Shown here: positions 1 to 64,000 of the stretch, in pieces
How the letters are laid out: each line of letters starts with the position of its first letter
Numbering within the stretch: the first letter of the stretch is position 1
Translations under genes and position numbers: made by a program
Assembly (NCBI RefSeq): GCF_000504285.1
Contig: NZ_KI632511.1
Span: forward strand, 4,709,372 to 4,773,371
DNA: 64,000 bases
Reading direction: 5' to 3'
Origin: Actinospica robiniae DSM 44927
GTDB lineage: Bacteria; Actinomycetota; Actinomycetes; Streptomycetales; Catenulisporaceae
The notes under the pieces: model-generated
Databases searched by the model: none
Told to the model about the DNA's origin: nothing
Seen by the model: only the letters and a program-made list of their open reading frames with translations

Positions 1-1205
1 TGCTGAACGCGATCATCAACCATCTGCTGGTGTTCAGCGGCTGGTCCGCGATCCTCCTGGTCTTCCTGCTCCCGGCGCTGGAGTCCTCGGTCTTCCTCGG
101 CTTCGTGATCCCCGGCGAGACCGCGGTGGTCGTCGGCGGATTCCTGGCGTACGAGCACAAAGTCTCCCTCGCCGCGATCCTGGCCGCCGGCATCCTCGGC
201 GCCATCGTCGGCGACTCGATCGGCTTCGCCGTGGGCGAGCGCTGGGGCGACAGCCTGCTCGCCCGCCTGCCGAAGCGCCTCATCAAGCCCGAGCACGTGA
301 CCCAGGGCAAGCAGATGATCACCCGCCTCGGCGGCCGCGCCGTGTTCGCCGGCAGGTGGGTATCGGTCCTGCGAGCACTCGTCCCCGGCCTCTGCGGCAC
401 CAGCGGCATGCGCTACGCCACGTTCCTGCTCTGGAACGCCATCGGCGGCATCACGTGGGCCACGCTCTACACGATGGTCGGCTACCTCGCGGGCTCCGCT
501 TGGGAGCGCGTCGAGCACTACACGTCGGTCGTCAGCTACGCCCTCGTCGGCGTCATCGCCATCGCGATCGCCGTGGTCGTCTTCCTCAAGCACCGCCGCC
601 AGAGCGAACGCGACGCCGAGACGCGGCAGGAGGCGGCGGAGTCGGGCCGACTGACGGAAGCGGACTCGGACCGGTCGGCGGAGGCAGCGGGCGCCACGGA
701 TGGCGCGACTGGAACGCTGGCGGCCGCAAAGGGAACGCGGACGGAAGCGGCGGGAGTGCCGGCGGGCGCGGTAGGAATGTCGGCAGACCCGACTGGGACG
801 TTGGTCGGCGCGGCTGGGACGTTGGCGGGCGCGGCTGGAAAGCCAGCCAGCGCGACCGGCACCGCAGCCCCGGCGTCGGTCACGAATCACCACCAGCCGT
901 CCGCAAATGAGCAGCCTGCGACTCCGGCGACCCGAGTACAGGCCGGCGAGCAATCCGCGACGACCGCAGACCTCACCACGCCCGCTGTCCGTAAGCACGC
1001 TAAGAGTGGTCCGGCAGCGGCACGCTGGCACTCCGCGGCGCCGGTCGCCTCTACACCGGCACCCGCACCCGCACCCGCCAGCGACGCAGAGGGCAGCGAG
1101 CACGCCACCCCCTACTCCCCCGTCACAACGTCAGCCGCGACCGCGACCGCGACGTCGGCTCCGACTCCGCTTCCAACTCCGACCTCGGATTCGCCCTCGG
1201 CCTAG
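1..1205 (+). CDS. DedA family membrane protein with long low-complexity tail (5' partial)
   Basis: DedA proteins are inner-membrane transporters or scramblases linked to undecaprenyl-phosphate or phospholipid handling. The family signature is visible as FAGRWVSVLRALVPG about 107-120 residues after the GTG at 30, with hydrophobic segments before and after it. The frame stays open through base 3 and the residues before that GTG (INHLLVF) match how family members begin, so the true start probably lies left of the window. After the last membrane segment (about residue 188) comes a tail of some 200 residues made almost only of Ala, Thr, Pro, Ser and Gly, with near-repeats of the type GAAGTLAGAAG. 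Such a tail is not part of the DedA fold. It could be a disordered cytoplasmic extension or a product of repeat expansion. Confidence 0.85.
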   Translation, partial: LNAIINHLLVFSGWSAILLVFLLPALESSVFLGFVIPGETAVVVGGFLAYEHKVSLAAILAAGILGAIVGDSIGFAVGERWGDSLLARLPKRLIKPEHVTQGKQMITRLGGRAVFAGRWVSVLRALVPGLCGTSGMRYATFLLWNAIGGITWATLYTMVGYLAGSAWERVEHYTSVVSYALVGVIAIAIAVVVFLKHRRQSERDAETRQEAAESGRLTEADSDRSAEAAGATDGATGTLAAAKGTRTEAAGVPAGAVGMSADPTGTLVGAAGTLAGAAGKPASATGTAAPASVTNHHQPSANEQPATPATRVQAGEQSATTADLTTPAVRKHAKSGPAAARWHSAAPVASTPAPAPAPASDAEGSEHATPYSPVTTSAATATATSAPTPLPTPTSDSPSA

Positions 1206-1359
1206 GCCGTGCCCTCATCCTCGGCCGCGTCATCGCCCTCGCCGCCATCGGTGCCGATACCGGCACAGTCATCGGCATCAGCATTAGCACCAGCACCGCC
1301 ATCAGCACCGGCACTGATTCCGGCATCGGCACCGCCACCAGCATCAGCACCGATACCAA

Positions 1360-1416
<57 letters not shown>

Positions 1417-1489
1417 AATCATCCTCCGACAGCTGCCGAGCCCCCATCGGCCCATCGACACACCAGCCGCCCTCGGCGGCTTCTCCGCG

Positions 1490-1747
1490 TCAGAAGCCGC
1501 CTTCAATCCCCTCCTCGTCCATCGGTGCGAGCCATATCCGCGGGCCGCTCTCTTGCTCCGCCTGGTCCCGCATCGGCGTATACGTCGTCGCCGCAACCGA
1601 GATCAGCCCACCGAACTCGCCCACCGGGCACGTGATGAACGTTCCTCCGAACTCACCGCTGACGAATTGCGCCTGGTCGTAATGCTCGCGGGCCTCAGCT
1701 TCGGTCAGCACCCTGGCCATGATGCCGTTGCTGGCCCGGTACTTCAC
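1490..1747 (-). CDS. Small hypothetical protein, coupled to the upstream ATPase
   Basis: This 85-residue protein is not recognised. The GTG start overlaps the stop of the upstream ATPase-domain gene in a GTGA junction, which is good evidence for translational coupling and for this start rather than a longer one. The sequence is soluble-looking and acidic towards the end (APMDEEGIEGGF), with a central stretch SGEFGGTFITCPVGEFGGL that reads like alternating beta strands. Its place behind an RsbW-like ATPase and opposite a GntR regulator suggests a small regulatory unit. No function can be assigned. Confidence 0.6.
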   Translation of the reverse strand: MKYRASNGIMARVLTEAEAREHYDQAQFVSGEFGGTFITCPVGEFGGLISVAATTYTPMRDQAEQESGPRIWLAPMDEEGIEGGF

Positions 1748-2106
1748 CGCCAGATCTCCGCCCACCAGATGAATCCGTCCTCGTGCACGTCGGTCCCCCA
1801 CTTGTCCGCGAGCGCGTCGACGATCACAAGGCCCCGCCCGAAATCGCCGTCTTGCCCATCCCAGCTCGTCGCCGTGCCAGGGCCGTCCACGGCGACCCGC
1901 AACACACCTTCGAGCTCGACGATGCTCAGCACGAAGCTGCCGCCGCTCGCGTCGGTCGCGTGCCGGATGGCGTTCGTGGCGAGCTCGGAGACGATCCGCA
2001 CCGCAGCCTCGGCCCCCACGTCATCGCCGACGATCGCGGCGACGGCATGCCGAGCGACGCCGACCATGCTCGGAAGCGCGGGCAGCGTGACCGCGTACTC
2101 GCTCAC
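1744..2106 (-). CDS. RsbW-like ATP-binding protein (HATPase_c), possible anti-sigma factor
   Basis: This is a 120-residue stand-alone GHKL ATPase domain of the kind found in anti-sigma-factor kinases and many Streptomyces regulators. The N-box is visible as VSELATNAIRHA, followed by a G1-type motif VAVDGPGTA and a G2-type motif DFGRGLVIVDALAD, then the terminal strand around WGTDVHEDGFIWWAEIW. The GTG start at 2106 has an AGGGAGA ribosome-binding site seven bases upstream. Longer readings would run through the palindromes of the intergenic region. The gene diverges from the GntR regulator at 2233 and is coupled to the small gene after it. The partner it phosphorylates or binds is unknown. Confidence 0.8.
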   Translation of the reverse strand: MSEYAVTLPALPSMVGVARHAVAAIVGDDVGAEAAVRIVSELATNAIRHATDASGGSFVLSIVELEGVLRVAVDGPGTATSWDGQDGDFGRGLVIVDALADKWGTDVHEDGFIWWAEIWR

Positions 2107-2145
2107 GTGCTCTCCCTGTCGGCCTGTTCGACCCCTGCGTGGCCA

Positions 2146-2195
2146 CCTCTGTACAGAGGACGGTTCTGTACAGAGCTTGCGCCTCTGTACAGTGG
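2146..2195. promoter_or_regulatory. Three copies of a CTGTACAG palindrome between divergent genes (putative GntR operator)
   Basis: The first copy, CCTCTGTACAGAGG at 2146-2159, is a perfect 14-base palindrome. The second keeps TCTGTACAGA at 2165-2174. The third, CCTCTGTACAGTGG at 2182-2195, has one mismatched pair. Their centres are 17 and 19 bases apart. They fill the 126-base gap between the start codons of the ATPase gene (minus) and the GntR gene (plus). The obvious inference is autoregulation by the GntR protein and control of both directions. Confidence 0.7.
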
Positions 2196-2232
2196 GCGTC
2201 AAGCTAACGGCGGAAAGAGTTTCCGAGCCGAG

Positions 2233-2985
2233 GTGAGACCGATTCCCGATACGCCTGCGTACCAGCGCATCGCCGACGAACTCCGCCGCGAGATCCTCGA
2301 CGGCGAACTCGCACCGGGCGAGCAGTTGCCGTCGCTCGCCGAGCTGGCTCAGCGGTTCCAGGTATCCGATCGCACCGCGTACGAAGCGACCCGCGTGCTC
2401 ATGAACGAGGGCCTGATCCACTCTCGGCCTGGCGCGCCCACCCTCGTGCGCGAACGCCCCGCAGCGGTGCGGATGGTGCGCTCCTGGTACCGCGAGTCGC
2501 CCAAGGGCTCACCGTGGCACGCTGACATGGCCGCCCAGGGCCGCAACGGGACATGGGAAGCGCACTCGGAGCGGGTGCCGGCTCCGCCGGCCATCGCCGA
2601 TCGACTGCACATCAAGGCCGGCGATCACACGATGCGTACACACTATGTGCTTTTAGCTGACGGTCAGCCGACATTCCTGTCGACGTCTTGGGAACCGCTC
2701 GCGCTCACCCTCGGCACCGACATCATGCTGCCCGAGCAGGGCCCGCACGCCGGCATCGGCGTCGCCGACCGCATGGCGCTGATCGGCCACCAGCCCGACA
2801 TGGCCGTCGAAGACCTCGTACCTCGGACGCTGACCGGCCCGGAAGCGGCGAGCCTGGGCCTGCGCGCCGGAATCCCCGTCATCGTCATCGAGCGCACGTA
2901 CTGGCAAGGCGATCTGCCGCTGGAGACAGCGGACATCGTCATCCCGCCGCCCTACCGCCCGCGCTACGAGATCCCGATCAGCTGA
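2233..2985 (+). CDS. GntR family transcriptional regulator, HutC type (UTRA effector domain)
   Basis: This 250-residue DNA-binding regulator has an N-terminal winged helix (about residues 5-70) containing the GntR signature ADELRREILDGELAPGEQLP and the recognition segment LAELAQRFQVSDRTAYEATR. A UTRA ligand domain follows at about 85-240, ending in the usual beta-rich part (GIPVIVIERTYWQGDLPLE). The GTG at 2233 is chosen because it directly precedes the conserved N-terminus; the open frame upstream only reads through the palindromes. Effectors of HutC-type proteins are usually small metabolites such as sugar phosphates or histidine-pathway compounds; nothing nearby tells which one applies here. 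Confidence 0.85.
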   Translation: MRPIPDTPAYQRIADELRREILDGELAPGEQLPSLAELAQRFQVSDRTAYEATRVLMNEGLIHSRPGAPTLVRERPAAVRMVRSWYRESPKGSPWHADMAAQGRNGTWEAHSERVPAPPAIADRLHIKAGDHTMRTHYVLLADGQPTFLSTSWEPLALTLGTDIMLPEQGPHAGIGVADRMALIGHQPDMAVEDLVPRTLTGPEAASLGLRAGIPVIVIERTYWQGDLPLETADIVIPPPYRPRYEIPIS

Positions 2986-4627
2986 GTCGGCTCAGCATCC
3001 TTGCTCCGAAGAACGCCGCTGCGCATCTCGCGATGAGCTGCACAGAGACGACCCGCAGGCATGCTTTCCGGCTGACCCGCGAGTGCGCCTCAGCCAGCAC
3101 CGTAGATGCACACCGCGGCCGAGCCCGCCAGCGCGCCTCAGGCGATCTCGCGGATGCACGTCTCACCCAGCCAGCCCCGCCAGCGCACCTCAGGCGCCCT
3201 GCAGCTTCACGCCGCCGGGCCCAGGTGCCGCCTCTGGAACTCCGCAGGCACACGCCGCCGATGCCGCCGACTCTTCGGTGCCGCCTCAGGCAGCCCCGTA
3301 CATACACGCCGCAGCTCGGTCCCGCCGGTAGCCTCAGGGGCGACCCCGCAAACACACACCGCAGCCGTTTTGTCCGGAGTGGCGGTGCGCACGCTTGACA
3401 CGTCCTTCACACCGTCGGCCTGGCTTGTCCGCCAAACTTTTGCCGCATCAGCACAGCGCCCGTGGCGCGACGTTCGCGACCATCGCGCCTGAGCACCATC
3501 GAGGCCGTCTCAGTGCAGAAGCCTTAGCGACTGGCGCGGTACCAACGCCAACCACCAGACTTCCAGCCAGTTGCTCCAGCCGATCACGACCACGCCGTGA
3601 GCTCCGTGCAACCTGCCGTAGGCCAGACGCGATCGTGTCGACCCGCGCGACCACGCCCGCCCGCCTCATGCCCGTCACGTCAGCCACGGCACAGCTGCCA
3701 TCACGTCAGTCACGGCACAGCTGCCATCACGCCCACCAACGCCGCTGGGCCGCGAGACTACGCCCCCTGGACGAGAGCCGTTCATATCAATAAGCACCAT
3801 TCCCTTCGACGATAGTTCGGCCTTGCCCTGCTGATGCCCTTCGGGTCCCGTCGCGGCCACATCGTCCGCCACCAACGCAACGGGACCAAGTAGCGCTCAG
3901 CACTTCTAGCCGAACAAGCGCGGCTTGCCTCGCGATCTGTTCATCATCCTGCTCCTTGTTCTTCCTCTGAGATGTTGGGCACCCTCTCGACGCTCGCACA
4001 TATGGACACGCGTGGAGCGATGTCCTGGTTGCAAGATCAGAGCTTTTCTGCTTTCAGCAGAATCGGGCGCCGTTGTCAGAATCCCGTTGTATCTTGAAGA
4101 AGAAGGCCGCTACCGACGCGAAGCAGCTGACGCGCAACGAGAACCGAAGAGCGAGAACCGAAGAGGGGGACTTCGATGGGAGGGTAAGAAACGACACCTA
4201 AGACTCTGCGCCTCCGACGGGCGCGTCCGCGCATCGGTCACTCCATCCAGGAGCTAGTCGATGTAGTCCATTCAAGCGCCGGCCGCTCCAGCGAGCGTCC
4301 CGAACGTTCGGCAGGGCGGCTCAGGGCACCGACGGGCGCCGGACCCCATCCGCCGGCAGTCGCCCACAGACACTGACCAGGATCCTGGGCACCATCCTGG
4401 CCGAGATTCTGGGCACCAGGCTGACGGAGCCGTTCATTCGAGTTCTTACTGATGCTTCTGGACGTCGGCAATCACCTAGCTCGGTCATTCAGAAGCAGCC
4501 GTAGTAAATCATCAGAACTGAAAGGAGAAGCCTCAGCCGCAGCTGAATCCGCTACGGGGCCCACCGTGCCACCGCCAGGGGCGCTTACGGGAGGCTTCGT
4601 TCCCAGCAGAGAGCTTGCGCTCTGTCG
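2986..4627. other. Gene-poor stretch of 1.6 kb, no gene recognised
   Basis: No open frame here has both a plausible start and coding-type third-position bias. The part from about 3780 to 4620 is visibly less GC-rich than its neighbours. Small structures seen: a 26-bp direct repeat at 3675-3726, a TTCTGCT/AGCAGAA hairpin with a three-base loop at 4046-4062, and a 12-base direct repeat AGAACCGAAGAG at 4140 and 4154. It may hold decayed genes or a non-coding RNA, but I cannot support either. Confidence 0.5.
3675..3726. repeat. 26-bp tandem duplication
   Basis: Two adjacent 26-base copies (3675-3700 and 3701-3726), each containing CACGGCACAGCTGCCA, differ at one position. They lie in non-coding sequence. 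Confidence 0.8.
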
Positions 4628-5518
4628 CTATGGGCGCTGACGCTCGACGACGTCTTGGCCCTGCTCGTCGTGGCCGGCCTGGGGATCGTCGATGTCGGCG
4701 GGGATCTCGGCAAATCGGGCTAGGGCAAGCGCTCCGCCGACAGCGAGGAGGAAGCCGAAGACCCCGACGACGCCGTAGCCGGGACGCGCGCTGTCACCGA
4801 GGAGCGTCACGCCGATCAGCGCGGGCACCGCCGTCTCCCCGACGACGAGGGCGGCTGCAGTCGCATTGACCGAGCCACGCTGCAACGCCGTCGCGAAGAA
4901 CAGGAAACCGGTGATCGAGGCGATCACGGCGGCGTACGCAGCCGGGTCCGTCAGGAGCCTGACGGGGTCGACCGAGGGCAGGATCCGCACAGCAAGGCCG
5001 AAGACGCCGAACAGGAAGCCGGCGATCGTGCCAAGCAGTGCCGGGTGCGCGTTCTTATACACATTTCCGAGCACCAGCGCGGTCACCGCCAGCGCGAGCG
5101 AGACGCCGAGCAGCACCCAGCGGCCGGTGCTGGTGAACGTGCCGTCGCCTTCGGGTCCGGCGGCCAGGCCCAACAGAATCAGACCGAAGACGACGGAGAG
5201 GACCGCGAGCTTGTCCTTGCGGGTAAGGCGGATGTGCAGCAGCAGGCCGGCTGCCACCGCCGTGACCGCCAGGTTCGTGTTGACGATGCCCTGAACCTCG
5301 AACAGCGGCAACTGCCGTAGCGCGTAGAGGTTGAACAACAGGCCGAAGGCATCCATCGCCGTGCCAAGCAGGAACGGCATGGAACCGAGCACGCGCATGA
5401 GCAGCCGGGGGTCCACCCCATCGGTGCGCTCCACCTTTCGCGCGCCCATGGCCTGAAACACGGTGGCCACTCCGTAACACAGGCTCGCGATGAGGGCTCC
5501 CGCCAATCCCCAGCTCAC
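4628..5518 (-). CDS. DMT superfamily (EamA-like) integral membrane permease
   Basis: The 296-residue protein is almost entirely hydrophobic with about nine or ten predicted membrane helices, for example GLAGALIASLCYGVATVFQA at the N-terminus and GYGVVGVFGFLLAVGGALAL near the end. This layout fits the drug/metabolite transporter superfamily, close to the actinobacterial EamA-like group; the substrate is unknown. A short acidic, hydrophilic C-terminus follows (DIDDPQAGHDEQGQD). The GTG at 5518 is preceded by GAGGAG about eight bases upstream and puts a helix right at the N-terminus; a longer frame would add a charged leader without support. Confidence 0.75.
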   Translation of the reverse strand: MSWGLAGALIASLCYGVATVFQAMGARKVERTDGVDPRLLMRVLGSMPFLLGTAMDAFGLLFNLYALRQLPLFEVQGIVNTNLAVTAVAAGLLLHIRLTRKDKLAVLSVVFGLILLGLAAGPEGDGTFTSTGRWVLLGVSLALAVTALVLGNVYKNAHPALLGTIAGFLFGVFGLAVRILPSVDPVRLLTDPAAYAAVIASITGFLFFATALQRGSVNATAAALVVGETAVPALIGVTLLGDSARPGYGVVGVFGFLLAVGGALALARFAEIPADIDDPQAGHDEQGQDVVERQRP

Positions 5519-5836
5519 GCGCCACTCCTCACCGGATTCTGCCGATCTTCCTACAGTTTTCAACCTTACTAGTGGGCGCCATTCCCAGCGGGACCCCCGC
5601 ATGATCTATCTCACGTGGCGCCATCCGGTCGGGCAGGGCATGCTGTATCAACCCATCCGTCGAACGCATGGGAACGCCCTCCTCGGGGCAGAATCCAGCG
5701 ATACCACGGTTTTCCCTCCGACCAACCTCCACCGACGACGGCGTTGTGCGAGAACTGCCGCCGCCTCTCAGCCATACCCGGGACGACTCCGCGCACCCGC
5801 GGCCGGCCCAACCACAAACACGAAGGAGTCCGACCG

Positions 5837-6649
5837 GTGCCCACCCTCGCCCCGTCGCCCGCCTGGCACACCCTCGACTATCCCCGCGTCCTCGACCTGA
5901 TCAAGGCCGAGATCGACCGCATCGGCGCGCTCATCGCCGAAGCGGACGACGGCACCGTGCGCGTCCCCTCGTGCCCCGAGTGGACGCTGGCCGAGCTGGT
6001 CCGGCACACCGGCGAGATCCACCGCTGGGCCGCCGCGATCCTCACGCGGCTGCCGCAGGAGCGGATCGAGCTCACCGAACAGGAACGCGCCCTCCCGGGC
6101 AACTGGGGTGCCGAGACCGCGCAGTGGTTCGCCGAAGGCGGCGCGCGCCTGCTCGCGGCGCTGCGCGCAGCCGACCCGGAGGCGCCGTGCTACGCCTGGG
6201 GCGCCGACCAGCACGCGAAGTTCTGGTTCCGCCGTATGCTGCACGAGTCGACCATGCACCGCATCGACGTCGAGTACGCCGTGCTCGGCCAGCCGGGCGG
6301 GTTGGACGCTGCGGTCGCGTCGGACAACATCGACGAGTTCCTCGCGAACGTGCCGTCGATGGCGCGGTTCCGCCCCGCGGTGCGCGAACTGCACGGCGAC
6401 GGCGAGACCATTCACTTGCACGCCACCGACCTCGACGGAGCCGAAGTGCCCCGCGAGTGGCTGATCACGCTCGAGCCCGACGGATTCCGCTGGTCGCACG
6501 CACACGTGAAGGGCGCGGCGGCGGTCCGTGGCACGGTCCGCGACCTCGCGCTGTGGGTCAACGGCCGGCTGGTCCAGGACGACCCGGCACTGGAGCGGCT
6601 CGGCGACGAACCGCTGTTGACCTACTGGCGCAACAGGACCTCGTTCTGA
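5837..6649 (+). CDS. Maleylpyruvate isomerase family, mycothiol-dependent enzyme
   Basis: The 270-residue protein combines an N-terminal DinB-like helical bundle and a C-terminal MDMPI-type domain. Likely metal ligands are visible in VRHTGEIHRW (His57) and in MLHESTMHRIDVE (Glu137 and His141), the arrangement known from mycothiol-dependent maleylpyruvate isomerase. Actinomycetes have many members and most do not act on maleylpyruvate, so the substrate is unknown. The GTG start has a GAAGGAG ribosome-binding site eight bases upstream. The gap before it (5519-5836) separates it from the divergent permease; I see no clear operator there. Confidence 0.8.
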   Translation: MPTLAPSPAWHTLDYPRVLDLIKAEIDRIGALIAEADDGTVRVPSCPEWTLAELVRHTGEIHRWAAAILTRLPQERIELTEQERALPGNWGAETAQWFAEGGARLLAALRAADPEAPCYAWGADQHAKFWFRRMLHESTMHRIDVEYAVLGQPGGLDAAVASDNIDEFLANVPSMARFRPAVRELHGDGETIHLHATDLDGAEVPREWLITLEPDGFRWSHAHVKGAAAVRGTVRDLALWVNGRLVQDDPALERLGDEPLLTYWRNRTSF

Positions 6650-6774
6650 GGGAGCGGAAGCCCCACAGGATCAGGTTCCGGTGAGAAAAGCCCGAAGGGC
6701 CAGGTTCCGGTGAGAGCAGGGCAAAGACCGGAGCCAAAGGCCATGACCACGGGACAGAACCGCCGTCAGGATTA

Positions 6775-6815
6775 GGCCATGGTGCGGAGCCGGACTGAGG
6801 CTCCGCACCATGGCC
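6775..6815. terminator. Perfect 17-bp hairpin with 7-base loop
   Basis: The arms 6775-6791 (GGCCATGGTGCGGAGCC) and 6799-6815 are perfectly complementary around the loop GGACTGA. The hairpin begins 125 bases after the stop of the isomerase-family gene and lacks a T-run, as usual for actinobacterial terminators. A direct repeat CAGGTTCCGGTGAGA (6672 and 6701) lies between the gene and the hairpin. Confidence 0.6.
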
Positions 6816-6854
6816 ACGACCAGAAGCAGACAAGGTCGGGACAGGTTCAGCGAC

Positions 6855-7110
6855 TTCCGTAACGACCAGCGCCAGGAACACGGTCCGGATCGGGACGACG
6901 CTCAGGGACAGAGCCAGAGTCAGGATCAGGACCATGGTCGGGACTTGGGCCAGAATCCGGGGCTAAGGCCAGGACCACGGTCAGGACCAGGAGCAGGACC
7001 ACGGTCGGGACTAGGGCCAGAATCCACGGCTAAGGCCAGGAACACGGTCAGGGCCAGAACGAGGACCAGGACCAGGACCAGGACCAGGACCACGGTCAGC
7101 GCCACGACCA
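6855..7110. repeat. Degenerate minisatellite rich in AGGACC/ACGGTC
   Basis: The core is five exact copies of AGGACC at 7062-7091. Around it, imperfect units of the form AGGACCACGGTCAGG and AATCC(G/A)(C/G)GGCTAAGGCCAGGA repeat over about 250 bases. All reading frames through it give repetitive peptides with strings such as TRTRTR, so it is treated as non-coding. The stretch 6650-7242 holds nothing else apart from the hairpin and the direct repeat before it. Confidence 0.75.
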
Positions 7111-7242
7111 AGGCCAGTCCGGGAGTTGGTGCTGTGCTGAAAGGTGCTGCGGAATCTGGCGCAAGGCGGGCCGAAGCGCGGAAAACTGAGTTCTGAAAGC
7201 GCGGAGGGTCGCAGAGCCTGGGTCAGCGAGCCGAAACGGTTC

Positions 7243-8331
7243 TTAGGCGGCGAGATCCCGGTCGGCCACGATGGATGTCGATGACACGTCGTGGCCGGCC
7301 GGGATCTCGCCGCTGAACGTGGCGGAGATGCCGGCACTGCCGGGAGTCGTGGCCTTGGCGGTGCTGATCGTGGGCGCGGTCGAGGACGCGCTGCCCGCGT
7401 TGCCGGACACGACCGTGAAGGCGGGGGCCGCTGTGGGGACGTCGGCCTGGGCGGAGGCTGGAGCCGAAACCGAGACTGGAGCCGAAACCGAAGCCGAGGC
7501 TGGGGCAGACGCCGGAGCCGGGGCTGTGGCCGGAACCGAGGATGTGGGCACGGCTGGGGCTGAAGCTGGAGTCGAAGCCGAGGCCAGAGCCGGGAGGTTC
7601 GCCTCGCGGGCGGTTGCTGCGGGGTCGAACTCGGCCGACGCTGTGGCGGCGTCGGCAACGAGCACGTCGGCGATGAGGGCCTCGGCCATGGGGGCGCTGA
7701 CTATGCGTGCGTCGGGGATGAAGACGGCCTTGGCATCTGCTGGAAAGCCGGCGTCGGCGGGAAAACCGGCGTCGGCGGGAAAGCCGGCGGCGTCGGCGTC
7801 GACAGCGCCGACAGGGGTGGGGAAATCGGTGGGACCAGCGTCAACGGGGACCGCGGGGGTGGGGAAGTTGGCCGGGGGGACGAGCTGGCCGCCGCGGACG
7901 AGGAAGCCGGCGCTGCCGAGGACTTCCTTGGCCTGCTCGAACAATCCTACGATCCGACGTGAGACGTAGAAGCAGATCAGTGCGCAGGGGATCTCGGCGA
8001 AGACCGCCATCAGGATCGAGATGATCTGGCCGCCGCGGTGCGTCGTCAGGACGTCGAACCAGGCGTCGATGAGCAGCATCGTGCCGGTCATGGCGGCGGT
8101 GACGGCTCCGCGGGGGGAGCGGGTGATCAGGCGGAACGCAGTTACTGCGAAGCCGAGGACGAGGAAGCAGTCGAAGCCGCCCCAGACCAGTTCCCAGCGC
8201 CTCGAGACGTTCACGACCTGCGGGACCGTGAACATCAGCACGATCCAGGGGATCAGGATGATCGCGCCGCCGACGAAGAAGGTGACCACCCAGCGTGGGA
8301 GCAGCCTTTTCGAGCCGAGTTCGAACCGCAC
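7243..8331 (-). CDS. Four-helix membrane protein with long Ala/Pro/Ser-rich repetitive tail
   Basis: This 362-residue protein is not recognised. The first 140 residues hold about four hydrophobic helices (for example WVVTFFVGGAIILIPWIVLM and IISILMAVFAEIPCALICFY). The rest is a low-complexity tail that includes three exact copies of AGFPAD (about 7742-7795) and then runs of Ala-Ser-Pro-Val. The GTG start is chosen for the GAGGAG site nine bases upstream; earlier starts would add an arginine-rich leader. A long disordered tail on a small membrane domain recalls the DedA gene at the left edge, and both sit beside DNA minisatellites. Confidence 0.65.
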   Translation of the reverse strand: MRFELGSKRLLPRWVVTFFVGGAIILIPWIVLMFTVPQVVNVSRRWELVWGGFDCFLVLGFAVTAFRLITRSPRGAVTAAMTGTMLLIDAWFDVLTTHRGGQIISILMAVFAEIPCALICFYVSRRIVGLFEQAKEVLGSAGFLVRGGQLVPPANFPTPAVPVDAGPTDFPTPVGAVDADAAGFPADAGFPADAGFPADAKAVFIPDARIVSAPMAEALIADVLVADAATASAEFDPAATAREANLPALASASTPASAPAVPTSSVPATAPAPASAPASASVSAPVSVSAPASAQADVPTAAPAFTVVSGNAGSASSTAPTISTAKATTPGSAGISATFSGEIPAGHDVSSTSIVADRDLAA

Positions 8332-8468
8332 CGTCTCACGCTCCTCGTTCTCGCCGCGGCGCCGGGCGCCCGCTGATGCCCCGACACGGACTGCCCGTTC
8401 TTGAGATCCCCGGCTGTGGGGGTCGACAACCCCTTCCGGCGTGCTCGCACACTTGAGCGCTGTGCGAA

Positions 8469-8497
8469 CTACCCACACTCCAAGAATGTAACGTCAA
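8469..8497 (-). promoter_or_regulatory. Possible promoter for the membrane-protein gene
   Basis: Read on the minus strand, TTGACG (8497-8492) is followed after 17 bases by GGGTAG. It sits in the least GC-rich part of the 389-base gap between divergent genes and would give a leader of roughly 130 bases. Nothing else in 8332-8720 stands out except the GGAGGGG ribosome-binding site of the plus-strand gene. This is weak evidence by eye only. Confidence 0.3.
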
Positions 8498-8720
8498 CCT
8501 TTGCGCAAGCTGGGAAATTCCCGGCTAAATGCTGGGGATGTTCCCAGGGCCGATTCCGGCCCGGGGGACGCGGCGGAGGACTCGACCGGTGCCCGCTCAC
8601 CCGCGACCTGCACGCGATGCGCGCGGATCGGTCGGCTCCGTGGGGGTCTCGGATGGGTATGGTGGGCGGTGGAGCGCAGATCTTCTCTGCTTCCTCTTCT
8701 TCTCAAGTCAGGAGGGGCGA

Positions 8721-10115
8721 GTGGCACAGCAGCCGACCGGGCAGGCCGAGACGCAGGGCGGGTTCGGGTGGCCGGTGGAGCAGTTCTCCCTGGACAACGG
8801 CCTGCGCGTGGTGGTGTCCGAGGACCGCACCTCGCCGATCGCGGCGGTCAACCTCTGGTACAACGTCGGGTCGCGGCACGAATCCACCGGTAAACACGGG
8901 TTCGCGCACCTCTTCGAGCACCTGATGTTCCAGGGCTCCTCGCAGGTGGGCAAGACCGAGCATTTCAGCATTCTGCAGGCGGTGGGCGGCGGGGCGGTGA
9001 ACGCGACGACGAGCGCGGACCGCACCAACTACTTCCAGACGGTACCGAGCGCGGCGCTGCCCACGGCGCTTTGGCTCGAGGCCGACCGGATGGGGAGCCT
9101 GGCGCTGACCCAGGAGAACCTCGACAACCAGCGCGAGGTCGTCAAGAACGAGCGACGGCAGCGGTATGACAACGTGCCTTATGGGCGTTGGCACGAGATC
9201 CTGCTGACCCTCGCTTACCCGGAGGGGCACCCCTACCACTACTCCACCATGGGCTCGATGGCCGAGCTCGACGGTGCGGCGCAGTCCGACTTCACCGGCT
9301 TCTACGAGGCCTACTACTCCCCCGACAACGCGGTGCTGACCGTCGTCGGCGACACGGATGCCGAGCAGGTGCGGGCGCTCGCGGAGCAGTACTTCGGCGC
9401 GCTGCCGGCTCGGCCGCGGCCGGCGCCGCGGTCGGTCGATGCGCTGCCTGCGACTCTTGACGGGCCGAAGCGGCTGGTGCTGACGGAGGATGTGCCGCTG
9501 CCGCGGCTGTTCTTGGGCTTCCGGGCCACTCGCTTCGGGCATCCGGGCGCGGCCGCCGAGGAGGTCCTGGCGACGGTACTCGGACGAGGGCGCGGGGCAC
9601 GGTTGTTCACCGAGCTGGTGACGCGGCGGGAACTGGCGCAGGCCGAGGGCGGGTACCTGGCCGCCTGGCAGTTCGCCTGGCACGAGTCGCTCCTGTCGGG
9701 CTTCGCCACGCCGCGTGCTGGTGTCGACCCGGCGGAGCTCGAGGCTGCTTACTTCGAGGTCTGCGAGCGCGCGATCTCGGACCTGCCGACCGAATCAGAG
9801 CTCGACCGGGCCCGGTCGATGCTGGCGGCGGACTGGGCGCGGGAGCTTTCCGCGGTCGGCTCGCGGGCCGACCAGTTGGGCAAGCACGCGGTGCTGTTCG
9901 ACGACGCGGCGGCGATCGGCGACCGGCTGCCCGAGATCCTGGCGGTGACGGCGCAGGACGTGCGCGACGCCGCCGAGCGGGTGTTCGCACCGGAGAACCG
10001 GGTCACCTTGGAGTACCGGGTCGCGGGTGCGGACGGGAACGACGCCGCGGCGGACGCGGGTACGGGCGACGCGGACGCGGACGGCGCGGCCGCCGCGACG
10101 ACGGAAGGGAACTGA
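8721..10115 (+). CDS. M16 family zinc metallopeptidase, catalytic subunit
   Basis: The 464-residue protein carries the inverted zinc motif HLFEH (His63, Glu66, His67) with the third ligand Glu144 in VVKNERRQRYDN, the hallmark of pitrilysin-type (M16) peptidases. The second half repeats the fold without metal ligands. A GTG start with GGAGGGG just upstream is used; the open frame before it is rejected. The last 20 or so residues are Ala/Asp/Gly-rich filler. It ends one base before the next M16 gene, so the two products probably form the usual heterodimer of an active and an inactive subunit that degrades peptides or processes a secreted or membrane substrate. No signal peptide is visible. Confidence 0.9.
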   Translation: MAQQPTGQAETQGGFGWPVEQFSLDNGLRVVVSEDRTSPIAAVNLWYNVGSRHESTGKHGFAHLFEHLMFQGSSQVGKTEHFSILQAVGGGAVNATTSADRTNYFQTVPSAALPTALWLEADRMGSLALTQENLDNQREVVKNERRQRYDNVPYGRWHEILLTLAYPEGHPYHYSTMGSMAELDGAAQSDFTGFYEAYYSPDNAVLTVVGDTDAEQVRALAEQYFGALPARPRPAPRSVDALPATLDGPKRLVLTEDVPLPRLFLGFRATRFGHPGAAAEEVLATVLGRGRGARLFTELVTRRELAQAEGGYLAAWQFAWHESLLSGFATPRAGVDPAELEAAYFEVCERAISDLPTESELDRARSMLAADWARELSAVGSRADQLGKHAVLFDDAAAIGDRLPEILAVTAQDVRDAAERVFAPENRVTLEYRVAGADGNDAAADAGTGDADADGAAAATTEGN

Positions 10116-10116
10116 C

Positions 10117-11484
10117 GTGACGTCACCCAAGTTGGCCGCGCGCCCTGCGGTGTCCGCTCAGCGTCCTTACGTCTTCCCCGAGGTCCGCAAGCTCACGCTG
10201 GCGGGCGGCGACGTCCTCGCGGCGCACCTGCCCGGGCAGCCGATGGCCTGGATCGGGCTGGTGCTCGGCGGCGGCGCGCTGGCCGAGCCGGTCGTAGCGG
10301 CGGGTGCGCAGGCGCTCGACGGGCTGGCCCGGGCCACGGCCGGACTGCTCGACGAGGGCACCGAGCGCTACAGCGCCGACGAGTTCGGCGCGGCGGTCGA
10401 GTCGCTCGGCGGGCAGTGGGGCGTGGACGGCGGCTGGCAGAGCACGAAGGTGTCGCTGGATCTGCCGGTGGCCCGGGCGACGCAGGGCGGTGAGCTGCTG
10501 GCCGAGGCCGTGCGGCGGGCGGCCTTCCGCGACGACGAGGTGCGCCGGTTCCTCAACGACCTGGTCGCGGCGAAGCAGGAGAGCTTCGCCCGGCCGGGTG
10601 TGCGGGCCCAGCAGGCGCTGCGGGCGGCGCTTTACGGCGAGCAGTCCCGGTACGGCCGGCTGGCCGGCGGTACGCCGGAGAGCACGGCGGCGCTGGACGC
10701 CGACGCGGTGCGCGCGTTCCACCGGGATTGGCTGCGCGGAACGGGCACGTTGCTGGTGGCCGGAGACCTGGACGTGATCGACCTCGACGCGCTCGCCTCG
10801 GCGGTCTTCGCGGACGCCGCGGTGCCGAACCCGACGACGCCGGACGGCGAGGCACCGGTGAGCGACCCGGCCCGGCTGGTGATCGCCGACCGGCCCGGCG
10901 CGGTGCAGTCGACGCTGCGGATCGGCCACGCGACCGCGACCCGCGGGCAGCTGACCGCGGCCGGGGTCGACGTGACGGCGCTGCGGCTGGGCAGCACGAT
11001 CCTGGGCGGCTCGTTCAGCTCCCGGCTCAACCACGAACTGCGCGAGGTCAAGGGCTACACCTACGGCGCCCACGCGTCGTTCGACCTGGGCAAGCCGCAG
11101 GGCCTTTACTCGTTCAGCGCCGAGGTGCGCACCGACTCCACCGCCGCGGCGGTGGGGGACGCGCTGCGGATCATCACGGATTTCGTGGAGCACGGCCCGA
11201 ACGCGGACGAGCTGGAGCAGACGCGCTCCTACCTGGCCGGGGCCACGCCGATCGGGCTGCAGGGTCCTGGTTCGGTGGGGCAGCGGCTGATCGAGATGGT
11301 CCGGCACGACCTGCCCGGCGACTTCGTCACGACGGAGCACGCGCGGCTGCTCGAGTTGACGCTGGATGAGGTCAACGAGGCGGTGCGCGCGGTGCTGCGG
11401 CCGGCGGATCTGGTCGTGGCGGTCGAGGGCGACGAGTCCGTGGTGGGAGCCGAGCTGGCGAAGGCCGTGCACGGCGAAAAGTAG
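10117..11484 (+). CDS. M16 family peptidase-like protein, non-catalytic partner
   Basis: The 455-residue protein has the two-lobed M16 fold but no HxxEH motif: the expected place reads LDEGTERYSADEF. The C-terminal lobe keeps the R...Y substrate-binding pair typical of the inactive partner (SSRLNHELREVKGYTYGAHA). It starts one base after the catalytic subunit gene stops, so expression is coupled. In families of this type the pair forms a heterodimer with the active site in one subunit and substrate-binding residues in the other. A strong hairpin follows at 11544. Confidence 0.88.
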   Translation: MTSPKLAARPAVSAQRPYVFPEVRKLTLAGGDVLAAHLPGQPMAWIGLVLGGGALAEPVVAAGAQALDGLARATAGLLDEGTERYSADEFGAAVESLGGQWGVDGGWQSTKVSLDLPVARATQGGELLAEAVRRAAFRDDEVRRFLNDLVAAKQESFARPGVRAQQALRAALYGEQSRYGRLAGGTPESTAALDADAVRAFHRDWLRGTGTLLVAGDLDVIDLDALASAVFADAAVPNPTTPDGEAPVSDPARLVIADRPGAVQSTLRIGHATATRGQLTAAGVDVTALRLGSTILGGSFSSRLNHELREVKGYTYGAHASFDLGKPQGLYSFSAEVRTDSTAAAVGDALRIITDFVEHGPNADELEQTRSYLAGATPIGLQGPGSVGQRLIEMVRHDLPGDFVTTEHARLLELTLDEVNEAVRAVLRPADLVVAVEGDESVVGAELAKAVHGEK

Positions 11485-11543
11485 GACAGAAGTAGCGGTC
11501 AGCCGAGTAACCGGGTAGCCGAATAGCCGAATAGTCCGGCAGA

Positions 11544-11593
11544 CCGAAACCCCGTCGCCCCCGTGGATGATCGCGGGGGCGACGGCGTTTCGG
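11544..11593 (+). terminator. Terminator hairpin after the M16 pair
   Basis: Two 20-base arms (11544-11563 and 11574-11593) pair with one mismatch around a 10-base loop. The stem is GC-rich with a CCGAAA/TTTCGG end. It lies 60 bases after the M16 operon and before the riboswitch, so it probably separates the two transcripts. Confidence 0.75.
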
Positions 11594-11707
11594 TGCCAGG
11601 TGAGACCAGCGGGACAGCACCGTTCGACGGGGTCCAGGGATCCCGGGATCCCGGGTGGCGGGCTGCGGGTGCCGCCGTCGGTGCGGCTGTGCTAGGGTCC
11701 GAACCAA

Positions 11708-11809
11708 GGTCATGAGTACCAGCGCGTAGCCCCGGCTCGCTGGTCGGCAACCCTTCGTCCGCGATGGGGTGCCCCGGGTGAAGACCGGGCCGCGCGGTAG
11801 GCGCGCGGC
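11708..11809 (+). promoter_or_regulatory. SAM-IV riboswitch
   Basis: The stretch reads GGTCATGAGTACCAGCG, then AGCCCCGGCTCGCTGGTCGG, then CAACCCTT and GATGGGGTGCCCCGGGTGAA, closing with GACC at 11783-11786. These blocks and their order match what I remember of the actinobacterial SAM-IV consensus very closely, including the GGTC/GACC closing stem. An 8-bp hairpin (11789-11796 with 11802-11809) follows directly and may be part of the 3' pseudoknot or the expression platform. It lies 115 bases before the ATG of the PLP enzyme, whose expression it should repress when S-adenosylmethionine is plentiful. Confidence 0.88.
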
Positions 11810-11924
11810 AAGCGCGGATTCGTGGTGGCTTCAGCCCGCCGGTACCTCACTCAACGTATTGAGAATCGTGCCGCGAACGTGGCGGTCTCCTCGTTTCCCC
11901 GGAACCCGACTGGGGTGCCTGGCG

Positions 11925-13298
11925 ATGACCGAGAGCTTGACCGTCTCCGTTCCGACCGAATGTATCAACGCGCTGCTGCCCGTCGTGGGCGCCGGACTGC
12001 CGGTGCCGCTGGTGTCCGGCGCGGCCGTGGCCTACGCGAACCTGGACTACGCGGCTTCCGCGCCGGCTCTGCGCGCGGTGGCCGAGCACGTGGCCACGGC
12101 GCTGCCCTACTACGCCTCGGTCCACCGCGGGGCGGGCTTCGCCTCGCAGGTCTCGACGGCTCTGCTGGAGAACTCGCGGGCCTGCGTCGGACGTTTCCTC
12201 GGCGCGCGCGAGGAGGACGTGGTGGTCTTCACGCGCAACACCACCGACTCGCTGAATCTGCTCGCGCACTGCGTGCCCGCGGGCGGGACGGTGCTGCACC
12301 TGGACATCGAGCACCACGCGAACCTGCTGCCCTGGCAGCGGCGCGGCGACACCGTGCTGGAGGCGGCGCCGACGCTTCGCGAGACGCTGGCCGACCTCGA
12401 CGCCGCGCTGGCCTCGACGCCGACGGCGCTGGTCGCGGTGACGGGGGCGTCGAACGTCACCGGGCAGGTACTGCCGATCGCCGAGCTGGCCGAGATCGCG
12501 CACCGGCATGGCGCCCGGATCGTGGTGGACGCGGCGCAGCTGGCCCCGCACCGCCGCGTGTCGCTGCGCGAGTCCGGCGTGGACTACCTGGCGCTGTCCG
12601 GGCACAAGCTCTACGCGCCCTACGGCGCGGGCGTGCTGGTCGGTCGACGGGACTGGCTGGACGAGGCGCCCGCGTACCTGGCCGGCGGCGGGGCCGTGCG
12701 CGAGGTCGGGCTCGACGGCACGGAGTGGGCCGCGGCACCGGCGCGACACGAAGGCGGCACGCCGAACGTGCTGGGCGCGGCGGCGTTGGCCAAGGCGTGC
12801 GAGGAGCTCGCGACGGTCGGCGGGGCTGCACTCGCGGCACACGAGGAGACGCTGCGGCAGCGGCTGCTGGCGGGGCTCGCCGCGCTGCCGGAGGTCACCG
12901 TCCTGCGGATCTGGGCCCAGGATGAGAGCGCTGCCGAGACCGAGGACTGCATCGGCGTGGTCTCGTTCACCGTCGCGGGGTACCACGCCGGCTGGATCGC
13001 CGCCTACCTCTCGGCCGAGCACGGGATCGGGGTGCGGGACGGGCGGTTCTGCGCGCATCCGCTGCTGGCCCGGCTCGGTCTCGGGGCCGACGGGGCGGTG
13101 CGCGCCTCGTTCGGCGTGGGCTCGACCTCGGCGGACGTGGACCGGCTGGTGGCGGCGCTGCGCACGCTGCTGGGCACCGGTCCGGAGACGGAGTACGAGC
13201 TCGTCGACGGGCGGTACGCGCCGGTGGGCGACCCGCGCGAGATCCCCGACTTCGCCGGACCGCGCTCGAGCGTCTCCTCACCCTGCCAGGAAGGCTGA
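11925..13298 (+). CDS. Class V aminotransferase / cysteine desulfurase-like PLP enzyme
   Basis: The 457-residue protein is a fold-type I PLP enzyme. Visible features are DIEHHANLLPW (about residues 127-137), the cofactor-binding Asp202 in VVDAAQLAPH, and the Schiff-base lysine Lys228 in YLALSGHKLYAPYG, the class V signature. The class includes cysteine and selenocysteine desulfurases. A cysteine lies in RDGRFCAHPLL, though I cannot show that it is a sulfur acceptor. The ATG at 11925 lies downstream of the SAM-IV riboswitch; readings that start inside the riboswitch are rejected. Control by SAM suggests a role in sulfur amino-acid metabolism. Confidence 0.82.
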   Translation: MTESLTVSVPTECINALLPVVGAGLPVPLVSGAAVAYANLDYAASAPALRAVAEHVATALPYYASVHRGAGFASQVSTALLENSRACVGRFLGAREEDVVVFTRNTTDSLNLLAHCVPAGGTVLHLDIEHHANLLPWQRRGDTVLEAAPTLRETLADLDAALASTPTALVAVTGASNVTGQVLPIAELAEIAHRHGARIVVDAAQLAPHRRVSLRESGVDYLALSGHKLYAPYGAGVLVGRRDWLDEAPAYLAGGGAVREVGLDGTEWAAAPARHEGGTPNVLGAAALAKACEELATVGGAALAAHEETLRQRLLAGLAALPEVTVLRIWAQDESAAETEDCIGVVSFTVAGYHAGWIAAYLSAEHGIGVRDGRFCAHPLLARLGLGADGAVRASFGVGSTSADVDRLVAALRTLLGTGPETEYELVDGRYAPVGDPREIPDFAGPRSSVSSPCQEG

Positions 13299-13362
13299 GC
13301 GAAAAACGCTGGGCGAGGAGCCCCGGCGAGAAGCCGAGCCCGGCAAGCGGACTGAGACCGCG

Positions 13363-14214
13363 TCAGCCGCTCGACGCGGTCTGGCCGACGAACACCCGCC
13401 GGCTCTGCTCGCCGGGCATCCGCGTCGGCACCTTCTCGTCCGCGTCCACGCACAGCGCGAGATCGACGTCGGCGGCGAAGCCGCGGGCCCTCAGCTCCCG
13501 GGCGGAGAGGCATTCGGCCAGGTCCTCGAGCACGCGGCCGGTCTCCCAGAGCCGGGCCGCGAGGCGCGCCTCGGCGGAGAGCGAGTAGCCGAAGTCGGCC
13601 AGCCGGGCGCAGATCGAGCCGGCGCCGGCCCAGTCCTCCACGGCCGGACGCCGGCCGACGGTGCCGGGCACGGCGGAGCTCCAGCGCTCCCCGCAGGCCA
13701 CCAGCGTCACCCGGCCGGCCAGGGTGGTGCCCATGTACTCGCCGATGAGCCGCGAGCACGCGGTGGCGTTGCGCGGGCCGCCGATGAGCACGGCGGGGGC
13801 GGTGGACGCGGCTTGCACCGCGGCCGCGCCGTCGGGCGAGGTGAACACGACCCGCTGCCCTGGTTCGGCGGTGGTCAGGCTGGCCGGGGAGAGCGAGAGC
13901 CGGCCGGGTTCGGCCCGGCGCTCCCGGCTGAGCGAGCGAGCGCCGAGCAGGACCGCGGCCTGGGCCGGCCCGCCCATCTCCTCGATCTCGGCGCCGCTGT
14001 AGACCAGGCAGGTCATCTCCCGGGCGACCGCGATGGACATGGCCGTGGACAGCGAGAGCACGTCCACCACGACCACCACGTCGCCGCGCCGGGCGGCCAG
14101 TTCCGCGCCTTTCGGCCCCCATTCCACGTGCACCGAGCTGTCCGGCCACGGGTCGAACCCGTCCGCCGCGGCCGGCGTCCAGCCGGGCACCGCCCGCGGA
14201 TCCGCCTCGCCCAT
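13363..14214 (-). CDS. comB: 2-phosphosulfolactate phosphatase family protein (ComB-like)
   Basis: ComB removes phosphate from 2-phosphosulfolactate on the sulfolactate/coenzyme M branch. The 283-residue protein shows family motifs in order: DVLSLSTA (51-58), FTSPDGAAA (about 124-132), IGGPRNA (144-150), CGERW (174-178) and VEDWAGAGSI (192-201). The second of two nearby ATG codons is used because GGAGGG lies about six bases before it; the first would be nearly on top of the site. The gene converges on the SAM-regulated PLP gene. No other sulfolactate or coenzyme M genes are present in the window, so the physiological substrate is open. Confidence 0.75.
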   Translation of the reverse strand: MGEADPRAVPGWTPAAADGFDPWPDSSVHVEWGPKGAELAARRGDVVVVVDVLSLSTAMSIAVAREMTCLVYSGAEIEEMGGPAQAAVLLGARSLSRERRAEPGRLSLSPASLTTAEPGQRVVFTSPDGAAAVQAASTAPAVLIGGPRNATACSRLIGEYMGTTLAGRVTLVACGERWSSAVPGTVGRRPAVEDWAGAGSICARLADFGYSLSAEARLAARLWETGRVLEDLAECLSARELRARGFAADVDLALCVDADEKVPTRMPGEQSRRVFVGQTASSG

Positions 14215-14343
14215 TCGCATCCCTCCCTCGCCCGGCCCGGTCCAGCCCGGTTCCGCCGCTCCAGCCCCCGCTCCCGGCCGCCCGCCCGCGCACACGCCCC
14301 CAGCGCCCGCGTCCGACCGGCGAGCCACATCGTAGTCCCGGAA

Positions 14344-16068
14344 TCAGGGCTCTTCTGACGCCTCGTCAGTCGGCGAGAGCGTGGCGAGGTACCGGCCGAC
14401 GCCGGCCACCGCGACCGAGCCCTGGCCGATGGCCGAGCTGATCCGCTTGACCGTCCCGGCCCGCACGTCGCCGGCCGCGAACACGCCGGGGACGGAGGTC
14501 TCGGCCAGCAGCGGCGGCCGCTCCTCCGGCCACGAGCCGGGCAGCAGCTCGGGGCGCCGGCCGATCTCCACGTCGGTCAGCACGAAGCCGAACTCGTCGA
14601 CGGCCACCACGTCGCGCAGCCAGTCCGAGCAGGGGACCGTGCCGAGCATGACGTAGAGGCTCGACGCGGAGACGGCCTCGGTCCGGTCGCTGGGGATGTC
14701 GAGCAGCACCACCTTGTCGAGCCGGCCGTATCCGCGCACCTCGCCGACCTCGCTATTGGAGACTACGCGGATCCGGGGGTGCTTGAGCACCCGGTCGGCG
14801 AGATCCTCGCGTACAGACGCGGAATGGAGGGAAGATTCGCGCACAACGAGCACGACCGACCTGGCGTGCTCGGCGAACTCCAGCGCCCCGCGCGCGGCCG
14901 CTTCGCCGGATCCGGCCACCACCACGTCCTCGCCGCCCACGAGCTTGGTCTCGGGCTTCGTGTAGCCGTAGTAGACGCCCGCGTTGATCAGGTCCTCGAC
15001 CCCGGGCGCGTCCAACCGCCGCCAGGTCATGCCGGTGGCGACGAGCACGGACCGGCCGACCACTGCGGATCCGTCGCCGAGCAGTACCCGGTGCGCGCCG
15101 GACCTCGGCAGCAGGCCCGTGGCGACCTTGCCGCTGGACCAGTGCACGCCTAGGCGCTTGGCCTGGGCCAGTGCGCGGTGGGCGAAGTCGGCTCCGGTCA
15201 GACCGGCCGGGTAGCCGAGGTGGTCCTGCAGGTGGACGCTGCCGGAGGCCTGGCCGCCGGGGCAGTCGTCCTCGATGATGGCCACGGTCAGGCCGTCGCA
15301 GGCGGCCGCGACAGCCGCGGACAGGCCGGCCGGGCCGCCGCCGACGACCACCAGGTCGTAGCTCGACCGGGTGGCCGGCTCCGTCATGCCGAGGGCCTCA
15401 GCCAGTTGCGCGATGGAGGGGTCGTACAGGGCTCGGCCGTCGTCGAGCAGCACGGTGGTGGGGGCCGGGTTGGGCAGGTTCAGCTCCCGGGCCATGGCCA
15501 TGGCCTCCGGGTCGTCGGACAGGTCGAACCAGGTGAAGGGCACCAGCGAGCGCGTCAGGTAGTCCTTGACGATGTAGGAGGTGGCCGAGTACCGGTGGCC
15601 GAGCACGGTCACCCCGATGCCGGAGGCGCCGGCGTGCGCCTCCCAGTCGGTGAGCAGGTCGTCGACGAGCGGGAAGAGCCGGTCGGCCAAGGGGTCGGCG
15701 GGCAGCATCACGTAGCGGTCGACCTGGGTCTGGGTGATCGCCTGCACGGTCGCGTCGGCGTCGGCGGGCCGGGCCATCACGATCCGGCGGGTGGTCGGCG
15801 AGGCCGCCTTGATATGGCCGAACAGGTCGACCGCGGAGCCGTCCGGCAGCCGCAGCAGGCTCACCACCAGGGCGATCGGGGTGCCCAGGGACAGGGCGTG
15901 GGCGAGCACGTCGGAGGCTTCGCGCAGGCCGGCCGCGGCCAGCACCCGGTACTGCGCGGCGAGGTGCCCCCGCAGGTACTCGACGAGTTCATCGCGTTCC
16001 ACCGCTTCGTCGTGGACGACGAGCACCATGGGCGCGGCGGCGGAGAAGTTCGGCAGGTCCGCATCCAT
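14344..16068 (-). CDS. Receiver-like/thioredoxin-like/thioredoxin-reductase-like fusion
   Basis: Three parts can be read in this 574-residue protein. Residues about 14-140 resemble a response-regulator receiver, but the phosphoacceptor position appears to be Ser70 (LVVSLLRLPDG) rather than Asp. Residues about 150-228 look thioredoxin- or glutaredoxin-like (VTVLGHRYSATSYIVKDYL) without a CxxC. From 236 on there is a pyridine nucleotide-disulfide oxidoreductase with FAD motif VVGGGPAGLSAA, a second dinucleotide motif VVVAGSGEAAARGA (about 383-396) and the closing FAD motif GVFAAGDVRAG. The redox CxxC normally found between the two NAD-domain halves is absent (GVYYGYTKPET instead). Fusions of this kind occur in actinobacteria; their electron acceptor is unknown. 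Confidence 0.8.
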   Translation of the reverse strand: MDADLPNFSAAAPMVLVVHDEAVERDELVEYLRGHLAAQYRVLAAAGLREASDVLAHALSLGTPIALVVSLLRLPDGSAVDLFGHIKAASPTTRRIVMARPADADATVQAITQTQVDRYVMLPADPLADRLFPLVDDLLTDWEAHAGASGIGVTVLGHRYSATSYIVKDYLTRSLVPFTWFDLSDDPEAMAMARELNLPNPAPTTVLLDDGRALYDPSIAQLAEALGMTEPATRSSYDLVVVGGGPAGLSAAVAAACDGLTVAIIEDDCPGGQASGSVHLQDHLGYPAGLTGADFAHRALAQAKRLGVHWSSGKVATGLLPRSGAHRVLLGDGSAVVGRSVLVATGMTWRRLDAPGVEDLINAGVYYGYTKPETKLVGGEDVVVAGSGEAAARGALEFAEHARSVVLVVRESSLHSASVREDLADRVLKHPRIRVVSNSEVGEVRGYGRLDKVVLLDIPSDRTEAVSASSLYVMLGTVPCSDWLRDVVAVDEFGFVLTDVEIGRRPELLPGSWPEERPPLLAETSVPGVFAAGDVRAGTVKRISSAIGQGSVAVAGVGRYLATLSPTDEASEEP

Positions 16069-16204
16069 GCTCCCAAGCTATGCCGGGCGGGGCGGGGTCG
16101 CCTTTCGGGGCGAATCGTCGCCCGTCGGGGGTTGCGTACGCGGGCGACGGGCACGATCCAGTTGGCTCTCGGTCGGAGAGCGGTCGCGGTGAGGGGCGAA
16201 GAGG

Positions 16205-16651
16205 GTGGAATCGACGGCGTTGACCGACACCGCGGCCACGGGGCTGATTCTCGGGGGCGGGGCACTCGGCTGCGGGCTGCTCGTGCTGGGGCTGACCGTG
16301 CTCGCGCTGCGGCGCGGGGCGCGGGAGGAGCAGCGGGCGCAGGCTGCGCAGAAGGTGGCGGCGGGCGCCGTCAGACAGGGCGGCGAGCAGCCGACGCGCG
16401 CGCCGCGTACCGGCCGGACCGGTCGGGCGGGACGCGGCGGCCGCTCGCGGTCGAGGGCAGAGCTCGGACACGATCCTTATCCACAGCAGCCGTACTCGTC
16501 ACAGGAGCCGAAGACGCACCAGCCGTACTCGAGGCCGTACAAGGTGCCGCGACAGGAACAGCACGGCAGCACGAACGGGCATCGGCCGCCCGACGCGAAC
16601 GGCACCGGGCTTCCCACGACCCCTTACACGCCGCCCGATGACGAGAGCTGA
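16205..16651 (+). CDS. Small single-pass membrane protein of unknown function
   Basis: The 148-residue protein has one strong hydrophobic helix at about residues 13-35 (GLILGGGALGCGLLVLGLTV) followed by a basic, then Pro/Gln/Tyr-rich, apparently disordered tail. No known domain is seen. The GTG start is used because no better one precedes the helix; its ribosome-binding site is weak, so a start a few codons later is possible. It is divergent from the thioredoxin-reductase-like gene and convergent with the next gene. Confidence 0.55.
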   Translation: MESTALTDTAATGLILGGGALGCGLLVLGLTVLALRRGAREEQRAQAAQKVAAGAVRQGGEQPTRAPRTGRTGRAGRGGRSRSRAELGHDPYPQQPYSSQEPKTHQPYSRPYKVPRQEQHGSTNGHRPPDANGTGLPTTPYTPPDDES

Positions 16652-16676
16652 CATCTGCGTGCGAGCACTGAAACGT

Positions 16677-17651
16677 TCATGGTGCCCCCGGCGCCAGCGC
16701 CTCCAGCGTCTCCACCCGGTCCGGCACCAGGATCACGTCGTCCACGCCGACCGCACGGAACTCCCCGAGCACCGCCCGGATCGCCGCGACGTCGCCGACC
16801 GCGGCCACCGAGCCGAGCAGGTCGGCCGGGGCGGCCGCCACCACCGAGCGCACGTGCGCGCCCGAACGGGCCAACCGGACCACCTCGCCGAACCCGGCCT
16901 CGCTGAACATCCCGCTGAAGCCGGCCGAGCGCAGGTACGGCACCACGTCGCGCACCAGGGACCGGATGCCCTCCGGGTCCGGCTCGATCGCGACCGGCAG
17001 CCACAGGGCTATTCGGGGCGGCGCGGCGCGCCCGGCCCGCTCGGCCGCCGCCTGGACCCGGGCCCGCAGCCGGGAGACGTGCTCGACCGTGCCGATGGGC
17101 AGGACGAGGCGGTCCGCCCGCACGGCGGCAACCTCGGTCAGCTCGGGTCCGAACGCCAGCACCGACAGCTGCCCGGCAGAGGGCGCGAGGGTGGACTCGT
17201 ACCCGTGCGTACGCACCAATGCGCCGGAGAATTCCACCTTCTCGCCGGCCAACAGGCCGCGCAGCGCCTGGGCCGACTCGGCCACCACGGTCACACCGTC
17301 GGCCCGCGAACGGCCGTGCCAGTCCTCCACCACGGTCGTGGTGGAGGCGGCGAGGGCCACACCGACGCTCCGGCCGGTGAGATCCGCCACGCTGGCCACG
17401 CCTCGGGCGGTGGTCACCGGGTCGCGCACGGCCGCGGGCAGCGGGCCGAGGCAGAGCCGGGCCGGCCCCGGGCCGAGCGACGCGCCGAGGGCGAAGGCGT
17501 CGTGGCCGGTCGCCTCGCCGATCATGATCTCGTCGAAGCCCAGCCGGTCGGCCGCTCCGGCCAGCGCCGCCGCGGCCGCCGGATCGCCGTCGGCGCGCGC
17601 GCCCACCAGCACGCCGAGGGCTCCCGCCTCGTCCGCACGCTCTGTCTGCAT
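16677..17651 (-). CDS. Luciferase-like (LLM class) probable F420-dependent oxidoreductase
   Basis: The 324-residue protein has the TIM-barrel pattern of bacterial luciferase-like flavin enzymes: early ADRLGFDEIMIGEATGHDAF, a mid-barrel DLTGRSVGVALAASTTTVVEDWHGR segment broken by variable loops, and the late strand VDDVILVPDRVETLEALAP. In actinobacteria most such proteins use coenzyme F420, but that is family inference. The ATG at 17651 has GGGGAGGA upstream at a rather long spacing. The substrate is unknown. It diverges from the Rieske fusion gene, 202 bases away. Confidence 0.72.
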   Translation of the reverse strand: MQTERADEAGALGVLVGARADGDPAAAAALAGAADRLGFDEIMIGEATGHDAFALGASLGPGPARLCLGPLPAAVRDPVTTARGVASVADLTGRSVGVALAASTTTVVEDWHGRSRADGVTVVAESAQALRGLLAGEKVEFSGALVRTHGYESTLAPSAGQLSVLAFGPELTEVAAVRADRLVLPIGTVEHVSRLRARVQAAAERAGRAAPPRIALWLPVAIEPDPEGIRSLVRDVVPYLRSAGFSGMFSEAGFGEVVRLARSGAHVRSVVAAAPADLLGSVAAVGDVAAIRAVLGEFRAVGVDDVILVPDRVETLEALAPGAP

Positions 17652-17853
17652 CGGCGCCGTGCCGTCCTCCCCAGGCCGTGGATCACCGCCTGCATCTCGA
17701 TCGGTATGGCCGAAACCGTACCGGCTCGCACGCTCGGGACGAAAGGACCGCGGTCTTCCGCGATAAGTTGGGAGGGCGCGCACGGCGCGCCGGAGCGCCA
17801 TCGGGCGAAGTGAAGAAACCGGGCGAAGTAAGAATCTGCACAAGGAGCGAGCA

Positions 17854-19464
17854 GTGCGTATCACGTCGATCGGCCACGCCGGCCTGTTCATCGAGTCGGC
17901 CGCCGGGTCCATCGTGTGCGACCCGTGGTTCACCCCGGCCTACTTCGGCTCCTGGGTGCCCTTCCCCGACAACACCGTGCTCGACCCTGAGCCGATCGGC
18001 GCGGCCGACTACCTCTACGTCTCCCACCTGCACCGGGACCACTTCGACCCGGACTGGCTCGGCCGGCACATGAACAAGGACGCCACCGTCCTGCTGCCGG
18101 ATTTCGCGGTGCCGGACCTGCGCGAGGCGCTCGAGGGCCTCGGCTTCCACAGCTTCGTGCAGACTCGCAACAACGAGGCGGTCACGCTCGAGAGCGGCCT
18201 GCGGGTGCTGATCAACGCGCTGGTCTCGCCGACCGACGGGCCGCTGGGCGACTCCGGCCTGGCGGTGGACGACGGGCAGGTGCGCATCTACAACCAGAAC
18301 GACTCGCGGCCGACCGAGGCGGGGGCGATCGAGGAGTTCGGCCCGCTGCACGGCCACTTCCTGCAGTACTCGGGCGCCATCTGGTACCCGATGGTCTACG
18401 ACTTCAACGACCGGATGAAGCACACGGTCGGCTCCCGCAAGCGCCGCAACGGCATGGCCCGGGCGCTGAAGTACATCGAGCAGTACAAGGCCGAGCACGT
18501 CTTCCCGTTCGCCGGGCCGCCCTGCTTCCTGGACGACGAGCTGTGGGAGTTCAACGACTTCGACCGGGACGAGGCGAACGTCTTCCCGGACCAGTTCGTC
18601 TTCCTCGACTACCTGCGCGAGCAGGGCTTCGAGAAGGGCCACCTGTTCCTGACCGGCACCACGGTGGAGCTGACCGGGGACGGCGAGGCCAAGGTCGAGC
18701 AGATCCCGGACGCCGAGGTGGCCCGGATCCGGGACGACCGGCGCGGCTACCTGACCGACTACAAGCAGAAGGTCCAGCCGACCATCGACGCGATCCTGGG
18801 CGCGCTGCCGCAGGACCGCTCCGACCTCGTCGGCCAGCTGCAGGACTGGGTCGAGCCGCTGATGGAGACGGCCGAGTACACCTGCGCCGGCCTGAACGGG
18901 CGGATCCTGCTGGAGGTCGAGGCCGTGGACGGCGGCCCGGACGAGCAGATCGTGTTCGACTTCCTGGAGCGCAAGATCAAGCCGTACGCCGAGGAGGAGG
19001 TGCGTTACTCCTTCCGGGCTAAGCGTCCGCTGATCGAGCACCTGGTGCGCGAGCGGGTGCCGGACTGGGTCAACGAGCTGTTCCTCTCCTGCCGGTTCCA
19101 GGCTTCGCGCAAGGGCCCGTTCAACGAGTACGTGTACTCCTTCTTCAAGTCGCTCTCGGTCGAGCACATGACCTTCGTCGAGGGCTACTACGCCGAGTCG
19201 ACCGGCGTGGAGGACTACGCGCTGGCCGACGGGCACGTGGTGCAGCGGCACTGCCCGCACCTGAAGGCGGACCTGACCCGGTTCGGCTCCGTCCGCGACG
19301 GGGTGCTCACCTGCGCCCTGCACGGCTGGGAGTTCGACCTCGCCGACGGCGGGTGCCTGACCAGCGACGACCGGCGGCTGGTGACCAGGCCGGCCGCGGA
19401 CGACGGGGCGGACGACCATTACCCGCGCATCCCCTCGGACGCGGAGGTCCGACCGGCCGTCTGA
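17854..19464 (+). CDS. Metallo-beta-lactamase fold / Rieske [2Fe-2S] fusion protein
   Basis: The 536-residue protein begins with a UlaG-like metallo-beta-lactamase domain whose metal motif HLHRDH is at residues 58-63, preceded by IVCDPWF. At the C-terminus a Rieske cluster site reads CPH (467-469) and, 17 residues later, CALHGWEFDL (Cys487, His490). The same two domains, in the opposite order, make up CMP-N-acetylneuraminate hydroxylase, an oxygen-using sugar hydroxylase, so a hydroxylase function is plausible; the substrate is unknown. The GTG start has AAGGAG six to seven bases upstream. The gene is followed after 55 bases by a large membrane protein on the same strand, probably in one operon. 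Confidence 0.85.
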   Translation: MRITSIGHAGLFIESAAGSIVCDPWFTPAYFGSWVPFPDNTVLDPEPIGAADYLYVSHLHRDHFDPDWLGRHMNKDATVLLPDFAVPDLREALEGLGFHSFVQTRNNEAVTLESGLRVLINALVSPTDGPLGDSGLAVDDGQVRIYNQNDSRPTEAGAIEEFGPLHGHFLQYSGAIWYPMVYDFNDRMKHTVGSRKRRNGMARALKYIEQYKAEHVFPFAGPPCFLDDELWEFNDFDRDEANVFPDQFVFLDYLREQGFEKGHLFLTGTTVELTGDGEAKVEQIPDAEVARIRDDRRGYLTDYKQKVQPTIDAILGALPQDRSDLVGQLQDWVEPLMETAEYTCAGLNGRILLEVEAVDGGPDEQIVFDFLERKIKPYAEEEVRYSFRAKRPLIEHLVRERVPDWVNELFLSCRFQASRKGPFNEYVYSFFKSLSVEHMTFVEGYYAESTGVEDYALADGHVVQRHCPHLKADLTRFGSVRDGVLTCALHGWEFDLADGGCLTSDDRRLVTRPAADDGADDHYPRIPSDAEVRPAV

Positions 19465-19519
19465 CACGTCCTCGGCGCACCGGGGCAGGCCCGGGCGGGA
19501 CTCGGCGAGAGGAACACGC

Positions 19520-21643
19520 TTGGCCACCCTGGGCTGGATGATCCGCCTCGGCCGCTGGTACACCCGCAAACCGAAGCTGGTCGGCTTCAGCGCCCTGGTG
19601 GTGCTGATCCTGGTGCTGGCCGGGGCGAGCGTGGCCACCGGCTTCACCCACGGCTTCCTGCCCAACCTGCTGCTGAACGCGGCCGGGGACATGCTCGGCG
19701 GCATGGTCATCCTGCTGATGATCGAGCCGATCGTCTCCCGGGCCGCGGTGCAGATCCGCCAGCACCCGCACCTGGACTTCCGGCTCTTCGCCCGGCGGAT
19801 CCCGCTGGCGGAGCGGGAGATCCTGGTGCTCGACACCTACAGCGGGCTGTTCGACGCGGTCAACGGCCAGCGTGCGGTCGACCGGCTGCGCGACGCGGCC
19901 CGGCGCGGGGTGAAGGTCAAGATCCTGCTGATGAGCCCGACCACCGACGCTTCCCGGCTGCGCCAGGAGCAGCTGGCCGCCGCCAATCCGGGGCTGCAGA
20001 TCGACGCGCTCCTGCACGGCAACATCTCGCTGCTCTCGCGGTTGGAGAACGAGCTGCGGGGCCGCGGGTACGAGCCGGAGGCGGACTTCGCCGCGAGGGC
20101 CGCGATCGGTTCGTTCGACGCCGGGGCCGAAGAGTCGGTCGAACGCGAGCTAGCCGAGCGTGACACCGGCGAGCAGATGGCGCTGATCACCCAGGCGCTG
20201 GACGAGGACTCGCTGGAGGAGCACGTCCCGCTGAGTCAGGCCTCGATCCCGGCACCGCGGGGCGGGCAGCAGACGGCCTCGACGGCGGACGCGGCCGGCA
20301 ACTTCGAGTTCCGCCTCTACGCCGTGGCCGCGCCGTTCACCCTCTACGCCCGGGACGAGACGCTGCTGTTCGCCCTGCTGCCCGCTTATCAGCAGGCGCA
20401 TGACGCGCCGCAGCTGGAGATCAGCCGCGGTTCGCAGACCGGCATGCAGATCATCGAGACGTTCAACGAGCTCTGGCGCGAGGCACGGGAAGTACGGCAC
20501 CTGGCTCCGATCCGACTGTCCGACGATCCGAACGCCCGGCCGCTGCTCGTGCGCAACGTCATCGTGAACGCGAACACTTATTACGTCTCCAACCGCATCA
20601 ACGCCGCGCTCGAGACGCACCCGGATCAGCACTTCTGGCCGGGGCAGAGCGGCGGCGAGGCGTGCGAGGCCGAGGTCGTCGCGCGCGGGTCGACGCTGGA
20701 CGATCTGCTCGACTACGCCTATCAGCGCAAGTACGGCCGTGAGCTGCCGGCCTCGGGCCCCGACTTCGTGGTGATGCGCCCCGCGCTTCGCGGCGCCGTG
20801 CCTCGAGACCGGACGGTCGAGTTCGACCGCCTGCCGCTCAGTCAGATCCTGGGCTGGCTCGCCGAAGCGCGGCGCAGCGTGCGGATCCTGGACACCAGCT
20901 CCATCCTGATAGGGCAGGACGGCGACGAGGCCGAGGCCAGAGCGTTCGTCGCGGCGGCGTTGCGTGCCTTGGCGAACGGCGCGACCGTACGGATCCTGCT
21001 GCTCGCCCCGACTACCTCCGCAGCGCTCGAACGCGCGCAGGAGATCCGCGACCCGGGCTTCGATCGGATGGTGGAGCGCAACATCCAGCGGCTGCGTTAT
21101 CTGACCGCGCAGCTGCCCGACCACGGCATCGAGCCGGAGCGCCTGCAAGTGCGCTTGTACGATCAGCTGCCGGTGATCAGCGTGCACCAGATCGACGACC
21201 GCGTGATGGCCGGATTCCTGCCCTACCGCAGGCGTTCCTCGCTCACCTCGCAGTACGAGTCGCAGCGCCACTCGGACCTCGGCGAGTATGCCGTCGACCA
21301 GTTCCAGCGGCTGTGGGTGCGGGCCAGGCCGCTGTCCGGGCTGCGCTACGTCACGCTGTGGACCTCGTCGGCCGAGCCGGGCGTCCGGCTGCTGGTGCGC
21401 GCGTGGCGGGTGGACCGGCTCTGGTACATGGCTTCGGCGCGCGTGGAGGACCTGATCGAGCGGGCCGCGCCGGCCGGGCGGGGCGCGGTGCGGGCGATGA
21501 TCGAGGACACGCCGCAGGGCGCCTTCCGGCTCTCCGAACCGCTCGAGCCCGCCGGGCACCGGGCGGTGTGGGACGAGTTCGCCCGCATCTATTCGTCCTC
21601 GGATCCGGGCGTCGCGGTCAGGGCACTGCTGGCCGATCGCTGA
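19520..21643 (+). CDS. Large membrane-anchored protein with two phospholipase D-like modules lacking HKD
   Basis: This 707-residue protein is not recognised with confidence. A TTG start with GAGAGGA upstream gives two N-terminal hydrophobic helices (about 21-40 and 52-70). Two similar modules follow: ILVLDTYS (101), VKVKILLMSPTT (131), FEFRLYAVAAPFTLY (262) and ETFNELW (313) correspond to VRILDTSS (454), ATVRILLLAPTT (488), LQVRLYDQLPVISVH (542) and VDQFQRLW (592). The pattern, including the strand before the expected HxK motif, resembles the phospholipase D superfamily, but neither module keeps HxKxxxxD, so it may bind rather than cut. It lies behind the Rieske fusion gene, which suggests a joint role at the membrane. 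Confidence 0.7.
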   Translation: MATLGWMIRLGRWYTRKPKLVGFSALVVLILVLAGASVATGFTHGFLPNLLLNAAGDMLGGMVILLMIEPIVSRAAVQIRQHPHLDFRLFARRIPLAEREILVLDTYSGLFDAVNGQRAVDRLRDAARRGVKVKILLMSPTTDASRLRQEQLAAANPGLQIDALLHGNISLLSRLENELRGRGYEPEADFAARAAIGSFDAGAEESVERELAERDTGEQMALITQALDEDSLEEHVPLSQASIPAPRGGQQTASTADAAGNFEFRLYAVAAPFTLYARDETLLFALLPAYQQAHDAPQLEISRGSQTGMQIIETFNELWREAREVRHLAPIRLSDDPNARPLLVRNVIVNANTYYVSNRINAALETHPDQHFWPGQSGGEACEAEVVARGSTLDDLLDYAYQRKYGRELPASGPDFVVMRPALRGAVPRDRTVEFDRLPLSQILGWLAEARRSVRILDTSSILIGQDGDEAEARAFVAAALRALANGATVRILLLAPTTSAALERAQEIRDPGFDRMVERNIQRLRYLTAQLPDHGIEPERLQVRLYDQLPVISVHQIDDRVMAGFLPYRRRSSLTSQYESQRHSDLGEYAVDQFQRLWVRARPLSGLRYVTLWTSSAEPGVRLLVRAWRVDRLWYMASARVEDLIERAAPAGRGAVRAMIEDTPQGAFRLSEPLEPAGHRAVWDEFARIYSSSDPGVAVRALLADR

Positions 21644-21673
21644 CGGCCGATCAGTGACGGCCGTCGCGGCGGC

Positions 21674-22552
21674 TCAGCCCTCGAGCGTCGCGATCTCCAG
21701 CGCGCGCAACCGCTCCGGCGCGGCGATCACGTCGATCTCGCGGATGCCGTCCGCGCCGACGGTGAACCGCATGACCACGGCCAAGCGGCCGAACGGCGCC
21801 ATCACCAGCGCCGGAGTGCCCTCGATGAGCGCGATCCCGGTCGCCTGGGCGCGTTCCACCGCACCCATCGCGCTGCGGGCGACGGCGAGCGCGCCCTGCA
21901 GAGTGAGCGGCACGGGCGAGGGGACGACGCATTCGTCGGCGTAGAGGACGACGTCCGGGTCGAGCAGGGTCAGCAAGGCCTCGAAGTCGCCCGAGCGGGT
22001 GGCGGCAAGGTACGCGTCCACGGCTCGGCGGGCCCGCGCGGCGTCCGGCGTGGGCGCGGGCAGACCGCGGACACGGCGTCGGGCCCGGCTGGCGAGCTGG
22101 CGCACGGCCGCCGTCGAGCGCTCCATCATCGGCGCCATGTCGTCGAAGGGGACCTCGAAGAGGTCGTGCAGCACGAACGCGACGCGCTCGGCCGGGCTGA
22201 GCTTGTCCAGCACGACCAGCAGTGCCAGCCCCACCTCCTCCGCCAACTCCGCCTCGCCCTCCGGCGCGGGCTCGCCCGCGACGACCGTCAGCGGCCGATC
22301 GACGGTCTCCAGCGGATCCTCGCGGCGGGTCTGCCGGGCCCGCAACAGGTTCAGGCAGATCCTGGTGACGACGGTGGTGAGCCAGCCGGCAACGTTTTCA
22401 ACGGGTTCATCGCCGGCCCGGTCGAAGCGCAGCCAGGCCTCCTGCACGGCGTCCTCGGCTTCCGCCGACGAGCCGAGCATCCGGCCGGCCAGGGCTCGCA
22501 ACCTGGGCCTTTGCTCCTCGAAGCAGTCGATCGCGCGCTCGCTGAGATTCAT
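21674..22552 (-). CDS. ECF sigma factor with SnoaL-like C-terminal domain (SigJ/ECF41-like)
   Basis: The 292-residue protein has sigma region 2 at about 10-75 (EDAVQEAWLRF, VAGWLTTVVTRICLNLLR), region 4 at about 110-165 (ERVAFVLHDLFEVPFDDMA, AVRQLASRARRRV) and a C-terminal SnoaL_2-like domain (about 172-275) ending in APERLRAL, reminiscent of the NPDKL motif of ECF41 factors. In that group the C-terminal domain replaces a separate anti-sigma factor and modulates activity. The DGGGK motif of typical ECF41 members is not seen, so group assignment is tentative. The epimerase-like gene diverging 104 bases away fits the known pairing of ECF41 genes with oxidoreductase or epimerase genes. Confidence 0.82.
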   Translation of the reverse strand: MNLSERAIDCFEEQRPRLRALAGRMLGSSAEAEDAVQEAWLRFDRAGDEPVENVAGWLTTVVTRICLNLLRARQTRREDPLETVDRPLTVVAGEPAPEGEAELAEEVGLALLVVLDKLSPAERVAFVLHDLFEVPFDDMAPMMERSTAAVRQLASRARRRVRGLPAPTPDAARARRAVDAYLAATRSGDFEALLTLLDPDVVLYADECVVPSPVPLTLQGALAVARSAMGAVERAQATGIALIEGTPALVMAPFGRLAVVMRFTVGADGIREIDVIAAPERLRALEIATLEG

Positions 22553-22574
22553 CGGAAAAAACTCCTCACCGCCA

Positions 22575-22601
22575 TGTCACACTTCCGACCGCTGCCGGGT
22601 C
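22575..22601 (+). promoter_or_regulatory. Candidate ECF41-type promoter before the epimerase gene
   Basis: TGTCACA (22575-22581) is followed after 16 bases by GGTC (22598-22601). The published ECF41 promoter pattern, as I recall it, is TGTCACA, 16 bases, CGTC, so this matches with one change. It points towards the gene at 22657 and lies between it and the sigma factor gene. Confidence 0.55.
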
Positions 22602-22656
22602 GTACTGGCAAGAGCCCCAAAGCTAGCGGGTTCCCATCCATCTAGGAGACAAGTCG

Positions 22657-23433
22657 ATGACTCAGATGACCTTGGTGACCGGCGGTACTGGCACGCTCGG
22701 CGCCCACTTCGTTCCGCTGCTTCGGGCCGCCGGCTCCGAGGTGCGGGTGCTGACCCGGCACGCTCGGCCCAGCGAAGACGGAGTGCAGTACGTGGCCTGC
22801 GACCTGCTGGCCGAGGACGACGCGCCGCTGCGCGCGGCGCTGGACGGCGTGGACGTGGTCGTGCACCTGGCCGGCGGGCCGAAGGGCGACGACGTGGCCA
22901 CCGCCCACCTCGTACGCGCCGCGGCCGCGGCGAAGATCCGCCACCTCGTGCTGATCTCCGTGATCGGCGCCGACGTCGTGCCGATCGGGTACTTCCAGCG
23001 CAAGCTGACCTCCGAACAGGTGGTCGAGAGGTCCGGCGTCCCGTACACCATCCTGCGCGCGGCCCAGTTCCATGACCTGGCCCTGTTCACCGCGCAGAAG
23101 ATGGCGAAGCTGCCGGTGCTCCCGGCGCCGGGCGGCGCGCGGTGGCAGCCGGTGGATTCCCGCGACGTCGCGGCCCGCCTGGTCGAGCTGACGCTGGGCG
23201 AGCCGGCCGGAATGGTGGCCGACATGGCCGGCCCGAGCGTCTACCCGCTCGACGGGCTGGTCCGCGACTACCTGCGGGCCAGCGGCAAGCGTCGGCCGCG
23301 GCTCCCGATCCACGTGCCCGGCAAGGCGGGCAAGGTCTACCGGTCCGGTCGCAACCTGACCCTGTCCGGCGCCACCCTCGGCACGCGGACCTGGGAGGAG
23401 TTCCTGGCAGAGCATGTCAGCGCAAAGGGCTGA
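22657..23433 (+). CDS. Atypical SDR / NAD(P)-binding epimerase-like protein
   Basis: The 258-residue protein opens with the dinucleotide motif VTGGTGTLG, then has VVVHLAGGPKGD and LISVIGADVVPIGYFQRKL, where Tyr and Lys of the extended/atypical SDR type occur, and later PYTILRAAQFHDL. This layout fits NmrA/SDR_a5-like proteins that act as reductases, epimerases or redox sensors. TAGGAGA stands before the ATG at 22657. It is the probable target of the divergent ECF sigma factor through the promoter at 22575. Confidence 0.8.
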   Translation: MTQMTLVTGGTGTLGAHFVPLLRAAGSEVRVLTRHARPSEDGVQYVACDLLAEDDAPLRAALDGVDVVVHLAGGPKGDDVATAHLVRAAAAAKIRHLVLISVIGADVVPIGYFQRKLTSEQVVERSGVPYTILRAAQFHDLALFTAQKMAKLPVLPAPGGARWQPVDSRDVAARLVELTLGEPAGMVADMAGPSVYPLDGLVRDYLRASGKRRPRLPIHVPGKAGKVYRSGRNLTLSGATLGTRTWEEFLAEHVSAKG

Positions 23434-23477
23434 GCCGCCGCATGAGCAAGGTGCGGCCCCCTCCGCGGAGGCGGGCC

Positions 23478-23514
23478 GCGCGGCGCCGAAGTTTCCGGTG
23501 CTTCGACGCCGCGC
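23478..23514. terminator. Hairpin between convergent genes
   Basis: Two 14-base arms (23478-23491 and 23501-23514) pair with one mismatch around a 9-base loop. It lies between the convergent epimerase-like gene and the dehydrogenase E1-beta gene and could end both transcripts. Confidence 0.6.
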
Positions 23515-23543
23515 AGCTCGGCGCCGGCCGAGGCCGGGCCGTT

Positions 23544-24617
23544 CTAGGCCGCCAACGCCCGGTCCACCGCGTCGAGCACGCGGTCGGCGTCCGGCAGGTG
23601 CCAGTGCTCGTACTTCGGCGGCGGGTACGGGATGTCCAGTCCGGCCACCCGGGCCACCGGCGCTTCGAGCTGGTAGAAGCACTTCTCCGAGATCCGCGCG
23701 GCGAGTTCGGCGCCGAAGCCGGCGAAGCCCGTGGCCTCGTGCACCACGATCGCGCGGCGGGTGCGCCCGACGGTGCGCAGGATCGCCTCCTCGTCCAGCG
23801 GCACCAGGCTGCGCAGGTCGAGGACCTCGAGCTCGATCCCTTCCTTCGCGGCCTGATCCGCCGCGGCCAGGCACACCGGCACGGTCTGGCCGTAGCAGAC
23901 CAGCGTCGCGTCCCGGCCCTCGCGGCGCACCGCGGCGGTGCCGATCGGGCCGGTGGTCACCGGCAGTTCGAGCGCGGCCTTCGACCAGTAGAGCCGCTTG
24001 GGCTCGAAGAAGATCACCGGGTCCGGCGAGTCGATCGCCTGACGCAGCATGCTGTACGCGTCGGCGACGGTCGCGGGGGTGAGCACATGCAGGCCCGGGG
24101 TGTGCGCGAAGTACGTCTCGGAGCTGTCGCTGTGGTGCTCCACGCCGCCGATCCCGCCGCCGTAGGGGATGCGCACGACCACCGGCATGGCCACGTCGCC
24201 GCGGGTACGGTTGCGCATCTTCGCCAGATGGCTGATCACCTGCTCGAGCGCGGGATAGGCGAAGGCGTCGAACTGCATCTCGACGACGGGCTTGAACCCG
24301 TAGACGGCCATGCCGATCGCCGTGCCCAGTATCGAGGCCTCGGCCAGCGGCGTGTCGAAGCAGCGCTGCTCGCCGAACCGCTGCATCAGCCCGTCCGTCA
24401 CCCGGAACACGCCGCCGAGCGCGCCGACGTCCTCGCCGAACATCACCACGCGCTCGTCCGCGGCCATCGCGTCGGCCAACGCGGTGTTGACCGCCTTGGC
24501 CAGCGTGACGGTCGACTGAGCCGGCTTCTTCGGCGCGCCTCCCGCCTTGGCGCCGGCCGCCGAGTCGGAGTTCACTGCCTTCACCGTGCGGGCGGCGCTG
24601 GTCGCGGTGGCGGTCAT
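23544..24617 (-). CDS. bkdB: 2-oxoacid dehydrogenase E1 component, beta subunit
   Basis: The beta subunit of the thiamine-dependent E1 of branched-chain 2-oxoacid or pyruvate dehydrogenase complexes forms an alpha2-beta2 tetramer with the product of the gene before it. In this 357-residue protein the family segments are clear: VVMFGEDVGALGGVFRVTDG, FDTPLAEASILGTAIGMA, MPVVVRIPYGGGIGGVEHHS and RAIVVHEATGFAGFGAELAA. The first 35 residues are a low-complexity Ala/Lys leader, perhaps a linker. The ATG overlaps the stop of the alpha gene (ATGA), so the two are translationally coupled. No E2 lipoyl acyltransferase gene follows; the next gene converges. Branched-chain versus pyruvate specificity cannot be settled by eye. 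Confidence 0.85.
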   Translation of the reverse strand: MTATATSAARTVKAVNSDSAAGAKAGGAPKKPAQSTVTLAKAVNTALADAMAADERVVMFGEDVGALGGVFRVTDGLMQRFGEQRCFDTPLAEASILGTAIGMAVYGFKPVVEMQFDAFAYPALEQVISHLAKMRNRTRGDVAMPVVVRIPYGGGIGGVEHHSDSSETYFAHTPGLHVLTPATVADAYSMLRQAIDSPDPVIFFEPKRLYWSKAALELPVTTGPIGTAAVRREGRDATLVCYGQTVPVCLAAADQAAKEGIELEVLDLRSLVPLDEEAILRTVGRTRRAIVVHEATGFAGFGAELAARISEKCFYQLEAPVARVAGLDIPYPPPKYEHWHLPDADRVLDAVDRALAA

Positions 24618-25753
24618 CGGTTCTGCTCCGTTCCGGTCCCACGCTCGGCCCGCAGCAGCTCGCGCTGTTCGAGCAGCTGGCTGGTGGGGTTCGCGTAGAC
24701 GTGCTCGAACAGCTCGTCCGAGTCGTATGCGGGCTCCTCGGCGAACTGGGCGCGCATCCGAGCCGTGTACGCCGCGTTCTCCTCGTCGATCTCGGCCTCG
24801 ATCACGGCGTCGAGCGCGCCGAGTGCGGTCAGGTAGGTGGCCAGCCGCTGGATCGGGTCGCGGCCGCGCCAGTGCTCGACCTCGTCGGACTGCCGGTAGC
24901 GAGCCGCGTCGTCGGCGTTGGTGTGGGCCTGCATCCGGTAGGTGATGGCCTCGACCAGGGTCGGGCCGCCGCCCTCGCGCGCCCGGCGCATGGCCGCGTC
25001 CAGCACGGTGTTGAGCGCGATCAGGTCGTTGCCGTCCACGCGCACGCCCGGCATGCCGTAGCCGCCGGCCTTGTCCGCCAGCGAGGCCGCGCGGGTCTGC
25101 TTGCTCAGCGGCACCGAGATCGCGTACTGGTTGTTCTGCACCAGGAAGACCACCGGAGCCTGGTACACGGCGGCACTGTTGAGCGCCTCGTGGAAGTCGC
25201 CCTCGCTGGTGGCTCCGTCACCGAGGAGACACATCGCCACCACCGGGTCGCCGGCCAGCTTCGCCGCGAGGCCCAAGCCGACCGCATGGGGGCCTTGCGT
25301 GGCGAGCGGCGTGCACTGCGGCATGGTGTGCCAGGCCTTGGGGTCGTAGCCGCAGTGCCAGGTGCCGCGCAACAGAGTCAACGCGTCGCCGGCCGGGATG
25401 CCGCGCAGCACCAGCGTGGCCGAGTCGCGGTACGTCGGCAGCAGCCAGTCCTCCACCCGCAGCGCGTGGACCGCGGCGACCTGGCACGCTTCCTGGCCGC
25501 GACAGGCCGGGTAGACGGCGAGGCGGCCCTGCATCACCAGGTTCGTCGCCTCGGTGTCGAACGCGCGGGCGAAACGCAGCGCCCGGTAGCCGCGCAGCAG
25601 CGCGGCCGGGTCCAGGATCTCGCGGGCCGGACGCAGGCCGCCTTCGACAGGGGCGCCGTGCTCGTCCAGGTAGCGCAGGGGCTGACTGTCCCAGGACGGT
25701 TCCGCGGTCGCGGAGCCCGATCTCGGCGAGGCGGTCAGGTCCAGCAGCGTCAT
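24614..25753 (-). CDS. bkdA: 2-oxoacid dehydrogenase E1 component, alpha subunit
   Basis: The 379-residue protein carries the thiamine diphosphate motif GDGATSEGDFHEALN and ends it with VVFLVQNNQYAISVP. Upstream segments RFARAFDTEATNLVMQGRL and CRGQEACQVAAVHAL are typical of E1 alpha. A GGAGATC site precedes the ATG. It overlaps the beta gene by four bases. The complex feeds acyl-CoA from branched-chain amino acids into fatty acid synthesis or catabolism in actinomycetes. Two dyads upstream at 25801-25870 may be its operators. Confidence 0.85.
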   Translation of the reverse strand: MTLLDLTASPRSGSATAEPSWDSQPLRYLDEHGAPVEGGLRPAREILDPAALLRGYRALRFARAFDTEATNLVMQGRLAVYPACRGQEACQVAAVHALRVEDWLLPTYRDSATLVLRGIPAGDALTLLRGTWHCGYDPKAWHTMPQCTPLATQGPHAVGLGLAAKLAGDPVVAMCLLGDGATSEGDFHEALNSAAVYQAPVVFLVQNNQYAISVPLSKQTRAASLADKAGGYGMPGVRVDGNDLIALNTVLDAAMRRAREGGGPTLVEAITYRMQAHTNADDAARYRQSDEVEHWRGRDPIQRLATYLTALGALDAVIEAEIDEENAAYTARMRAQFAEEPAYDSDELFEHVYANPTSQLLEQRELLRAERGTGTEQNR

Positions 25754-25800
25754 GGGATCTCCATCTGCTGTTCCGGCAGGGCCGGCGGTCGGCCGTACCT

Positions 25801-25870
25801 ACCGAACCTTCGGTCGGTTGCGTACCCCCAGTCTGGACGCGACCCGGGTCGGTTGTCCATAGAGTGGACA
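25801..25870 (-). promoter_or_regulatory. Two dyads upstream of the E1 genes
   Basis: ACCGAA-CC-TTCGGT (25801-25814) is a dyad that resembles the TetR-type site found at 29002. TGTCCA-TAGAG-TGGACA (25854-25870) is a perfect 6-bp dyad with a 5-base spacer, the size expected for Lrp/AsnC or MarR-like operators. Both lie 48-117 bases before the E1 alpha start. The rest of the gap 25754-26247 shows no gene; a frame at 25799-26095 on the minus strand is not credible. Confidence 0.45.
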
Positions 25871-26247
25871 CCCGGTCGAGGCCGCCGCCGAACGCCTCCG
25901 CATTCCCGTACGCGGGCGACCGGTGGCCGGTCGGCAGCTCGAGGGCCGCTCTACCGATGGTGGTGACCTTCGGCGGCATCGGCAACCGGGCGCGGCCGGG
26001 GCTCCCGGCGACCGCCCGATCGGCGCACCCGGGCCGGACGGGGGCGATGGCCATTTCGTCCGAATCATCCCACGATCGCAGCTTTCGCTGCTCATTATGC
26101 TGACAAACCCGCATGAGCGGGGTCATTCTGCCGGTGGGGTGGCGCGATCGAGGCATCACAGCGGCTGGATTCGCAACCGGATCGGCGCCGATAGGGTCTG
26201 GGATTACCAGAGAAGTCATTCGAAACGGCGAGAAGGTTCGGTGGGCC

Positions 26248-28335
26248 ATGAGCGACGGGCGAAACTGGTACCCGGGTTCCGACGACCCGCGGTACGACCC
26301 GTACGCGCAGCCCCAGGCTCCGCAGGGTCCGCCGCCGCAGCAGCGGCGCCAGCCCTATCCGCAGCAGCCGCAGCAGCCGCAGGGCGGCCAGTCCGCGCAG
26401 GGGTACCGCCCGCCGGGCCAGCAGGGCCAGCCGGGCCAGGCCCCGGGCCGCGGCCAGGCGCCGTCCCGCTACGACCGGCCCGGTGACCCGTACGCTCCGC
26501 CGCCGCGCCGGGCGCAGCAGCCGCCGCAGCAGCAGCGGCCCTCGCGCCACGACGCGCCCGCGGACCCGTACGCCCCGCCGCCGCGCCGCCAGTCCGCCGA
26601 CGTCTGGCAGGCGCCGGACGGCCGGGGCGAGCCGCAGGACGAGCCGCCCGCCCGGCGCCGCCGCAGCGGCGCCGGCTCCGGTCCGGGCCGGCAGACCGAC
26701 GGCCCCAGCGGTCCCGGCCACGTCAACGCGGACGTCGACCTCGACGATCTCGACCCGGACGGCCGGGCCCAACGCGGCTGGGAGCGGGAGAAGTCGCGCG
26801 TGAAGCGGCCGCAGACGCGGGCGCGGCAGGCGACCAAGTGGGGCATCATCAGCCTGACCCTGGTCATACTCGCCGGCGCCGGTTTCGGCGGCTACGTCTA
26901 CATGACCACGTTCGGCACCATCAAGAGCACTCCGCTGACGCCGGACAACTTCACCCAGGCGCCGCTGATCCCGGACAAGTACGGCAACACGCCTCTGAAC
27001 ATCCTGCTGATCGGCTCGGACACCCGCGACACCGCCGGCGACTGCTCGCTCGGCAGCGACTGCGGTGCGGGCGCCAACGCCGACTCCGAGATGGTCCTGC
27101 ACATCTCGGCCGAGCGGAACAACGCGACGATCCTCTCGATACCCCGCGACACCATGGCCATGCTGCCGAACTGCGCCCAGGACAAGTCCGGCAAGACCAC
27201 GGTAACCGGCACACACAGCACCTACCAGATAAACTCCGCGCTGCAGAAGGGCCCGGAGTGCCAGGTGGCCGCGGTCAGCTATCTGACCGGGATCCACCTG
27301 ACCGGCTACATCATGTTCGACTTCAGCGGCATCGTGACCATGTCCGACGCCCTCGGCGGCGTGCCGGTCTGCGTCACGCACGCGGTGAACGACAAGAACT
27401 CCGGCCTTCAACTCCCCGCCGGCACCAGCGTCGTCAAGGGCAAGCAGGCGCTGCAGTTCCTGCGCACCCGCGACTCCTTCTTCGACGGCTCGGACCTCGG
27501 CCGCGAGATGGCCACGCACTACTTCCTGTCGCAGATGATCGCCAGCCTGCGCAAGAGCATGAACTTCACCAACATCAGCACCTTGATCAACATCGGCCAG
27601 GCCGCGGCCAAGGCGACCACGATCAGCACCAGCCTCGCCGGCCTGACGAACCTGGAGAGCCTGATCCAGAGCCTGAACAAGGTGCCCAGCAAGAACATCG
27701 CGATGATGACGATGCCCAACCAGGTCGAGGGCTCCCGGGTCGTGCCCACAGCCTCGGCGCAGGGGGTGTTCAAGAGCATCGAGAACGACGTCTCGTTCAC
27801 CAACACCTCGACGAAGGCCTCGTCCGGCTCCACGCCCACCCCGACGACCGCGGCCACCTCGGCGCCGGACACCAGCTCCGTGGCCAAGTCGCAGGTGCCG
27901 GTGCACGTCTACAACGCCGACGGGGTGGCCGGGCGGGCCGGCACCATCACCTCCGCGCTGACCTCGGCCGGGTTCTCCCAGGCGGCGTCCAAGGGCAACG
28001 CCCAAGAGGTGAGCGCCAGCCTGGTCTACTACGCCGAGACCGGCGAGAAGCTGGGCGCCGAGGCGGTCGCCGAGACACTGGGCCTGCCGATGAGCCAGGT
28101 GCAGCAGAACTCGAGCTTCCCCGGCGTGAGCGTGTTCATCGGCACCGACTTCGAGTCCGGCAGCAAGTTCAAGCCGCTGATCAACGTCACCAGCACCGAG
28201 CCCAAGGCCGACACCAGCGGAGCCGCGTCCGCGCCGGCCGAGGCGAGCGAATCCTTCGCCACCGATTCCAGCACCGAGTGCATACCGTGGTTCTCCGGCA
28301 GCGGCGGGGGCACGCTCAAGATAGTCCAGGAGTAG
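26248..28335 (+). CDS. LytR-CpsA-Psr (LCP) family cell-wall glycopolymer ligase
   Basis: LCP enzymes attach teichoic acid-like polymers or arabinogalactan to peptidoglycan outside the membrane. The 695-residue protein has a Pro/Gln/Arg-rich cytoplasmic N-terminus (about 1-190, with repeats such as DPYAPPPRR), one membrane helix at about 197-218, the LCP domain at about 248-435 (ILLIGSDTRDTA, ILSIPRDTMAM, LQFLRTRDSFFDGSDLGRE with the catalytic arginines) and a C-terminal LytR_C domain at about 549-635 (VPVHVYNADGVAGRA). This is the usual long form. The ATG at 26248 begins MSDGRNWYPGSDDPRYD; readings from further left add no conserved sequence. Confidence 0.88.
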   Translation: MSDGRNWYPGSDDPRYDPYAQPQAPQGPPPQQRRQPYPQQPQQPQGGQSAQGYRPPGQQGQPGQAPGRGQAPSRYDRPGDPYAPPPRRAQQPPQQQRPSRHDAPADPYAPPPRRQSADVWQAPDGRGEPQDEPPARRRRSGAGSGPGRQTDGPSGPGHVNADVDLDDLDPDGRAQRGWEREKSRVKRPQTRARQATKWGIISLTLVILAGAGFGGYVYMTTFGTIKSTPLTPDNFTQAPLIPDKYGNTPLNILLIGSDTRDTAGDCSLGSDCGAGANADSEMVLHISAERNNATILSIPRDTMAMLPNCAQDKSGKTTVTGTHSTYQINSALQKGPECQVAAVSYLTGIHLTGYIMFDFSGIVTMSDALGGVPVCVTHAVNDKNSGLQLPAGTSVVKGKQALQFLRTRDSFFDGSDLGREMATHYFLSQMIASLRKSMNFTNISTLINIGQAAAKATTISTSLAGLTNLESLIQSLNKVPSKNIAMMTMPNQVEGSRVVPTASAQGVFKSIENDVSFTNTSTKASSGSTPTPTTAATSAPDTSSVAKSQVPVHVYNADGVAGRAGTITSALTSAGFSQAASKGNAQEVSASLVYYAETGEKLGAEAVAETLGLPMSQVQQNSSFPGVSVFIGTDFESGSKFKPLINVTSTEPKADTSGAASAPAEASESFATDSSTECIPWFSGSGGGTLKIVQE

Positions 28336-28382
28336 CCGGGCCGGGACGGCCCGGCCGGCCCGCGCGGACTCAGCCGCGCGGG
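28336..28382. terminator. Double hairpin between convergent LCP and TetR genes
   Basis: CCGGGCCG-GGA-CGGCCCGG (28336-28354) starts at the LCP stop codon. A second stem CCCGCGCGG/CCGCGCGGG (28359-28367 with 28374-28382) overlaps the TetR stop. Together they can end transcripts from both sides. Confidence 0.6.
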
Positions 28383-28963
28383 CGCAGGCCGTCGAGCACG
28401 AGCGAGCCCAGCGCGTCGGCGACGGTCTCGCCGGAGACCGGGCCGTCCGGCCGGTACCACTCGGCCACCGAGTTGACCAGGCCGAACACCAGCCGCGCGG
28501 TCAGCCGCGGGTCCACGTCCGCGCGCAGGTCGCCGTCGGCGACGGCGGCCGCGGCCAGTTCGGCCACCCGGTGGTCGAACTCGCGCCGGCGCTCCAGCGC
28601 GTCCCGCTCGGCCTCGGTGTTCCCGCGCACCCGCAGCAGCAGCGTCACGTACGGCAGGTTGCGCACCAACTCGAGGCAGGTGCGGCGGACCACGTAGGCG
28701 AAGCGGTCCACCGGTGCGCCCTGCAGCGCCCCCGGCTCGTCCAGGGCGGCGAAGAGCCCGTCCAGCGCGCGCGTGACGGCGAGCCGGAGCAGCTCCTCCT
28801 TGCCCGCCACGTGGTGGTAGATCGAAGACTTCGTGATTCCGGCGGCCTTGGCCAACTCCTCCATCGAGGTGCCGTCGTAGCCGCGGACGTTGAACACGTC
28901 CACCGCCACCGCCAGCAGCGATTCAGGGGTGTGCCGGTCCGCTCGCCTGGCCGCTGCGGGCAT
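28370..28963 (-). CDS. TetR family regulator, probable PaaR-like repressor
   Basis: The 197-residue protein has the TetR helix-turn-helix at about 14-58 (VFNVRGYDGTSMEELAKAAGITKSSIYHHVAGKEELL) written here only as its span, with the C-terminal TetR ligand domain after it. It diverges from paaN, and a dyad ACCGA-ACGG-TCGGT stands between the two starts. PaaR proteins of this kind repress phenylacetate genes and respond to phenylacetyl-CoA; the assignment rests on this context. The ATG has GGAGGAGCG just upstream. Confidence 0.82.
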   Translation of the reverse strand: MPAAARRADRHTPESLLAVAVDVFNVRGYDGTSMEELAKAAGITKSSIYHHVAGKEELLRLAVTRALDGLFAALDEPGALQGAPVDRFAYVVRRTCLELVRNLPYVTLLLRVRGNTEAERDALERRREFDHRVAELAAAAVADGDLRADVDPRLTARLVFGLVNSVAEWYRPDGPVSGETVADALGSLVLDGLRPRG

Positions 28964-29001
28964 GCTCGCTCCTCCTGGTCGCCGAGTCCCTCTTCGATCC
29001 T

Positions 29002-29015
29002 ACCGAACGGTCGGT
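29002..29015. promoter_or_regulatory. TetR-type operator ACCGAACGGTCGGT between tetR and paaN
   Basis: The arms ACCGA and TCGGT are perfectly inverted around ACGG. The site lies 39 bases before the TetR start and 42 bases before the paaN start. Sites of the type CCGACCG..CGGT are known for PaaR/FadR-like TetR repressors. Confidence 0.65.
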
Positions 29016-29057
29016 TAGTCTGGCTGTGAACCCGCAGCCTTCTTCAGGAGCGCGCAG

Positions 29058-30731
29058 ATGAACGCCACCGTCGCCGACCTCATCGCCAAGCACCGCCCCA
29101 CCTTGGACGCCGCCCTGGGCGCGATCCGGTCCCGTGAGTACTACACCCGATTCCCGGACAGCCCCAAGGCCTACCCGGCGCAGGCGCAGGACGAAGCGCT
29201 GGCCGAGTTCCAGGCGCGCCGCGGCCGGCTGTGGTCCTGGGGCCAGACCGGCGCCGACGGCACGAAGGTGGGCGGCGAGCGCTCCCCCTACGGCTTCGAC
29301 CTCGAATACACCTACGACCACATGGACCCCGACGTGCTGCTGCCCGCGATGGGCGCGGCCATCCCGGCCTGGCGCGACGCCGGGGCCGAGGCCCGCGCCG
29401 CCGTGTGCATCGAGATTCTGACCCGGCTCAACGCCCGCACGTACGCCATGGCCTTCGCCGCCATGCACACCACCGGCCAGGCCTTCATGATGGCCTTTCA
29501 GGCGGCCGGCCCGAACGCCCAGGACCGCGGTCTGGAGGCGGTCGCGTACGGCTTCTCCGCGCTCAACGCCCACCCGGACCGGGCGGTGTGGGAGAAGCCG
29601 GGCAAGGGCGAGCCGGTGCGGCTGGCCAAGAAGTGGGTCGCCGCGCCCCGCGGGATCGCGCTCGTCGTGGGCTGCAACACCTTCCCGACCTGGAACGGCT
29701 ACCCGGGCCTGTTCGCCTCGCTGGTGACCGGGAACGCCGTGGTGGTCAAGCCGCATCCGCGGGCGGTCGCGCCGCTGGCCCTGACCGTCGAAACCGCCCG
29801 CGAGGTGCTGGCCGAGGCGGGCTTCGACGCGGACCTGGTCGCGCTGGCGCCGGAGGCCGAGGGCGAGCCCCTGGCCAAGACCCTGGCGCTTCGCCCCGAG
29901 GTGAGGATCGTCGACTTCACCGGTTCCAACGAGTTCGGGGACTGGCTCGAGCAGAACGCGCGTCAGGCGCAGGTCTACACCGAGAAGGCCGGGATCAACA
30001 CCGTCATCGTGGACTCCTTCCGCGCCGAGGAGTATCCCGCCGCGCTCGGCCACCTGGCCTTCTCGCTCTCGCTCTACACCGCGCAGATGTGCACCTCGCC
30101 GCAGAACCTGCTCGTGCCGCGGGACGGGATCCGGGTCGGCGACGAGGTCAAGTCGCCGGAGGAGTTCGCCGCCGACCTCGGGAAGGCGATGGACCGGCTG
30201 CTGGGCGACGACGCGCGGGCCAACGCGATCCTCGGCGCCGTGGTCAACCCGTTCGTCCTGGACCGGCTCGAGCGGGCCGCCGAGGTGGGCAAGACCGTGC
30301 TGGCCTCGCGCGCGGTGCCGCACCCGGAGTTTCCGGACGCGACCGTACGCACCCCGCTGATCGCCGCCGTGGACGCGATGGACGCGGAGGTCTACACGCA
30401 CGAATGGTTCGGCCCGATCTCCTTCGTCATCACCACCGACTCCACCCTCGACTCGATCGCGGTGTACCGGGACACGGTCAAGGCGCACGGCGCGCTGACC
30501 GCGGCCGTCTACTCCACCTCGGAGGACGTGCTGGACGCGGCCGAGGAGGCGACCTGGGAGGCCGGGGCGAACCTCTCGATCAACCTGACCGGGCCGGTGT
30601 ACGTCAACCAGTCCGCCGCGTTCTCCGACTACCACGGCACCGGCGCCAACCCGGCGGCCAACGCCACCTACGCCGACCACGCCTTCGTGGCCGGGCGCTT
30701 CCGGTTCATCCAGTCCCGCCGGCCCGCGTAA
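29058..30731 (+). CDS. paaN: Phenylacetic acid degradation protein PaaN (aldehyde dehydrogenase)
   Basis: PaaN-type proteins are NAD(P)-dependent aldehyde dehydrogenases acting on ring-cleavage products of phenylacetate. The 557-residue protein has the long N-terminal part specific to PaaN (LYSW-like GRLWSWGQTGADGTKVGGER), the substrate channel segment WVAAPRGIALVVGCNTFPTW, the NAD-site segment IVDFTGSNEFGDWL and the catalytic cysteine Cys345 in AQMCTSPQNLL. It lacks the hydratase domain of the PaaZ fusion. It stands alone without paaA-E, so the rest of the pathway must lie elsewhere if present. The divergent TetR regulator is its likely repressor. Confidence 0.88.
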   Translation: MNATVADLIAKHRPTLDAALGAIRSREYYTRFPDSPKAYPAQAQDEALAEFQARRGRLWSWGQTGADGTKVGGERSPYGFDLEYTYDHMDPDVLLPAMGAAIPAWRDAGAEARAAVCIEILTRLNARTYAMAFAAMHTTGQAFMMAFQAAGPNAQDRGLEAVAYGFSALNAHPDRAVWEKPGKGEPVRLAKKWVAAPRGIALVVGCNTFPTWNGYPGLFASLVTGNAVVVKPHPRAVAPLALTVETAREVLAEAGFDADLVALAPEAEGEPLAKTLALRPEVRIVDFTGSNEFGDWLEQNARQAQVYTEKAGINTVIVDSFRAEEYPAALGHLAFSLSLYTAQMCTSPQNLLVPRDGIRVGDEVKSPEEFAADLGKAMDRLLGDDARANAILGAVVNPFVLDRLERAAEVGKTVLASRAVPHPEFPDATVRTPLIAAVDAMDAEVYTHEWFGPISFVITTDSTLDSIAVYRDTVKAHGALTAAVYSTSEDVLDAAEEATWEAGANLSINLTGPVYVNQSAAFSDYHGTGANPAANATYADHAFVAGRFRFIQSRRPA

Positions 30732-30748
30732 GGCCAGCCCAGAAGGTC

Positions 30749-30773
30749 GGGCGCCGGAAAATCCCCGGCGCCC
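30749..30773 (+). terminator. Terminator hairpin after paaN
   Basis: Arms GGGCGCCGG (30749-30757) and CCGGCGCCC (30765-30773) with loop AAAATCC, 18 bases after the paaN stop. Confidence 0.65.
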
Positions 30774-30803
30774 GGCGAGCGGCCTCGATTAGGCTCGCCG
30801 GTT

Positions 30804-31394
30804 ATGAACGAGAACGAACAAACCCAGCCGGCGCCCGACCCGCGTCAACTCGTCGCCATGCTCGCGGACACCGCGAAACTGCGCGTGTTCGCCGCCCTGG
30901 CGCTGGCCGAGCCGAAGACCGCGACGAGCGCCGAGCTGGCCGAGGCCACCGGCCTGACGGCGCGTGAGGTGCTCAAGGCCCTGGCCGGCCTGGAGACGGC
31001 CGGTCTGGCGGCCGGCCCGGAGTCCTGGCGCGCGACCCCGGCGACCTTCCGCACCAGCCTGGAGGAGTTCAACCGCAAGCGCGAGGAGCGCCTGAGCCGT
31101 ACCTTCCACACGTCCGAGCCGGAGAAGGTCTCCGTGCTGCTCTCCGTGTTCGACGACGAGCGCCGGCTGACCAAGCTGCCGGAGCTCAAGAACCAGGAAC
31201 GCCTGCTGACCGTGCTCGAGGAACTGGCCCAATCCTTCGAGCCGGGTGTGCGCTACCCAGAGGCCGAGGTGAATCTCACGCTGTCCGGTTTTCATCCGGA
31301 TTTCGCCGCGCTGCGGCGCTACCTCGTCGACAGCGCGCTGCTCAGCCGGGGTGACGGCTATTACTGGCGCTCCGGCGGCACCGTGGATGTGTGA
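30804..31394 (+). CDS. DUF2087 / ArsR-like winged-helix regulator
   Basis: The 196-residue protein has an N-terminal winged-helix region (about 12-80: MLADTAKLRVFAALALAEP, SAELAEATGLTAREVLKALAGL) and a C-terminal DUF2087 domain (about 115-190) with its recurring words RLTKLPELKNQERLLTVLEEL, YPEAEVNLTLSGFHPDFAALRRYLVD and GDGYYWRSG. DUF2087 proteins are treated as transcription regulators; the signal is unknown. The start ATG is the first with acidic leader MNENEQTQ. Confidence 0.78.
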   Translation: MNENEQTQPAPDPRQLVAMLADTAKLRVFAALALAEPKTATSAELAEATGLTAREVLKALAGLETAGLAAGPESWRATPATFRTSLEEFNRKREERLSRTFHTSEPEKVSVLLSVFDDERRLTKLPELKNQERLLTVLEELAQSFEPGVRYPEAEVNLTLSGFHPDFAALRRYLVDSALLSRGDGYYWRSGGTVDV

Positions 31395-31469
31395 ACCCGG
31401 AAGCGGCGGCGTACGTTGTTGACGCTTGAATGGTGAGATTACCGTCAGACGTCAGCCAGAGGACCCTCA

Positions 31470-31946
31470 ATGCCGTATTCCGTATTCGGACTTCCCTCGC
31501 ACATCCTGATCATCCACATCGCGGTGGTCGGCATCCCGGCCGCGTGCCTGGCGGTGCTGGCCGTCGCGGTCCGGCCGGCCTGGCGGCGCAAGTACGGCCT
31601 GGCCGCGGCGATCCTGGCGGTGCTGATGATCCCGGTGACGTATCTGACCCAGCTCGCCGGCGAGCAGCTCTACAACCACAACTTCAACTTCGCCGACAGC
31701 CCGGCGGCCCAGCACAAGGAGCTGGGCTCGACGCTGGTGTGGTTCGTGGTCGCGGTCGCCGTGATGGCCGTCGCGCTGGTGCTGGCGGAGCGGATGGGCT
31801 ACGCCGACCACCACGCGGCCATGGTCGTGATCGCCGCCCTGGCCATCGGGGCGAGCGCGATCTGCCTGGTCCGGGTGGTGCAGGTGGGCGACTCCGGCGC
31901 GCGGGCGGCCTGGGGCGGGACGGTCAAGTCCAGCAGCTCCCAGTAG
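31470..31946 (+). CDS. DUF2231-like small membrane protein
   Basis: The 158-residue protein has four hydrophobic helices (for example ILIIHIAVVGIPAACLAVLA and LVWFVVAVAVMAVALVLAE). The opening LPSHILIIHIAVV resembles the LPLHPLLVHFP start of DUF2231 proteins. No function is established for the family. A GAGGA site lies about six bases before the ATG. It follows the DUF2087 gene by 75 bases. Confidence 0.68.
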   Translation: MPYSVFGLPSHILIIHIAVVGIPAACLAVLAVAVRPAWRRKYGLAAAILAVLMIPVTYLTQLAGEQLYNHNFNFADSPAAQHKELGSTLVWFVVAVAVMAVALVLAERMGYADHHAAMVVIAALAIGASAICLVRVVQVGDSGARAAWGGTVKSSSSQ

Positions 31947-32068
31947 CCGGCGCCCGGTACGACCCGACGCGGGGCGGGTCGTGGCGGTCGTCGGCTGTCG
32001 GTCGGCGGTCGCCGGTCGTGGCGGGGGAGGATTCCGGCGGGTCGTTCGCGAAAGTCGCGGGCCCGCCT

Positions 32069-32455
32069 TCAGGCGACGACGCCCTCGACCGTCACCGGGC
32101 CGTCCGGCCAGCGGCGTACGGCGACGCGGTCGCCGGGCTTGGGCCACAGCCGCCCGGCCGAGCGGGCGCGGGCCGCGGCGAGCAGCAGGCTCGCGCCATA
32201 GGTGGCGCTGGCCGAGCCGAGCTCGGTCAGCACGAGGGCGCCGACCAGATCGCAGGTCATTATTCGCCCCGGCAGCAGTCCCGGGGCCAGCCGGGCGAGT
32301 TCCGCCTTCTCCGGCTCGCTCCAGCCCAGGCCGTCGTCCACGGCCTCGGTCCGCGGCACCCGGTCGATCAGTCGGCGCGCCCGCGGTCGGCAGGGTCGGC
32401 AGCACGGCACAGGGCTTGGCGCGGGGTCTGCCGTGGAAACCGCGTGTGCCGACAT
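32069..32455 (-). CDS. Hypothetical protein with cysteine cluster
   Basis: This 128-residue protein is not recognised. A GGAGG site six bases before the ATG supports the start. The first third has a CCRPCRPRARR cluster. The remainder is a soluble alpha/beta sequence: GWSEPEKAELARLAPGLLPG, then a hydrophobic stretch IMTCDLVGALVLTEL, and a closing GDRVAVRRWPDGPVTVEGVV that reads like a small beta barrel. The codon bias fits a real gene. Confidence 0.55.
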   Translation of the reverse strand: MSAHAVSTADPAPSPVPCCRPCRPRARRLIDRVPRTEAVDDGLGWSEPEKAELARLAPGLLPGRIMTCDLVGALVLTELGSASATYGASLLLAAARARSAGRLWPKPGDRVAVRRWPDGPVTVEGVVA

Positions 32456-32814
32456 GGGAGCCTCCGTGGTGCTGGTATGGACGAGCGTGTCAAATATCCC
32501 GCTCAGGGGCTGAGCGTACGGTTTGTCTTACTGAATCGAAGATTCTAGGCGCCCACCGCAGCGCTGTCGCCAAGTTTTTAGCCGAGGACGGCCGTTTCGG
32601 CCAGTCGGGACCCGGACCGGGCGCGCCGTACCCCGATCGTGTCGAGAGAAACGGGCAAGTATCACCGTATCGCCGCGGCGAGGGTAAAGTTCCGGTAAAG
32701 CGGCGCTCACCGAGCGCGTCCGGACGCTCACGCCTGGCATAGCGTGGTCGGCGCGCCGGTCGCCCGGGGACTCCCAGCGATCGTCGCCCCGTCGTCCTTC
32801 AGGAGCGATCCACG
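32456..32814 (+). other. 359-base gap before the NlpC/P60 gene
   Basis: I looked for the c-di-AMP (ydaO-type) riboswitch that often precedes cell-wall hydrolase genes in actinomycetes but do not see its conserved blocks. A GGTAAAG word occurs twice (about 32683 and 32694). A short GGCCG/CGGCC hairpin lies near 32590-32605. No gene is seen. Confidence 0.4.
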
Positions 32815-33876
32815 ATGATGACCGCAGCGGCCTCGACCACGCCCGCACGCGTGCCAGGCCCCCGGCGCCACCGCAAGCCGTCCCCGCTCAGGGGCGTGTG
32901 CACGCTGACCTCCGGCGCGGTCGCGGCGGTGGGCGTGGCGGCCTGGGTGCCGGGTACCGCCCACGCGGCCGACCAGCACGACATCGCCACCCAGGTGCGC
33001 AGCCTGCGGGCCGAGGCGGAGACGGCCACCCAGCAGTACGACGCGGCCACCCAGGCCATGGCCCGGCTGCAGCAGCAGATCAACGGCCTGCAGTCGCAGA
33101 CCGCGCTGGCCCAGGCCGCGGTGCAGCGCTACGCCGCGTCGCTCGGCCGGATCGCCGCCGCGCAGTACCGGGGCATCGGCGTGGACCCGACGCTGCAGCT
33201 GCTCTTCGCCGAGCAGCCCGACCAGTTCCTCCAGCGCGCCACGACGATGAACAACGTCGCCCGCGGCCAGAGCGAGGCGCTGCAGGCCGCATACCAGGCG
33301 CAGCAGCAGCTGGAGCAGTTCCGCGCCCAGGCGGGCGCCGACACGGCCATGGCGGCGCAGGAGGAGCAGGACGCGGCCGCGGCCAAGGGCCGGATCCTGG
33401 CCGAGTACCAGCAGGCGCAGATACTGCTGCACGAGCTCTCGCGGGCGGAGCAGCAGGCGCTGAGCGACTCGGGCGTGACGCCGGCGCAGATCGAGGGCCT
33501 GCCGCTGGTCACCGGCCGCGCGGCCGCGGCGATCGCCTTCGCCGAGTCCAAGCTCGGCCTCTGGTACGAGTGGGGCGGCACCGGCGATCCGAGCTACGAC
33601 TGCTCGGGCCTGGTCCAGGCGGCGTGGCGGGCCGGAGGCGTGCAGCTGCCCCGGGTGACCTGGGATCAGCTGACGGTGGGTGTGCCGGTGCAGCCGGAGG
33701 AGCAGGACCTGCGCCCCGGCGACCTGATCTTCTACCTCGGCGGCGAGCACGTGGCGATGTACGTGGGCAACGGCCTCGTCATCCACGCCCCGACCACCGG
33801 GCAGCGGATCCAGTACGGCAGGTGGGACATGATGCCGATCACCGCCGTCCGCCGGGTGCTGCCGCAGGAGGGGTAG
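32815..33876 (+). CDS. Secreted NlpC/P60 peptidoglycan endopeptidase with coiled coil (RipA-like)
   Basis: The 353-residue protein hydrolyses peptidoglycan stem peptides outside the cell. A basic N-terminus and a hydrophobic stretch ending in GTAHA-AD give a signal peptide of about 50 residues. Residues about 52-215 are a Gln/Ala-rich coiled coil (ATQQYDAATQAMARLQQQI). The C-terminal NlpC/P60 domain has catalytic Cys263 in YDCSGLVQ, His312 in GEHVAMYVG and a third polar residue near VIHAPTTG. This coiled coil plus P60 layout is that of RipA- and CwlO-type enzymes in which the coil gates activity. Two adjacent ATG codons at 32815 are both possible starts. Confidence 0.87.
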   Translation: MMTAAASTTPARVPGPRRHRKPSPLRGVCTLTSGAVAAVGVAAWVPGTAHAADQHDIATQVRSLRAEAETATQQYDAATQAMARLQQQINGLQSQTALAQAAVQRYAASLGRIAAAQYRGIGVDPTLQLLFAEQPDQFLQRATTMNNVARGQSEALQAAYQAQQQLEQFRAQAGADTAMAAQEEQDAAAAKGRILAEYQQAQILLHELSRAEQQALSDSGVTPAQIEGLPLVTGRAAAAIAFAESKLGLWYEWGGTGDPSYDCSGLVQAAWRAGGVQLPRVTWDQLTVGVPVQPEEQDLRPGDLIFYLGGEHVAMYVGNGLVIHAPTTGQRIQYGRWDMMPITAVRRVLPQEG

Positions 33877-33888
33877 CCCGCTGTAGGT

Positions 33889-33919
33889 TCTCAAGATTCG
33901 CAGGCGGATCTCAAGATTC
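33889..33919. repeat. 11-bp direct repeat TCTCAAGATTC, 20 bases apart
   Basis: Two identical copies at 33889-33899 and 33909-33919, just after the P60 stop. The period of two helical turns would suit a regulator, but the next gene starts 370 bases further on. The rest of the gap 33877-34292 shows no gene or clear signal. Confidence 0.5.
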
Positions 33920-34292
33920 TTTGTCACTTCTCAGGCTCAGGCCCAGGCTTCAGGACGCCAAAGTCAGGACTCTGGTCCATCTCCCCCTGACCGGCCCACA
34001 GATACCAGCCGCACGTGGCACGTCGCACCCTCGCCGGCCAGTCGCAGCCGGTGGACGGGCCACACGCCGGCTCCGACGTCGCGGGCGACTCCGACCTTGG
34101 TTCCGCCGCCCGGCGGCGTCCACGGCGCCTGGTGCTCTGCGCACAGCCGCTGCTGAGCAGGCTGTCTGATTCCCCCTTATTCCTGCGCTTTCGTTCCCTC
34201 CATCGACGCCTCTTGCGCACAGAGCCTGGATTCCGCTCGGAGCGCGGCAGTAGCATCGAGGTCACCGAAGTCCTCCGATGATTAGAGCCGCG

Positions 34293-35000
34293 ATGCGTAT
34301 TGCCTTGTTCGTCACCTGCGTCAACGACGTGGCGTTCCCAAGCACTGGGATCGCCACTGTCCGCCTGCTGGAACGGCTCGGGGTCGAGGTCGCCTTCCCC
34401 GAGGCGCAGACCTGCTGCGGACAGATGCAGTACAACACCGGTTATCCGGCCGAAGCCGCCCAGCCTGCGGCCAAATTCGCCCGCGACTTCGCCGGATACG
34501 ACGCGGTGGTGGTCCCCTCCGGCTCCTGCGGCGCCTTCATCCGGGACGTGCATCCGAAGCTGGTCGAAGGCGCGGTGCCCCCGGTGTACGAGCTGACCGA
34601 GTACCTCCTCGACGTCCTCGGCGTGGAGCAGGTGGGCGCTTACTTCCCGCACAAGGTCGCCTATCATCCGACCTGTCACTCCTCGCGGCTGCTCAAGGTG
34701 GGCGACCGGCCGACCCGGTTGCTGCGCGCGGTCGAGGGCCTGGAGCTGGTGGAGCTGCCGGGGGCGGCAGAGTGCTGCGGGTTCGGCGGCACGTTCTCGG
34801 TGAAGAACCCCGACGTCTCCGCGGCCATGGGCGCGGACAAGGTGACGCACGCGGTGGAGAGCGGCGCCGAGTATCTGGTGGCCGCCGACAACTCCTGCCT
34901 GATGCACATCGGCGGCACGGCCCGGCGCTCCGCCGCCCCGCTCAAGACGATCCACCTGGCCGAGATCCTCGCCTCAACCGTGGAGAAGGTGCTGGCATGA
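34293..35000 (+). CDS. lutA: L-lactate utilisation protein A (Fe-S oxidoreductase)
   Basis: LutA works with LutB and LutC to oxidise L-lactate to pyruvate. The 235-residue protein has two CCG-type cysteine motifs for Fe-S or heterodisulfide-like centres: TCCGQMQYNTGY with HPTCHSSR after it, and ECCGFGGTFSVKN with ADNSCLMHIGG. The start MRIALFVTCVNDV matches the usual N-terminus; an ATG 15 bases earlier adds five residues and cannot be excluded. It is the first gene of lutABC. Confidence 0.87.
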   Translation: MRIALFVTCVNDVAFPSTGIATVRLLERLGVEVAFPEAQTCCGQMQYNTGYPAEAAQPAAKFARDFAGYDAVVVPSGSCGAFIRDVHPKLVEGAVPPVYELTEYLLDVLGVEQVGAYFPHKVAYHPTCHSSRLLKVGDRPTRLLRAVEGLELVELPGAAECCGFGGTFSVKNPDVSAAMGADKVTHAVESGAEYLVAADNSCLMHIGGTARRSAAPLKTIHLAEILASTVEKVLA

Positions 35001-35073
35001 GCGAGCTTGCGAGCTCATCATCGGGCACAGCGCGTCGCGAATGCGGCCTTCCGAGCGCCAGCGAGGTGGCGGC

Positions 35074-36504
35074 ATGAGCGGAACATACGTCGGCATGCCC
35101 TCTTTCCCCGACGCCGCGCATAGGGCGACTCGGGACAAGCAGCTGCGCGCGAACCTCACCCGCGCCACCCACACCATCCGCGACAAGCGCGCGCGGGCCG
35201 TGGCGGAGCTCGAGGACTGGGAGGGGCTGCGCCAGGCCGGTAAGGCGATCAAGGACGAGACCCTCGCCCACCTCGACGACTACCTGCTCCAGCTCGAGGC
35301 GAAGGTCACCGAGGCCGGCGGCATCGTGCACTGGGCCCGCGACGCCGACGAGGCCAACCGCATCGTCACCGAGCTGATCCGCGCGACCGGCCAGACCGAA
35401 GTCGTCAAGGTCAAGTCCATGGCCACCCAGGAGATCGGCCTCAACGAGCACCTCGCCGCCGAGGGCATCTCCGCCTACGAGACCGACCTGGCCGAACTCA
35501 TCGTGCAGCTCGGCGACGACCTCCCCTCACACATCCTCGTACCGGCGATCCACAAGAACCGCACCGAGATCCGCGACATCTTCAACCGCGCCATGGGCCA
35601 CTGGGGCCGGCCCGCACCCGAAGGCCTCACCGACACCCCCGCCGACCTCGCCGAGGCAGCCCGGCTCCACCTGCGCGAGAAGTTCCTGCGGGCCAAGGTC
35701 GCCGTCTCCGGCGCCAACTTCATGGTCGCCGAGACCGGCACCCTCGTCGTACTCGAATCCGAAGGCAACGGCCGGATGTGCCTGACCCTGCCCGAGACCC
35801 TCATCTCCGTGGTCGGCATCGAGAAGATCGTCCCGACCTGGCGCGACCTCGAAGTCTTCCTCCAACTGCTCCCCCGCTCCTCCACCGCCGAACGGATGAA
35901 CCCCTACACCACCACCTGGACCGGCGTGCGCGACGGCGACGGGCCGAAGCAGTTCCACCTCGTCCTGCTCGACAACGGCCGCACCCAGACCCTGGCCGAC
36001 GAGGTCGGACGCCAAGCCCTGCGCTGCATCCGCTGCTCCGCGTGCCTCAACGTCTGCCCCGTCTACGAGCGCGCCGGCGGCCACGCCTACGGATCCGCCT
36101 ACCCCGGCCCCATCGGCGCGATCCTCACCCCGCAGCTGCGCGGCATCGCCACCGACCTCGACCGCTCCCTGCCCTACGCCTCATCCCTGTGCGGCGCCTG
36201 CTTCGAGGCCTGCCCCGTCGCCATCGACATCCCCGAAGTCCTCGTCCACCTGCGCGCCAAGGTCACCGAAGACGCGAAGGAGCACGGCGGCCACCGACTC
36301 GAACGCACCGCCATGCGCGCCGCGACCTACGCGATGACCCACCCCGCCGCCTACCGCACCGCCGAGGCCGCAGCCGTACGCGCCAGGAAACTGATCCCCA
36401 AGAAGGTTCCCTTCGGCGCGGGCAAAGCCTGGACCGAAACCCGCGACCTGCCCGAACTCCCGCCCCAGACGTTCCGCCAGTGGTGGAAGGAGACCCACCG
36501 ATGA
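35074..36504 (+). CDS. lutB: L-lactate utilisation protein B (iron-sulfur protein)
   Basis: The 476-residue protein combines an N-terminal LUD domain (substrate/redox part, including AVSGANFMVAETGTLVVLES) with a C-terminal ferredoxin-like part: CIRCSACLNVCPVY and CGACFEACPVAIDIP bind two [4Fe-4S] clusters. It forms the lactate-oxidising complex with LutA and LutC. GAGGTG lies before the ATG at 35074. The 73 bases between lutA and lutB hold a GAGCGAGC-type sequence with inverted words that looks like an interspersed repeat. The third codon position from about 35520 on is strongly C-biased. Confidence 0.9.
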   Translation: MSGTYVGMPSFPDAAHRATRDKQLRANLTRATHTIRDKRARAVAELEDWEGLRQAGKAIKDETLAHLDDYLLQLEAKVTEAGGIVHWARDADEANRIVTELIRATGQTEVVKVKSMATQEIGLNEHLAAEGISAYETDLAELIVQLGDDLPSHILVPAIHKNRTEIRDIFNRAMGHWGRPAPEGLTDTPADLAEAARLHLREKFLRAKVAVSGANFMVAETGTLVVLESEGNGRMCLTLPETLISVVGIEKIVPTWRDLEVFLQLLPRSSTAERMNPYTTTWTGVRDGDGPKQFHLVLLDNGRTQTLADEVGRQALRCIRCSACLNVCPVYERAGGHAYGSAYPGPIGAILTPQLRGIATDLDRSLPYASSLCGACFEACPVAIDIPEVLVHLRAKVTEDAKEHGGHRLERTAMRAATYAMTHPAAYRTAEAAAVRARKLIPKKVPFGAGKAWTETRDLPELPPQTFRQWWKETHR

Positions 36505-37199
36505 GCCCGACGCCACAGAGCCCGCCGCCGAACTCCGCAGCCCCGACTGCTCGCGAGGAGATCCTCGCCCGCATCCGTCGCAGCACGAGCGGGCACGCAC
36601 GCCCGGCGGCCGAGGTCGACGCGGTCTCTCGCGATTATCTGACCGCGCACGTCCACGACGGGCTGATCGATCTGCTCGCCGAGAACCTCGCCGACTACCG
36701 CGCCAAGGTCCACCGCTGCACGCGGGCCGAGATCCCCGGGGTGGTCGCGAAGCTGCTGTCAGAGCAGGGCGATCGATCCGTCGCCGTACCCGACGGCCTG
36801 CCCGAGGCTTGGCTCGAAGAGCTCCGGGCGCCCGAGGCCGGGGTCACGCTCGTCCCCGACTCCGCCGCCCTGACCGCGACCGACCTCGACGCGGTCGACG
36901 CGGTGGTCAGCGGCTGCGCCCTCGCCATCGCCGAGACCGGCACGATCGTGCTCGACGCCGGTCCCGGGCAGGGCCGCCGCATGCTCACCCTCGTCCCCGA
37001 CCACCACATCTGCGTCGTGCGCTGCCCGGAGCAGGTGGTCGCCTCCGTCCCGCAGGCCATGCCGCTGCTCGACCCCGGCCGTCCGCAGACCTGGATCGCC
37101 GGCCCGTCGGCGACCAGCGACATCGAACTCGACCGCGTCGAGGGCGTGCACGGGCCACGCCGCCTCGACGTGATCTTGATCGAAGGGGAGGCCGGCTGA
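36501..37199 (+). CDS. lutC: L-lactate utilisation protein C (LUD domain)
   Basis: The 232-residue LUD-domain protein has the core segments CALAIAETGTIVLDAGPGQGR and LTLVPDHHICVV seen across LutC. The ATG overlaps the lutB stop (ATGA) and GGAAGGAGA precedes it inside lutB, so it is translationally coupled. It completes the lutABC unit, which replaces a flavin lactate dehydrogenase in many bacteria. No LutR-type GntR gene is adjacent. Confidence 0.88.
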   Translation: MSPTPQSPPPNSAAPTAREEILARIRRSTSGHARPAAEVDAVSRDYLTAHVHDGLIDLLAENLADYRAKVHRCTRAEIPGVVAKLLSEQGDRSVAVPDGLPEAWLEELRAPEAGVTLVPDSAALTATDLDAVDAVVSGCALAIAETGTIVLDAGPGQGRRMLTLVPDHHICVVRCPEQVVASVPQAMPLLDPGRPQTWIAGPSATSDIELDRVEGVHGPRRLDVILIEGEAG

Positions 37200-37353
37200 C
37201 AGGACGTGAGTTCCCTTCCTCATCGGGCGCAACGGCGGCGCGCCCGGTAGCCCGTTCGGACCATCGGGCGTGCGGGCGGCGAGCGCGCGCGTTCTGCTGG
37301 GAGCGAACGCCTTCCGCGACCGGAGGGCTGACGGTCCGACAGGTGAACGGGTG

Positions 37354-38430
37354 GTGGTCCGGGTGCACAGGCGACTCGTGGCGTGGAGCTTGGCCGGGGC
37401 CGCGTGCTTCTCCGGCGGTCTGCTCGGCGGATGCTCATCCTCGCCGGCACCTTCGTCGAGCAGTGCGAGCGGTACGAACGTGTCCATCCAAAGCGGCGCG
37501 AACGACCTGCAGTCCAACTACGAGTCCGTCATCGCCTCGGTCATGCCGTCGGTCGTGCAGATCACCACGAACAGCGAGCTCGGGTCCGGGATCATCCTGG
37601 ACGGCAACGGCGACATCGTCACGAACAACCACGTCGTGGCCGACGGCACCGACTTCCAGGTGACGCTCTCGACCTCCAGCCAGACCTACCCCGCCAAGCT
37701 GGTCGCCGGGTTTCCGCAGGGCGACCTCGCGGTGATCAAGATGACGAATCCGCCGTCGAACCTGCGCCCGGCGAAGTTCGCCGACTCGTCCGACGCGACG
37801 GTCGGTCAGATCGTGCTGGCCATGGGCAATCCGATCGGGCTCTCGAGCTCCGCGACGAACGGAATCATCTCAGCCACCGGACGCACCGTCACCGAGCCCA
37901 AGTCCGACACCACCCCGGCCGCGACGCTCACCGACATGATCCAGACCTCCGCCCCGATCAACCCCGGCAACAGCGGCGGCGCGCTGGTCAACCTGAGCGG
38001 CGCCGTCGTCGGCATCCCCACGCTCACCGCGGTGGACCCCGACCTCGGCGGCACCTTCCCCGGCATCGGCTTCGCCATCGCCTCCAACACCGCCAAGGAC
38101 ATCGCCGACCAGATCGTCCAGCACGGCAAGGTGGTCAACTCCGGCCTGGCCTCGCTCGGCGTCACCGGCCGCACCCTCGTCAACGACAACGGCCAGCCGT
38201 CGGGCGTCGGCGTGGTCGCCGTCACTCCGAACGGTCCGGCCGCGGACGCGGGGATCGCCGCGGGAGACGTCATCACCTCGCTGAACAACAGCAACGTCAC
38301 CTCGCTCGCGCAGATGCAGGCGGATCTGGCCACGCTGCAGCCGGGGCAGAAGGTGCCGGTCGGGCTGATCAAGGCGAACGGGAGCAAGTCGACGGTGCAG
38401 GTGACGCTCGGGACGCTGCAGGTCTCGTAG
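37354..38430 (+). CDS. HtrA/DegP-like lipoprotein serine protease with PDZ domain
   Basis: The 358-residue protease has a lipoprotein signal with lipobox LGGC (Cys27), a Ser-rich linker, and a trypsin-like domain with the catalytic triad His93 (TNNHVVADG), Asp124 (QGDLAVIKM) and Ser207 (NPGNSGGALVN). A PDZ domain follows from about residue 265 (GVGVVAVTPNGPAADAGIAAGDVI). It should degrade or sense misfolded proteins at the outer face of the membrane. Several GTG codons are possible; 37354 is chosen because AGGTGA lies eight bases upstream, while 37351 and 37363 are alternatives. Confidence 0.85.
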   Translation: MVRVHRRLVAWSLAGAACFSGGLLGGCSSSPAPSSSSASGTNVSIQSGANDLQSNYESVIASVMPSVVQITTNSELGSGIILDGNGDIVTNNHVVADGTDFQVTLSTSSQTYPAKLVAGFPQGDLAVIKMTNPPSNLRPAKFADSSDATVGQIVLAMGNPIGLSSSATNGIISATGRTVTEPKSDTTPAATLTDMIQTSAPINPGNSGGALVNLSGAVVGIPTLTAVDPDLGGTFPGIGFAIASNTAKDIADQIVQHGKVVNSGLASLGVTGRTLVNDNGQPSGVGVVAVTPNGPAADAGIAAGDVITSLNNSNVTSLAQMQADLATLQPGQKVPVGLIKANGSKSTVQVTLGTLQVS

Positions 38431-38695
38431 GTCAGGAGGCTGCACGCGCTCGGGCGGCCGGGACCGGGACGAGATCGGGTAGGGACACAGCTCTCCCTCA
38501 CCCGCATCACCCCACGTCAGCTCGCCCAAGCGCTACGGCGCCGCAGCTCCGCACCGTCTCACGTCCGGTCCGCATGGTGGGATCGGCTCGACATCGGCCC
38601 AGATCCGGTGCGACCCTGGGCCCATGTCCCCTGTCGAGTCAGCCTTCCGGCGAGCCGCCTCGCCCCGCGGAACGCGCGGGCGTCGTGTGGCCCTG

Positions 38696-38752
38696 GTGAG
38701 CCGCAGGCATGTGGACTTCGGCCGGATGTCCAGCGCCATCTGTCAAGCCTGA
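38696..38752 (+). CDS. Leader peptide upstream of sulfite reductase (HVDFGRMSSAIC motif)
   Basis: A GTG-started frame of 18 codons reads MSRRHVDFGRMSSAICQA. It is 163 bases before the sulfite reductase gene. The core HVDFGRMSSAIC is clearly related to HVDLKRVSSAVC in the second leader peptide at 42122, which precedes the cysH operon. Short peptides of this type ending near a cysteine are known as putative leader peptides ahead of sulfur genes in actinomycetes; the inferred job is cysteine-dependent attenuation of the downstream gene. No strong ribosome-binding site is seen. Confidence 0.75.
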   Translation: MSRRHVDFGRMSSAICQA

Positions 38753-38915
38753 CGGCTCCACGCTCGGCGGGCTTCGCCCGGTCTCCGCGGCCGGCCGCAC
38801 GTCCATCCGCTACGGCGGGACGTGCTGGGTCAGGCATGAGGCCCCGTCCCCGCCCGGGCCACCGCCGACACCCTCAGCTCCGCCGCCGCCGATCCCGACG
38901 AAGGACAGCCCCGCC

Positions 38916-40667
38916 ATGACGACCACCGAGTCGGATACGCCCGCCACGCCCACGACGACTCCCGCCGCGGGGAGCGCGCCGGCGCCGGTGGCGTCGGTCA
39001 AGCAGCACCAGATCCACCGGCACCGCGGCGAGGGGCAGTGGGCCAAGGGACACTTCACGCCCCTCAACAACAACGAGCAGGTCAAGAAGGACGACGACGG
39101 GCTCAACGTCCGCTCGCGGATCGAGAACATATACGCGATACGCGGATTCGAGTCCATCGACGGCGCGGACCTGCGCGGCCGGATGCGCTGGTGGGGGCTC
39201 TACACGCAGCGGCGGCCCGGGATCGACGGCGGGCGCACCGCCGTGCTCGAGCCGCACGAGCTCGACGACGAGTACTTCATGCTCCGCGTGCGCATCGACG
39301 GCGGGCGGCTGACGCTCGCTCAGCTGCGCGCCATCGCCACCGTCTCCACCGAGTACGCCCGTGGCACAGCCGACATCACCGACCGGCAGAACATCCAGCT
39401 GCACTGGATCCGGATCGAGGACGTGCCGACGATCTGGCGCATCCTCGAGGGCGTCGGGCTGACCACGGCCGAGGCCTGCGGCGACGTGCCGCGCGTCATC
39501 CTGGGCTCGCCGGTGGCGGGGGTGGCCAAGGACGAGATCCTCGACGGCACCTCGGCGATCGAGGAGATCACCGAGCGCCACATCGGCTCCCCGGAGTTCT
39601 CCAACCTGCCGCGGAAGTTCAAGACCGCGATCTCCGGGCTCCAGGACGTCGTGCACGAGGCCAACGACGTCTCGTTCGTCGGCGTCGAGCACCCCGAGCT
39701 CGGCCCGGGCTTCGACCTCTGGGTCGGCGGCGGGCTGTCGACCAACCCGCAGTTCGCGAAGCGGCTCGGCGCCTTCGTCACCCTCGCCGAGGTGCCCGAG
39801 GTGTGGTGCGGGGTGGTCGGGATCTTCCGCGATTACGGCTACCGGCGGCTGCGCAACCGGGCCCGGCTGAAGTTCCTGATGGCCGACTGGGGACCGGAGA
39901 AGTTCCGCGAGGTGCTCGAGACCGAGTACCTCAAGCGCGCGCTGCCCGACGGCCCGGCGCCGGCCTTCGTCCCGCCGGCCGAGCGCGACCACGTGGGCGT
40001 GCACGAGCAGAAGGACGGCAAGTTCTACGTGGGCTTCGCGCCGCGGGTCGGGCGGGTCGACGGCCAGACCCTCGCGCGGATCGCGGACGCCGCCGAAGCG
40101 GCCGGGTCGGGGCGGGTGCACACCACGGCCGATCAGAAGATGATCGTCCTCGACGTCCCGGCGGAGAACGTGGAAGCGCTGATCGACACGCTCGAGGCGC
40201 TGGACCTGCAGGTACGCCCGAGCGTCTTCCGCCGGCACACCATGGCCTGCACCGGGATCGAGTTCTGCAAGCTCGCGATCGTGGAGACCAAGGCGCTCGG
40301 CTCGTCCGTGATCGACGAGTTGGAGAAGCGGCTCGAGGGCTTCGACACGCCGGTGACGATCAACATCAACGGCTGCCCCAACTCCTGCGCCCGCATCCAG
40401 ACCGCTGACATCGGCCTCAAGGGCCAGGTCGTGCGGGACAAGTCGGGCGAGCAGGTGGAGGGCTTCCAGGTGCACCTCGGCGGCCACTTCGGCGCGGACC
40501 TGGACGACGCCGGGTCCTTCGGCCGCAAGGTGCGCGGGCTCAAGGTGACCGCGACGGAGCTGCCGGACTACATCGAGCGGGTGCTGCGGCGCTACCAGGC
40601 GGACCGGACGGAGGGCGAGTCCTTCGCCGTGTGGACGGTCCGCGCGTCGGAAGCCGACCTGGCCTAG
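38916..40667 (+). CDS. sir: Ferredoxin-dependent sulfite reductase (nitrite/sulfite reductase family)
   Basis: The enzyme reduces sulfite to sulfide using siroheme and a [4Fe-4S] cluster. The 583-residue protein has the cluster/siroheme cysteines Cys445 and Cys451 (MACTGIEFCK) and Cys487 and Cys491 (NGCPNSCAR). It also keeps a tyrosine in WWGLYTQRRPG and a cysteine in EACGDVPR, the pair that is cross-linked in mycobacterial sulfite reductase NirA. The first 30 residues are Thr/Pro-rich filler. It is monocistronic here, with a leader peptide upstream and a very strong hairpin downstream; its siroheme should come from the chelatase at 48534. Confidence 0.92.
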   Translation: MTTTESDTPATPTTTPAAGSAPAPVASVKQHQIHRHRGEGQWAKGHFTPLNNNEQVKKDDDGLNVRSRIENIYAIRGFESIDGADLRGRMRWWGLYTQRRPGIDGGRTAVLEPHELDDEYFMLRVRIDGGRLTLAQLRAIATVSTEYARGTADITDRQNIQLHWIRIEDVPTIWRILEGVGLTTAEACGDVPRVILGSPVAGVAKDEILDGTSAIEEITERHIGSPEFSNLPRKFKTAISGLQDVVHEANDVSFVGVEHPELGPGFDLWVGGGLSTNPQFAKRLGAFVTLAEVPEVWCGVVGIFRDYGYRRLRNRARLKFLMADWGPEKFREVLETEYLKRALPDGPAPAFVPPAERDHVGVHEQKDGKFYVGFAPRVGRVDGQTLARIADAAEAAGSGRVHTTADQKMIVLDVPAENVEALIDTLEALDLQVRPSVFRRHTMACTGIEFCKLAIVETKALGSSVIDELEKRLEGFDTPVTININGCPNSCARIQTADIGLKGQVVRDKSGEQVEGFQVHLGGHFGADLDDAGSFGRKVRGLKVTATELPDYIERVLRRYQADRTEGESFAVWTVRASEADLA

Positions 40668-40708
40668 CCGCGAAGAACCCAAGAAGGCGAAGAAGACGAA
40701 GAACGTGT

Positions 40709-40754
40709 GGAACTCGGCCCGGCCCCGCTGCACCGCGGGGCCGGGCCGAGTTCC
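40709..40754 (+). terminator. 20-bp perfect terminator hairpin after sulfite reductase
   Basis: Arms 40709-40728 and 40735-40754 pair perfectly, with the loop TGCACC. The stem carries GGAACTCGGCC at its base. It follows the sulfite reductase stop by 41 bases and precedes the thiolase gene. Confidence 0.85.
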
Positions 40755-40799
40755 GTACCGGCGGGTAACAAAAGCCGTCGGGCGCAGTAGGCTGGGGAT

Positions 40800-41957
40800 A
40801 TGAGCGAGGCTTACATCGTCGGTGCGGTCCGCACTCCGGTCGGCAAGCGGGGCGGGGCGCTGGCCGCCGTGCACCCGGCCGACCTCGGCGCGCACGCGCT
40901 GCGGGCGCTGATGGAGCGCACCGGGGTGGATCCGGGCGCGGTCGAGGACGTCGTCTTCGGCTGCATCGACACGGTCGGGCCGCAGAGCACGGACATCGCG
41001 CGCACGGCCTGGCTCGCGGCCGGCCTGCCCGAGCACGTGCCGGGCGTCACCATCGACCGGCAGTGCGGATCCTCGCAGCAGGCGGTGCATTTCGCAGCGC
41101 AGGCGGTCATGTCCGGCACCAGCGACCTGGTGGTGGCCGGCGGCGTGCAGAACATGTCGCAGATCCCGCTGTGGTACTCGGGTTCGGCCGCGGTCGAGCC
41201 GCTGGGGCTGACCTCGGGGCCGTTCCACGGCTCCCGGGGCTGGACCGAGCGCTACGGGACGCAGCAGGTCAGCCAGTTCCACGGTGCCGAGATGATCGCG
41301 GCGGAGTGGAAGATCAGCCGGGACGAGATGGAGCAGTGGGCGCTGCGGTCGCACGAGCGCGCCGTCGCCGCGATCGACGCCGGGTACTTCGAGCGGGAGA
41401 TCGCGCCCTACGGGGACTTAGCCGTGGACGAGGGGCCGCGGCGCGGCACCAGCCTGGAGCAGATGGCCGGCCTCAAGACCCTGGTTCCGGACGGACGGCT
41501 GACCGCGGCCGTCTCCTCGCCCACCAACGACGCCTCGGCCGCGCTGCTGATCGCCTCCGAGCAGGCGGTGCGCGAGCACGGGCTGACCCCGCGGGCCCGG
41601 ATCCACCACCTGTCGGTGCGCGGCGACGACCCGATCCGGATGCTCACGGCCCCGATCCCGGCCACCGCGCACGCCCTGCGCAAGACCGGCCTCGACCTCG
41701 CCGACATCGATCTCGTCGAGATCAACGAGGCCTTCGCCAGCGTGGTGCTGGCCTGGCTGCGGGAGACCGGCTGCGACCCGGCGAAGGTGAACGTCAACGG
41801 CGGCGCGATCGCGCTGGGGCACCCGATCGGGGCGACCGGCGCGCGGTTGATGACGACGCTGCTGCACGAGCTCGAGCGCACCGGCGGCCGCTATGGGCTG
41901 CAGACCATGTGCGAGGGCGGCGGGCAGGCGAACGTGACGATCATCGAAAGGCTCTGA
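40800..41957 (+). CDS. Thiolase (acetyl-CoA acetyltransferase family)
   Basis: The 385-residue protein has the thiolase active-site residues Cys89 (RQCGSSQQAVHF), His341 (GHPIGATGAR) and Cys371 (MCEGGGQAN), and the NEAFAS motif. It either condenses two acyl-CoA molecules or cleaves 3-ketoacyl-CoA. It stands alone between two parts of the sulfur region and is insulated from sulfite reductase by a terminator, so it is probably not part of sulfur metabolism. Confidence 0.9.
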   Translation: MSEAYIVGAVRTPVGKRGGALAAVHPADLGAHALRALMERTGVDPGAVEDVVFGCIDTVGPQSTDIARTAWLAAGLPEHVPGVTIDRQCGSSQQAVHFAAQAVMSGTSDLVVAGGVQNMSQIPLWYSGSAAVEPLGLTSGPFHGSRGWTERYGTQQVSQFHGAEMIAAEWKISRDEMEQWALRSHERAVAAIDAGYFEREIAPYGDLAVDEGPRRGTSLEQMAGLKTLVPDGRLTAAVSSPTNDASAALLIASEQAVREHGLTPRARIHHLSVRGDDPIRMLTAPIPATAHALRKTGLDLADIDLVEINEAFASVVLAWLRETGCDPAKVNVNGGAIALGHPIGATGARLMTTLLHELERTGGRYGLQTMCEGGGQANVTIIERL

Positions 41958-42121
41958 GGGGCGAGATCGAGAACGGCCGGGGCGGCCCGTGCCCTCGGGG
42001 CGGCCCGTCGTCGTGCGCTGCCATGGCCCGCGTTGATCACGGAAATGTTACGCGTCTCAATCTCCCGTCCGCATGGCGGGACAAGGTAGACGCCACGGTC
42101 TCGGGATGGCACTCTCGAAGC

Positions 42122-42211
42122 ATGTCCCGCACCGGAATCGCCCTCGTAGGCCGACTGCACGTCGACCTCAAGCGCGTCTCCAGCGCGGTCTGTCTGCCGC
42201 CGCTGCGCTAA
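42122..42211 (+). CDS. Leader peptide upstream of the cysH operon (HVDLKRVSSAVC motif)
   Basis: An ATG-started frame of 29 codons begins MSRTGIALVGRL and continues into HVDLKRVSSAVC, then LPPLR and a TAA stop. It shares the core with the leader at 38696: H-V-D-x-x-R-x-S-S-A-x-C, conserved in two places ahead of two sulfur units. It ends 160 bases before the zinc-ribbon gene that opens the cysHDN operon. Translation-dependent control by cysteine supply is inferred. Confidence 0.78.
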   Translation: MSRTGIALVGRLHVDLKRVSSAVCLPPLR

Positions 42212-42371
42212 ATCCCCCCGCTGCCATCCGAGCCTTCCTCCCCGCCCCCACCACCGGAGCCGGGCGCCGAAGGCGAAACGCGGGACGGGCTGCGCGTCGG
42301 CCGCCGATCCCACTCTCCCGACGGCCGGGCCGGCCCGTGGTACCGCCCTGACCCGGAAGAGGAATCACGCC

Positions 42372-42545
42372 GTGAGCGAACGAGCCGCACCGCAGTACTG
42401 CCCGTACTGCGGCGACGAGGATCTGCGACCCGAGGTCCTGCCGGAAGACGACCCCCGCGCCGGACACGGCCTGTGGCTGTGCCGCGCCTGCGCCCGTGTA
42501 TTCAAGATCTCTTTCGTCGGATTGAAGATAGGCAGCGGTTCATGA
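42372..42545 (+). CDS. Small zinc-ribbon protein, translationally coupled to cysH
   Basis: The 57-residue protein has two CxxC pairs, Cys10/Cys13 (YCPYCGDEDLRP) and Cys37/Cys40 (LWLCRACARVFKI), 24 residues apart, the pattern of a small zinc ribbon. The GTG start follows the leader peptide region, and its stop overlaps the ATG of cysH (ATGA), so it is the first gene of the operon. Very similar small proteins stand ahead of cysH in Streptomyces as I recall them. Its function is unknown; the position suggests a helper or regulator of sulfate reduction, or an additional coupling leader. Confidence 0.78.
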   Translation: MSERAAPQYCPYCGDEDLRPEVLPEDDPRAGHGLWLCRACARVFKISFVGLKIGSGS

Positions 42546-43258
42546 GCACTCTCGTCTCACGTTCCGAGCACACCGAGGCCGAACTGCGGGCACTCGCGGA
42601 CGAGGCGGAGGAGCGCTTCGGCGCTTCGTCCGGCGGCGAGGTGCTCGCCTGGGCCGCCGAGACCTTCGGCTCCGGCCTCGTGGTCGCCTCGTCGATGGCC
42701 GACACGCACCTGGTGCACCTGGCCCAGGCGGCCGCACCCGGCGTCGACGTGCTCTTCCTGGACACCGGCTACCACTTCGTCGAGACCATCGGCACCCGGG
42801 ACGCGGTGGCGGCCGTCTACGACGTCAATCTGCTCTCGATCACCCCGCTGCGGACCGTGGCCGAGCAGGACGCCGAGTACGGTCCCCAGCTGCACGACCG
42901 GGACCCCGAGCGCTGCTGCGCGCTGCGCAAGGTGGAGCCGCTCGAGCGCGGCCTGAAGCCCTACACCGCGTGGGTCAACGGGATGCGCCGGGTGGACGCG
43001 CCCACCCGCACCGATATCAGGGTCGTGGACTACGACGCCAAGCGCGGCATGGTCAAGATCTCGCCGCTGGCCGGCTGGACCGACGAGGACGTGGCCGCCT
43101 ACGTCGAGAAGCACGGCGTGCTGGTCAACCCGCTGTTCCAGGACGGCTACACCTCGATCGGCTGCGAGCCGTGCACCCGCCGCACCCTGCCGGGCGAGGA
43201 CCCGCGGGCCGGGCGCTGGGCCGGATTCGCCAAGACCGAGTGCGGACTGCACACGTGA
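42542..43258 (+). CDS. cysH: Adenylylsulfate (APS) reductase
   Basis: CysH reduces activated sulfate to sulfite. The 238-residue protein has Cys125-Cys126 (ERCCALRKV) and Cys208-x2-Cys211 (GCEPCTRR), which bind the [4Fe-4S] cluster typical of APS-specific reductases, and the catalytic ECGLH at the C-terminus. PAPS-specific enzymes lack the cluster cysteines, so APS is the predicted substrate. This fits the absence of an APS kinase gene (cysC) in the operon. The ATG overlaps the stop of the zinc-ribbon gene. Confidence 0.92.
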   Translation: MSTLVSRSEHTEAELRALADEAEERFGASSGGEVLAWAAETFGSGLVVASSMADTHLVHLAQAAAPGVDVLFLDTGYHFVETIGTRDAVAAVYDVNLLSITPLRTVAEQDAEYGPQLHDRDPERCCALRKVEPLERGLKPYTAWVNGMRRVDAPTRTDIRVVDYDAKRGMVKISPLAGWTDEDVAAYVEKHGVLVNPLFQDGYTSIGCEPCTRRTLPGEDPRAGRWAGFAKTECGLHT

Positions 43259-43272
43259 CGAAGGAGACTGAG

Positions 43273-44223
43273 TTGACCGTCGTGGACGAACTTCGCGCGG
43301 GCTCGGGAGCGGCGCGCGGCGCGGAGCCGATGAGCCTGGACCACCTCGACTCGCTCGAGGCCGAGGCCGTGCACATCTTCCGCGAGGCCGCGGCCGAGTT
43401 CGAGCGTCCGGTGCTGCTGTTCTCCGGCGGCAAGGACTCGATCCTGATGCTGCACCTGGCGATGAAGGCGTTCTGGCCGGCCCGGGTGCCCTTCGGCCTG
43501 CTGCACGTGGACACCGGGCACAACTTCCCGGAGGTGCTCGCCTTCCGGGACCGGACCGTGGCCGAGCACGGGCTGCGCCTGGAAGTGGCCAAGGTGCAGG
43601 ACTACATCGACGACGGCCGGCTGCGCGAGCGGGCGGACGGGACCCGCAACCCGCTGCAGACCGTGCCGCTGCTCGACGCCATCAACGCGCACCGCTTCGA
43701 CGCGGTGTTCGGCGGCGGACGCCGGGACGAGGAGAAGGCGCGGGCCAAGGAGCGGGTCTTCTCGCTGCGCGACGAGTTCGGGCAGTGGGATCCGCGGCGT
43801 CAGCGCCCTGAGCTGTGGTCGCTCTACAACGGCAAGCACCGGCCGGGCGAGCACGTGCGGGTGTTCCCGCTGAGCAACTGGACCGAGCTCGACGTGTGGC
43901 AGTACATCGAGCGGGAGAAGATCGAGCTGCCGGCGATCTACTTCGCGCACGAGCGCGCGGTCTTCCGGCGCGGCGGGATGTGGCTGACCGCCGGCGAGTG
44001 GGGCGGCCCGAAGGACGGCGAGACGGTCGAGACCCGCAGCGTGCGCTACCGCACCGTGGGCGACATGTCCTGCACCGGGGCGGTGGACTCCGACGCGGAC
44101 ACGCTGCAGGCGATCATCGCCGAGATCGCGGCGTCCACGCTCACCGAGCGTGGCGCCACCCGCGCCGACGACAAGCTGTCGGAAGCGGCCATGGAGGACC
44201 GCAAGCGCGAGGGGTATTTCTAA
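43273..44223 (+). CDS. cysD: Sulfate adenylyltransferase subunit 2 (small subunit)
   Basis: CysD forms APS from ATP and sulfate together with the GTPase CysN. The PP-loop motif LLFSGGKDSILMLHLAMKA is near the N-terminus, and the family words HVDTGHNFPE, GGGRRDEEKARAKER and SNWTELDVWQYIE follow in order. The C-terminus ends REGYF as usual. The TTG at 43273 is chosen because AAGGAG lies six bases before it. An alternative GTG at 43255 overlaps the cysH stop (GTGA) and would add six residues. Confidence 0.9.
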   Translation: MTVVDELRAGSGAARGAEPMSLDHLDSLEAEAVHIFREAAAEFERPVLLFSGGKDSILMLHLAMKAFWPARVPFGLLHVDTGHNFPEVLAFRDRTVAEHGLRLEVAKVQDYIDDGRLRERADGTRNPLQTVPLLDAINAHRFDAVFGGGRRDEEKARAKERVFSLRDEFGQWDPRRQRPELWSLYNGKHRPGEHVRVFPLSNWTELDVWQYIEREKIELPAIYFAHERAVFRRGGMWLTAGEWGGPKDGETVETRSVRYRTVGDMSCTGAVDSDADTLQAIIAEIAASTLTERGATRADDKLSEAAMEDRKREGYF

Positions 44224-44225
44224 AG

Positions 44226-45536
44226 ATGACCGCGATACACGAACCGCCGCTGCACACCCCGACCGGCTCGCTGCTGCGCCTGGCCACGGCCGGCTCGGTC
44301 GACGACGGCAAGTCCACCCTGGTGGGCCGGCTGCTGCACGACACCAAGCAGGTGTTCGCGGACCAGCTCGACGCGGTCGAGCGGGTCTCGCGCGAGCGCG
44401 GCCTGGACGGCGCCGACCTCGCTCTGCTGACCGACGGCCTGCGGGCCGAGCGGGAGCAGGGCATCACGATCGACGTGGCCTACCGCTACTTCGCCACCCC
44501 GCGCCGCCGCTTCATCCTGGCCGACACCCCCGGGCACGTGCAGTACACCCGGAACATGGTCACCGGCGCCTCCACCGCGCAGCTCGCGGTGGTGCTCGTG
44601 GACGCGCGCCACGGCGTGGTCGAGCAGACCCGCCGGCACGTGGCCGTGGCGGCGCTGCTGAAGGTGCCGCACGTGGTGCTCGCGGTGAACAAGATGGACC
44701 TGGTCGGGTATCAGGAATCGGTGTTCGCGCCGATCGCGGACGAGTTCGCCCGCTACGCCCGGGCGCTGGAGGTGCCGGAGGTCACGGCGATCCCGATCTC
44801 GGCGCTGGCCGGGGACAACGTGGTCGACCCGTCCAACGCGATGGACTGGTACGCCGGGCCGACGCTGCTCGAGCACCTGGAGGACGTGGACGTCGACCAC
44901 GACCCGCGGCACTGCGCCGCCCGCTTCCCGGTGCAGTACGTGCTGCGGCCGCAGAGCTCCGAGTTCCGCGACTACCGCGGCTACGCGGGCCAGGTGACCG
45001 CGGGCGCGTTCCGGCCGGGCGACGAGGTGCTGGTGCTGCCCTCGGGCAAGCGCAGCACCATCGCCGGCATCGACCGGCTCGGCGAGCGCGACGTGGAGGT
45101 GGCCTTCGCCTACCAGTCGGTGACGCTGCGGCTGACCGACGACGTGGACGTCTCGCGCGGCGACGTGATCGTGCCGGCGGACCGGGCGCCGGAGGTGACC
45201 CAGGACGTGGTCGCCACGGTGTGTCACATCGCCGACCGGCCGCTGCGGGCCGGTGACAGGGTCCTGCTGCGGCACGGCACCTCGACGGTCAAGGCGGTCG
45301 TGCGCTCGCTGGACTCCACGCTGAACCTGGAGACGCTGGTGCGCGAGTCGGGGCCGGAGGCCCTGCACGCCAACGACATCGGCCAGATCACGCTGCGCAC
45401 CGCGGCCCCGCTGCCGCTCGACGACTACGCGGACCACCGGCGCACCGGCTCGTTCCTGCTGATCGACGACGCCGACGGGGCGACGTTGACCGCGGGCATG
45501 GTCGGCGTCCCGCTGGGCACCGCGGCCGAGGACTGA
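44226..45536 (+). CDS. cysN: Sulfate adenylyltransferase subunit 1 (GTPase)
   Basis: CysN is the regulatory GTPase of ATP sulfurylase. GTP-binding motifs are visible as GSVDDGKSTL (G1), DTPGHVQYTRN (G3) and NKMDL (G4), followed by two EF-Tu-like beta-barrel domains. At 436 residues it has no fused APS kinase domain, unlike CysNC of mycobacteria. It begins two bases after the cysD stop. Confidence 0.92.
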   Translation: MTAIHEPPLHTPTGSLLRLATAGSVDDGKSTLVGRLLHDTKQVFADQLDAVERVSRERGLDGADLALLTDGLRAEREQGITIDVAYRYFATPRRRFILADTPGHVQYTRNMVTGASTAQLAVVLVDARHGVVEQTRRHVAVAALLKVPHVVLAVNKMDLVGYQESVFAPIADEFARYARALEVPEVTAIPISALAGDNVVDPSNAMDWYAGPTLLEHLEDVDVDHDPRHCAARFPVQYVLRPQSSEFRDYRGYAGQVTAGAFRPGDEVLVLPSGKRSTIAGIDRLGERDVEVAFAYQSVTLRLTDDVDVSRGDVIVPADRAPEVTQDVVATVCHIADRPLRAGDRVLLRHGTSTVKAVVRSLDSTLNLETLVRESGPEALHANDIGQITLRTAAPLPLDDYADHRRTGSFLLIDDADGATLTAGMVGVPLGTAAED

Positions 45537-45617
45537 GAACCACAGCGATGTCCGTATTCTCCTTCATCCTGGCCGGGATATCCGGCGCGATCGAGCCGAG
45601 GGGCACCGGACGGCTGA

Positions 45618-45634
45618 GCGGGTGTACCACCCGC
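45618..45634. promoter_or_regulatory. GCGGGTG-TAC-CACCCGC dyad between cysN and the transporter genes
   Basis: A perfect 7-bp inverted repeat around TAC in the 148-base gap. It could be an operator, or a small hairpin that lowers expression of the downstream transporter relative to cysHDN. Confidence 0.45.
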
Positions 45635-45684
45635 ACCGCCGTGTCCGAGATCACCCTTCCCTTCGACTCCTCGCGAGGATTGAC

Positions 45685-46827
45685 ATGCCCAGAAGCGGAA
45701 AGTCCCGCTTTGCTCTGAAAGCCCGTACTTTCTCCGCGTTCTCCCCGCGCTCCCGCCGCGCAGCCGCGCTGCTGGCGGTCGGGGCGCTGACCGTGGCGGT
45801 GACCACCGCGTGCGCACACGCCACGGCGGGCACCACCACGGCGGCGAACACGGCCGCCGGCAGCTCCTCGGCCGCCGGCTCCCCGGCCTCCGAACTGCGG
45901 CTCGGCTACTTCGCCAACGTGACCCACTCGACCGCGATCACCGAGGTCGCCAACGGCACGCTGGCCAAGGACCTGGGTTCGACCAAGCTGAGCACCCAGG
46001 TGTTCAACTCCGGCCCGACCGAGATGACCGCACTGCTCTCCGGACAGCTCGACGCCGCGTACGTCGGGCCGTCCTCGGCGCTGAGCGCCTGGACCAAGTC
46101 CGACAAGCAGGGCCTGACCATCGTCGCCGGCGCCGAGAACGCCGGGGCCGAACTGGTGGTCGACTCCTCGATCACCTCCGCGGCCCAGCTCAAGGGCAAG
46201 ACGCTGGCGGACCCGCAGCTCGGCAACACCCAGGACGTGGCGCTGCGGTACTGGCTCAAGCAGCAGGGCTACACCACCACGCTGCAGGGCGGCGGCGACG
46301 TCACCGTGCAGCCGGAGGCCAACGCCACCACGCTGAGCCTGTTCGAGCAGGGCAAGATCCAGGGCGCCTGGCTGCCCGAGCCCTGGGCCTCGCGCCTGGT
46401 GGTCGAGGGCAAGGGGCACGTCCTGGTGGACGAGAAGACCTTGTGGCCCGACAGTTCCTTCGCCACCACCAACCTGGTGGTCGCGACCTCGTATCTGCAG
46501 GCGCACCCGCAGACGGTGGCCGAGCTGCTCGACGCGCAGATCGCCGCCAACCAGTGGATCAACGCGAACGCGTCCTCGGCGCAGACCCTGATCAGCGGCG
46601 CCATCAAGCAGCTGACGGGGTCGACGATCACGGCCGCGGAGATGCAGCGGGCCTGGGGCGAGGAGTCGGTGACCGACGATCCGCTGGCTTCCTCGATGCA
46701 GACCAGCCTCGCGCACGCGGTGGCCACCGGGCAGCTCAAGAGCACGCCTCTGGACGGCCTGTTCAACCTCACCCTGCTCAACCGGGAACTGGCGAAGGCG
46801 GGGCAATCCCCCGTCCCGGCCTCGTGA
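45685..46827 (+). CDS. ssuA: ABC transporter substrate-binding lipoprotein (sulfonate/taurine type)
   Basis: The 380-residue protein has a twin-arginine-like basic start (RRAAALLAVGALTVAVTTACAHA) with a lipobox ending in Cys (TTAC). The mature part matches the SsuA/TauA fold: LRLGYFANVTHSTAI near the start, FNSGPTEMTALLSGQLDAAYVGPS, and WLPEPWASRLV. These bind aliphatic sulfonates, taurine or sulfate-like anions. GCGAGGA stands before the ATG. Its genomic place behind cysHDN says it supplies sulfur. Confidence 0.85.
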   Translation: MPRSGKSRFALKARTFSAFSPRSRRAAALLAVGALTVAVTTACAHATAGTTTAANTAAGSSSAAGSPASELRLGYFANVTHSTAITEVANGTLAKDLGSTKLSTQVFNSGPTEMTALLSGQLDAAYVGPSSALSAWTKSDKQGLTIVAGAENAGAELVVDSSITSAAQLKGKTLADPQLGNTQDVALRYWLKQQGYTTTLQGGGDVTVQPEANATTLSLFEQGKIQGAWLPEPWASRLVVEGKGHVLVDEKTLWPDSSFATTNLVVATSYLQAHPQTVAELLDAQIAANQWINANASSAQTLISGAIKQLTGSTITAAEMQRAWGEESVTDDPLASSMQTSLAHAVATGQLKSTPLDGLFNLTLLNRELAKAGQSPVPAS

Positions 46828-46856
46828 GCCTTCGGCCTCGGAGATAAGGACCTGAC

Positions 46857-47642
46857 ATGACCGTAACCGCAGCCGTGGGCGCCGCGCCGACCACGACCGA
46901 AACCGCCGCGGTGCGCCTGGCCGGGGTGACCAAGACCTTCGGCAAGGACGGCGTGCCCGTACTCGACAACATCGATCTGGCCGTCGCGCCGGGCGAGTTC
47001 GTGTGCCTGCTCGGCGCCTCCGGCTGCGGCAAGTCCACCCTGCTCAACCTCGTCGCCGGGCTCGACCCGGTGACGGCGGGGCGGATCGAGGTCGCGGGCG
47101 GCCACGCCGCCCTGATGTTCCAGGAGTCGGCGCTCTTCCCCTGGCTCACCGCCGGGCGCAACGTCGAGCTCGCACTCAAGCTCGGCGGCGTGACGGACCG
47201 GGCCGAGCGGCGGGCCGAGGCCCAGCGCCTGCTCGGCCTGGTCCGCCTGGGCAGCGCCTATGACAAGCGGGTGCACGAACTGTCCGGCGGCATGCGCCAG
47301 CGGGTGGCCCTGGCCCGCGCGCTGGCGCAGAAGTCGCAGGTCCTGCTGATGGACGAGCCGTTCGCCGCGCTCGACGCCATCACCCGGGACGTGCTGCACG
47401 AGGAGCTGGTCAAGCTCTGGCAGGAGACGAACCTGACCGTGGTGTTCGTCACGCACAACGTGCGCGAGGCCGCGCGGCTGGGCCAGCGCGTCATCCTGCT
47501 CTCCTCCCGTCCCGGCCGGATCGCCCGCGAGTGGCGGGTTCAGATCCCGCAGCCGCGCCGGATCGAGGACGCCGAGGTCACCGAGCTCACCCGGGAGATC
47601 ACCGCCGAGCTGCACAAGGAGATCAGCCGCCATGGCAACTGA
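46857..47642 (+). CDS. ssuB: ABC transporter ATP-binding protein (sulfonate/taurine type)
   Basis: The 261-residue ATPase has Walker A LGASGCGKSTLL (about residue 51), signature LSGGMRQRVALARAL (about 142) and Walker B VLLMDEPFAALD (about 161), with the H-loop in VVFVTHNVREA. It powers the SsuC permease. The gene overlaps ssuC by 11 bases. Confidence 0.9.
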   Translation: MTVTAAVGAAPTTTETAAVRLAGVTKTFGKDGVPVLDNIDLAVAPGEFVCLLGASGCGKSTLLNLVAGLDPVTAGRIEVAGGHAALMFQESALFPWLTAGRNVELALKLGGVTDRAERRAEAQRLLGLVRLGSAYDKRVHELSGGMRQRVALARALAQKSQVLLMDEPFAALDAITRDVLHEELVKLWQETNLTVVFVTHNVREAARLGQRVILLSSRPGRIAREWRVQIPQPRRIEDAEVTELTREITAELHKEISRHGN

Positions 47643-48537
47643 GGCCGTATCAGAGCCCGTCGACGAGGTCACCGCGACCTCGCAGGACTTCGCCAGCATC
47701 GAGGCCGGGCTGGACGCGCTCGAGAGCGCCGCGGCCACCCGGAAGCCGTGGTGGCGCCGGGTGCTGCTGGCCAAGATCGTGCCGCCGGTGGTGGCCGTCT
47801 TCGTGCTGCTGCTGATCTGGGACGTGCTCGTGCTCGCGCAGGTCAAGCCGGCCTGGGTGCTGCCCGGCCCGGCGGACGTGTGGGACGAGCTGACCTCGCA
47901 GTGGGGCGCCTACCAGGTCGGCCCGGCGATCTGGGACTCGGTCTCGCGCGGCGTCATCGGCTTCGCCATCTCGGTGGTGATCGGCAGTGTGGTGGGCCTG
48001 GCCGTGGCCCGGATCCCGTTGCTGCGCGCGGCGATCCAGCCCATCCTCTCCGGCCTGCAGTCGCTGCCGTCGGTGGCCTGGGTGCCGATCGGCATCATGT
48101 GGTTCGGCATCGACGACGCGACCATCTACACCGTGGTGCTGCTCGGCGCGATCCCGTCGGTGGCGATCGGCCTGATCGACGGGCTCGACCAGATCCCGCC
48201 GATCTACACCCGGGTCGGGCGCAACCTGGGCGCGCGCGGGCTGACCTCGGCCCGGTACGTGCTCTTCCCGGCCGTGCTGCCGGGCTATGTCAGCGGCCTG
48301 AAGCAGGGCTGGGCGTTCTCCTGGCGCTCGCTGATGGCGGCCGAGCTGATCGCGGTCTCGCCCAAGCTCGGCCCGGGGGTGGGCCAGGTGATGGCCGAGG
48401 CCTCCGGCACCAACGACATGGCGATGGCCTTCGGCGCGCTGATCGTCATCCTGATCATCGGCATCGGCATCAACGCGATCTTCTTCGCGCCGGTCGAGCG
48501 ACGGCTGCTGCGGAGCCGGGGACTGGCCAAGTCGTGA
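47632..48537 (+). CDS. ssuC: ABC transporter permease (sulfonate/taurine type)
   Basis: The 301-residue permease has about six membrane helices. The coupling-helix (EAA) loop reads VGRNLGARGLTSARYVLFPA. The first 45 residues are a hydrophilic cytoplasmic leader. It pairs with SsuA and SsuB. The start ATG lies within the end of ssuB. Confidence 0.88.
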   Translation: MATEAVSEPVDEVTATSQDFASIEAGLDALESAAATRKPWWRRVLLAKIVPPVVAVFVLLLIWDVLVLAQVKPAWVLPGPADVWDELTSQWGAYQVGPAIWDSVSRGVIGFAISVVIGSVVGLAVARIPLLRAAIQPILSGLQSLPSVAWVPIGIMWFGIDDATIYTVVLLGAIPSVAIGLIDGLDQIPPIYTRVGRNLGARGLTSARYVLFPAVLPGYVSGLKQGWAFSWRSLMAAELIAVSPKLGPGVGQVMAEASGTNDMAMAFGALIVILIIGIGINAIFFAPVERRLLRSRGLAKS

Positions 48538-49379
48538 ACCTGCTGCTGATCACGCACGGCTCCCGGGACCCGCGGTACGCGGCGTCCTTCGAGGCGCTGT
48601 GCGCGCGCCTGCGCCGGGACGGACACCGGGCCCGGGTCGGACACCTGGGGCTGTGCGGTCCGGACCCGGCGGGCGCGGCCGCGCAGCTGGCGGCCGACCT
48701 GGCGGCAGACGGCGTGGCAGTGGGGCACGAGCGGGTCGCCGCGGTGCCGATGTTCCTCGGCCACGGCTACCACGTGGCGAACGACGTGCCCGCGGCGGTG
48801 GCCACGGCGCGGGCGGTCCTGGTGGCCCGCGCGGCCGTCGTCGCCACCGCGCCGCTGGGCCCGGACCCGCTGCTGGTGGAGGCGATGGAGTCGCGGCTGC
48901 GGGAGCTCGGGGTCTGGCCCGGGGACCCGGAGGTGGCGGTGCTGCTGGCTTCCGCCGGGAGCTCGGATCCGAGCGTGCGCAACGGAATCGACGCCATGGC
49001 CGGGCAGTGGGCCGAGGCCGGCTGGCACAGCGTCACGCCGACGTACGCGGGGGCGGCGCGGCCGGACGTGGCCGAGGCGCTGGCCTCGGCGCGGGCCGCC
49101 GGCGCGGTCGAGACCGTGGTGGCGAGCTACTTCCTGGCGCCGGGGAACCTGGCCGACCGGGTCGCGCTGGGCGCGGACGGCGCGCCGATGTCAGCGCCCT
49201 TCCTCACGCCCGAGGGCGCCGATCCGGCACTGGTGCGCCTCGTGCTGCGGCGCGCGGCGAGCGCGCTGGAGCCGACGGCGTCGGCCGCGCCGGCCCGGCA
49301 CCGGGGCCAGGCGCGCGCGGCGCGGGCGCACGCGTATCAGGAAGCGAGCACGCGGGCCCGCTCTGCGGCCAGGTCGTAA
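48534..49379 (+). CDS. Sirohydrochlorin chelatase (CbiX type)
   Basis: CbiX/SirB inserts ferrous iron into sirohydrochlorin to make siroheme, the cofactor of the sulfite reductase in this region, or cobalt in the B12 pathway. The 281-residue protein has two CbiX half-domains: LLLITHGSRDPRYAASFEAL and AVPMFLGHGYHVANDVP in the first, LLASAGSSDPSVRNGIDAMA and VVASYFLAPGNLADR in the second. The GTG overlaps the ssuC stop (GTGA). Its C-terminus runs 43 bases into the convergent PPK2 gene. Confidence 0.87.
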   Translation: MNLLLITHGSRDPRYAASFEALCARLRRDGHRARVGHLGLCGPDPAGAAAQLAADLAADGVAVGHERVAAVPMFLGHGYHVANDVPAAVATARAVLVARAAVVATAPLGPDPLLVEAMESRLRELGVWPGDPEVAVLLASAGSSDPSVRNGIDAMAGQWAEAGWHSVTPTYAGAARPDVAEALASARAAGAVETVVASYFLAPGNLADRVALGADGAPMSAPFLTPEGADPALVRLVLRRAASALEPTASAAPARHRGQARAARAHAYQEASTRARSAARS

Positions 49380-50422
49380 TCCCCCGGCGGGTACTGCGGA
49401 TCGATGCCCTCGAGCGCCTCGATCAGCAGCCGCAGCACGGCGTAGTTCCGGTACCACTTGCGGTCGGCCGGGATCAGATGCCAGGGGGCTGCTTCGGTGC
49501 CGCAGCGTTCGATGGCGACCCTGTAGGCGTCCTGGAACTGCGGCCACAGCAGCCGGTCGTCCACGTCGCCCGGGTTGTACTTCCAGCGCTTCTCCGGGTC
49601 TTCGAGCCGGGCCAGCAGCCGCTCGCGCTGTTCCTCGAGCGAGATGTGCAGGAAGCACTTGACCACGACGCAGCCCTCTGTGACGAGGGACTGCTCGAAC
49701 TTGTTGATGGCGCCGTAGCGGCGGGCGATGTGCATCGCCAGCACGAGCTTGCGCACCTTGGCGACGAGCACGTCCTCGTACTGGGAGCGGTCGAAGATGC
49801 CGATCTGACCCGGCTGCGGCACCTCGGAGCGCACCCGCCAGAGGAAGTCGTGCGCCAGCTCCTCCTCGGTCGGCGCCTTGAACGCCTTGATCCGGATGCC
49901 GTTCGGGTCGAGCCGGCCGACCACGTGGCGCACGGTGCCGCCCTTGCCGGAGGTGTCCATGCCCTGGAGCACCAGCAGCACCCGGCGGGGCGAGCCGGAG
50001 CCCACCGCGTCCGCGTAGAGCCGCTCCTGCAGCGCGGACAGGCGCGCGCTGAGCGCGGGCAGCTGGGCCTCGGCCTGGGCTCGCGAGGACACGCCCGGGG
50101 TCGCGCCCGCGTCGAAGCCGGCCAGGTCCACCGGGGCGCCCGGGGCGAGCCGCAGCAGCGAGCCGATCGAGCCGGCCGGCTCGGGCGCCAGCTCGGCCGC
50201 CTCGGCCTCGACGTAGCGCGCGGCGACCTTCTCGACCAGCGCCTTGGCCTGGTCCGGGCGAAGCGTGCGGTCCCTGCCCTCGGCTTGCGCCTTCGCGAGC
50301 TTCGCGGCCGCCTTCTTGGCCGCCTTGTCGAGCTTGCCGGCCTTGCCCTTCGCGGACTTCGCCGGCTTCTGCGCCTTCTTGGCCTTGCCCTTGCCGGGCT
50401 TGCTCTGCTTCGCGTGCGCCAT
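49337..50422 (-). CDS. ppk2: Polyphosphate kinase 2 family protein
   Basis: PPK2 transfers phosphate between polyphosphate and nucleotides. The 361-residue protein has Walker A GMDTSGKGGTV, the segment KAPTEEELAHDFLWRV, and Walker B/lid FDRSQYEDVLV, with the closing WHLIPADRKWYRNYAVLRLLIEAL. It belongs to the single-domain type. The first 60 residues are an Ala/Lys tail (AKKAAAKLAKAQAEG), which might bind polyphosphate or nucleic acid. GGGAGA stands eight bases before the ATG. Confidence 0.88.
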   Translation of the reverse strand: MAHAKQSKPGKGKAKKAQKPAKSAKGKAGKLDKAAKKAAAKLAKAQAEGRDRTLRPDQAKALVEKVAARYVEAEAAELAPEPAGSIGSLLRLAPGAPVDLAGFDAGATPGVSSRAQAEAQLPALSARLSALQERLYADAVGSGSPRRVLLVLQGMDTSGKGGTVRHVVGRLDPNGIRIKAFKAPTEEELAHDFLWRVRSEVPQPGQIGIFDRSQYEDVLVAKVRKLVLAMHIARRYGAINKFEQSLVTEGCVVVKCFLHISLEEQRERLLARLEDPEKRWKYNPGDVDDRLLWPQFQDAYRVAIERCGTEAAPWHLIPADRKWYRNYAVLRLLIEALEGIDPQYPPGDYDLAAERARVLAS

Positions 50423-50547
50423 GGCCGGATTCTCCCACGCCACGGCGTACGGCGCAGTGGCTGGGGCCGGGTTTGTTAACATCCGAGACGCGCCCCGTTC
50501 AAGCGCTGGACGCGGGCAATTCACCCCGCTCCCGGGCTCGGCCGGGC

Positions 50548-51624
50548 TCAGGCGAGCGCGGCGCCGGCCTGGGTGAGCGAGATCAGACGGCTGACGGCGC
50601 GCAGGTACTTCTTGCGGTACCCGCCGGCGAGCAGCTCCGGGGTGAAGACCCGGTCCGCCGCGACGCCGGAGGCCAGCACCGGGACGGACCGGTCGTAGAG
50701 CCGGTCGACGAACACGACCAGGCGCAGCGCGGCGTTCTGGTCCTCCACCGGCTTCAGGCCGAGCAGCCCGAGCGAGCCGACCCCGTCCAGCAGGGCGCCG
50801 TAGCGGCTGGGATGCAGGGTGCTCAGATGCGCCGTCAGCGGCTCGAAGTCGTCCAGGAAGCGGTCCGGCCCGTCCGCGGCGTACTTGGCCACGACCTCGT
50901 CCTCGAGCGGCTCCGGCGCGCTCGCCCCGTCCCGGCGGCGGTAGTCCGGGCCCTCGATCCGCACCGCGGTGAACCGCGCGGACAGGCCCTGGATCTCGCG
51001 CAGGAAGTCCGCGGCCGCGAACCGGCCCTCGCCGAGCTGGTCCGGCAGGGTGTTGGAGGTGGCGGCCAGCTGCACCCCGGCCTCGGCGAGCCGAGTGAGC
51101 AGGGTGGAGACCAGGACGGTGTCGCCCGGGTCGTCGAGTTCGAACTCGTCGATGCACACCAGCCGCTGGGTGGCCAGGTGCGCCACGGTCGGCCCGAAGC
51201 CGAGCGCGCCGACCAGGTTGGTGTACTCGACGAAGGTGCCGTAGACCTTGGGCCCCTCGGTCTCGTGCCAGAGCGAGGCGAGCAGGTGCGTCTTGCCGAC
51301 GCCGTAGCCGCCGTCGAGGTAGACCCCGCGGCCTTCGGCCGGGCCGGAGCCGCGGCGCAGCAGTCCGCGGCGGGCGCGGGCCGGGCCCTTGCCGGACCAG
51401 GTCGCGGCGCGTTCGGCGAGCAGGTCGCGGGCGGCGGACTGGCTGGGCTCGCCCGGGTCGGGCAGGTAGGTGGAGAAGCGCGCCGAGGCGAACCTCGGCG
51501 GCGGGAGGAGTTCGGCGATGAGTCGGTCGGCGGAGACGGAAGGGCGCCGCTCGGCCAGTGAAGCCGGAGCGTCGCCACGGGGTCCGTCAGGGGACGCGGC
51601 GTACCCGCGCGCGGCGATCGTCAC
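50548..51624 (-). CDS. zapE: ZapE/AFG1-type AAA ATPase
   Basis: The 358-residue P-loop ATPase has Walker A YLDGGYGVGKTHLLASL, Walker B LVCIDEFELDDPGDT and sensor-like AATSNTLPDQLGEGRF, all typical of ZapE/AFG1. In proteobacteria ZapE acts at the division ring; in actinomycetes the role is unknown. The GTG start has no clear ribosome-binding site and may be leaderless or wrong by a few codons. It diverges from the reductase gene across two CRP-like dyads. Confidence 0.85.
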   Translation of the reverse strand: MTIAARGYAASPDGPRGDAPASLAERRPSVSADRLIAELLPPPRFASARFSTYLPDPGEPSQSAARDLLAERAATWSGKGPARARRGLLRRGSGPAEGRGVYLDGGYGVGKTHLLASLWHETEGPKVYGTFVEYTNLVGALGFGPTVAHLATQRLVCIDEFELDDPGDTVLVSTLLTRLAEAGVQLAATSNTLPDQLGEGRFAAADFLREIQGLSARFTAVRIEGPDYRRRDGASAPEPLEDEVVAKYAADGPDRFLDDFEPLTAHLSTLHPSRYGALLDGVGSLGLLGLKPVEDQNAALRLVVFVDRLYDRSVPVLASGVAADRVFTPELLAGGYRKKYLRAVSRLISLTQAGAALA

Positions 51625-51672
51625 ATGATCGATTTTATTCGACGCGCATTGTGATCATGGCCGCCTCGGCCC

Positions 51673-51718
51673 GTGAGCTGCCTCACCCCACGCGGCCGGG
51701 GGCTGTGAGTTGTCTCAC
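51673..51718. promoter_or_regulatory. Pair of GTGA-N6-TCAC dyads (CRP/GlxR-like sites)
   Basis: GTGAGCTGCCTCAC (51673-51686) and GTGAGTTGTCTCAC (51705-51718) have centres 32 bases apart, three helical turns. With flanking T on both sides the second reads TGTGA-N6-TCACT, nine of ten positions of the CRP-type consensus. They lie between the divergent zapE and reductase genes. Confidence 0.55.
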
Positions 51719-51769
51719 TGCCGCGCGCGGCCGTGCCCTTCACCGCGCCGGGAGCCGCCCGGCCCTACC

Positions 51770-52522
51770 ATGCGGAATATGCGGCAACTCATTCCCGAGC
51801 CCCCGCGCGGCGGGTTCGAGCCGGACCTGAGCGAGATCTACGCCTACCCCGGCCACGTGCGCCGGTGGCTGCGCGCGAACATGGTCGCCTCCGCGGACGG
51901 CGCGGCCCAGGCGGACGGCGCCTCGCGCGGCCTGTCCGGCCCGGCCGACGTGCGGGTGCTGCGCGCGCTGCGCGGCCTGGCCGACGTGGTCCTGGTCGGC
52001 GCGGCCACCGTGCGCACCGAGGGCTACCTGCGCCCGGCCGTGCCCCGGACCGAGTTCGCCGCGGCCAGAGCGGCCGCCGGGCAGCCCCCGGCGGCGGCGA
52101 TCGCCGTGGTCAGCGCGTCGCTGGAGGTGGACTTCGACTCCCCGCTCTACACCGAGGCGGTCACCCCGACCATCACCGTGACCACGGGCGAGGCCCCGCC
52201 GGAGCGGCTCCGGCAGGCCGAGGCGGCCGGCGAGGTGCTGATCGCGGGCGAGGGCGAGCGGGTGGACCTCGGCGGCGCGGTGGATCTGCTCGCCGACTCC
52301 GGCCGCGGCCGGCTGCTGTGCGAGGGCGGACCGACGCTGCTCGGCGCCATGGTGCGGGCGGGGCGGCTCGACGAGCTCTGCCTGTCGGTGTCGCCGCAGC
52401 TCAGAGCCGGTTCCGGGCTGCGCATCCTGGACGGCCCGGAACTGGCCGCGCCGCTGTCGCTGAACCTGCACACCCTGCTGACGGAGGACGGGTTTCTATT
52501 CGCTCGGTACCTGGTGATGTAG
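51770..52522 (+). CDS. RibD C-terminal/dihydrofolate reductase-fold pyrimidine reductase family protein
   Basis: The 250-residue protein has the RibD_C fold: RRWLRANMVASADGAAQ, VLRALRGLADVVLVGAATVRTEGY, LLCEGGPTLLGAMVRAGRLDELCL and SGLRILDGPE. RibD reduces a pyrimidine in riboflavin synthesis, but stand-alone homologues often have other, unknown reductive roles. Two ATG codons (51770 and 51779) are possible and neither has a good ribosome-binding site. The last codons (RYLVM stop) form the start of the 47-bp tandem repeat. Confidence 0.8.
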   Translation: MRNMRQLIPEPPRGGFEPDLSEIYAYPGHVRRWLRANMVASADGAAQADGASRGLSGPADVRVLRALRGLADVVLVGAATVRTEGYLRPAVPRTEFAAARAAAGQPPAAAIAVVSASLEVDFDSPLYTEAVTPTITVTTGEAPPERLRQAEAAGEVLIAGEGERVDLGGAVDLLADSGRGRLLCEGGPTLLGAMVRAGRLDELCLSVSPQLRAGSGLRILDGPELAAPLSLNLHTLLTEDGFLFARYLVM

Positions 52523-52710
52523 GGAGGAAGACGGGGCTGTACCCGATGGCCCGGTACCTGGTGATGTAGGGAGGAAGACGGGGCTGTACCCGATGGCCCG
52601 GTACCTGGTGATGTAGGGAGGAAGACGGGGCTGTACCCGATGGCCCGGTACCTGGTGATGTAGGGAGGAAGACGGGGCTGTACCCGATGGCTCGGTACCT
52701 GGTGATGTAG
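52505..52710. repeat. 47-bp tandem repeat, 4 full copies plus 18 bases
   Basis: Copies begin at 52505, 52552, 52599 and 52646, and a partial copy fills 52693-52710. They are nearly identical. Each unit contains the last codons and stop of the upstream reductase gene (CGGTACCTGGTGATGTAG), an AGGGAGGAAG purine block and GTACCCGATGGC. The repeat makes up almost the entire intergenic region to msrB. Units are contiguous without spacers, so it is not a CRISPR array. Confidence 0.95.
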
Positions 52711-52723
52711 GTAGCCTCGAAGC

Positions 52724-53125
52724 ATGGCATACGAAGTGAACAAGTCCGACGAGGAATGGCGCGCCGAGCTCAGTCCGGAGGAGTTCCACGTGCTCCGGCA
52801 GGCCGGCACCGAGGCGCCGTACAAGGGCGAGTACACGGACACCGAGACCGAGGGCGTCTACCACTGCCGCGCCTGCGGCACCGAGCTGTTCCGCTCCTCC
52901 GAGAAGTTCCACTCGCACTGCGGCTGGCCGTCGTTCTTCGACCCGGCCGACAGCGACGCGGTCGAGCTGATCACGGACAACTCGCACGGCATGGCGCGTA
53001 CCGAGGTGCGCTGCGCCACGTGCGGCTCGCACCTGGGCCACGTCTTCTCCGGCGAGGGCTACCCGACCCCGACCGACCAGCGCTACTGCATCAACTCCAT
53101 CTCGCTGACGCTCGAACCGAAGTAG
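52724..53125 (+). CDS. msrB: Peptide methionine-(R)-S-oxide reductase
   Basis: MsrB repairs oxidised methionine. The 133-residue protein has two zinc-binding CxxC pairs (YHCRACGTELF and RCATCGSHLGH) and the catalytic cysteine Cys122 in QRYCINSISL; the segment FHSHCGWPSFF is also typical. The ribosome-binding site is poor (CGAAG), because the purine-rich GGGAGGAAG blocks belong to the repeat further upstream. The number of repeats may therefore affect expression. Confidence 0.93.
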   Translation: MAYEVNKSDEEWRAELSPEEFHVLRQAGTEAPYKGEYTDTETEGVYHCRACGTELFRSSEKFHSHCGWPSFFDPADSDAVELITDNSHGMARTEVRCATCGSHLGHVFSGEGYPTPTDQRYCINSISLTLEPK

Positions 53126-53227
53126 CGGCGCCGACCGATCCGCCCTGACAGCCGAGCGGGCGGATCGGCTACACAGTGCTCGGCCGAGCCGCTGCCCGCG
53201 CCGCACGCGGTGTGGTGCACTGGGCTC

Positions 53228-53935
53228 ATGCGATTGACACCGACCGAGCGGGATCGGCTGCTGATCTTCACCGCGGCCGAGCTCGCCCGCGCCCGCCGGG
53301 CCCGTGGCCTGCGGCTGAACGTGCCGGAGGCCGAGGCGCTGATCGCCGACACGGTCTGCGAGGCGGCCCGGGACGGCGCCCGGCTGGCCGAGGCGGTCGA
53401 GGCCGGTCGCAGCATCCTGACGGAGCGGGACGTGCTGCCGGGCGTCGCCTCGATCGTCACCGAGGTGCAGGTCGAGGCGGTGTTCGAGGACGGCACCCGG
53501 CTGGCCGTGGTCGGCGCTCCGATCGGGCCCGGCGCGCCGGACGGCCCCGGGGCGGTGCTCCCCCGGGACGAGGCCGCCTACCCGGCCGCGCCCACGGTCG
53601 ACCCGGTCGAGCTCGACGTGCTCAACACCGCGCCCGTGCCCGTCTCGGTCACCTCGCACTTCCACTTCTTCGAGGCCAATCCGCGGCTGCGCTTCGACCG
53701 GGCCGCCGCCTACGGCCGCCACCTGGCCGTTCCGGCCGGTTCGTCTGTGCGCTTCGACCCCGGCGCCACCGTCCGCGTCGTGCTCACCCCGATCGGCGGG
53801 GCCCGGGTCGCCATCGGCTTCGCCGGTCTGGTCGACGGCCCGCTGGACGCCCCCGGCGCGAAGGAAGCCGCGCTGGTCAAAGCCGCGGCCTGCGGCTATC
53901 TCGGCGCCGGCGCGGCCGAGGAGGGCGTGCGATGA
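53228..53935 (+). CDS. Urease gamma-beta fusion subunit (UreAB)
   Basis: The 235-residue protein joins a urease gamma domain (about 1-100: MRLTPTERDRLLIFTAAELA, LPGVASIVTEVQVEAVFEDGT) to a beta domain (about 125-225: NTAPVPVSVTSHFHFFEANP, RFDPGATVRVVL). Fusions like this occur in the second urease type of actinomycetes. The ATG at 53228 is chosen because it matches the usual MRLTP start. The stop overlaps the start of the alpha gene (ATGA). No ureD, E, F or G gene for nickel insertion is in the window. Confidence 0.88.
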   Translation: MRLTPTERDRLLIFTAAELARARRARGLRLNVPEAEALIADTVCEAARDGARLAEAVEAGRSILTERDVLPGVASIVTEVQVEAVFEDGTRLAVVGAPIGPGAPDGPGAVLPRDEAAYPAAPTVDPVELDVLNTAPVPVSVTSHFHFFEANPRLRFDRAAAYGRHLAVPAGSSVRFDPGATVRVVLTPIGGARVAIGFAGLVDGPLDAPGAKEAALVKAAACGYLGAGAAEEGVR

Positions 53936-55662
53936 GCACTGTCGACCGCAACGGCCTCGCCGACGCCTTCGGCCCCTTCGACGCGGAGCGCTACATCTGC
54001 GTGCACGGCCCGCGGGTGGGCGACCGCGTGCTGCTCGGTGACAGTGGCCTGATCGCCCGGGTCGACTTCGATTCGCAGCACCCCGGCGACGAGTTCCTGG
54101 CCGGCTTCGGCAAGACCGCGCGCGACGGGCTGCACCTGAAGGCCGCGGCCGTGCGCGAGACCTGCGACCTGGTGATCAGCAACGTCCTGGTGATCGACGC
54201 GGTCCTCGGCATCGGCAAGACCTCGATCGGCGTGCGGGACGGGCGGATCCACGCCATCGGCCGGGCCGGGAACCCGGACACGGTGCCCGGGGTGGAGGTG
54301 GTCGTCGGCACCGGCACCACGATCGTCTCCGGCGAGGGCCTGATCGCAACCGCCGGCGCCGTCGACACCCACGTGCACCTGCTCTCGCCGCGGATCATGG
54401 AGGCCTCGCTGGCCTCCGGCGTGACCACGATCATCGGCCAGGAGTTCGGCCCGGTCTGGGGCGTCGGGGTCAACTCGCCGTGGGCGCTGCGGCACGCGTT
54501 CAACGCGTTCGACGCCTGGCCGGTCAACATCGGCTTCCTGGCCCGCGGCTCGTCCTCGAACCCTGATCCGCTGCTGGAGGCGCTGGTCGAGGGCGGGGCG
54601 AGCGGCTTCAAGGTGCACGAGGACATGGGCGCGCACACCCGCGCGCTCGACACCGCGCTGCGGGTGGCCGAGGAACACGACGTGCAGGTCGCGCTGCACA
54701 CCGACGGACTCAACGAGTGCCTGTCGGTGGAGGACACCCTGGCCGTGCTCGACGGCCGCACCATCCACGCGTACCACATCGAGGGCTGCGGGGGCGGCCA
54801 CGTGCCGAACGTGCTGCGGCTGGCCGGGGTGGCGAACGTCATCGGCTCCTCCACCAACCCCACCCTGCCCTTCGGCCGGGACGCGCTCGGCGAGCACTTC
54901 GGCATGATCGTCTCAGCCCACGACCTCAAGCCCGACCTGCCCGGCGACGCGGCGATGGCCCGGGACCGGATCCGGGCCGGCACCATGGGCGCCGAGGACG
55001 TGCTGCACGACCTCGGCGTCATCCCGATCACCTCCTCCGACGCGCAGGGCATGGGCCGGGCCGGGGAGACCGTGCGGCGCACCTTCGCGGTGGCGGCCAA
55101 GATGAAGGCCGAACTCGGCGGCCTGGACGGCGCGGCCCCCGGCCCGCACGACAACGACAGGATCCTGCGTTACATCGCCAAGCTGACGGTGAACCCGGCC
55201 CGGGCGCACGGCCTCGCGCACGAGATCGGCTCGCTCGAGGTGGGCAAGCTGGCCGACGTGGTGCTGTGGCGGCCCGACTCCTTCGGCGCGAAGCCGCAGC
55301 TGGTGCTCAAGGCCGGGTTCCCGGCGTACGGCGTGGTGGGCGATCCCAACGCGGCCACCGACCGCTGCCAGCCGCTGGTGCTCGGCCCGCAGTTCGGCGC
55401 GCACGGCGCGACCGCGGCCGACCTGTCCGTGGCCTTCGTCTCCGGTGCCGCGGCCGACGCCGAGTCCGACCGCTTCCCGTCCCGGCGCCGCCGGGTCGCC
55501 GTGCGCGCCGCCCGCGGCATCGGCCCGGCCGCGATGGTGCGCAACGCCCGGCTCGGCCTGGTCGAGGTGGCCCCGGCCACCGGTCTGGTCACCCTCGACG
55601 GCGACCCGGTCAGCTCGCCGCCGGCCGAGACGGTGCCGCTCTCCCGCCTGTACTTCCTCTGA
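53932..55662 (+). CDS. Divergent urease alpha subunit-like metallohydrolase
   Basis: The 576-residue protein aligns with urease alpha along its length. Metal and catalytic residues are kept: His147 and His149 (DTHVH), carbamylated Lys227 and His229 (FKVHEDMG), His256 (ALHTD), His282, His330 and Asp370 (TSSDAQGMG); numbers run ten above the Klebsiella ones. The flap differs: the usual VCHHLD reads VSAHDL, so the flap cysteine is replaced by Ala329. The pocket segment after the HxH motif (GGGTGPAxGTxATTCTPG in ureases) is replaced by GQEFGPVWGVGVNSPW. It may hydrolyse urea weakly or act on another amide. It is followed by agmatine deiminase on the same transcript. Confidence 0.85.
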   Translation: MSTVDRNGLADAFGPFDAERYICVHGPRVGDRVLLGDSGLIARVDFDSQHPGDEFLAGFGKTARDGLHLKAAAVRETCDLVISNVLVIDAVLGIGKTSIGVRDGRIHAIGRAGNPDTVPGVEVVVGTGTTIVSGEGLIATAGAVDTHVHLLSPRIMEASLASGVTTIIGQEFGPVWGVGVNSPWALRHAFNAFDAWPVNIGFLARGSSSNPDPLLEALVEGGASGFKVHEDMGAHTRALDTALRVAEEHDVQVALHTDGLNECLSVEDTLAVLDGRTIHAYHIEGCGGGHVPNVLRLAGVANVIGSSTNPTLPFGRDALGEHFGMIVSAHDLKPDLPGDAAMARDRIRAGTMGAEDVLHDLGVIPITSSDAQGMGRAGETVRRTFAVAAKMKAELGGLDGAAPGPHDNDRILRYIAKLTVNPARAHGLAHEIGSLEVGKLADVVLWRPDSFGAKPQLVLKAGFPAYGVVGDPNAATDRCQPLVLGPQFGAHGATAADLSVAFVSGAAADAESDRFPSRRRRVAVRAARGIGPAAMVRNARLGLVEVAPATGLVTLDGDPVSSPPAETVPLSRLYFL

Positions 55663-55692
55663 GCCCTGATGAACCCGAAGGAGACCTCGAAC

Positions 55693-56721
55693 ATGACCGT
55701 CCCGGCAGAGCTCGGATTCCGCATGCCGGCCGAGTGGGCGAGGCACGAGCGCACCTGGATGGCCTGGCCCACCGAGGGATACACGCTCGGCGACGAGCCG
55801 GACGACGCCTACCGCGCCTGGTCGCAGGTCGCGAACACGATCGCGCGCCACGAGCCGGTGACGATGGTGGTGGACCCGGCGGCCCGCGCGTCCGCGGAGC
55901 TCTGGCTCGACGCGGCGGTGCGGCAGGTCGAGCGGCCGCTGAACGACGCCTGGATGCGCGACATCGGCCCGACCTTCCTGGTCGGCGACGGCGGGGAGCT
56001 CGCCGTGGCCGACTGGGTGTTCAACGGCTGGGGCGCGCAGGAGTGGGCGCAGTGGGATAAGGACTCGAAGATCGCCGAGGAGGTCGCCGGCCTGGCCGGC
56101 GCGCGGCGCTTCGCGTCCCGGATGGTCAACGAGGGCGGCGGAATCCACGTCGACGGCGAGGGCACGGTGCTGATCACCGAGACCGTGCAGCTCGACCCGG
56201 GCCGTAACAAGGACTGGACGAAGGAACAGGTCGAGCGGGAGCTGCGGGACTTCCTCGGCGTGCGGAAGGTCATCTGGCTCCCGCGCGGCCTCACCCGCGA
56301 CTACGGCGAGTTCGGCACCCGCGGCCACGTCGACATCGTCGCCGCGTTCGTCCAGCCCGGCGTCGTCGTCGTGCACACCCAGCCCGATCCGGCCCACCCC
56401 GACCACGAGGTCGGCAGGGAGAACGCCGCGCTGTTGCGCGCCTCCACCGACGCCAAGGGCCGCCACCTCGAAGTGGTCGAGATCCCGGCCCCGACGATCC
56501 TGGCCGAAGCCGACGGGGAGCCGGTCGACTACTCGTACATCAACCACTACCTCGGCAACGGCTTCGTCCTGCTCTGCGGTTTCGACGACCCGCGCGACCA
56601 GGAGGCCGCCGCCATCCTCGGCAAGCTGCTGCCCGGCCGCACCGTCGAGCTCGTGGACGCCCGCCCCGTCTTCGAGCGCGGCGGCGGCATCCACTGCATC
56701 ACCCAGCAGCAGCCGGCGTAG
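55693..56721 (+). CDS. aguA: Agmatine deiminase (peptidylarginine deiminase family)
   Basis: The enzyme converts agmatine to N-carbamoylputrescine and ammonia. The 342-residue protein has the family motifs NDAWMRDIGPTFLV, NEGGGIHVDGEGT, GTRGHVDI and the catalytic cysteine Cys335 in RGGGIHCITQQQP. GAAGGAG lies nine bases before the ATG at 55693. It starts 30 bases after the urease-like alpha gene, so the three genes are very likely one operon. The usual next enzyme, N-carbamoylputrescine amidase (AguB), is not present. Confidence 0.9.
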   Translation: MTVPAELGFRMPAEWARHERTWMAWPTEGYTLGDEPDDAYRAWSQVANTIARHEPVTMVVDPAARASAELWLDAAVRQVERPLNDAWMRDIGPTFLVGDGGELAVADWVFNGWGAQEWAQWDKDSKIAEEVAGLAGARRFASRMVNEGGGIHVDGEGTVLITETVQLDPGRNKDWTKEQVERELRDFLGVRKVIWLPRGLTRDYGEFGTRGHVDIVAAFVQPGVVVVHTQPDPAHPDHEVGRENAALLRASTDAKGRHLEVVEIPAPTILAEADGEPVDYSYINHYLGNGFVLLCGFDDPRDQEAAAILGKLLPGRTVELVDARPVFERGGGIHCITQQQPA

Positions 56722-56757
56722 GGGCCGGACGACGCGCCCGGCCCCGGACACCGCGGG

Positions 56758-57726
56758 TCAGCTCTGCTCGGAGGCCTTCCACAGCGCGAGGGAGTACGCG
56801 GCCGCCTGAGCGTTGGAGGTCGCCTCCGGGTACGCGCCGAGGCCGTATTCGTTCGCATCAGCCCACATGCACATACGCAGGGTGATGTCGTCCGACTCGT
56901 CGATGCCGCACATGATCGCGCCGCCCGGCATGGACGTCGTCTCGGTCGCGGTGTCGGTGAGACCCACCTGCTCGACCACCGTGGAGATGAAGCTCGAGGT
57001 GGTGGTGGCCTCCAGCATGCCCTTGAGCTCGGACGACTTCGCGGCCGGGATCAGGGTGAGGTTGCTGAAGTACTGGGTGCTGCCGCTCTTCGCGTACGCG
57101 CCGAAGAGGGCGTCCGCGTAGATCGCCGACGTGGAGTCGGCCTTCTTCATCGCGTTCGTCCTGGCCTGGCCGTCGGATCCGGTCATCTGCTGCAGCCCGT
57201 CGGCCGAGGCCGGCATGGCGACGCCGCCCGAATCCACCGCCGCGGACGACGCCTTCGAGGACGCGCCGTCCGTCGGGGGCGTGCTGAGCGCGGCGGGCTG
57301 CTTGCTCCCGCCGCCCGAGGTCGCCGCGAAGACGCCGCCGATCAGCGCGACCGCGACCACCGCGGCGCCGGCGACGATGAGGCCGGTGCGGGACTTCTTC
57401 GGCGCGGGCGGCGGGCCGAAGCCGGGCGCCGGCGTGGCCCAGGGCTGCTGCGGCTGCTGAGGGGGCGCTCCCCACGGCTGCTGCTGCGCAGGCGGCGCTC
57501 CCCAGGACTGGGCGGAGGGATCCTGGTACTGCTGGCCCGGATACGGCTGGGCCGGGTACTGCTGCGCGGACGGGTCAGGGTACTGCTGGCCGGGGTACTG
57601 CTGGGCCGGGTACTGCTGGCCGGGGTACGGCTGGGCCGGGTACTGCTGACCCGGGTACGGCTGACCGGGTATCGGATACTGCTGGGCCGGCGGAACAGCG
57701 TCGCCGGGAGGATTCTCGAAGGTCAC
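56758..57726 (-). CDS. Membrane-anchored protein with Pro/Gln/Tyr-rich N-terminus, paralogue A
   Basis: This 322-residue protein is not recognised. Residues 1-105 are a repetitive cytoplasmic part built from units such as YPGQQYPAQ, then comes one membrane helix (LIVAGAAVVAVALIGGVFA), a Ser/Thr linker and an extracellular domain of about 150 residues. That domain shares the words QYFSNLTLIP, two conserved cysteines (MCGIDESDD and MCMWAD) and YGLGAYPEATSNAQAAAYS with the next gene upstream, so the two are paralogues. The cysteines could form a disulfide. It lies at the end of a minus-strand series that starts with hemE. Confidence 0.72.
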   Translation of the reverse strand: MTFENPPGDAVPPAQQYPIPGQPYPGQQYPAQPYPGQQYPAQQYPGQQYPDPSAQQYPAQPYPGQQYQDPSAQSWGAPPAQQQPWGAPPQQPQQPWATPAPGFGPPPAPKKSRTGLIVAGAAVVAVALIGGVFAATSGGGSKQPAALSTPPTDGASSKASSAAVDSGGVAMPASADGLQQMTGSDGQARTNAMKKADSTSAIYADALFGAYAKSGSTQYFSNLTLIPAAKSSELKGMLEATTTSSFISTVVEQVGLTDTATETTSMPGGAIMCGIDESDDITLRMCMWADANEYGLGAYPEATSNAQAAAYSLALWKASEQS

Positions 57727-57798
57727 TCCGACGATGATAGTCAGGTGAGAAAACCGCTTTCCGCCGCGTGTCCCTCGCGCCCCGCGACCCCGGTCCGG

Positions 57799-57814
57799 TG
57801 TGAGCTGCCTCAGA
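57799..57814. promoter_or_regulatory. CRP-like dyad TGTGA-N6-TCAGA
   Basis: Nine of ten consensus positions match. It overlaps the stop codon of paralogue B and lies 73 bases before the start of paralogue A. The core GTGAGCTGCCTCA is identical to the first dyad at 51673. Confidence 0.35.
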
Positions 57815-58622
57815 AACCCGTGGCGGTGGCCGAGATCGCCGACGATTTCGCAGAGCCCTCAGACGCGGTCCACAGCGCCGCGGAGTACTGCGCAGCCACG
57901 TCGTTGGTCAGCGTGGAGGGGAACGCGGTCAGACCGTACTCGTAATCGTCGATCCAGCTGCAGGCCCGCAGCGGGACCTTCCCGCCCTCGATCATGCCGC
58001 AGGTCATCGCGCCCTTCGTCACGGCGGAGGGCTCGGCGGCGCTGTCGGCCAGGCCGTTCTTGACGACGGACTCGAGCGCGGCGGCCGGGCCCGCCTTCTC
58101 CAGCTGCTTGAGCGTCGCGTTGAGCGGGACCAGAGTGAGGTTGCTGAAATAGGTGCTGGTGCCGGTCGTCGCGTAGGCGCCGAACTCGGCGCCGGCCAGG
58201 GTCTCGTCGGCGGCGTCGGCCTTGGCCATGTCCGAGGTCACCGTGTCCGCGGTCGGGCCGGTCAGCCTGACCAGGCTGCCCGCGACGTCCGGGACGGCGA
58301 CGTCGGCCGCGGCCCCCTGCACCGTGCCGCCGGCCTCGCCGTCGCCGGTCGCGACGGAGCCGGACGGGGTGGAGACGGCCGAGGCGGCGGGAGCGGCGGA
58401 GAGCGTCGGGGCGGGCGCGGCGGCGGTCCGGGCGCCCGAGCCCCCGGACAGCAGGACGGCGACGACCCCGACCACCGCCACGCCCACCAGCGCGCCGAGC
58501 CCGTTGCGCAGGCCGCGGCGGTGGTGGGCCGGCCGTCCGGCCGCGGATATCCGCTGCCACGGCCGCTCCGGGAACCCGGTATCAGTGTCCTGTTGCTGCG
58601 TGGCGGCTTCGTCCGAGGGCAT
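57810..58622 (-). CDS. Membrane-anchored protein, paralogue B
   Basis: The 270-residue protein has a short cytoplasmic N-terminus, one membrane helix (LGALVGVAVVGVVAVLLSGG), an Ala/Ser/Thr linker and the same external domain as paralogue A: TYFSNLTLVPLNATLKQL, TCGMIEGGKVPLRACSWIDD, YGLTAFPSTLTNDVAAQYSAALW. The proline-rich N-terminal repeats of paralogue A are missing. It is on the same strand as hemQ, 36 bases behind it, so it may be cotranscribed with heme genes. Function unknown. Confidence 0.7.
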   Translation of the reverse strand: MPSDEAATQQQDTDTGFPERPWQRISAAGRPAHHRRGLRNGLGALVGVAVVGVVAVLLSGGSGARTAAAPAPTLSAAPAASAVSTPSGSVATGDGEAGGTVQGAAADVAVPDVAGSLVRLTGPTADTVTSDMAKADAADETLAGAEFGAYATTGTSTYFSNLTLVPLNATLKQLEKAGPAAALESVVKNGLADSAAEPSAVTKGAMTCGMIEGGKVPLRACSWIDDYEYGLTAFPSTLTNDVAAQYSAALWTASEGSAKSSAISATATGF

Positions 58623-58658
58623 TGCCCCATGCTACCGAGCGCGCGGGCACCGTTCCGG

Positions 58659-59468
58659 CTACGGCAGCACCCTGACGATCTCCTCGAGCGGCTTGCGCCG
58701 CCCGGTGTAGAACGGGATCTCCACCCGGACGTGCCGGCGGGTCTCCGAGCCGCGCAGGTGGCGCATCAGGTCCACGATCCGGTGCAGGTCGTTCGCCTCG
58801 AAGCACAGCAGCCACTCGTAGTCGCCAAGGGCGAAGGCGGGCACCGTGTTCGCGCGCACGTCAGGGTACTCACGCGACATCTTGCCGTGCTCGGCCAGCA
58901 GCGCGCGGCGCTCCTCGTCCGGCAGCAGGTACCACTCGTACGAGCGGACGAACGGGTAGACGCAGGCCCAGTCGCGCGCGGCCTCGCCGGCCAGGTAGGC
59001 CGGGATGTGGCTCTTGTTGAACTCGGCCGGCCGGTGCAGCGCCATGCTCGACCACACCGGCTCGCAGCACTGGCCCAGCAGCGTCTTGCGGAACGAGGAG
59101 TAGAGCTCCTGCAGCGCCTCCGCGGTCGGGCCGTGCGCCCAGATCATCAGGTCGGCGTCGGCGCGCAGGCCGGCCGTGTCGTAGGTGCCGCGCACCACCA
59201 CGTCGCGGTCCGCCGCGAGCTTGGTGAACAGCTGCAGCACCTCCTCGGCGTAGCCGATGCGCAGGCCCTCGTCCTCGGGCAGCTCGGCCACGGCCTTGAA
59301 CACCGACCAGCTGGTGTAGCGGATCTCGTCGTTCAGCTCCCGGGCCTTGCGGCTGACCGGGCGCTCGGTGGACGGCGCGGTCGTGCCGGGCGCGGACTCG
59401 GCGGCCGCCGCGGTGGCGGCCGGGGGCACCGCCGAGGTGCCCGCGGCGCCGGTGTCGGTGTCGGTCAT
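58659..59468 (-). CDS. hemQ: Coproheme decarboxylase HemQ (ChdC)
   Basis: HemQ performs the last step of the coproporphyrin-dependent heme pathway, turning coproheme into heme b. The 269-residue protein has the actinobacterial family words [59 protein letters not shown] and [15 protein letters not shown], with tyrosine in the YEWYLL region as the expected radical site. The first 40 residues are Ala/Thr filler. The ATG overlaps the hemY stop (ATGA). Confidence 0.92.
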
Positions 59469-60895
59469 GATGGTGCGTTCCCTTCGGTCAGGTCCTCGAC
59501 CGCGCGGGCGGCCGAGGCGATGCAGGCGGGGATGCCGACGCCGTCGTACGCGGCCCCGGCGACCGCGATCCCGGCGGGCAGGGCGGCGCGCAGGCGCCCG
59601 ACCCGGTCCAGGTGGCCCACGGCGTACTGCGGCAGGGCCTCGGTCCAGCGCTGCACCTGCCGGTCCACCGGCCGGGCGGTGAGGCCCACGGCGTCGGCCA
59701 GGTCGGCCAGCGCCACCGTGGCGATCTCGTCGTCCTCACGCTCGAGGATCTCGCTCTCGCCGAGCCGGCCGAGCGAGGCGCGCAGGACGACCATCTCCCC
59801 GCTGCTGTGGGCGAGCCAGGGCCACTTGATGCTGGAGAAGGTCGCGGCCTTGATCGCGCGGCCGTCCACCGGCGGAACCAGGAAGCCGGAGCCGGGCGGC
59901 ACGTCGGTGAAGGCGCTGCGGTGGAAGGCGAAGGTGGCGATGGCCATCGAGGCGTACTCGATCTCGGCGAGCCCGGCCGCGCCGGCCGGCGCGACATCGG
60001 CCAGCAGGCCGCGGGCGACGTACGCCGGCACGGCGAGCACCAGCAGGTCCGTCTCTAGCGCGGTCCCGTCGGTGAGCGAGACCTGCCAGCCCGCCGCGGC
60101 ACGCCGCACCGCGGCGACCCCGACCCCGGTGCGCAGCTCGGCGCCGCGGCCGGCCACGTCCGCGGCCACGGCGGCGGGCAGCCGGCCCACGCCGCCGCGG
60201 ATGCCGGCGAACACCGGCTTGGGCGCCTCGCCGGCGGCGGAGCTCGTTGCGGCGCCGACGGCCAGCAGGTCGCGCACGCCGGTGGTCAGCGGAGTGCCGG
60301 CCTCGGCCAGCGGGACCAGCTGGGGCACGGTGGCCCGCAGCGAGAGCCGGTCGGCGTGGCCGGCGTAGACGCCGCCGAGCAGCGGTTCGACCAGGCGGTC
60401 GACCACCTCGCGGCCGAGCCGGCGGCCGACGTACTCGCCCACCGAGACGTCCTCGGTGACCGGAGTCTTGGGCATCACCCGGTCCGCCTGCACGCGGGCC
60501 AGGCCGCGCGGGCCGAGCAGGCCGCTGGCGCCCAGCGCGCGCAGGTCCCCGGGCACGCCCATGAGCTGGCCGGCCGGCAGCGGATGCAGCTCGCCGCGGC
60601 TCCACACCCCGGCCGCGGTGGTGGCCGGGTGCACCAGGTCCTCGCCGAGCCCGACCGCCTTCGCCAGCGCGACGCCCTCGGGCCGGCGGGCCAGGATCGA
60701 CTCCGCGCCCAGGTCCACCGAGCTGCCGGCCACGTGCCCGAGCGCGAGCTTGCCGCCGTAGCGGCCGGAGGCCTCGAGCAGGGTGACCGCCAGCCCCGCG
60801 TCCAGACCGGCCCGCGCGGCGGCGAGGCCGGTGATGCCGCCGCCGACCACGAGCAGCCGGACTCGGGCGGGCGCGCCGGCCGCTGGCTCTGACAT
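59465..60895 (-). CDS. hemY: Coproporphyrinogen III oxidase / protoporphyrinogen oxidase (HemY/CgoX)
   Basis: This FAD enzyme oxidises coproporphyrinogen III (in the coproporphyrin-dependent route) to coproporphyrin III. The 476-residue protein opens with the FAD motif [21 protein letters not shown] and has [11 protein letters not shown] and a closing [21 protein letters not shown] typical of the family. Its neighbours hemE and hemQ complete the local pathway; no ferrochelatase gene is in the window. It starts four bases after the hemE stop. Confidence 0.9.
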
Positions 60896-60899
60896 GGGA

Positions 60900-61973
60900 T
60901 CAGCTCCCGGCGCGGGTGTGTTCGTGTACGTATTCGACGACGCGGGCGAGCCGGTCCGGATCGGCGTTCGGCGGGACGCCGTGGCCCAGGTTGAACACGT
61001 GGCCCTCCAGCCCGGCGGCCTGGTCCAGCACCCGCTGCACGGCCGCGTCGAGGGCGGCGGGCGGGGCGAACAGGACGGCGGGGTCGAGGTTGCCCTGCAG
61101 CGCCTTGCCCGGGCCGACCCGGCGGGCGGCCTCGTCCAGCGGGACGCGCCAGTCCACGCCGACCACGTCCGCGCCGGCCTCGCCGAGGTCGCGCAGCAGC
61201 TCGCCGGTGCCGACGCCGAAGTGGATCCGTGGCACGTCGCGCGAGGCGACCGCGGCGAAGACCTTGGCCGAGGCGGGCTGGACGTGGCGGCGGTAGTCCT
61301 CGGGCGCCACCGCGCCGACCCAGGAGTCGAACAGCTGCACGGCGCTCGCGCCGGCGTCGATCTGCGCGGTAAGGAACGCGGTGGTGATGTCGGCGATCCG
61401 GTCGAGCAGCGCGGTGAACAGGCCGGGGTCGCCGTACATCATGGCCTTGGTCAGCTCGTGCCCCTTCGACGGGCCGCCCTCGATCAGGTAGCTGGCCAGG
61501 GTGAAGGGCGCGCCGGCGAAGCCGATCAGCGGCGTGGCGCCGAGCTCGGCGGTCAGCAGCCGGACGGCGGCGGAGATCGGGGCGAGCTCCTCCGGTGTGG
61601 GCACGCGCAGACGGTCGAGGTCCGCGGCGGTGCGCACCGGGTCGGCGATGACGGGGCCGACGCCGGGCTTGATCTCGACGTCGAGCCCGATCGCCCGCAG
61701 CGGCACCACGATGTCGCTGAAGTAGACCGCGGCGTCCACGCCGTAGCGGCGCACCGGCTGCATTGTGATCTCGGCGACGAGCTCGGGCATGAAGCAGGAG
61801 TCGAGCATCGGCACACCCGCGCGCGCCTTGTGATACTCCGGCAGGGAACGGCCGGCCTGGCGCATGAACCACACCGGGGTGTGCGGGACAGGCTGGCGGC
61901 GGCAGGCCCGCAGGAAGGCCGAGTCGGCCGCGGGCTGGGGCTGGGATCGGGGCGTACCACTCACGAACTGCAC
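60900..61973 (-). CDS. hemE: Uroporphyrinogen decarboxylase
   Basis: HemE converts uroporphyrinogen III to coproporphyrinogen III. The 357-residue protein has both signatures: [19 protein letters not shown] near the N-terminus and [19 protein letters not shown] in the middle, plus [13 protein letters not shown]. Two GTG starts (61973 and four codons later) are possible. It heads the operon hemE-hemY-hemQ and probably the two downstream paralogues. A CRP-type box lies upstream at 62058. Confidence 0.93.
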
Positions 61974-62057
61974 GATACCCGGGCGGGCGGGCCGGGCCGT
62001 ACTCGCCCCGGACGGGTGTGCTCCGGCCCCGGCCGCGGCGTCGGCGGGCGGTTATTT

Positions 62058-62073
62058 TGTGAGGACCGTCACA
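62058..62073. promoter_or_regulatory. Perfect CRP-type box TGTGA-N6-TCACA
   Basis: The sequence TGTGAGGACCGTCACA matches all ten positions of the CRP/GlxR consensus. It lies in an AT-richer patch between the divergent hemE (85 bases away) and DUF3000 (67 bases away) genes, so a cAMP-receptor-type regulator could control either. Confidence 0.6.
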
Positions 62074-62139
62074 GCTGACTTTTCCGCGATCGGGCGCGCC
62101 TACCCGACGCGCCCGCCCGCCCGGTCGTACGCTGCGACC

Positions 62140-62832
62140 ATGAACCGGCATCCGCATCCGCCAGGCGCCGGCCGCGCCGCGGCGTCCACCGCCCCGGGCC
62201 TCGCGGACGACGCGGTGCCGGAGGTGTTCGCGGCGGCCGTCGGCGGCATCTCGGCCCTGCGGCCGCCGGCCGGGATCGAGTTCGAGCCGCTGCCCGCGCC
62301 GCGCCGGCTGGCCGCGCACAGCCACGCGCTCTCCGCCTCGGTGACCGAGCCGGGCCCGGAGGAAGAGCTCGAACTCGGCTCCGGGCGCTTCGTGCTGCTC
62401 TACGAGCCGGCCGGACACGAGGAATGGCAGGGCAGCTGGCGCTGCGTCACGCTGCTGCAGGCCGAGATCGAGGCCGAGATCGCGCAGGATCCGCTGCTGC
62501 CCGAGGTGACCTGGTCCTGGCTGTCCGAGGCCCTGTCCGAGCTCGGATACGCCGCGCTGGGCGGCACCGTGACCCGCTGCGCCTCGGCCGGTTTCGGCGA
62601 GCTCGCGGACCAGGGCATGAGCACCTCGGTCGAGCTGCGCGCGTCCTGGTCGCCGCTCCCGCCGGAGCCGGCCGACGGCCCGCGCCGGCCCGGAAACCGG
62701 ATGTGGACCCCGGCCACGGCCTGGCCCGGGCTAGCCGCGCACGTCGAGGCCTGGTCGCGCTGCCTCGCCCAGGCCGTGGGCCTGCCGCCGGAGCTCGCCG
62801 GCGTCGCCCGGCTGCCCCGCGTCGGCGGCTGA
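62140..62832 (+). CDS. DUF3000 family protein
   Basis: The 230-residue actinobacterial protein of unknown function has the DUF3000 words LLYEPAGHEEWQGSWRCVT, EVTWSWLSEAL, GTVTRCASAGFGELADQ and LEAW-type HVEAWSRCLAQAVGLPPE. The family commonly sits next to hemE in actinomycetes as here. No catalytic motif, signal or membrane segment is visible. The ATG at 62140 is the only start near the conserved region; earlier frame would run into hemE's promoter. Confidence 0.85.
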   Translation: MNRHPHPPGAGRAAASTAPGLADDAVPEVFAAAVGGISALRPPAGIEFEPLPAPRRLAAHSHALSASVTEPGPEEELELGSGRFVLLYEPAGHEEWQGSWRCVTLLQAEIEAEIAQDPLLPEVTWSWLSEALSELGYAALGGTVTRCASAGFGELADQGMSTSVELRASWSPLPPEPADGPRRPGNRMWTPATAWPGLAAHVEAWSRCLAQAVGLPPELAGVARLPRVGG

Positions 62833-63327
62833 GCAGCCCCACGCGCCGAGCCCCTCGTACCGAGTCGCCGCGCCATCCCGCCGAACCGTCGCGCCACACC
62901 GTCCACGACGCGCCATCCCCCTGCGTCCCGTGCCCACGACCGGGGCGGATTCGCCGCACTCCGGCTTCGGCGCGTCGAGCTCGGACATCCAGAGATTGGA
63001 TCAGCGGTCATCTATTGACCCAAACAGGTACACATCCAAATTTGGTTAACCCGACCGATATCCGGGTAAAGAAGTTACCCACACGGCGGAATCCGCAGCC
63101 CGAGCCTGGGGCGGTCGGCTGATCGGCTACTGCGTCCGGGTGAGGACCATACGCAACCGTCTCGCACGGACGGCGCAACCAATCGGCCGTTCGCCGGTCG
63201 GCTCACGCTAAAGGTCGCCACCCACATTGCCGATTCCTTCCCCGGAAGGGCTAGAGCACAGCCGTTCCGTCCGGTTGGCCCTCCACCCCCGCCGACCGGT
63301 CCAACCCTCCACCTCCAGGGAGGTCCG
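62833..63327 (+). other. 495-base gap with AT-richer palindromes upstream of the response regulator
   Basis: No gene is seen. Between about 63000 and 63090 the sequence is clearly less GC-rich and contains the palindrome CCAAATTTGG (63036-63045), GGTTAACC (63044-63051) and the dyad GGGTAA-N5-TTACCC (63064-63080). TTGACC at 63015 could be a -35 box. This looks like a regulatory region, probably for the gene at 63328, although about 240 bases separate them. Confidence 0.45.
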
Positions 63328-64000
63328 GTGTCCGTCCTCGTCGACCACGCCGCGAGCATGCTGGCCTATCGACCGGCCAAGCTGACCGCGATGGTAGTAG
63401 TGCACGACCCCCGCGTTCGCACCTCCGTCACCCGGCACCTGTGGGCTCTCGGCGTCCGCGACGTCGTGGAGGCCTCGACCATCGCCGAGGCAAGAAGCCG
63501 GATGGCCACGGTGCGCGATATCGCCGTCGTGGACGTGCACCTGCCCGACGGGCCGGGGCTGGCGCTGCTGGCGGAGATGCGCACGGCCGGGTGGAACAGC
63601 GCGGTGGCCATCTCCACCGCCGACGACACCAACGCGGTCCGCGCGGCGCTCGCCTCCGGGGTCCGCGGCTACGTCGTCACCGGCGCGCGCACCCTGCCGC
63701 AGGCGCGGCCCGGCCTGAACGGCATGAACGGCCCGGGCGGCCTCGGCCAGCTCCCGCCGCACCTGCGCGAGCGCCGGCTGGCCGCGATGAGCGGGCAGGC
63801 CGGGACGATGGCGGCGCTGGCCCAGGGCTCGATCCCGAACACCATGAACGCGGGCGTGCGCGAGCTGTCCGCGCGCGAGATCGAGGTGCTGCGGCTGGTC
63901 GCGGACGGCCGGTCGAACAAGGCGATCGGGCAGACCATGGGCCTGAGCGCGCTGACCGTGAAGAGCCACCTGGCCAGGATCGCCCGCAAGCTCGGCACCG
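63328..64000 (+). CDS. NarL/LuxR-type response regulator with atypical receiver (3' partial)
   Basis: The frame is still open at the right edge (224 codons seen). A GTG start follows CAGGGAGG. The receiver domain (about 20-130) has Asp69 at the phosphoacceptor position (IAVVDVHLPDG), but the acidic pocket is VVHD rather than a DD pair and the conserved lysine is replaced (RGYVVTG). A linker rich in Gly, Asn and Met follows, then the LuxR helix-turn-helix LSAREIEVLRLVADGRSNKA and LSALTVKSHLARIARKLGT. It may work without normal phosphorylation. No sensor kinase is adjacent in the window. Confidence 0.85.
   Translation, partial: MSVLVDHAASMLAYRPAKLTAMVVVHDPRVRTSVTRHLWALGVRDVVEASTIAEARSRMATVRDIAVVDVHLPDGPGLALLAEMRTAGWNSAVAISTADDTNAVRAALASGVRGYVVTGARTLPQARPGLNGMNGPGGLGQLPPHLRERRLAAMSGQAGTMAALAQGSIPNTMNAGVRELSAREIEVLRLVADGRSNKAIGQTMGLSALTVKSHLARIARKLGT

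Follow-up and report, generated by a model that had tools for sequence, protein, structure and literature searches.

The window, i.e. the whole stretch of 64 kb analysed here, encodes two leader peptides, both of which are real and of a known type, namely the actinomycete cysteine leaders (NF042934 in NCBIfam), for which mycobacterial precedents exist. Based on the sequence analysis, both leaders probably represent cis-acting, translated cysteine attenuators with a single UGU sensor codon, for which a Rho-type output is favoured (probability about 0.62). The ribosome would read RxHVDLxRxxSAx and then the single Cys codon UGU, the position and identity of which are conserved. When Cys-tRNA is scarce the ribosome would wait at UGU, aided by the conserved nascent chain, and the sulfur gene would be switched on; when Cys-tRNA is ample it would reach the stop codon and expression would be cut, as suggested by the mycobacterial precedents. 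UGU would be read by tRNA-Cys(GCA) via a G-U wobble and should hence be the slower of the Cys codons, which is presumably why it has been kept.

Leader peptides of the window and their family

A six-frame scan of the 64 kb for HVD.{5,7}SA.C returned the two leader motifs as the only matches, HVDFGRMSSAIC within an ORF that ends at 38752 and HVDLKRVSSAVC within the ORF 42122-42211, so that both motifs reported in the earlier note exist. The leaders and the genes behind them are arranged as follows.

38624..38752, + strand: leader peptide 1, 42 aa, MSPVESAFRRAASPRGTRGRRVALVSRRHVDFGRMSSAICQA; start assigned from its conservation in two genomes of the genus
38741..38743, + strand: last Cys codon TGT of peptide 1, proposed sensor codon
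38753..38915, + strand: untranslated gap after leader 1; C 0.47, G 0.32 over 38753-38895
38916..40667, + strand: sulfite/nitrite reductase (sir/nirA-like), ATG start; Pfam NIR_SIR
42122..42211, + strand: leader peptide 2, 29 aa, MSRTGIALVGRLHVDLKRVSSAVCLPPLR; NF042934 34 bits, cut-off 27
42191..42193, + strand: last Cys codon TGT of peptide 2, proposed sensor codon
42212..42371, + strand: untranslated gap after leader 2; C 0.47, G 0.31 over 42212-42351
42372..42545, + strand: 57-aa CxxC protein, first gene behind leader 2, GTG start
42542..43258, + strand: cysH, (phospho)adenylyl-sulfate reductase

The distances from the stop codons to the ATG at 38916 (163 bases) and to the GTG at 42372 (160 bases) agree with the spacing of 160-163 bases given previously. 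Peptide 1 had been described as 18 residues long. Since the GTG at 38696 is replaced by GTA and GTC in the two other searchable genomes of the genus, while the ATG at 38624 and the reading frame are kept in the same two genomes across a 3-base indel, the 18-aa start is unlikely and peptide 1 probably comprises 42 aa. Each peptide contains one Cys only and no run of adjacent Cys codons. The placement of each leader before a sulfur gene holds for leader 1, which precedes the sir/nirA-like gene, but not strictly for leader 2: the first gene behind it encodes the 57-aa CxxC protein, for which no match was obtained in Pfam or NCBIfam, and cysH comes next, its start at 42542 being overlapped by the CxxC gene.

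The family model NF042934 (cis_reg_atten, "putative leader peptide"; curated cut-off 27 bits) shares with the leaders the core RxHVDLxRxxSAxC and the sulfur genes downstream. Peptide 2 scored above the cut-off (34 bits; 32.7 bits in the genome search) and peptide 1 just below it (25.1 and 25.5 bits, respectively). We regard peptide 1 as a divergent relative by its shared register, place and codon, not as a member by model score. Against the Ms4527A leader model NF042936 (cut-off 45 bits) the window peptides reached 27.1 and 36.8 bits, both below the cut-off. As the family model recovered both window loci in the genome search (E 1.1e-6 and 1.9e-4), and as matches at E <= 0.001 were found in 60/60 genomes of the same order (source included) versus 0/14 control genomes, the window matches exceed chance. 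The source genome carries 14 leader copies located before different genes. Across the family the downstream genes are largely sulfur-related, and the N-terminal part of the leaders is variable in length and sequence.

Peptide conservation and the fixed TGT codon

The fetched loci were drawn from the better-scoring places among the matches listed. The discovery set comprised 206 loci, 165 of which gave 166 distinct leaders, while 8 were repeats and 33 yielded no leader; the latter include seven probable chance hits (L015-L020 and L078) and another 26, all of which except L080 were later read individually (25 loci). The first held-out set (HO1) consisted of 107 loci, 9 of them without a pattern leader (all 9 were then read), and provided 94 distinct leaders for the codon count. 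The second (HO2) consisted of 80 loci with 60 distinct leaders among the matches listed for the peptide pattern HVDLxR[VMT][SA]SA. For non-redundant sets, leaders sharing 80% identity or more across the compared region were removed.

In the non-redundant leaders the mean information amounts to 0.98, 1.53 and 0.33 bits at codon positions 1, 2 and 3, respectively. Arg(-2) and Asp(2) are present in 227/227 of them, spelled with six and two codons, respectively. As judged from this pattern, the leader peptide is under selection at the protein level. The codon-position pattern, together with -10 elements fitting leaderless starts in many leaders, supports the earlier view that the peptides are translated. 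The cysteine noted near the peptide end likewise occupies a fixed place across the family, mostly 2-4 codons ahead of the stop.

This last Cys is encoded by TGT in 319/320 distinct leaders overall (discovery 165/166; HO1 94/94; HO2 60/60 among the matches listed) and in 34/34 further leaders that the search pattern had missed. The background share of TGT is 17.6% of 581 Cys codons in neighbouring ORFs, and nine ORFs of the window use it for 1/36 Cys codons. Other Cys residues of the same leaders are mostly encoded by TGC (113/119 at HVDLC; 36/45 and 11/13 two residues earlier). The previous statement that the peptide rather than the DNA is conserved is thus correct as far as selection on the peptide is concerned, but the last Cys codon is itself a conserved synonymous choice. 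UGU followed by a pyrimidine may be a slowly decoded context; the base following TGT is C or T in 127/136 leaders. The pattern fits one slow sensor codon decoded behind a conserved nascent chain. The attenuation model of PMC1183508 gives tRNA charging as the reason why attenuators use particular codons. Should tRNA-Cys(GCA) be the sole reader of both Cys codons, as suggested by the two tRNA-Cys genes found, both with anticodon GCA, charging cannot explain the choice of TGT.

Constraints other than decoding might also keep TGT fixed, such as an overlapping RNA or DNA element, e.g. a pairing or protein-binding site. The bias in the following base and the use of AGC/AGT for Ser at column 8 (114/123) show that more than one codon carries a nucleotide bias, but AGY serine may simply be inherited, AGY and TCN being two steps apart. 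A pairing site would moreover covary with its partner instead of staying fixed, and the pairing probability of the TGT region is average. TGT as a base pairing with the Shine-Dalgarno (SD) sequence was rejected, since the 12 surrounding bases lack excess complementarity (z -0.2 and -0.4). We therefore regard such an element as unlikely. The fixed synonymous codon also points to decoding rather than to a mode of sensing like that of TnaC with tryptophan, in which the nascent chain inside the exit tunnel would respond to a small molecule, be it free cysteine, sulfide or some other thiol, and not to the level of Cys-tRNA. Residues far from the Cys are conserved to the degree of an arrest peptide, more than classical attenuators need; still, this mode of sensing appears improbable. 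Strong peptide conservation would equally be expected of small proteins acting in trans, but the variable N-terminus, the 14 copies before different genes and the fixed synonymous site make such a function very hard to credit.

Start signals and the mode of output

The following elements were found upstream of the two leaders.

38568..38582, + strand: GTCCGCATGGTGGGA, shared 15-mer, 56 bases before the ATG of leader 1
38612..38617, + strand: GACCCT, -10-like element of peptide 1, 2/3 positions of TANNNT
42067..42081, + strand: GTCCGCATGGCGGGA, the same 15-mer, 55 bases before the ATG of leader 2
42110..42115, + strand: CACTCT, -10-like element of peptide 2, 2/3 positions of TANNNT

Family-wide the spacing of the -10 element peaks at 7-8 bases ahead of the start. 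A -10 element placed for a leaderless start was detected in 100/212 leaders versus 9.8 in controls; a point against is that an SD-like word ahead of a start is also present in 62/212 versus 38.8. From the -10 placement, transcription would begin at or near the leader start codon. The shared 15-mer occurs as an exact match (Y = C or T) only at the two window sites in 9.9 Mb and is possibly an activator site. A genome-wide upstream motif was rejected, as the window contains 8 matches at <=3 mismatches versus 9.85 expected; at <=2 mismatches the genome contains 62 matches versus 41 for the reversed control, and no leader was present at any of four near matches inspected. Further enriched upstream words may reflect related promoters.

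The earlier note left open whether readthrough or ribosome access is controlled. The RNA after the leader is untranslated, C-rich and G-poor, as in Rho-dependent (tnaC-like) attenuation: the C-G difference is +0.150 in 193 gaps versus +0.005 in 337 controls, which may be largely untranscribed (p 2e-44). An intrinsic terminator was rejected, since T-runs occur in 35/205 gaps versus 39.5 expected; the trp-type arrangement of a terminator with a U-run between leader and gene is therefore not indicated in these gaps. The gap sequence is not conserved, even within the genus, and an Rfam scan of the window at gathering scores returned only a SAM-IV riboswitch located elsewhere. In two genomes of the genus a tRNA-Cys(GCA) gene lies behind three leaders. 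As occlusion of an SD sequence cannot act on a tRNA gene, the output at these leaders is likely at the level of transcription.

According to a purely translational model the leader 3' end, a segment that starts at UGU and runs slightly beyond the stop codon, would pair with the SD sequence of the next gene and a ribosome held at UGU would free it. The leader-SD complementarity is weak and was replicated in part. With pairing windows picked on the discovery set before the held-out test, and with downstream starts predicted by script, some of which will be wrong, true pairs were more complementary than mismatched ones in discovery (1/2000 GC-stratified permutations, n=127) and in HO1 (n=59; p 0.0072 and 0.0015 for two windows), but less clearly in HO2 (n=25, among the matches listed; p 0.20 and 0.055), and control windows reached p 0.02 in discovery and 0.045/0.074 in the held-out data. 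The SD-containing words CAGGAG, TCAGGA and ACAGGA are enriched. A 30-nt mask at UGU raised the predicted SD openness slightly above control masks (Wilcoxon p 0.03; gains >0.25 in 9 versus 0 of 171), but a mask at the stop codon performed equally (difference p 0.56) and neither window copy gained from the UGU mask (0.57 to 0.58; 0.23 to 0.22, the start of gene 2 being taken one base late). Together with its inability to serve the tRNA-Cys targets, these small effects make pure SD occlusion rather doubtful as the sole mechanism.

We give Rho-type control of transcription over the C-rich untranslated gap a slight preference over pure SD occlusion, and both may act. Readthrough is favoured by the C-rich gaps and the tRNA-Cys targets; ribosome access is favoured by the leader-SD complementarity and by the M. 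smegmatis precedent, which citing papers report as translation attenuation and which speaks against Rho as the main output. A further point against Rho is the length of the gap, up to 160 nt, of which a ribosome waiting at UGU would shield no more than the first bases, so that the model does not explain how Rho would be stopped.

Relation to known attenuators and significance

In tnaC- and trp-type attenuation of enterobacteria the position of the ribosome in a short ORF sets downstream expression, and codon choice matters. The leaders described here would resemble these systems in both respects, but they show no U-run excess and no conserved gap within the genus, and no ligand is known. The leaders of acnes and B. 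longum share the Cys near the stop, the lack of a terminator and a pyrimidine-rich gap, but contain runs of Cys codons, and no codon rule is given in the parts of the paper that concern them (Seliverstov 2005, PMC1262725); the same parts propose Rho for these leaders, a prediction termed weak by the authors. The mycobacterial relatives are cysteine-responsive attenuators according to papers citing Canestrari 2020. As described there, these polycysteine leaderless sORFs may resemble our leaders in leaderless placement and resemble them in preceding sulfur genes including nirA/sir, and the polycysteine leaders L050-L053 align in the same register; they differ by a run of Cys codons, whereas the window copies have a single one.

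While the family is already known, its working parts are less so. The fixed TGT allows decoding speed to be told apart from peptide sequence by a single base change (TGT to TGC), and the tRNA-Cys targets represent natural constructs in which SD occlusion is not possible and which bear directly on the question of Rho posed in 2005 in the cited parts of PMC1262725. We tentatively consider that UGU, decoded by wobble at a set distance from the conserved nascent chain, may act class-wide as a cysteine sensor and govern a sulfur regulon with as many as 14 leaders in the genome, and that in the genus it may also control the transcription of tRNA-Cys, so that a shortage of Cys-tRNA would feed back on the synthesis of tRNA-Cys in a closed loop.

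Two further leader peptides of a known kind

The motif that an earlier note had described in two short ORFs of the window is present as HVDFGRMSSAIC and HVDLKRVSSAVC, and its distances of 160-163 bases to the next gene were recovered as well: the sulfite/nitrite reductase gene (sir) lies 163 bases past the end of the peptide 1 ORF, and the gene of a CxxC protein, which overlaps cysH, lies 160 bases past the peptide 2 ORF.

Features of the two leader regions (window coordinates)
38568-38582 and 42067-42081: shared 15-mer GTCCGCATGGYGGGA, 55-56 bases before the ATG of each leader
38624 (candidate start ATG) to 38752: peptide 1
42122-42211: peptide 2, 29 residues
42372-42545: CxxC protein of 57 residues ahead of cysH, retained in the compared genome G015

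The length given in the note for peptide 2 holds, whereas the 18 residues proposed for peptide 1 from GTG 38696 are unlikely: of the two further searchable genomes of the genus, one has GTA at this position and the other has GTC. Since ATG 38624 and its frame are conserved in both, peptide 1 likely comprises 42 residues. The CxxC protein had no match in Pfam or NCBIfam. The 15-mer occurs exactly at its two window sites only in a search of the whole genome, is partly conserved within the genus and is possibly the site of a regulator. The same window also contains a SAM-IV riboswitch (11708-11820, 111.6 bits) and, past sir at about 40708-40757, a long GC-rich inverted repeat noticed by eye, which has no evident T-run.

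The two window peptides are additional members of an already known kind of leader peptide. Peptide 2 scores 34 bits against the NCBIfam family NF042934 ‘putative leader peptide’ (cut-off 27) and peptide 1 falls below the cut-off with 25.1 bits. Ten places in this genome lie above the cut-off; extending the limit to E 0.03 gives 14, each of which reads as a leader. Every one of 60 genomes from the order (this one counted) had a match, as did 110 of 148 genomes from the class and eight of 100 drawn across the phylum. Seven of the latter eight belong to the same class, and the match in the eighth (G243) was unconfirmed by the peptide pattern used for extracting leaders from loci.

A 2005 study predicted related leaders in Mycobacterium, P. 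acnes and B. longum (PMC1262725); such leaders were detected by ribosome profiling in 2015, one of them ahead of nirA (PMC4633059), and are cited as cysteine-responsive attenuators by papers which, referring to Canestrari 2020, give attenuation of translation for M. smegmatis (PMC13236596, PMC9031893, PMC9094748). In the available text of the S. lividans reannotation eight leader peptides are listed, none of them assigned to cysteine (PMC8079986).

The excess of synonymous change called for in the note was found. In 227 non-redundant leaders, the 13 codons ahead of the final Cys carry on average 0.98, 1.53 and 0.33 bits of information at their first, second and third positions (flanks, 0.014 bits); Arg(-2) and Asp(2) are invariant in all 227, using six and both codons, respectively. 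Selection thus acts on the peptide.

The genes behind 164 of the 166 distinct leaders of the first (discovery) set form 30 clusters, 12 with a single member. With one larger cluster left aside, the seven largest, named by Pfam on a representative or the window copy, encode ThiS-like (23), rhodanese (21), DUF4395 (21), sulfite reductase (19), luciferase-like monooxygenase (11), cysH (7) and FMN reductase (7) proteins; other clusters were named by eye. Leaders at L007, L199 and in cluster 8 precede regulator-like genes, perhaps of a ROK-type sulfur regulator; their representative has a weak MarR_2 match below the cut-off.

Transcription start and the gap behind the leader

TANNNT ends 7 or 8 bases ahead of an in-frame start in 91 cases among 526 starts. 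At the proper spacing it precedes 100 of 212 leaders, compared with 9.8 in shifted controls, so that many leaders look leaderless; SD-like words precede 62 (38.8 in shifted controls). In the window copies, two of the three -10 positions agree with this element.

Hairpins acting as fixed terminator and antiterminator are disfavoured, since T-runs show no excess in the gaps after leaders (35 of 205, 39.5 expected) and the gap to sir varies from 163 bases in the window to about 55 in G015. The gaps are C-rich, with C over G at +0.150 (n=193) compared with +0.005 in 337 control regions, possibly largely untranscribed (p 2e-44). Complementarity between the leader 3' end and the downstream SD exceeded chance in the discovery set (1/2000 GC-stratified permutations; one control window at 41/2000); the held-out sets gave p 0.007 and 0.0015 (HO1) and 0.20 and 0.055 (HO2), with one control at 0.045/0.074. 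Relative to control masks, a modelled stall opened the SD slightly further (p 0.03), a modelled ribosome at the stop opened it equally, and opening was not raised in either window copy. We infer ribosome stalling, a response to cysteine and Rho as the agent.

A fixed TGT codon and leaders ahead of tRNA-Cys genes

The last Cys codon is TGT in 165 of 166 discovery leaders (L077 has TGC), in 94/94 and 60/60 held-out leaders and in 34/34 missed by our pattern (35 loci inspected, L080 left out). TGT makes up 17.6% of Cys codons in neighbouring ORFs (n=581) and one of 36 in nine window ORFs, a tenth being omitted as out of frame. Within the same leaders, Cys at HVDLC is TGC in 113/119 and Cys two residues before the end in 36/45 and 11/13. 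A variant leader, RRVHMDLVRYAGCVC (L042, L079, L111 and similar loci), lies outside the extraction pattern and carries the same TGT.

TGT is followed by C or T in 127 of 136 cases. Wobble codons are reported to be read slowly, and a 3' pyrimidine is a poor context in suppressor work. As its U is decoded by G-U wobble, TGT with a following pyrimidine may be a codon made slow. Attenuator codon choice was put down to charging of isoacceptors in a model paper, as far as its accessible part goes (PMC1183508); this would not explain TGT, since both tRNA-Cys genes found have anticodon GCA (three mismatches allowed; others could be missed). No report of a fixed UGU appeared in titles and abstract openings of the top literature matches, a scope which excludes Canestrari 2020 and does not prove novelty.

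One leader of this genome, MTTHERFFTRLHVDLRRQASALCRGPLGLTRV (L008:1327-1575, 30.2 bits), ends 71 bases upstream of a second tRNA-Cys(GCA) gene, the only same-strand downstream tRNA among 320 leaders. Two such pairs occur in G019, a genome of the same genus, where the gaps by our own count are 56 (L440) and 15 bases (L451). Conservation covers the leader core and the tRNA and does not extend to the gap. None of eight loci with additional tRNA-Cys genes in other genomes of the order (L441, L443, L446-L450, L455) has a leader. Provided that the leader controls the tRNA at all, the output in these pairs must be transcriptional or act on the RNA, since a tRNA has no SD. Both the leader-tRNA-Cys pairs and the codon rule deserve experimental follow-up.
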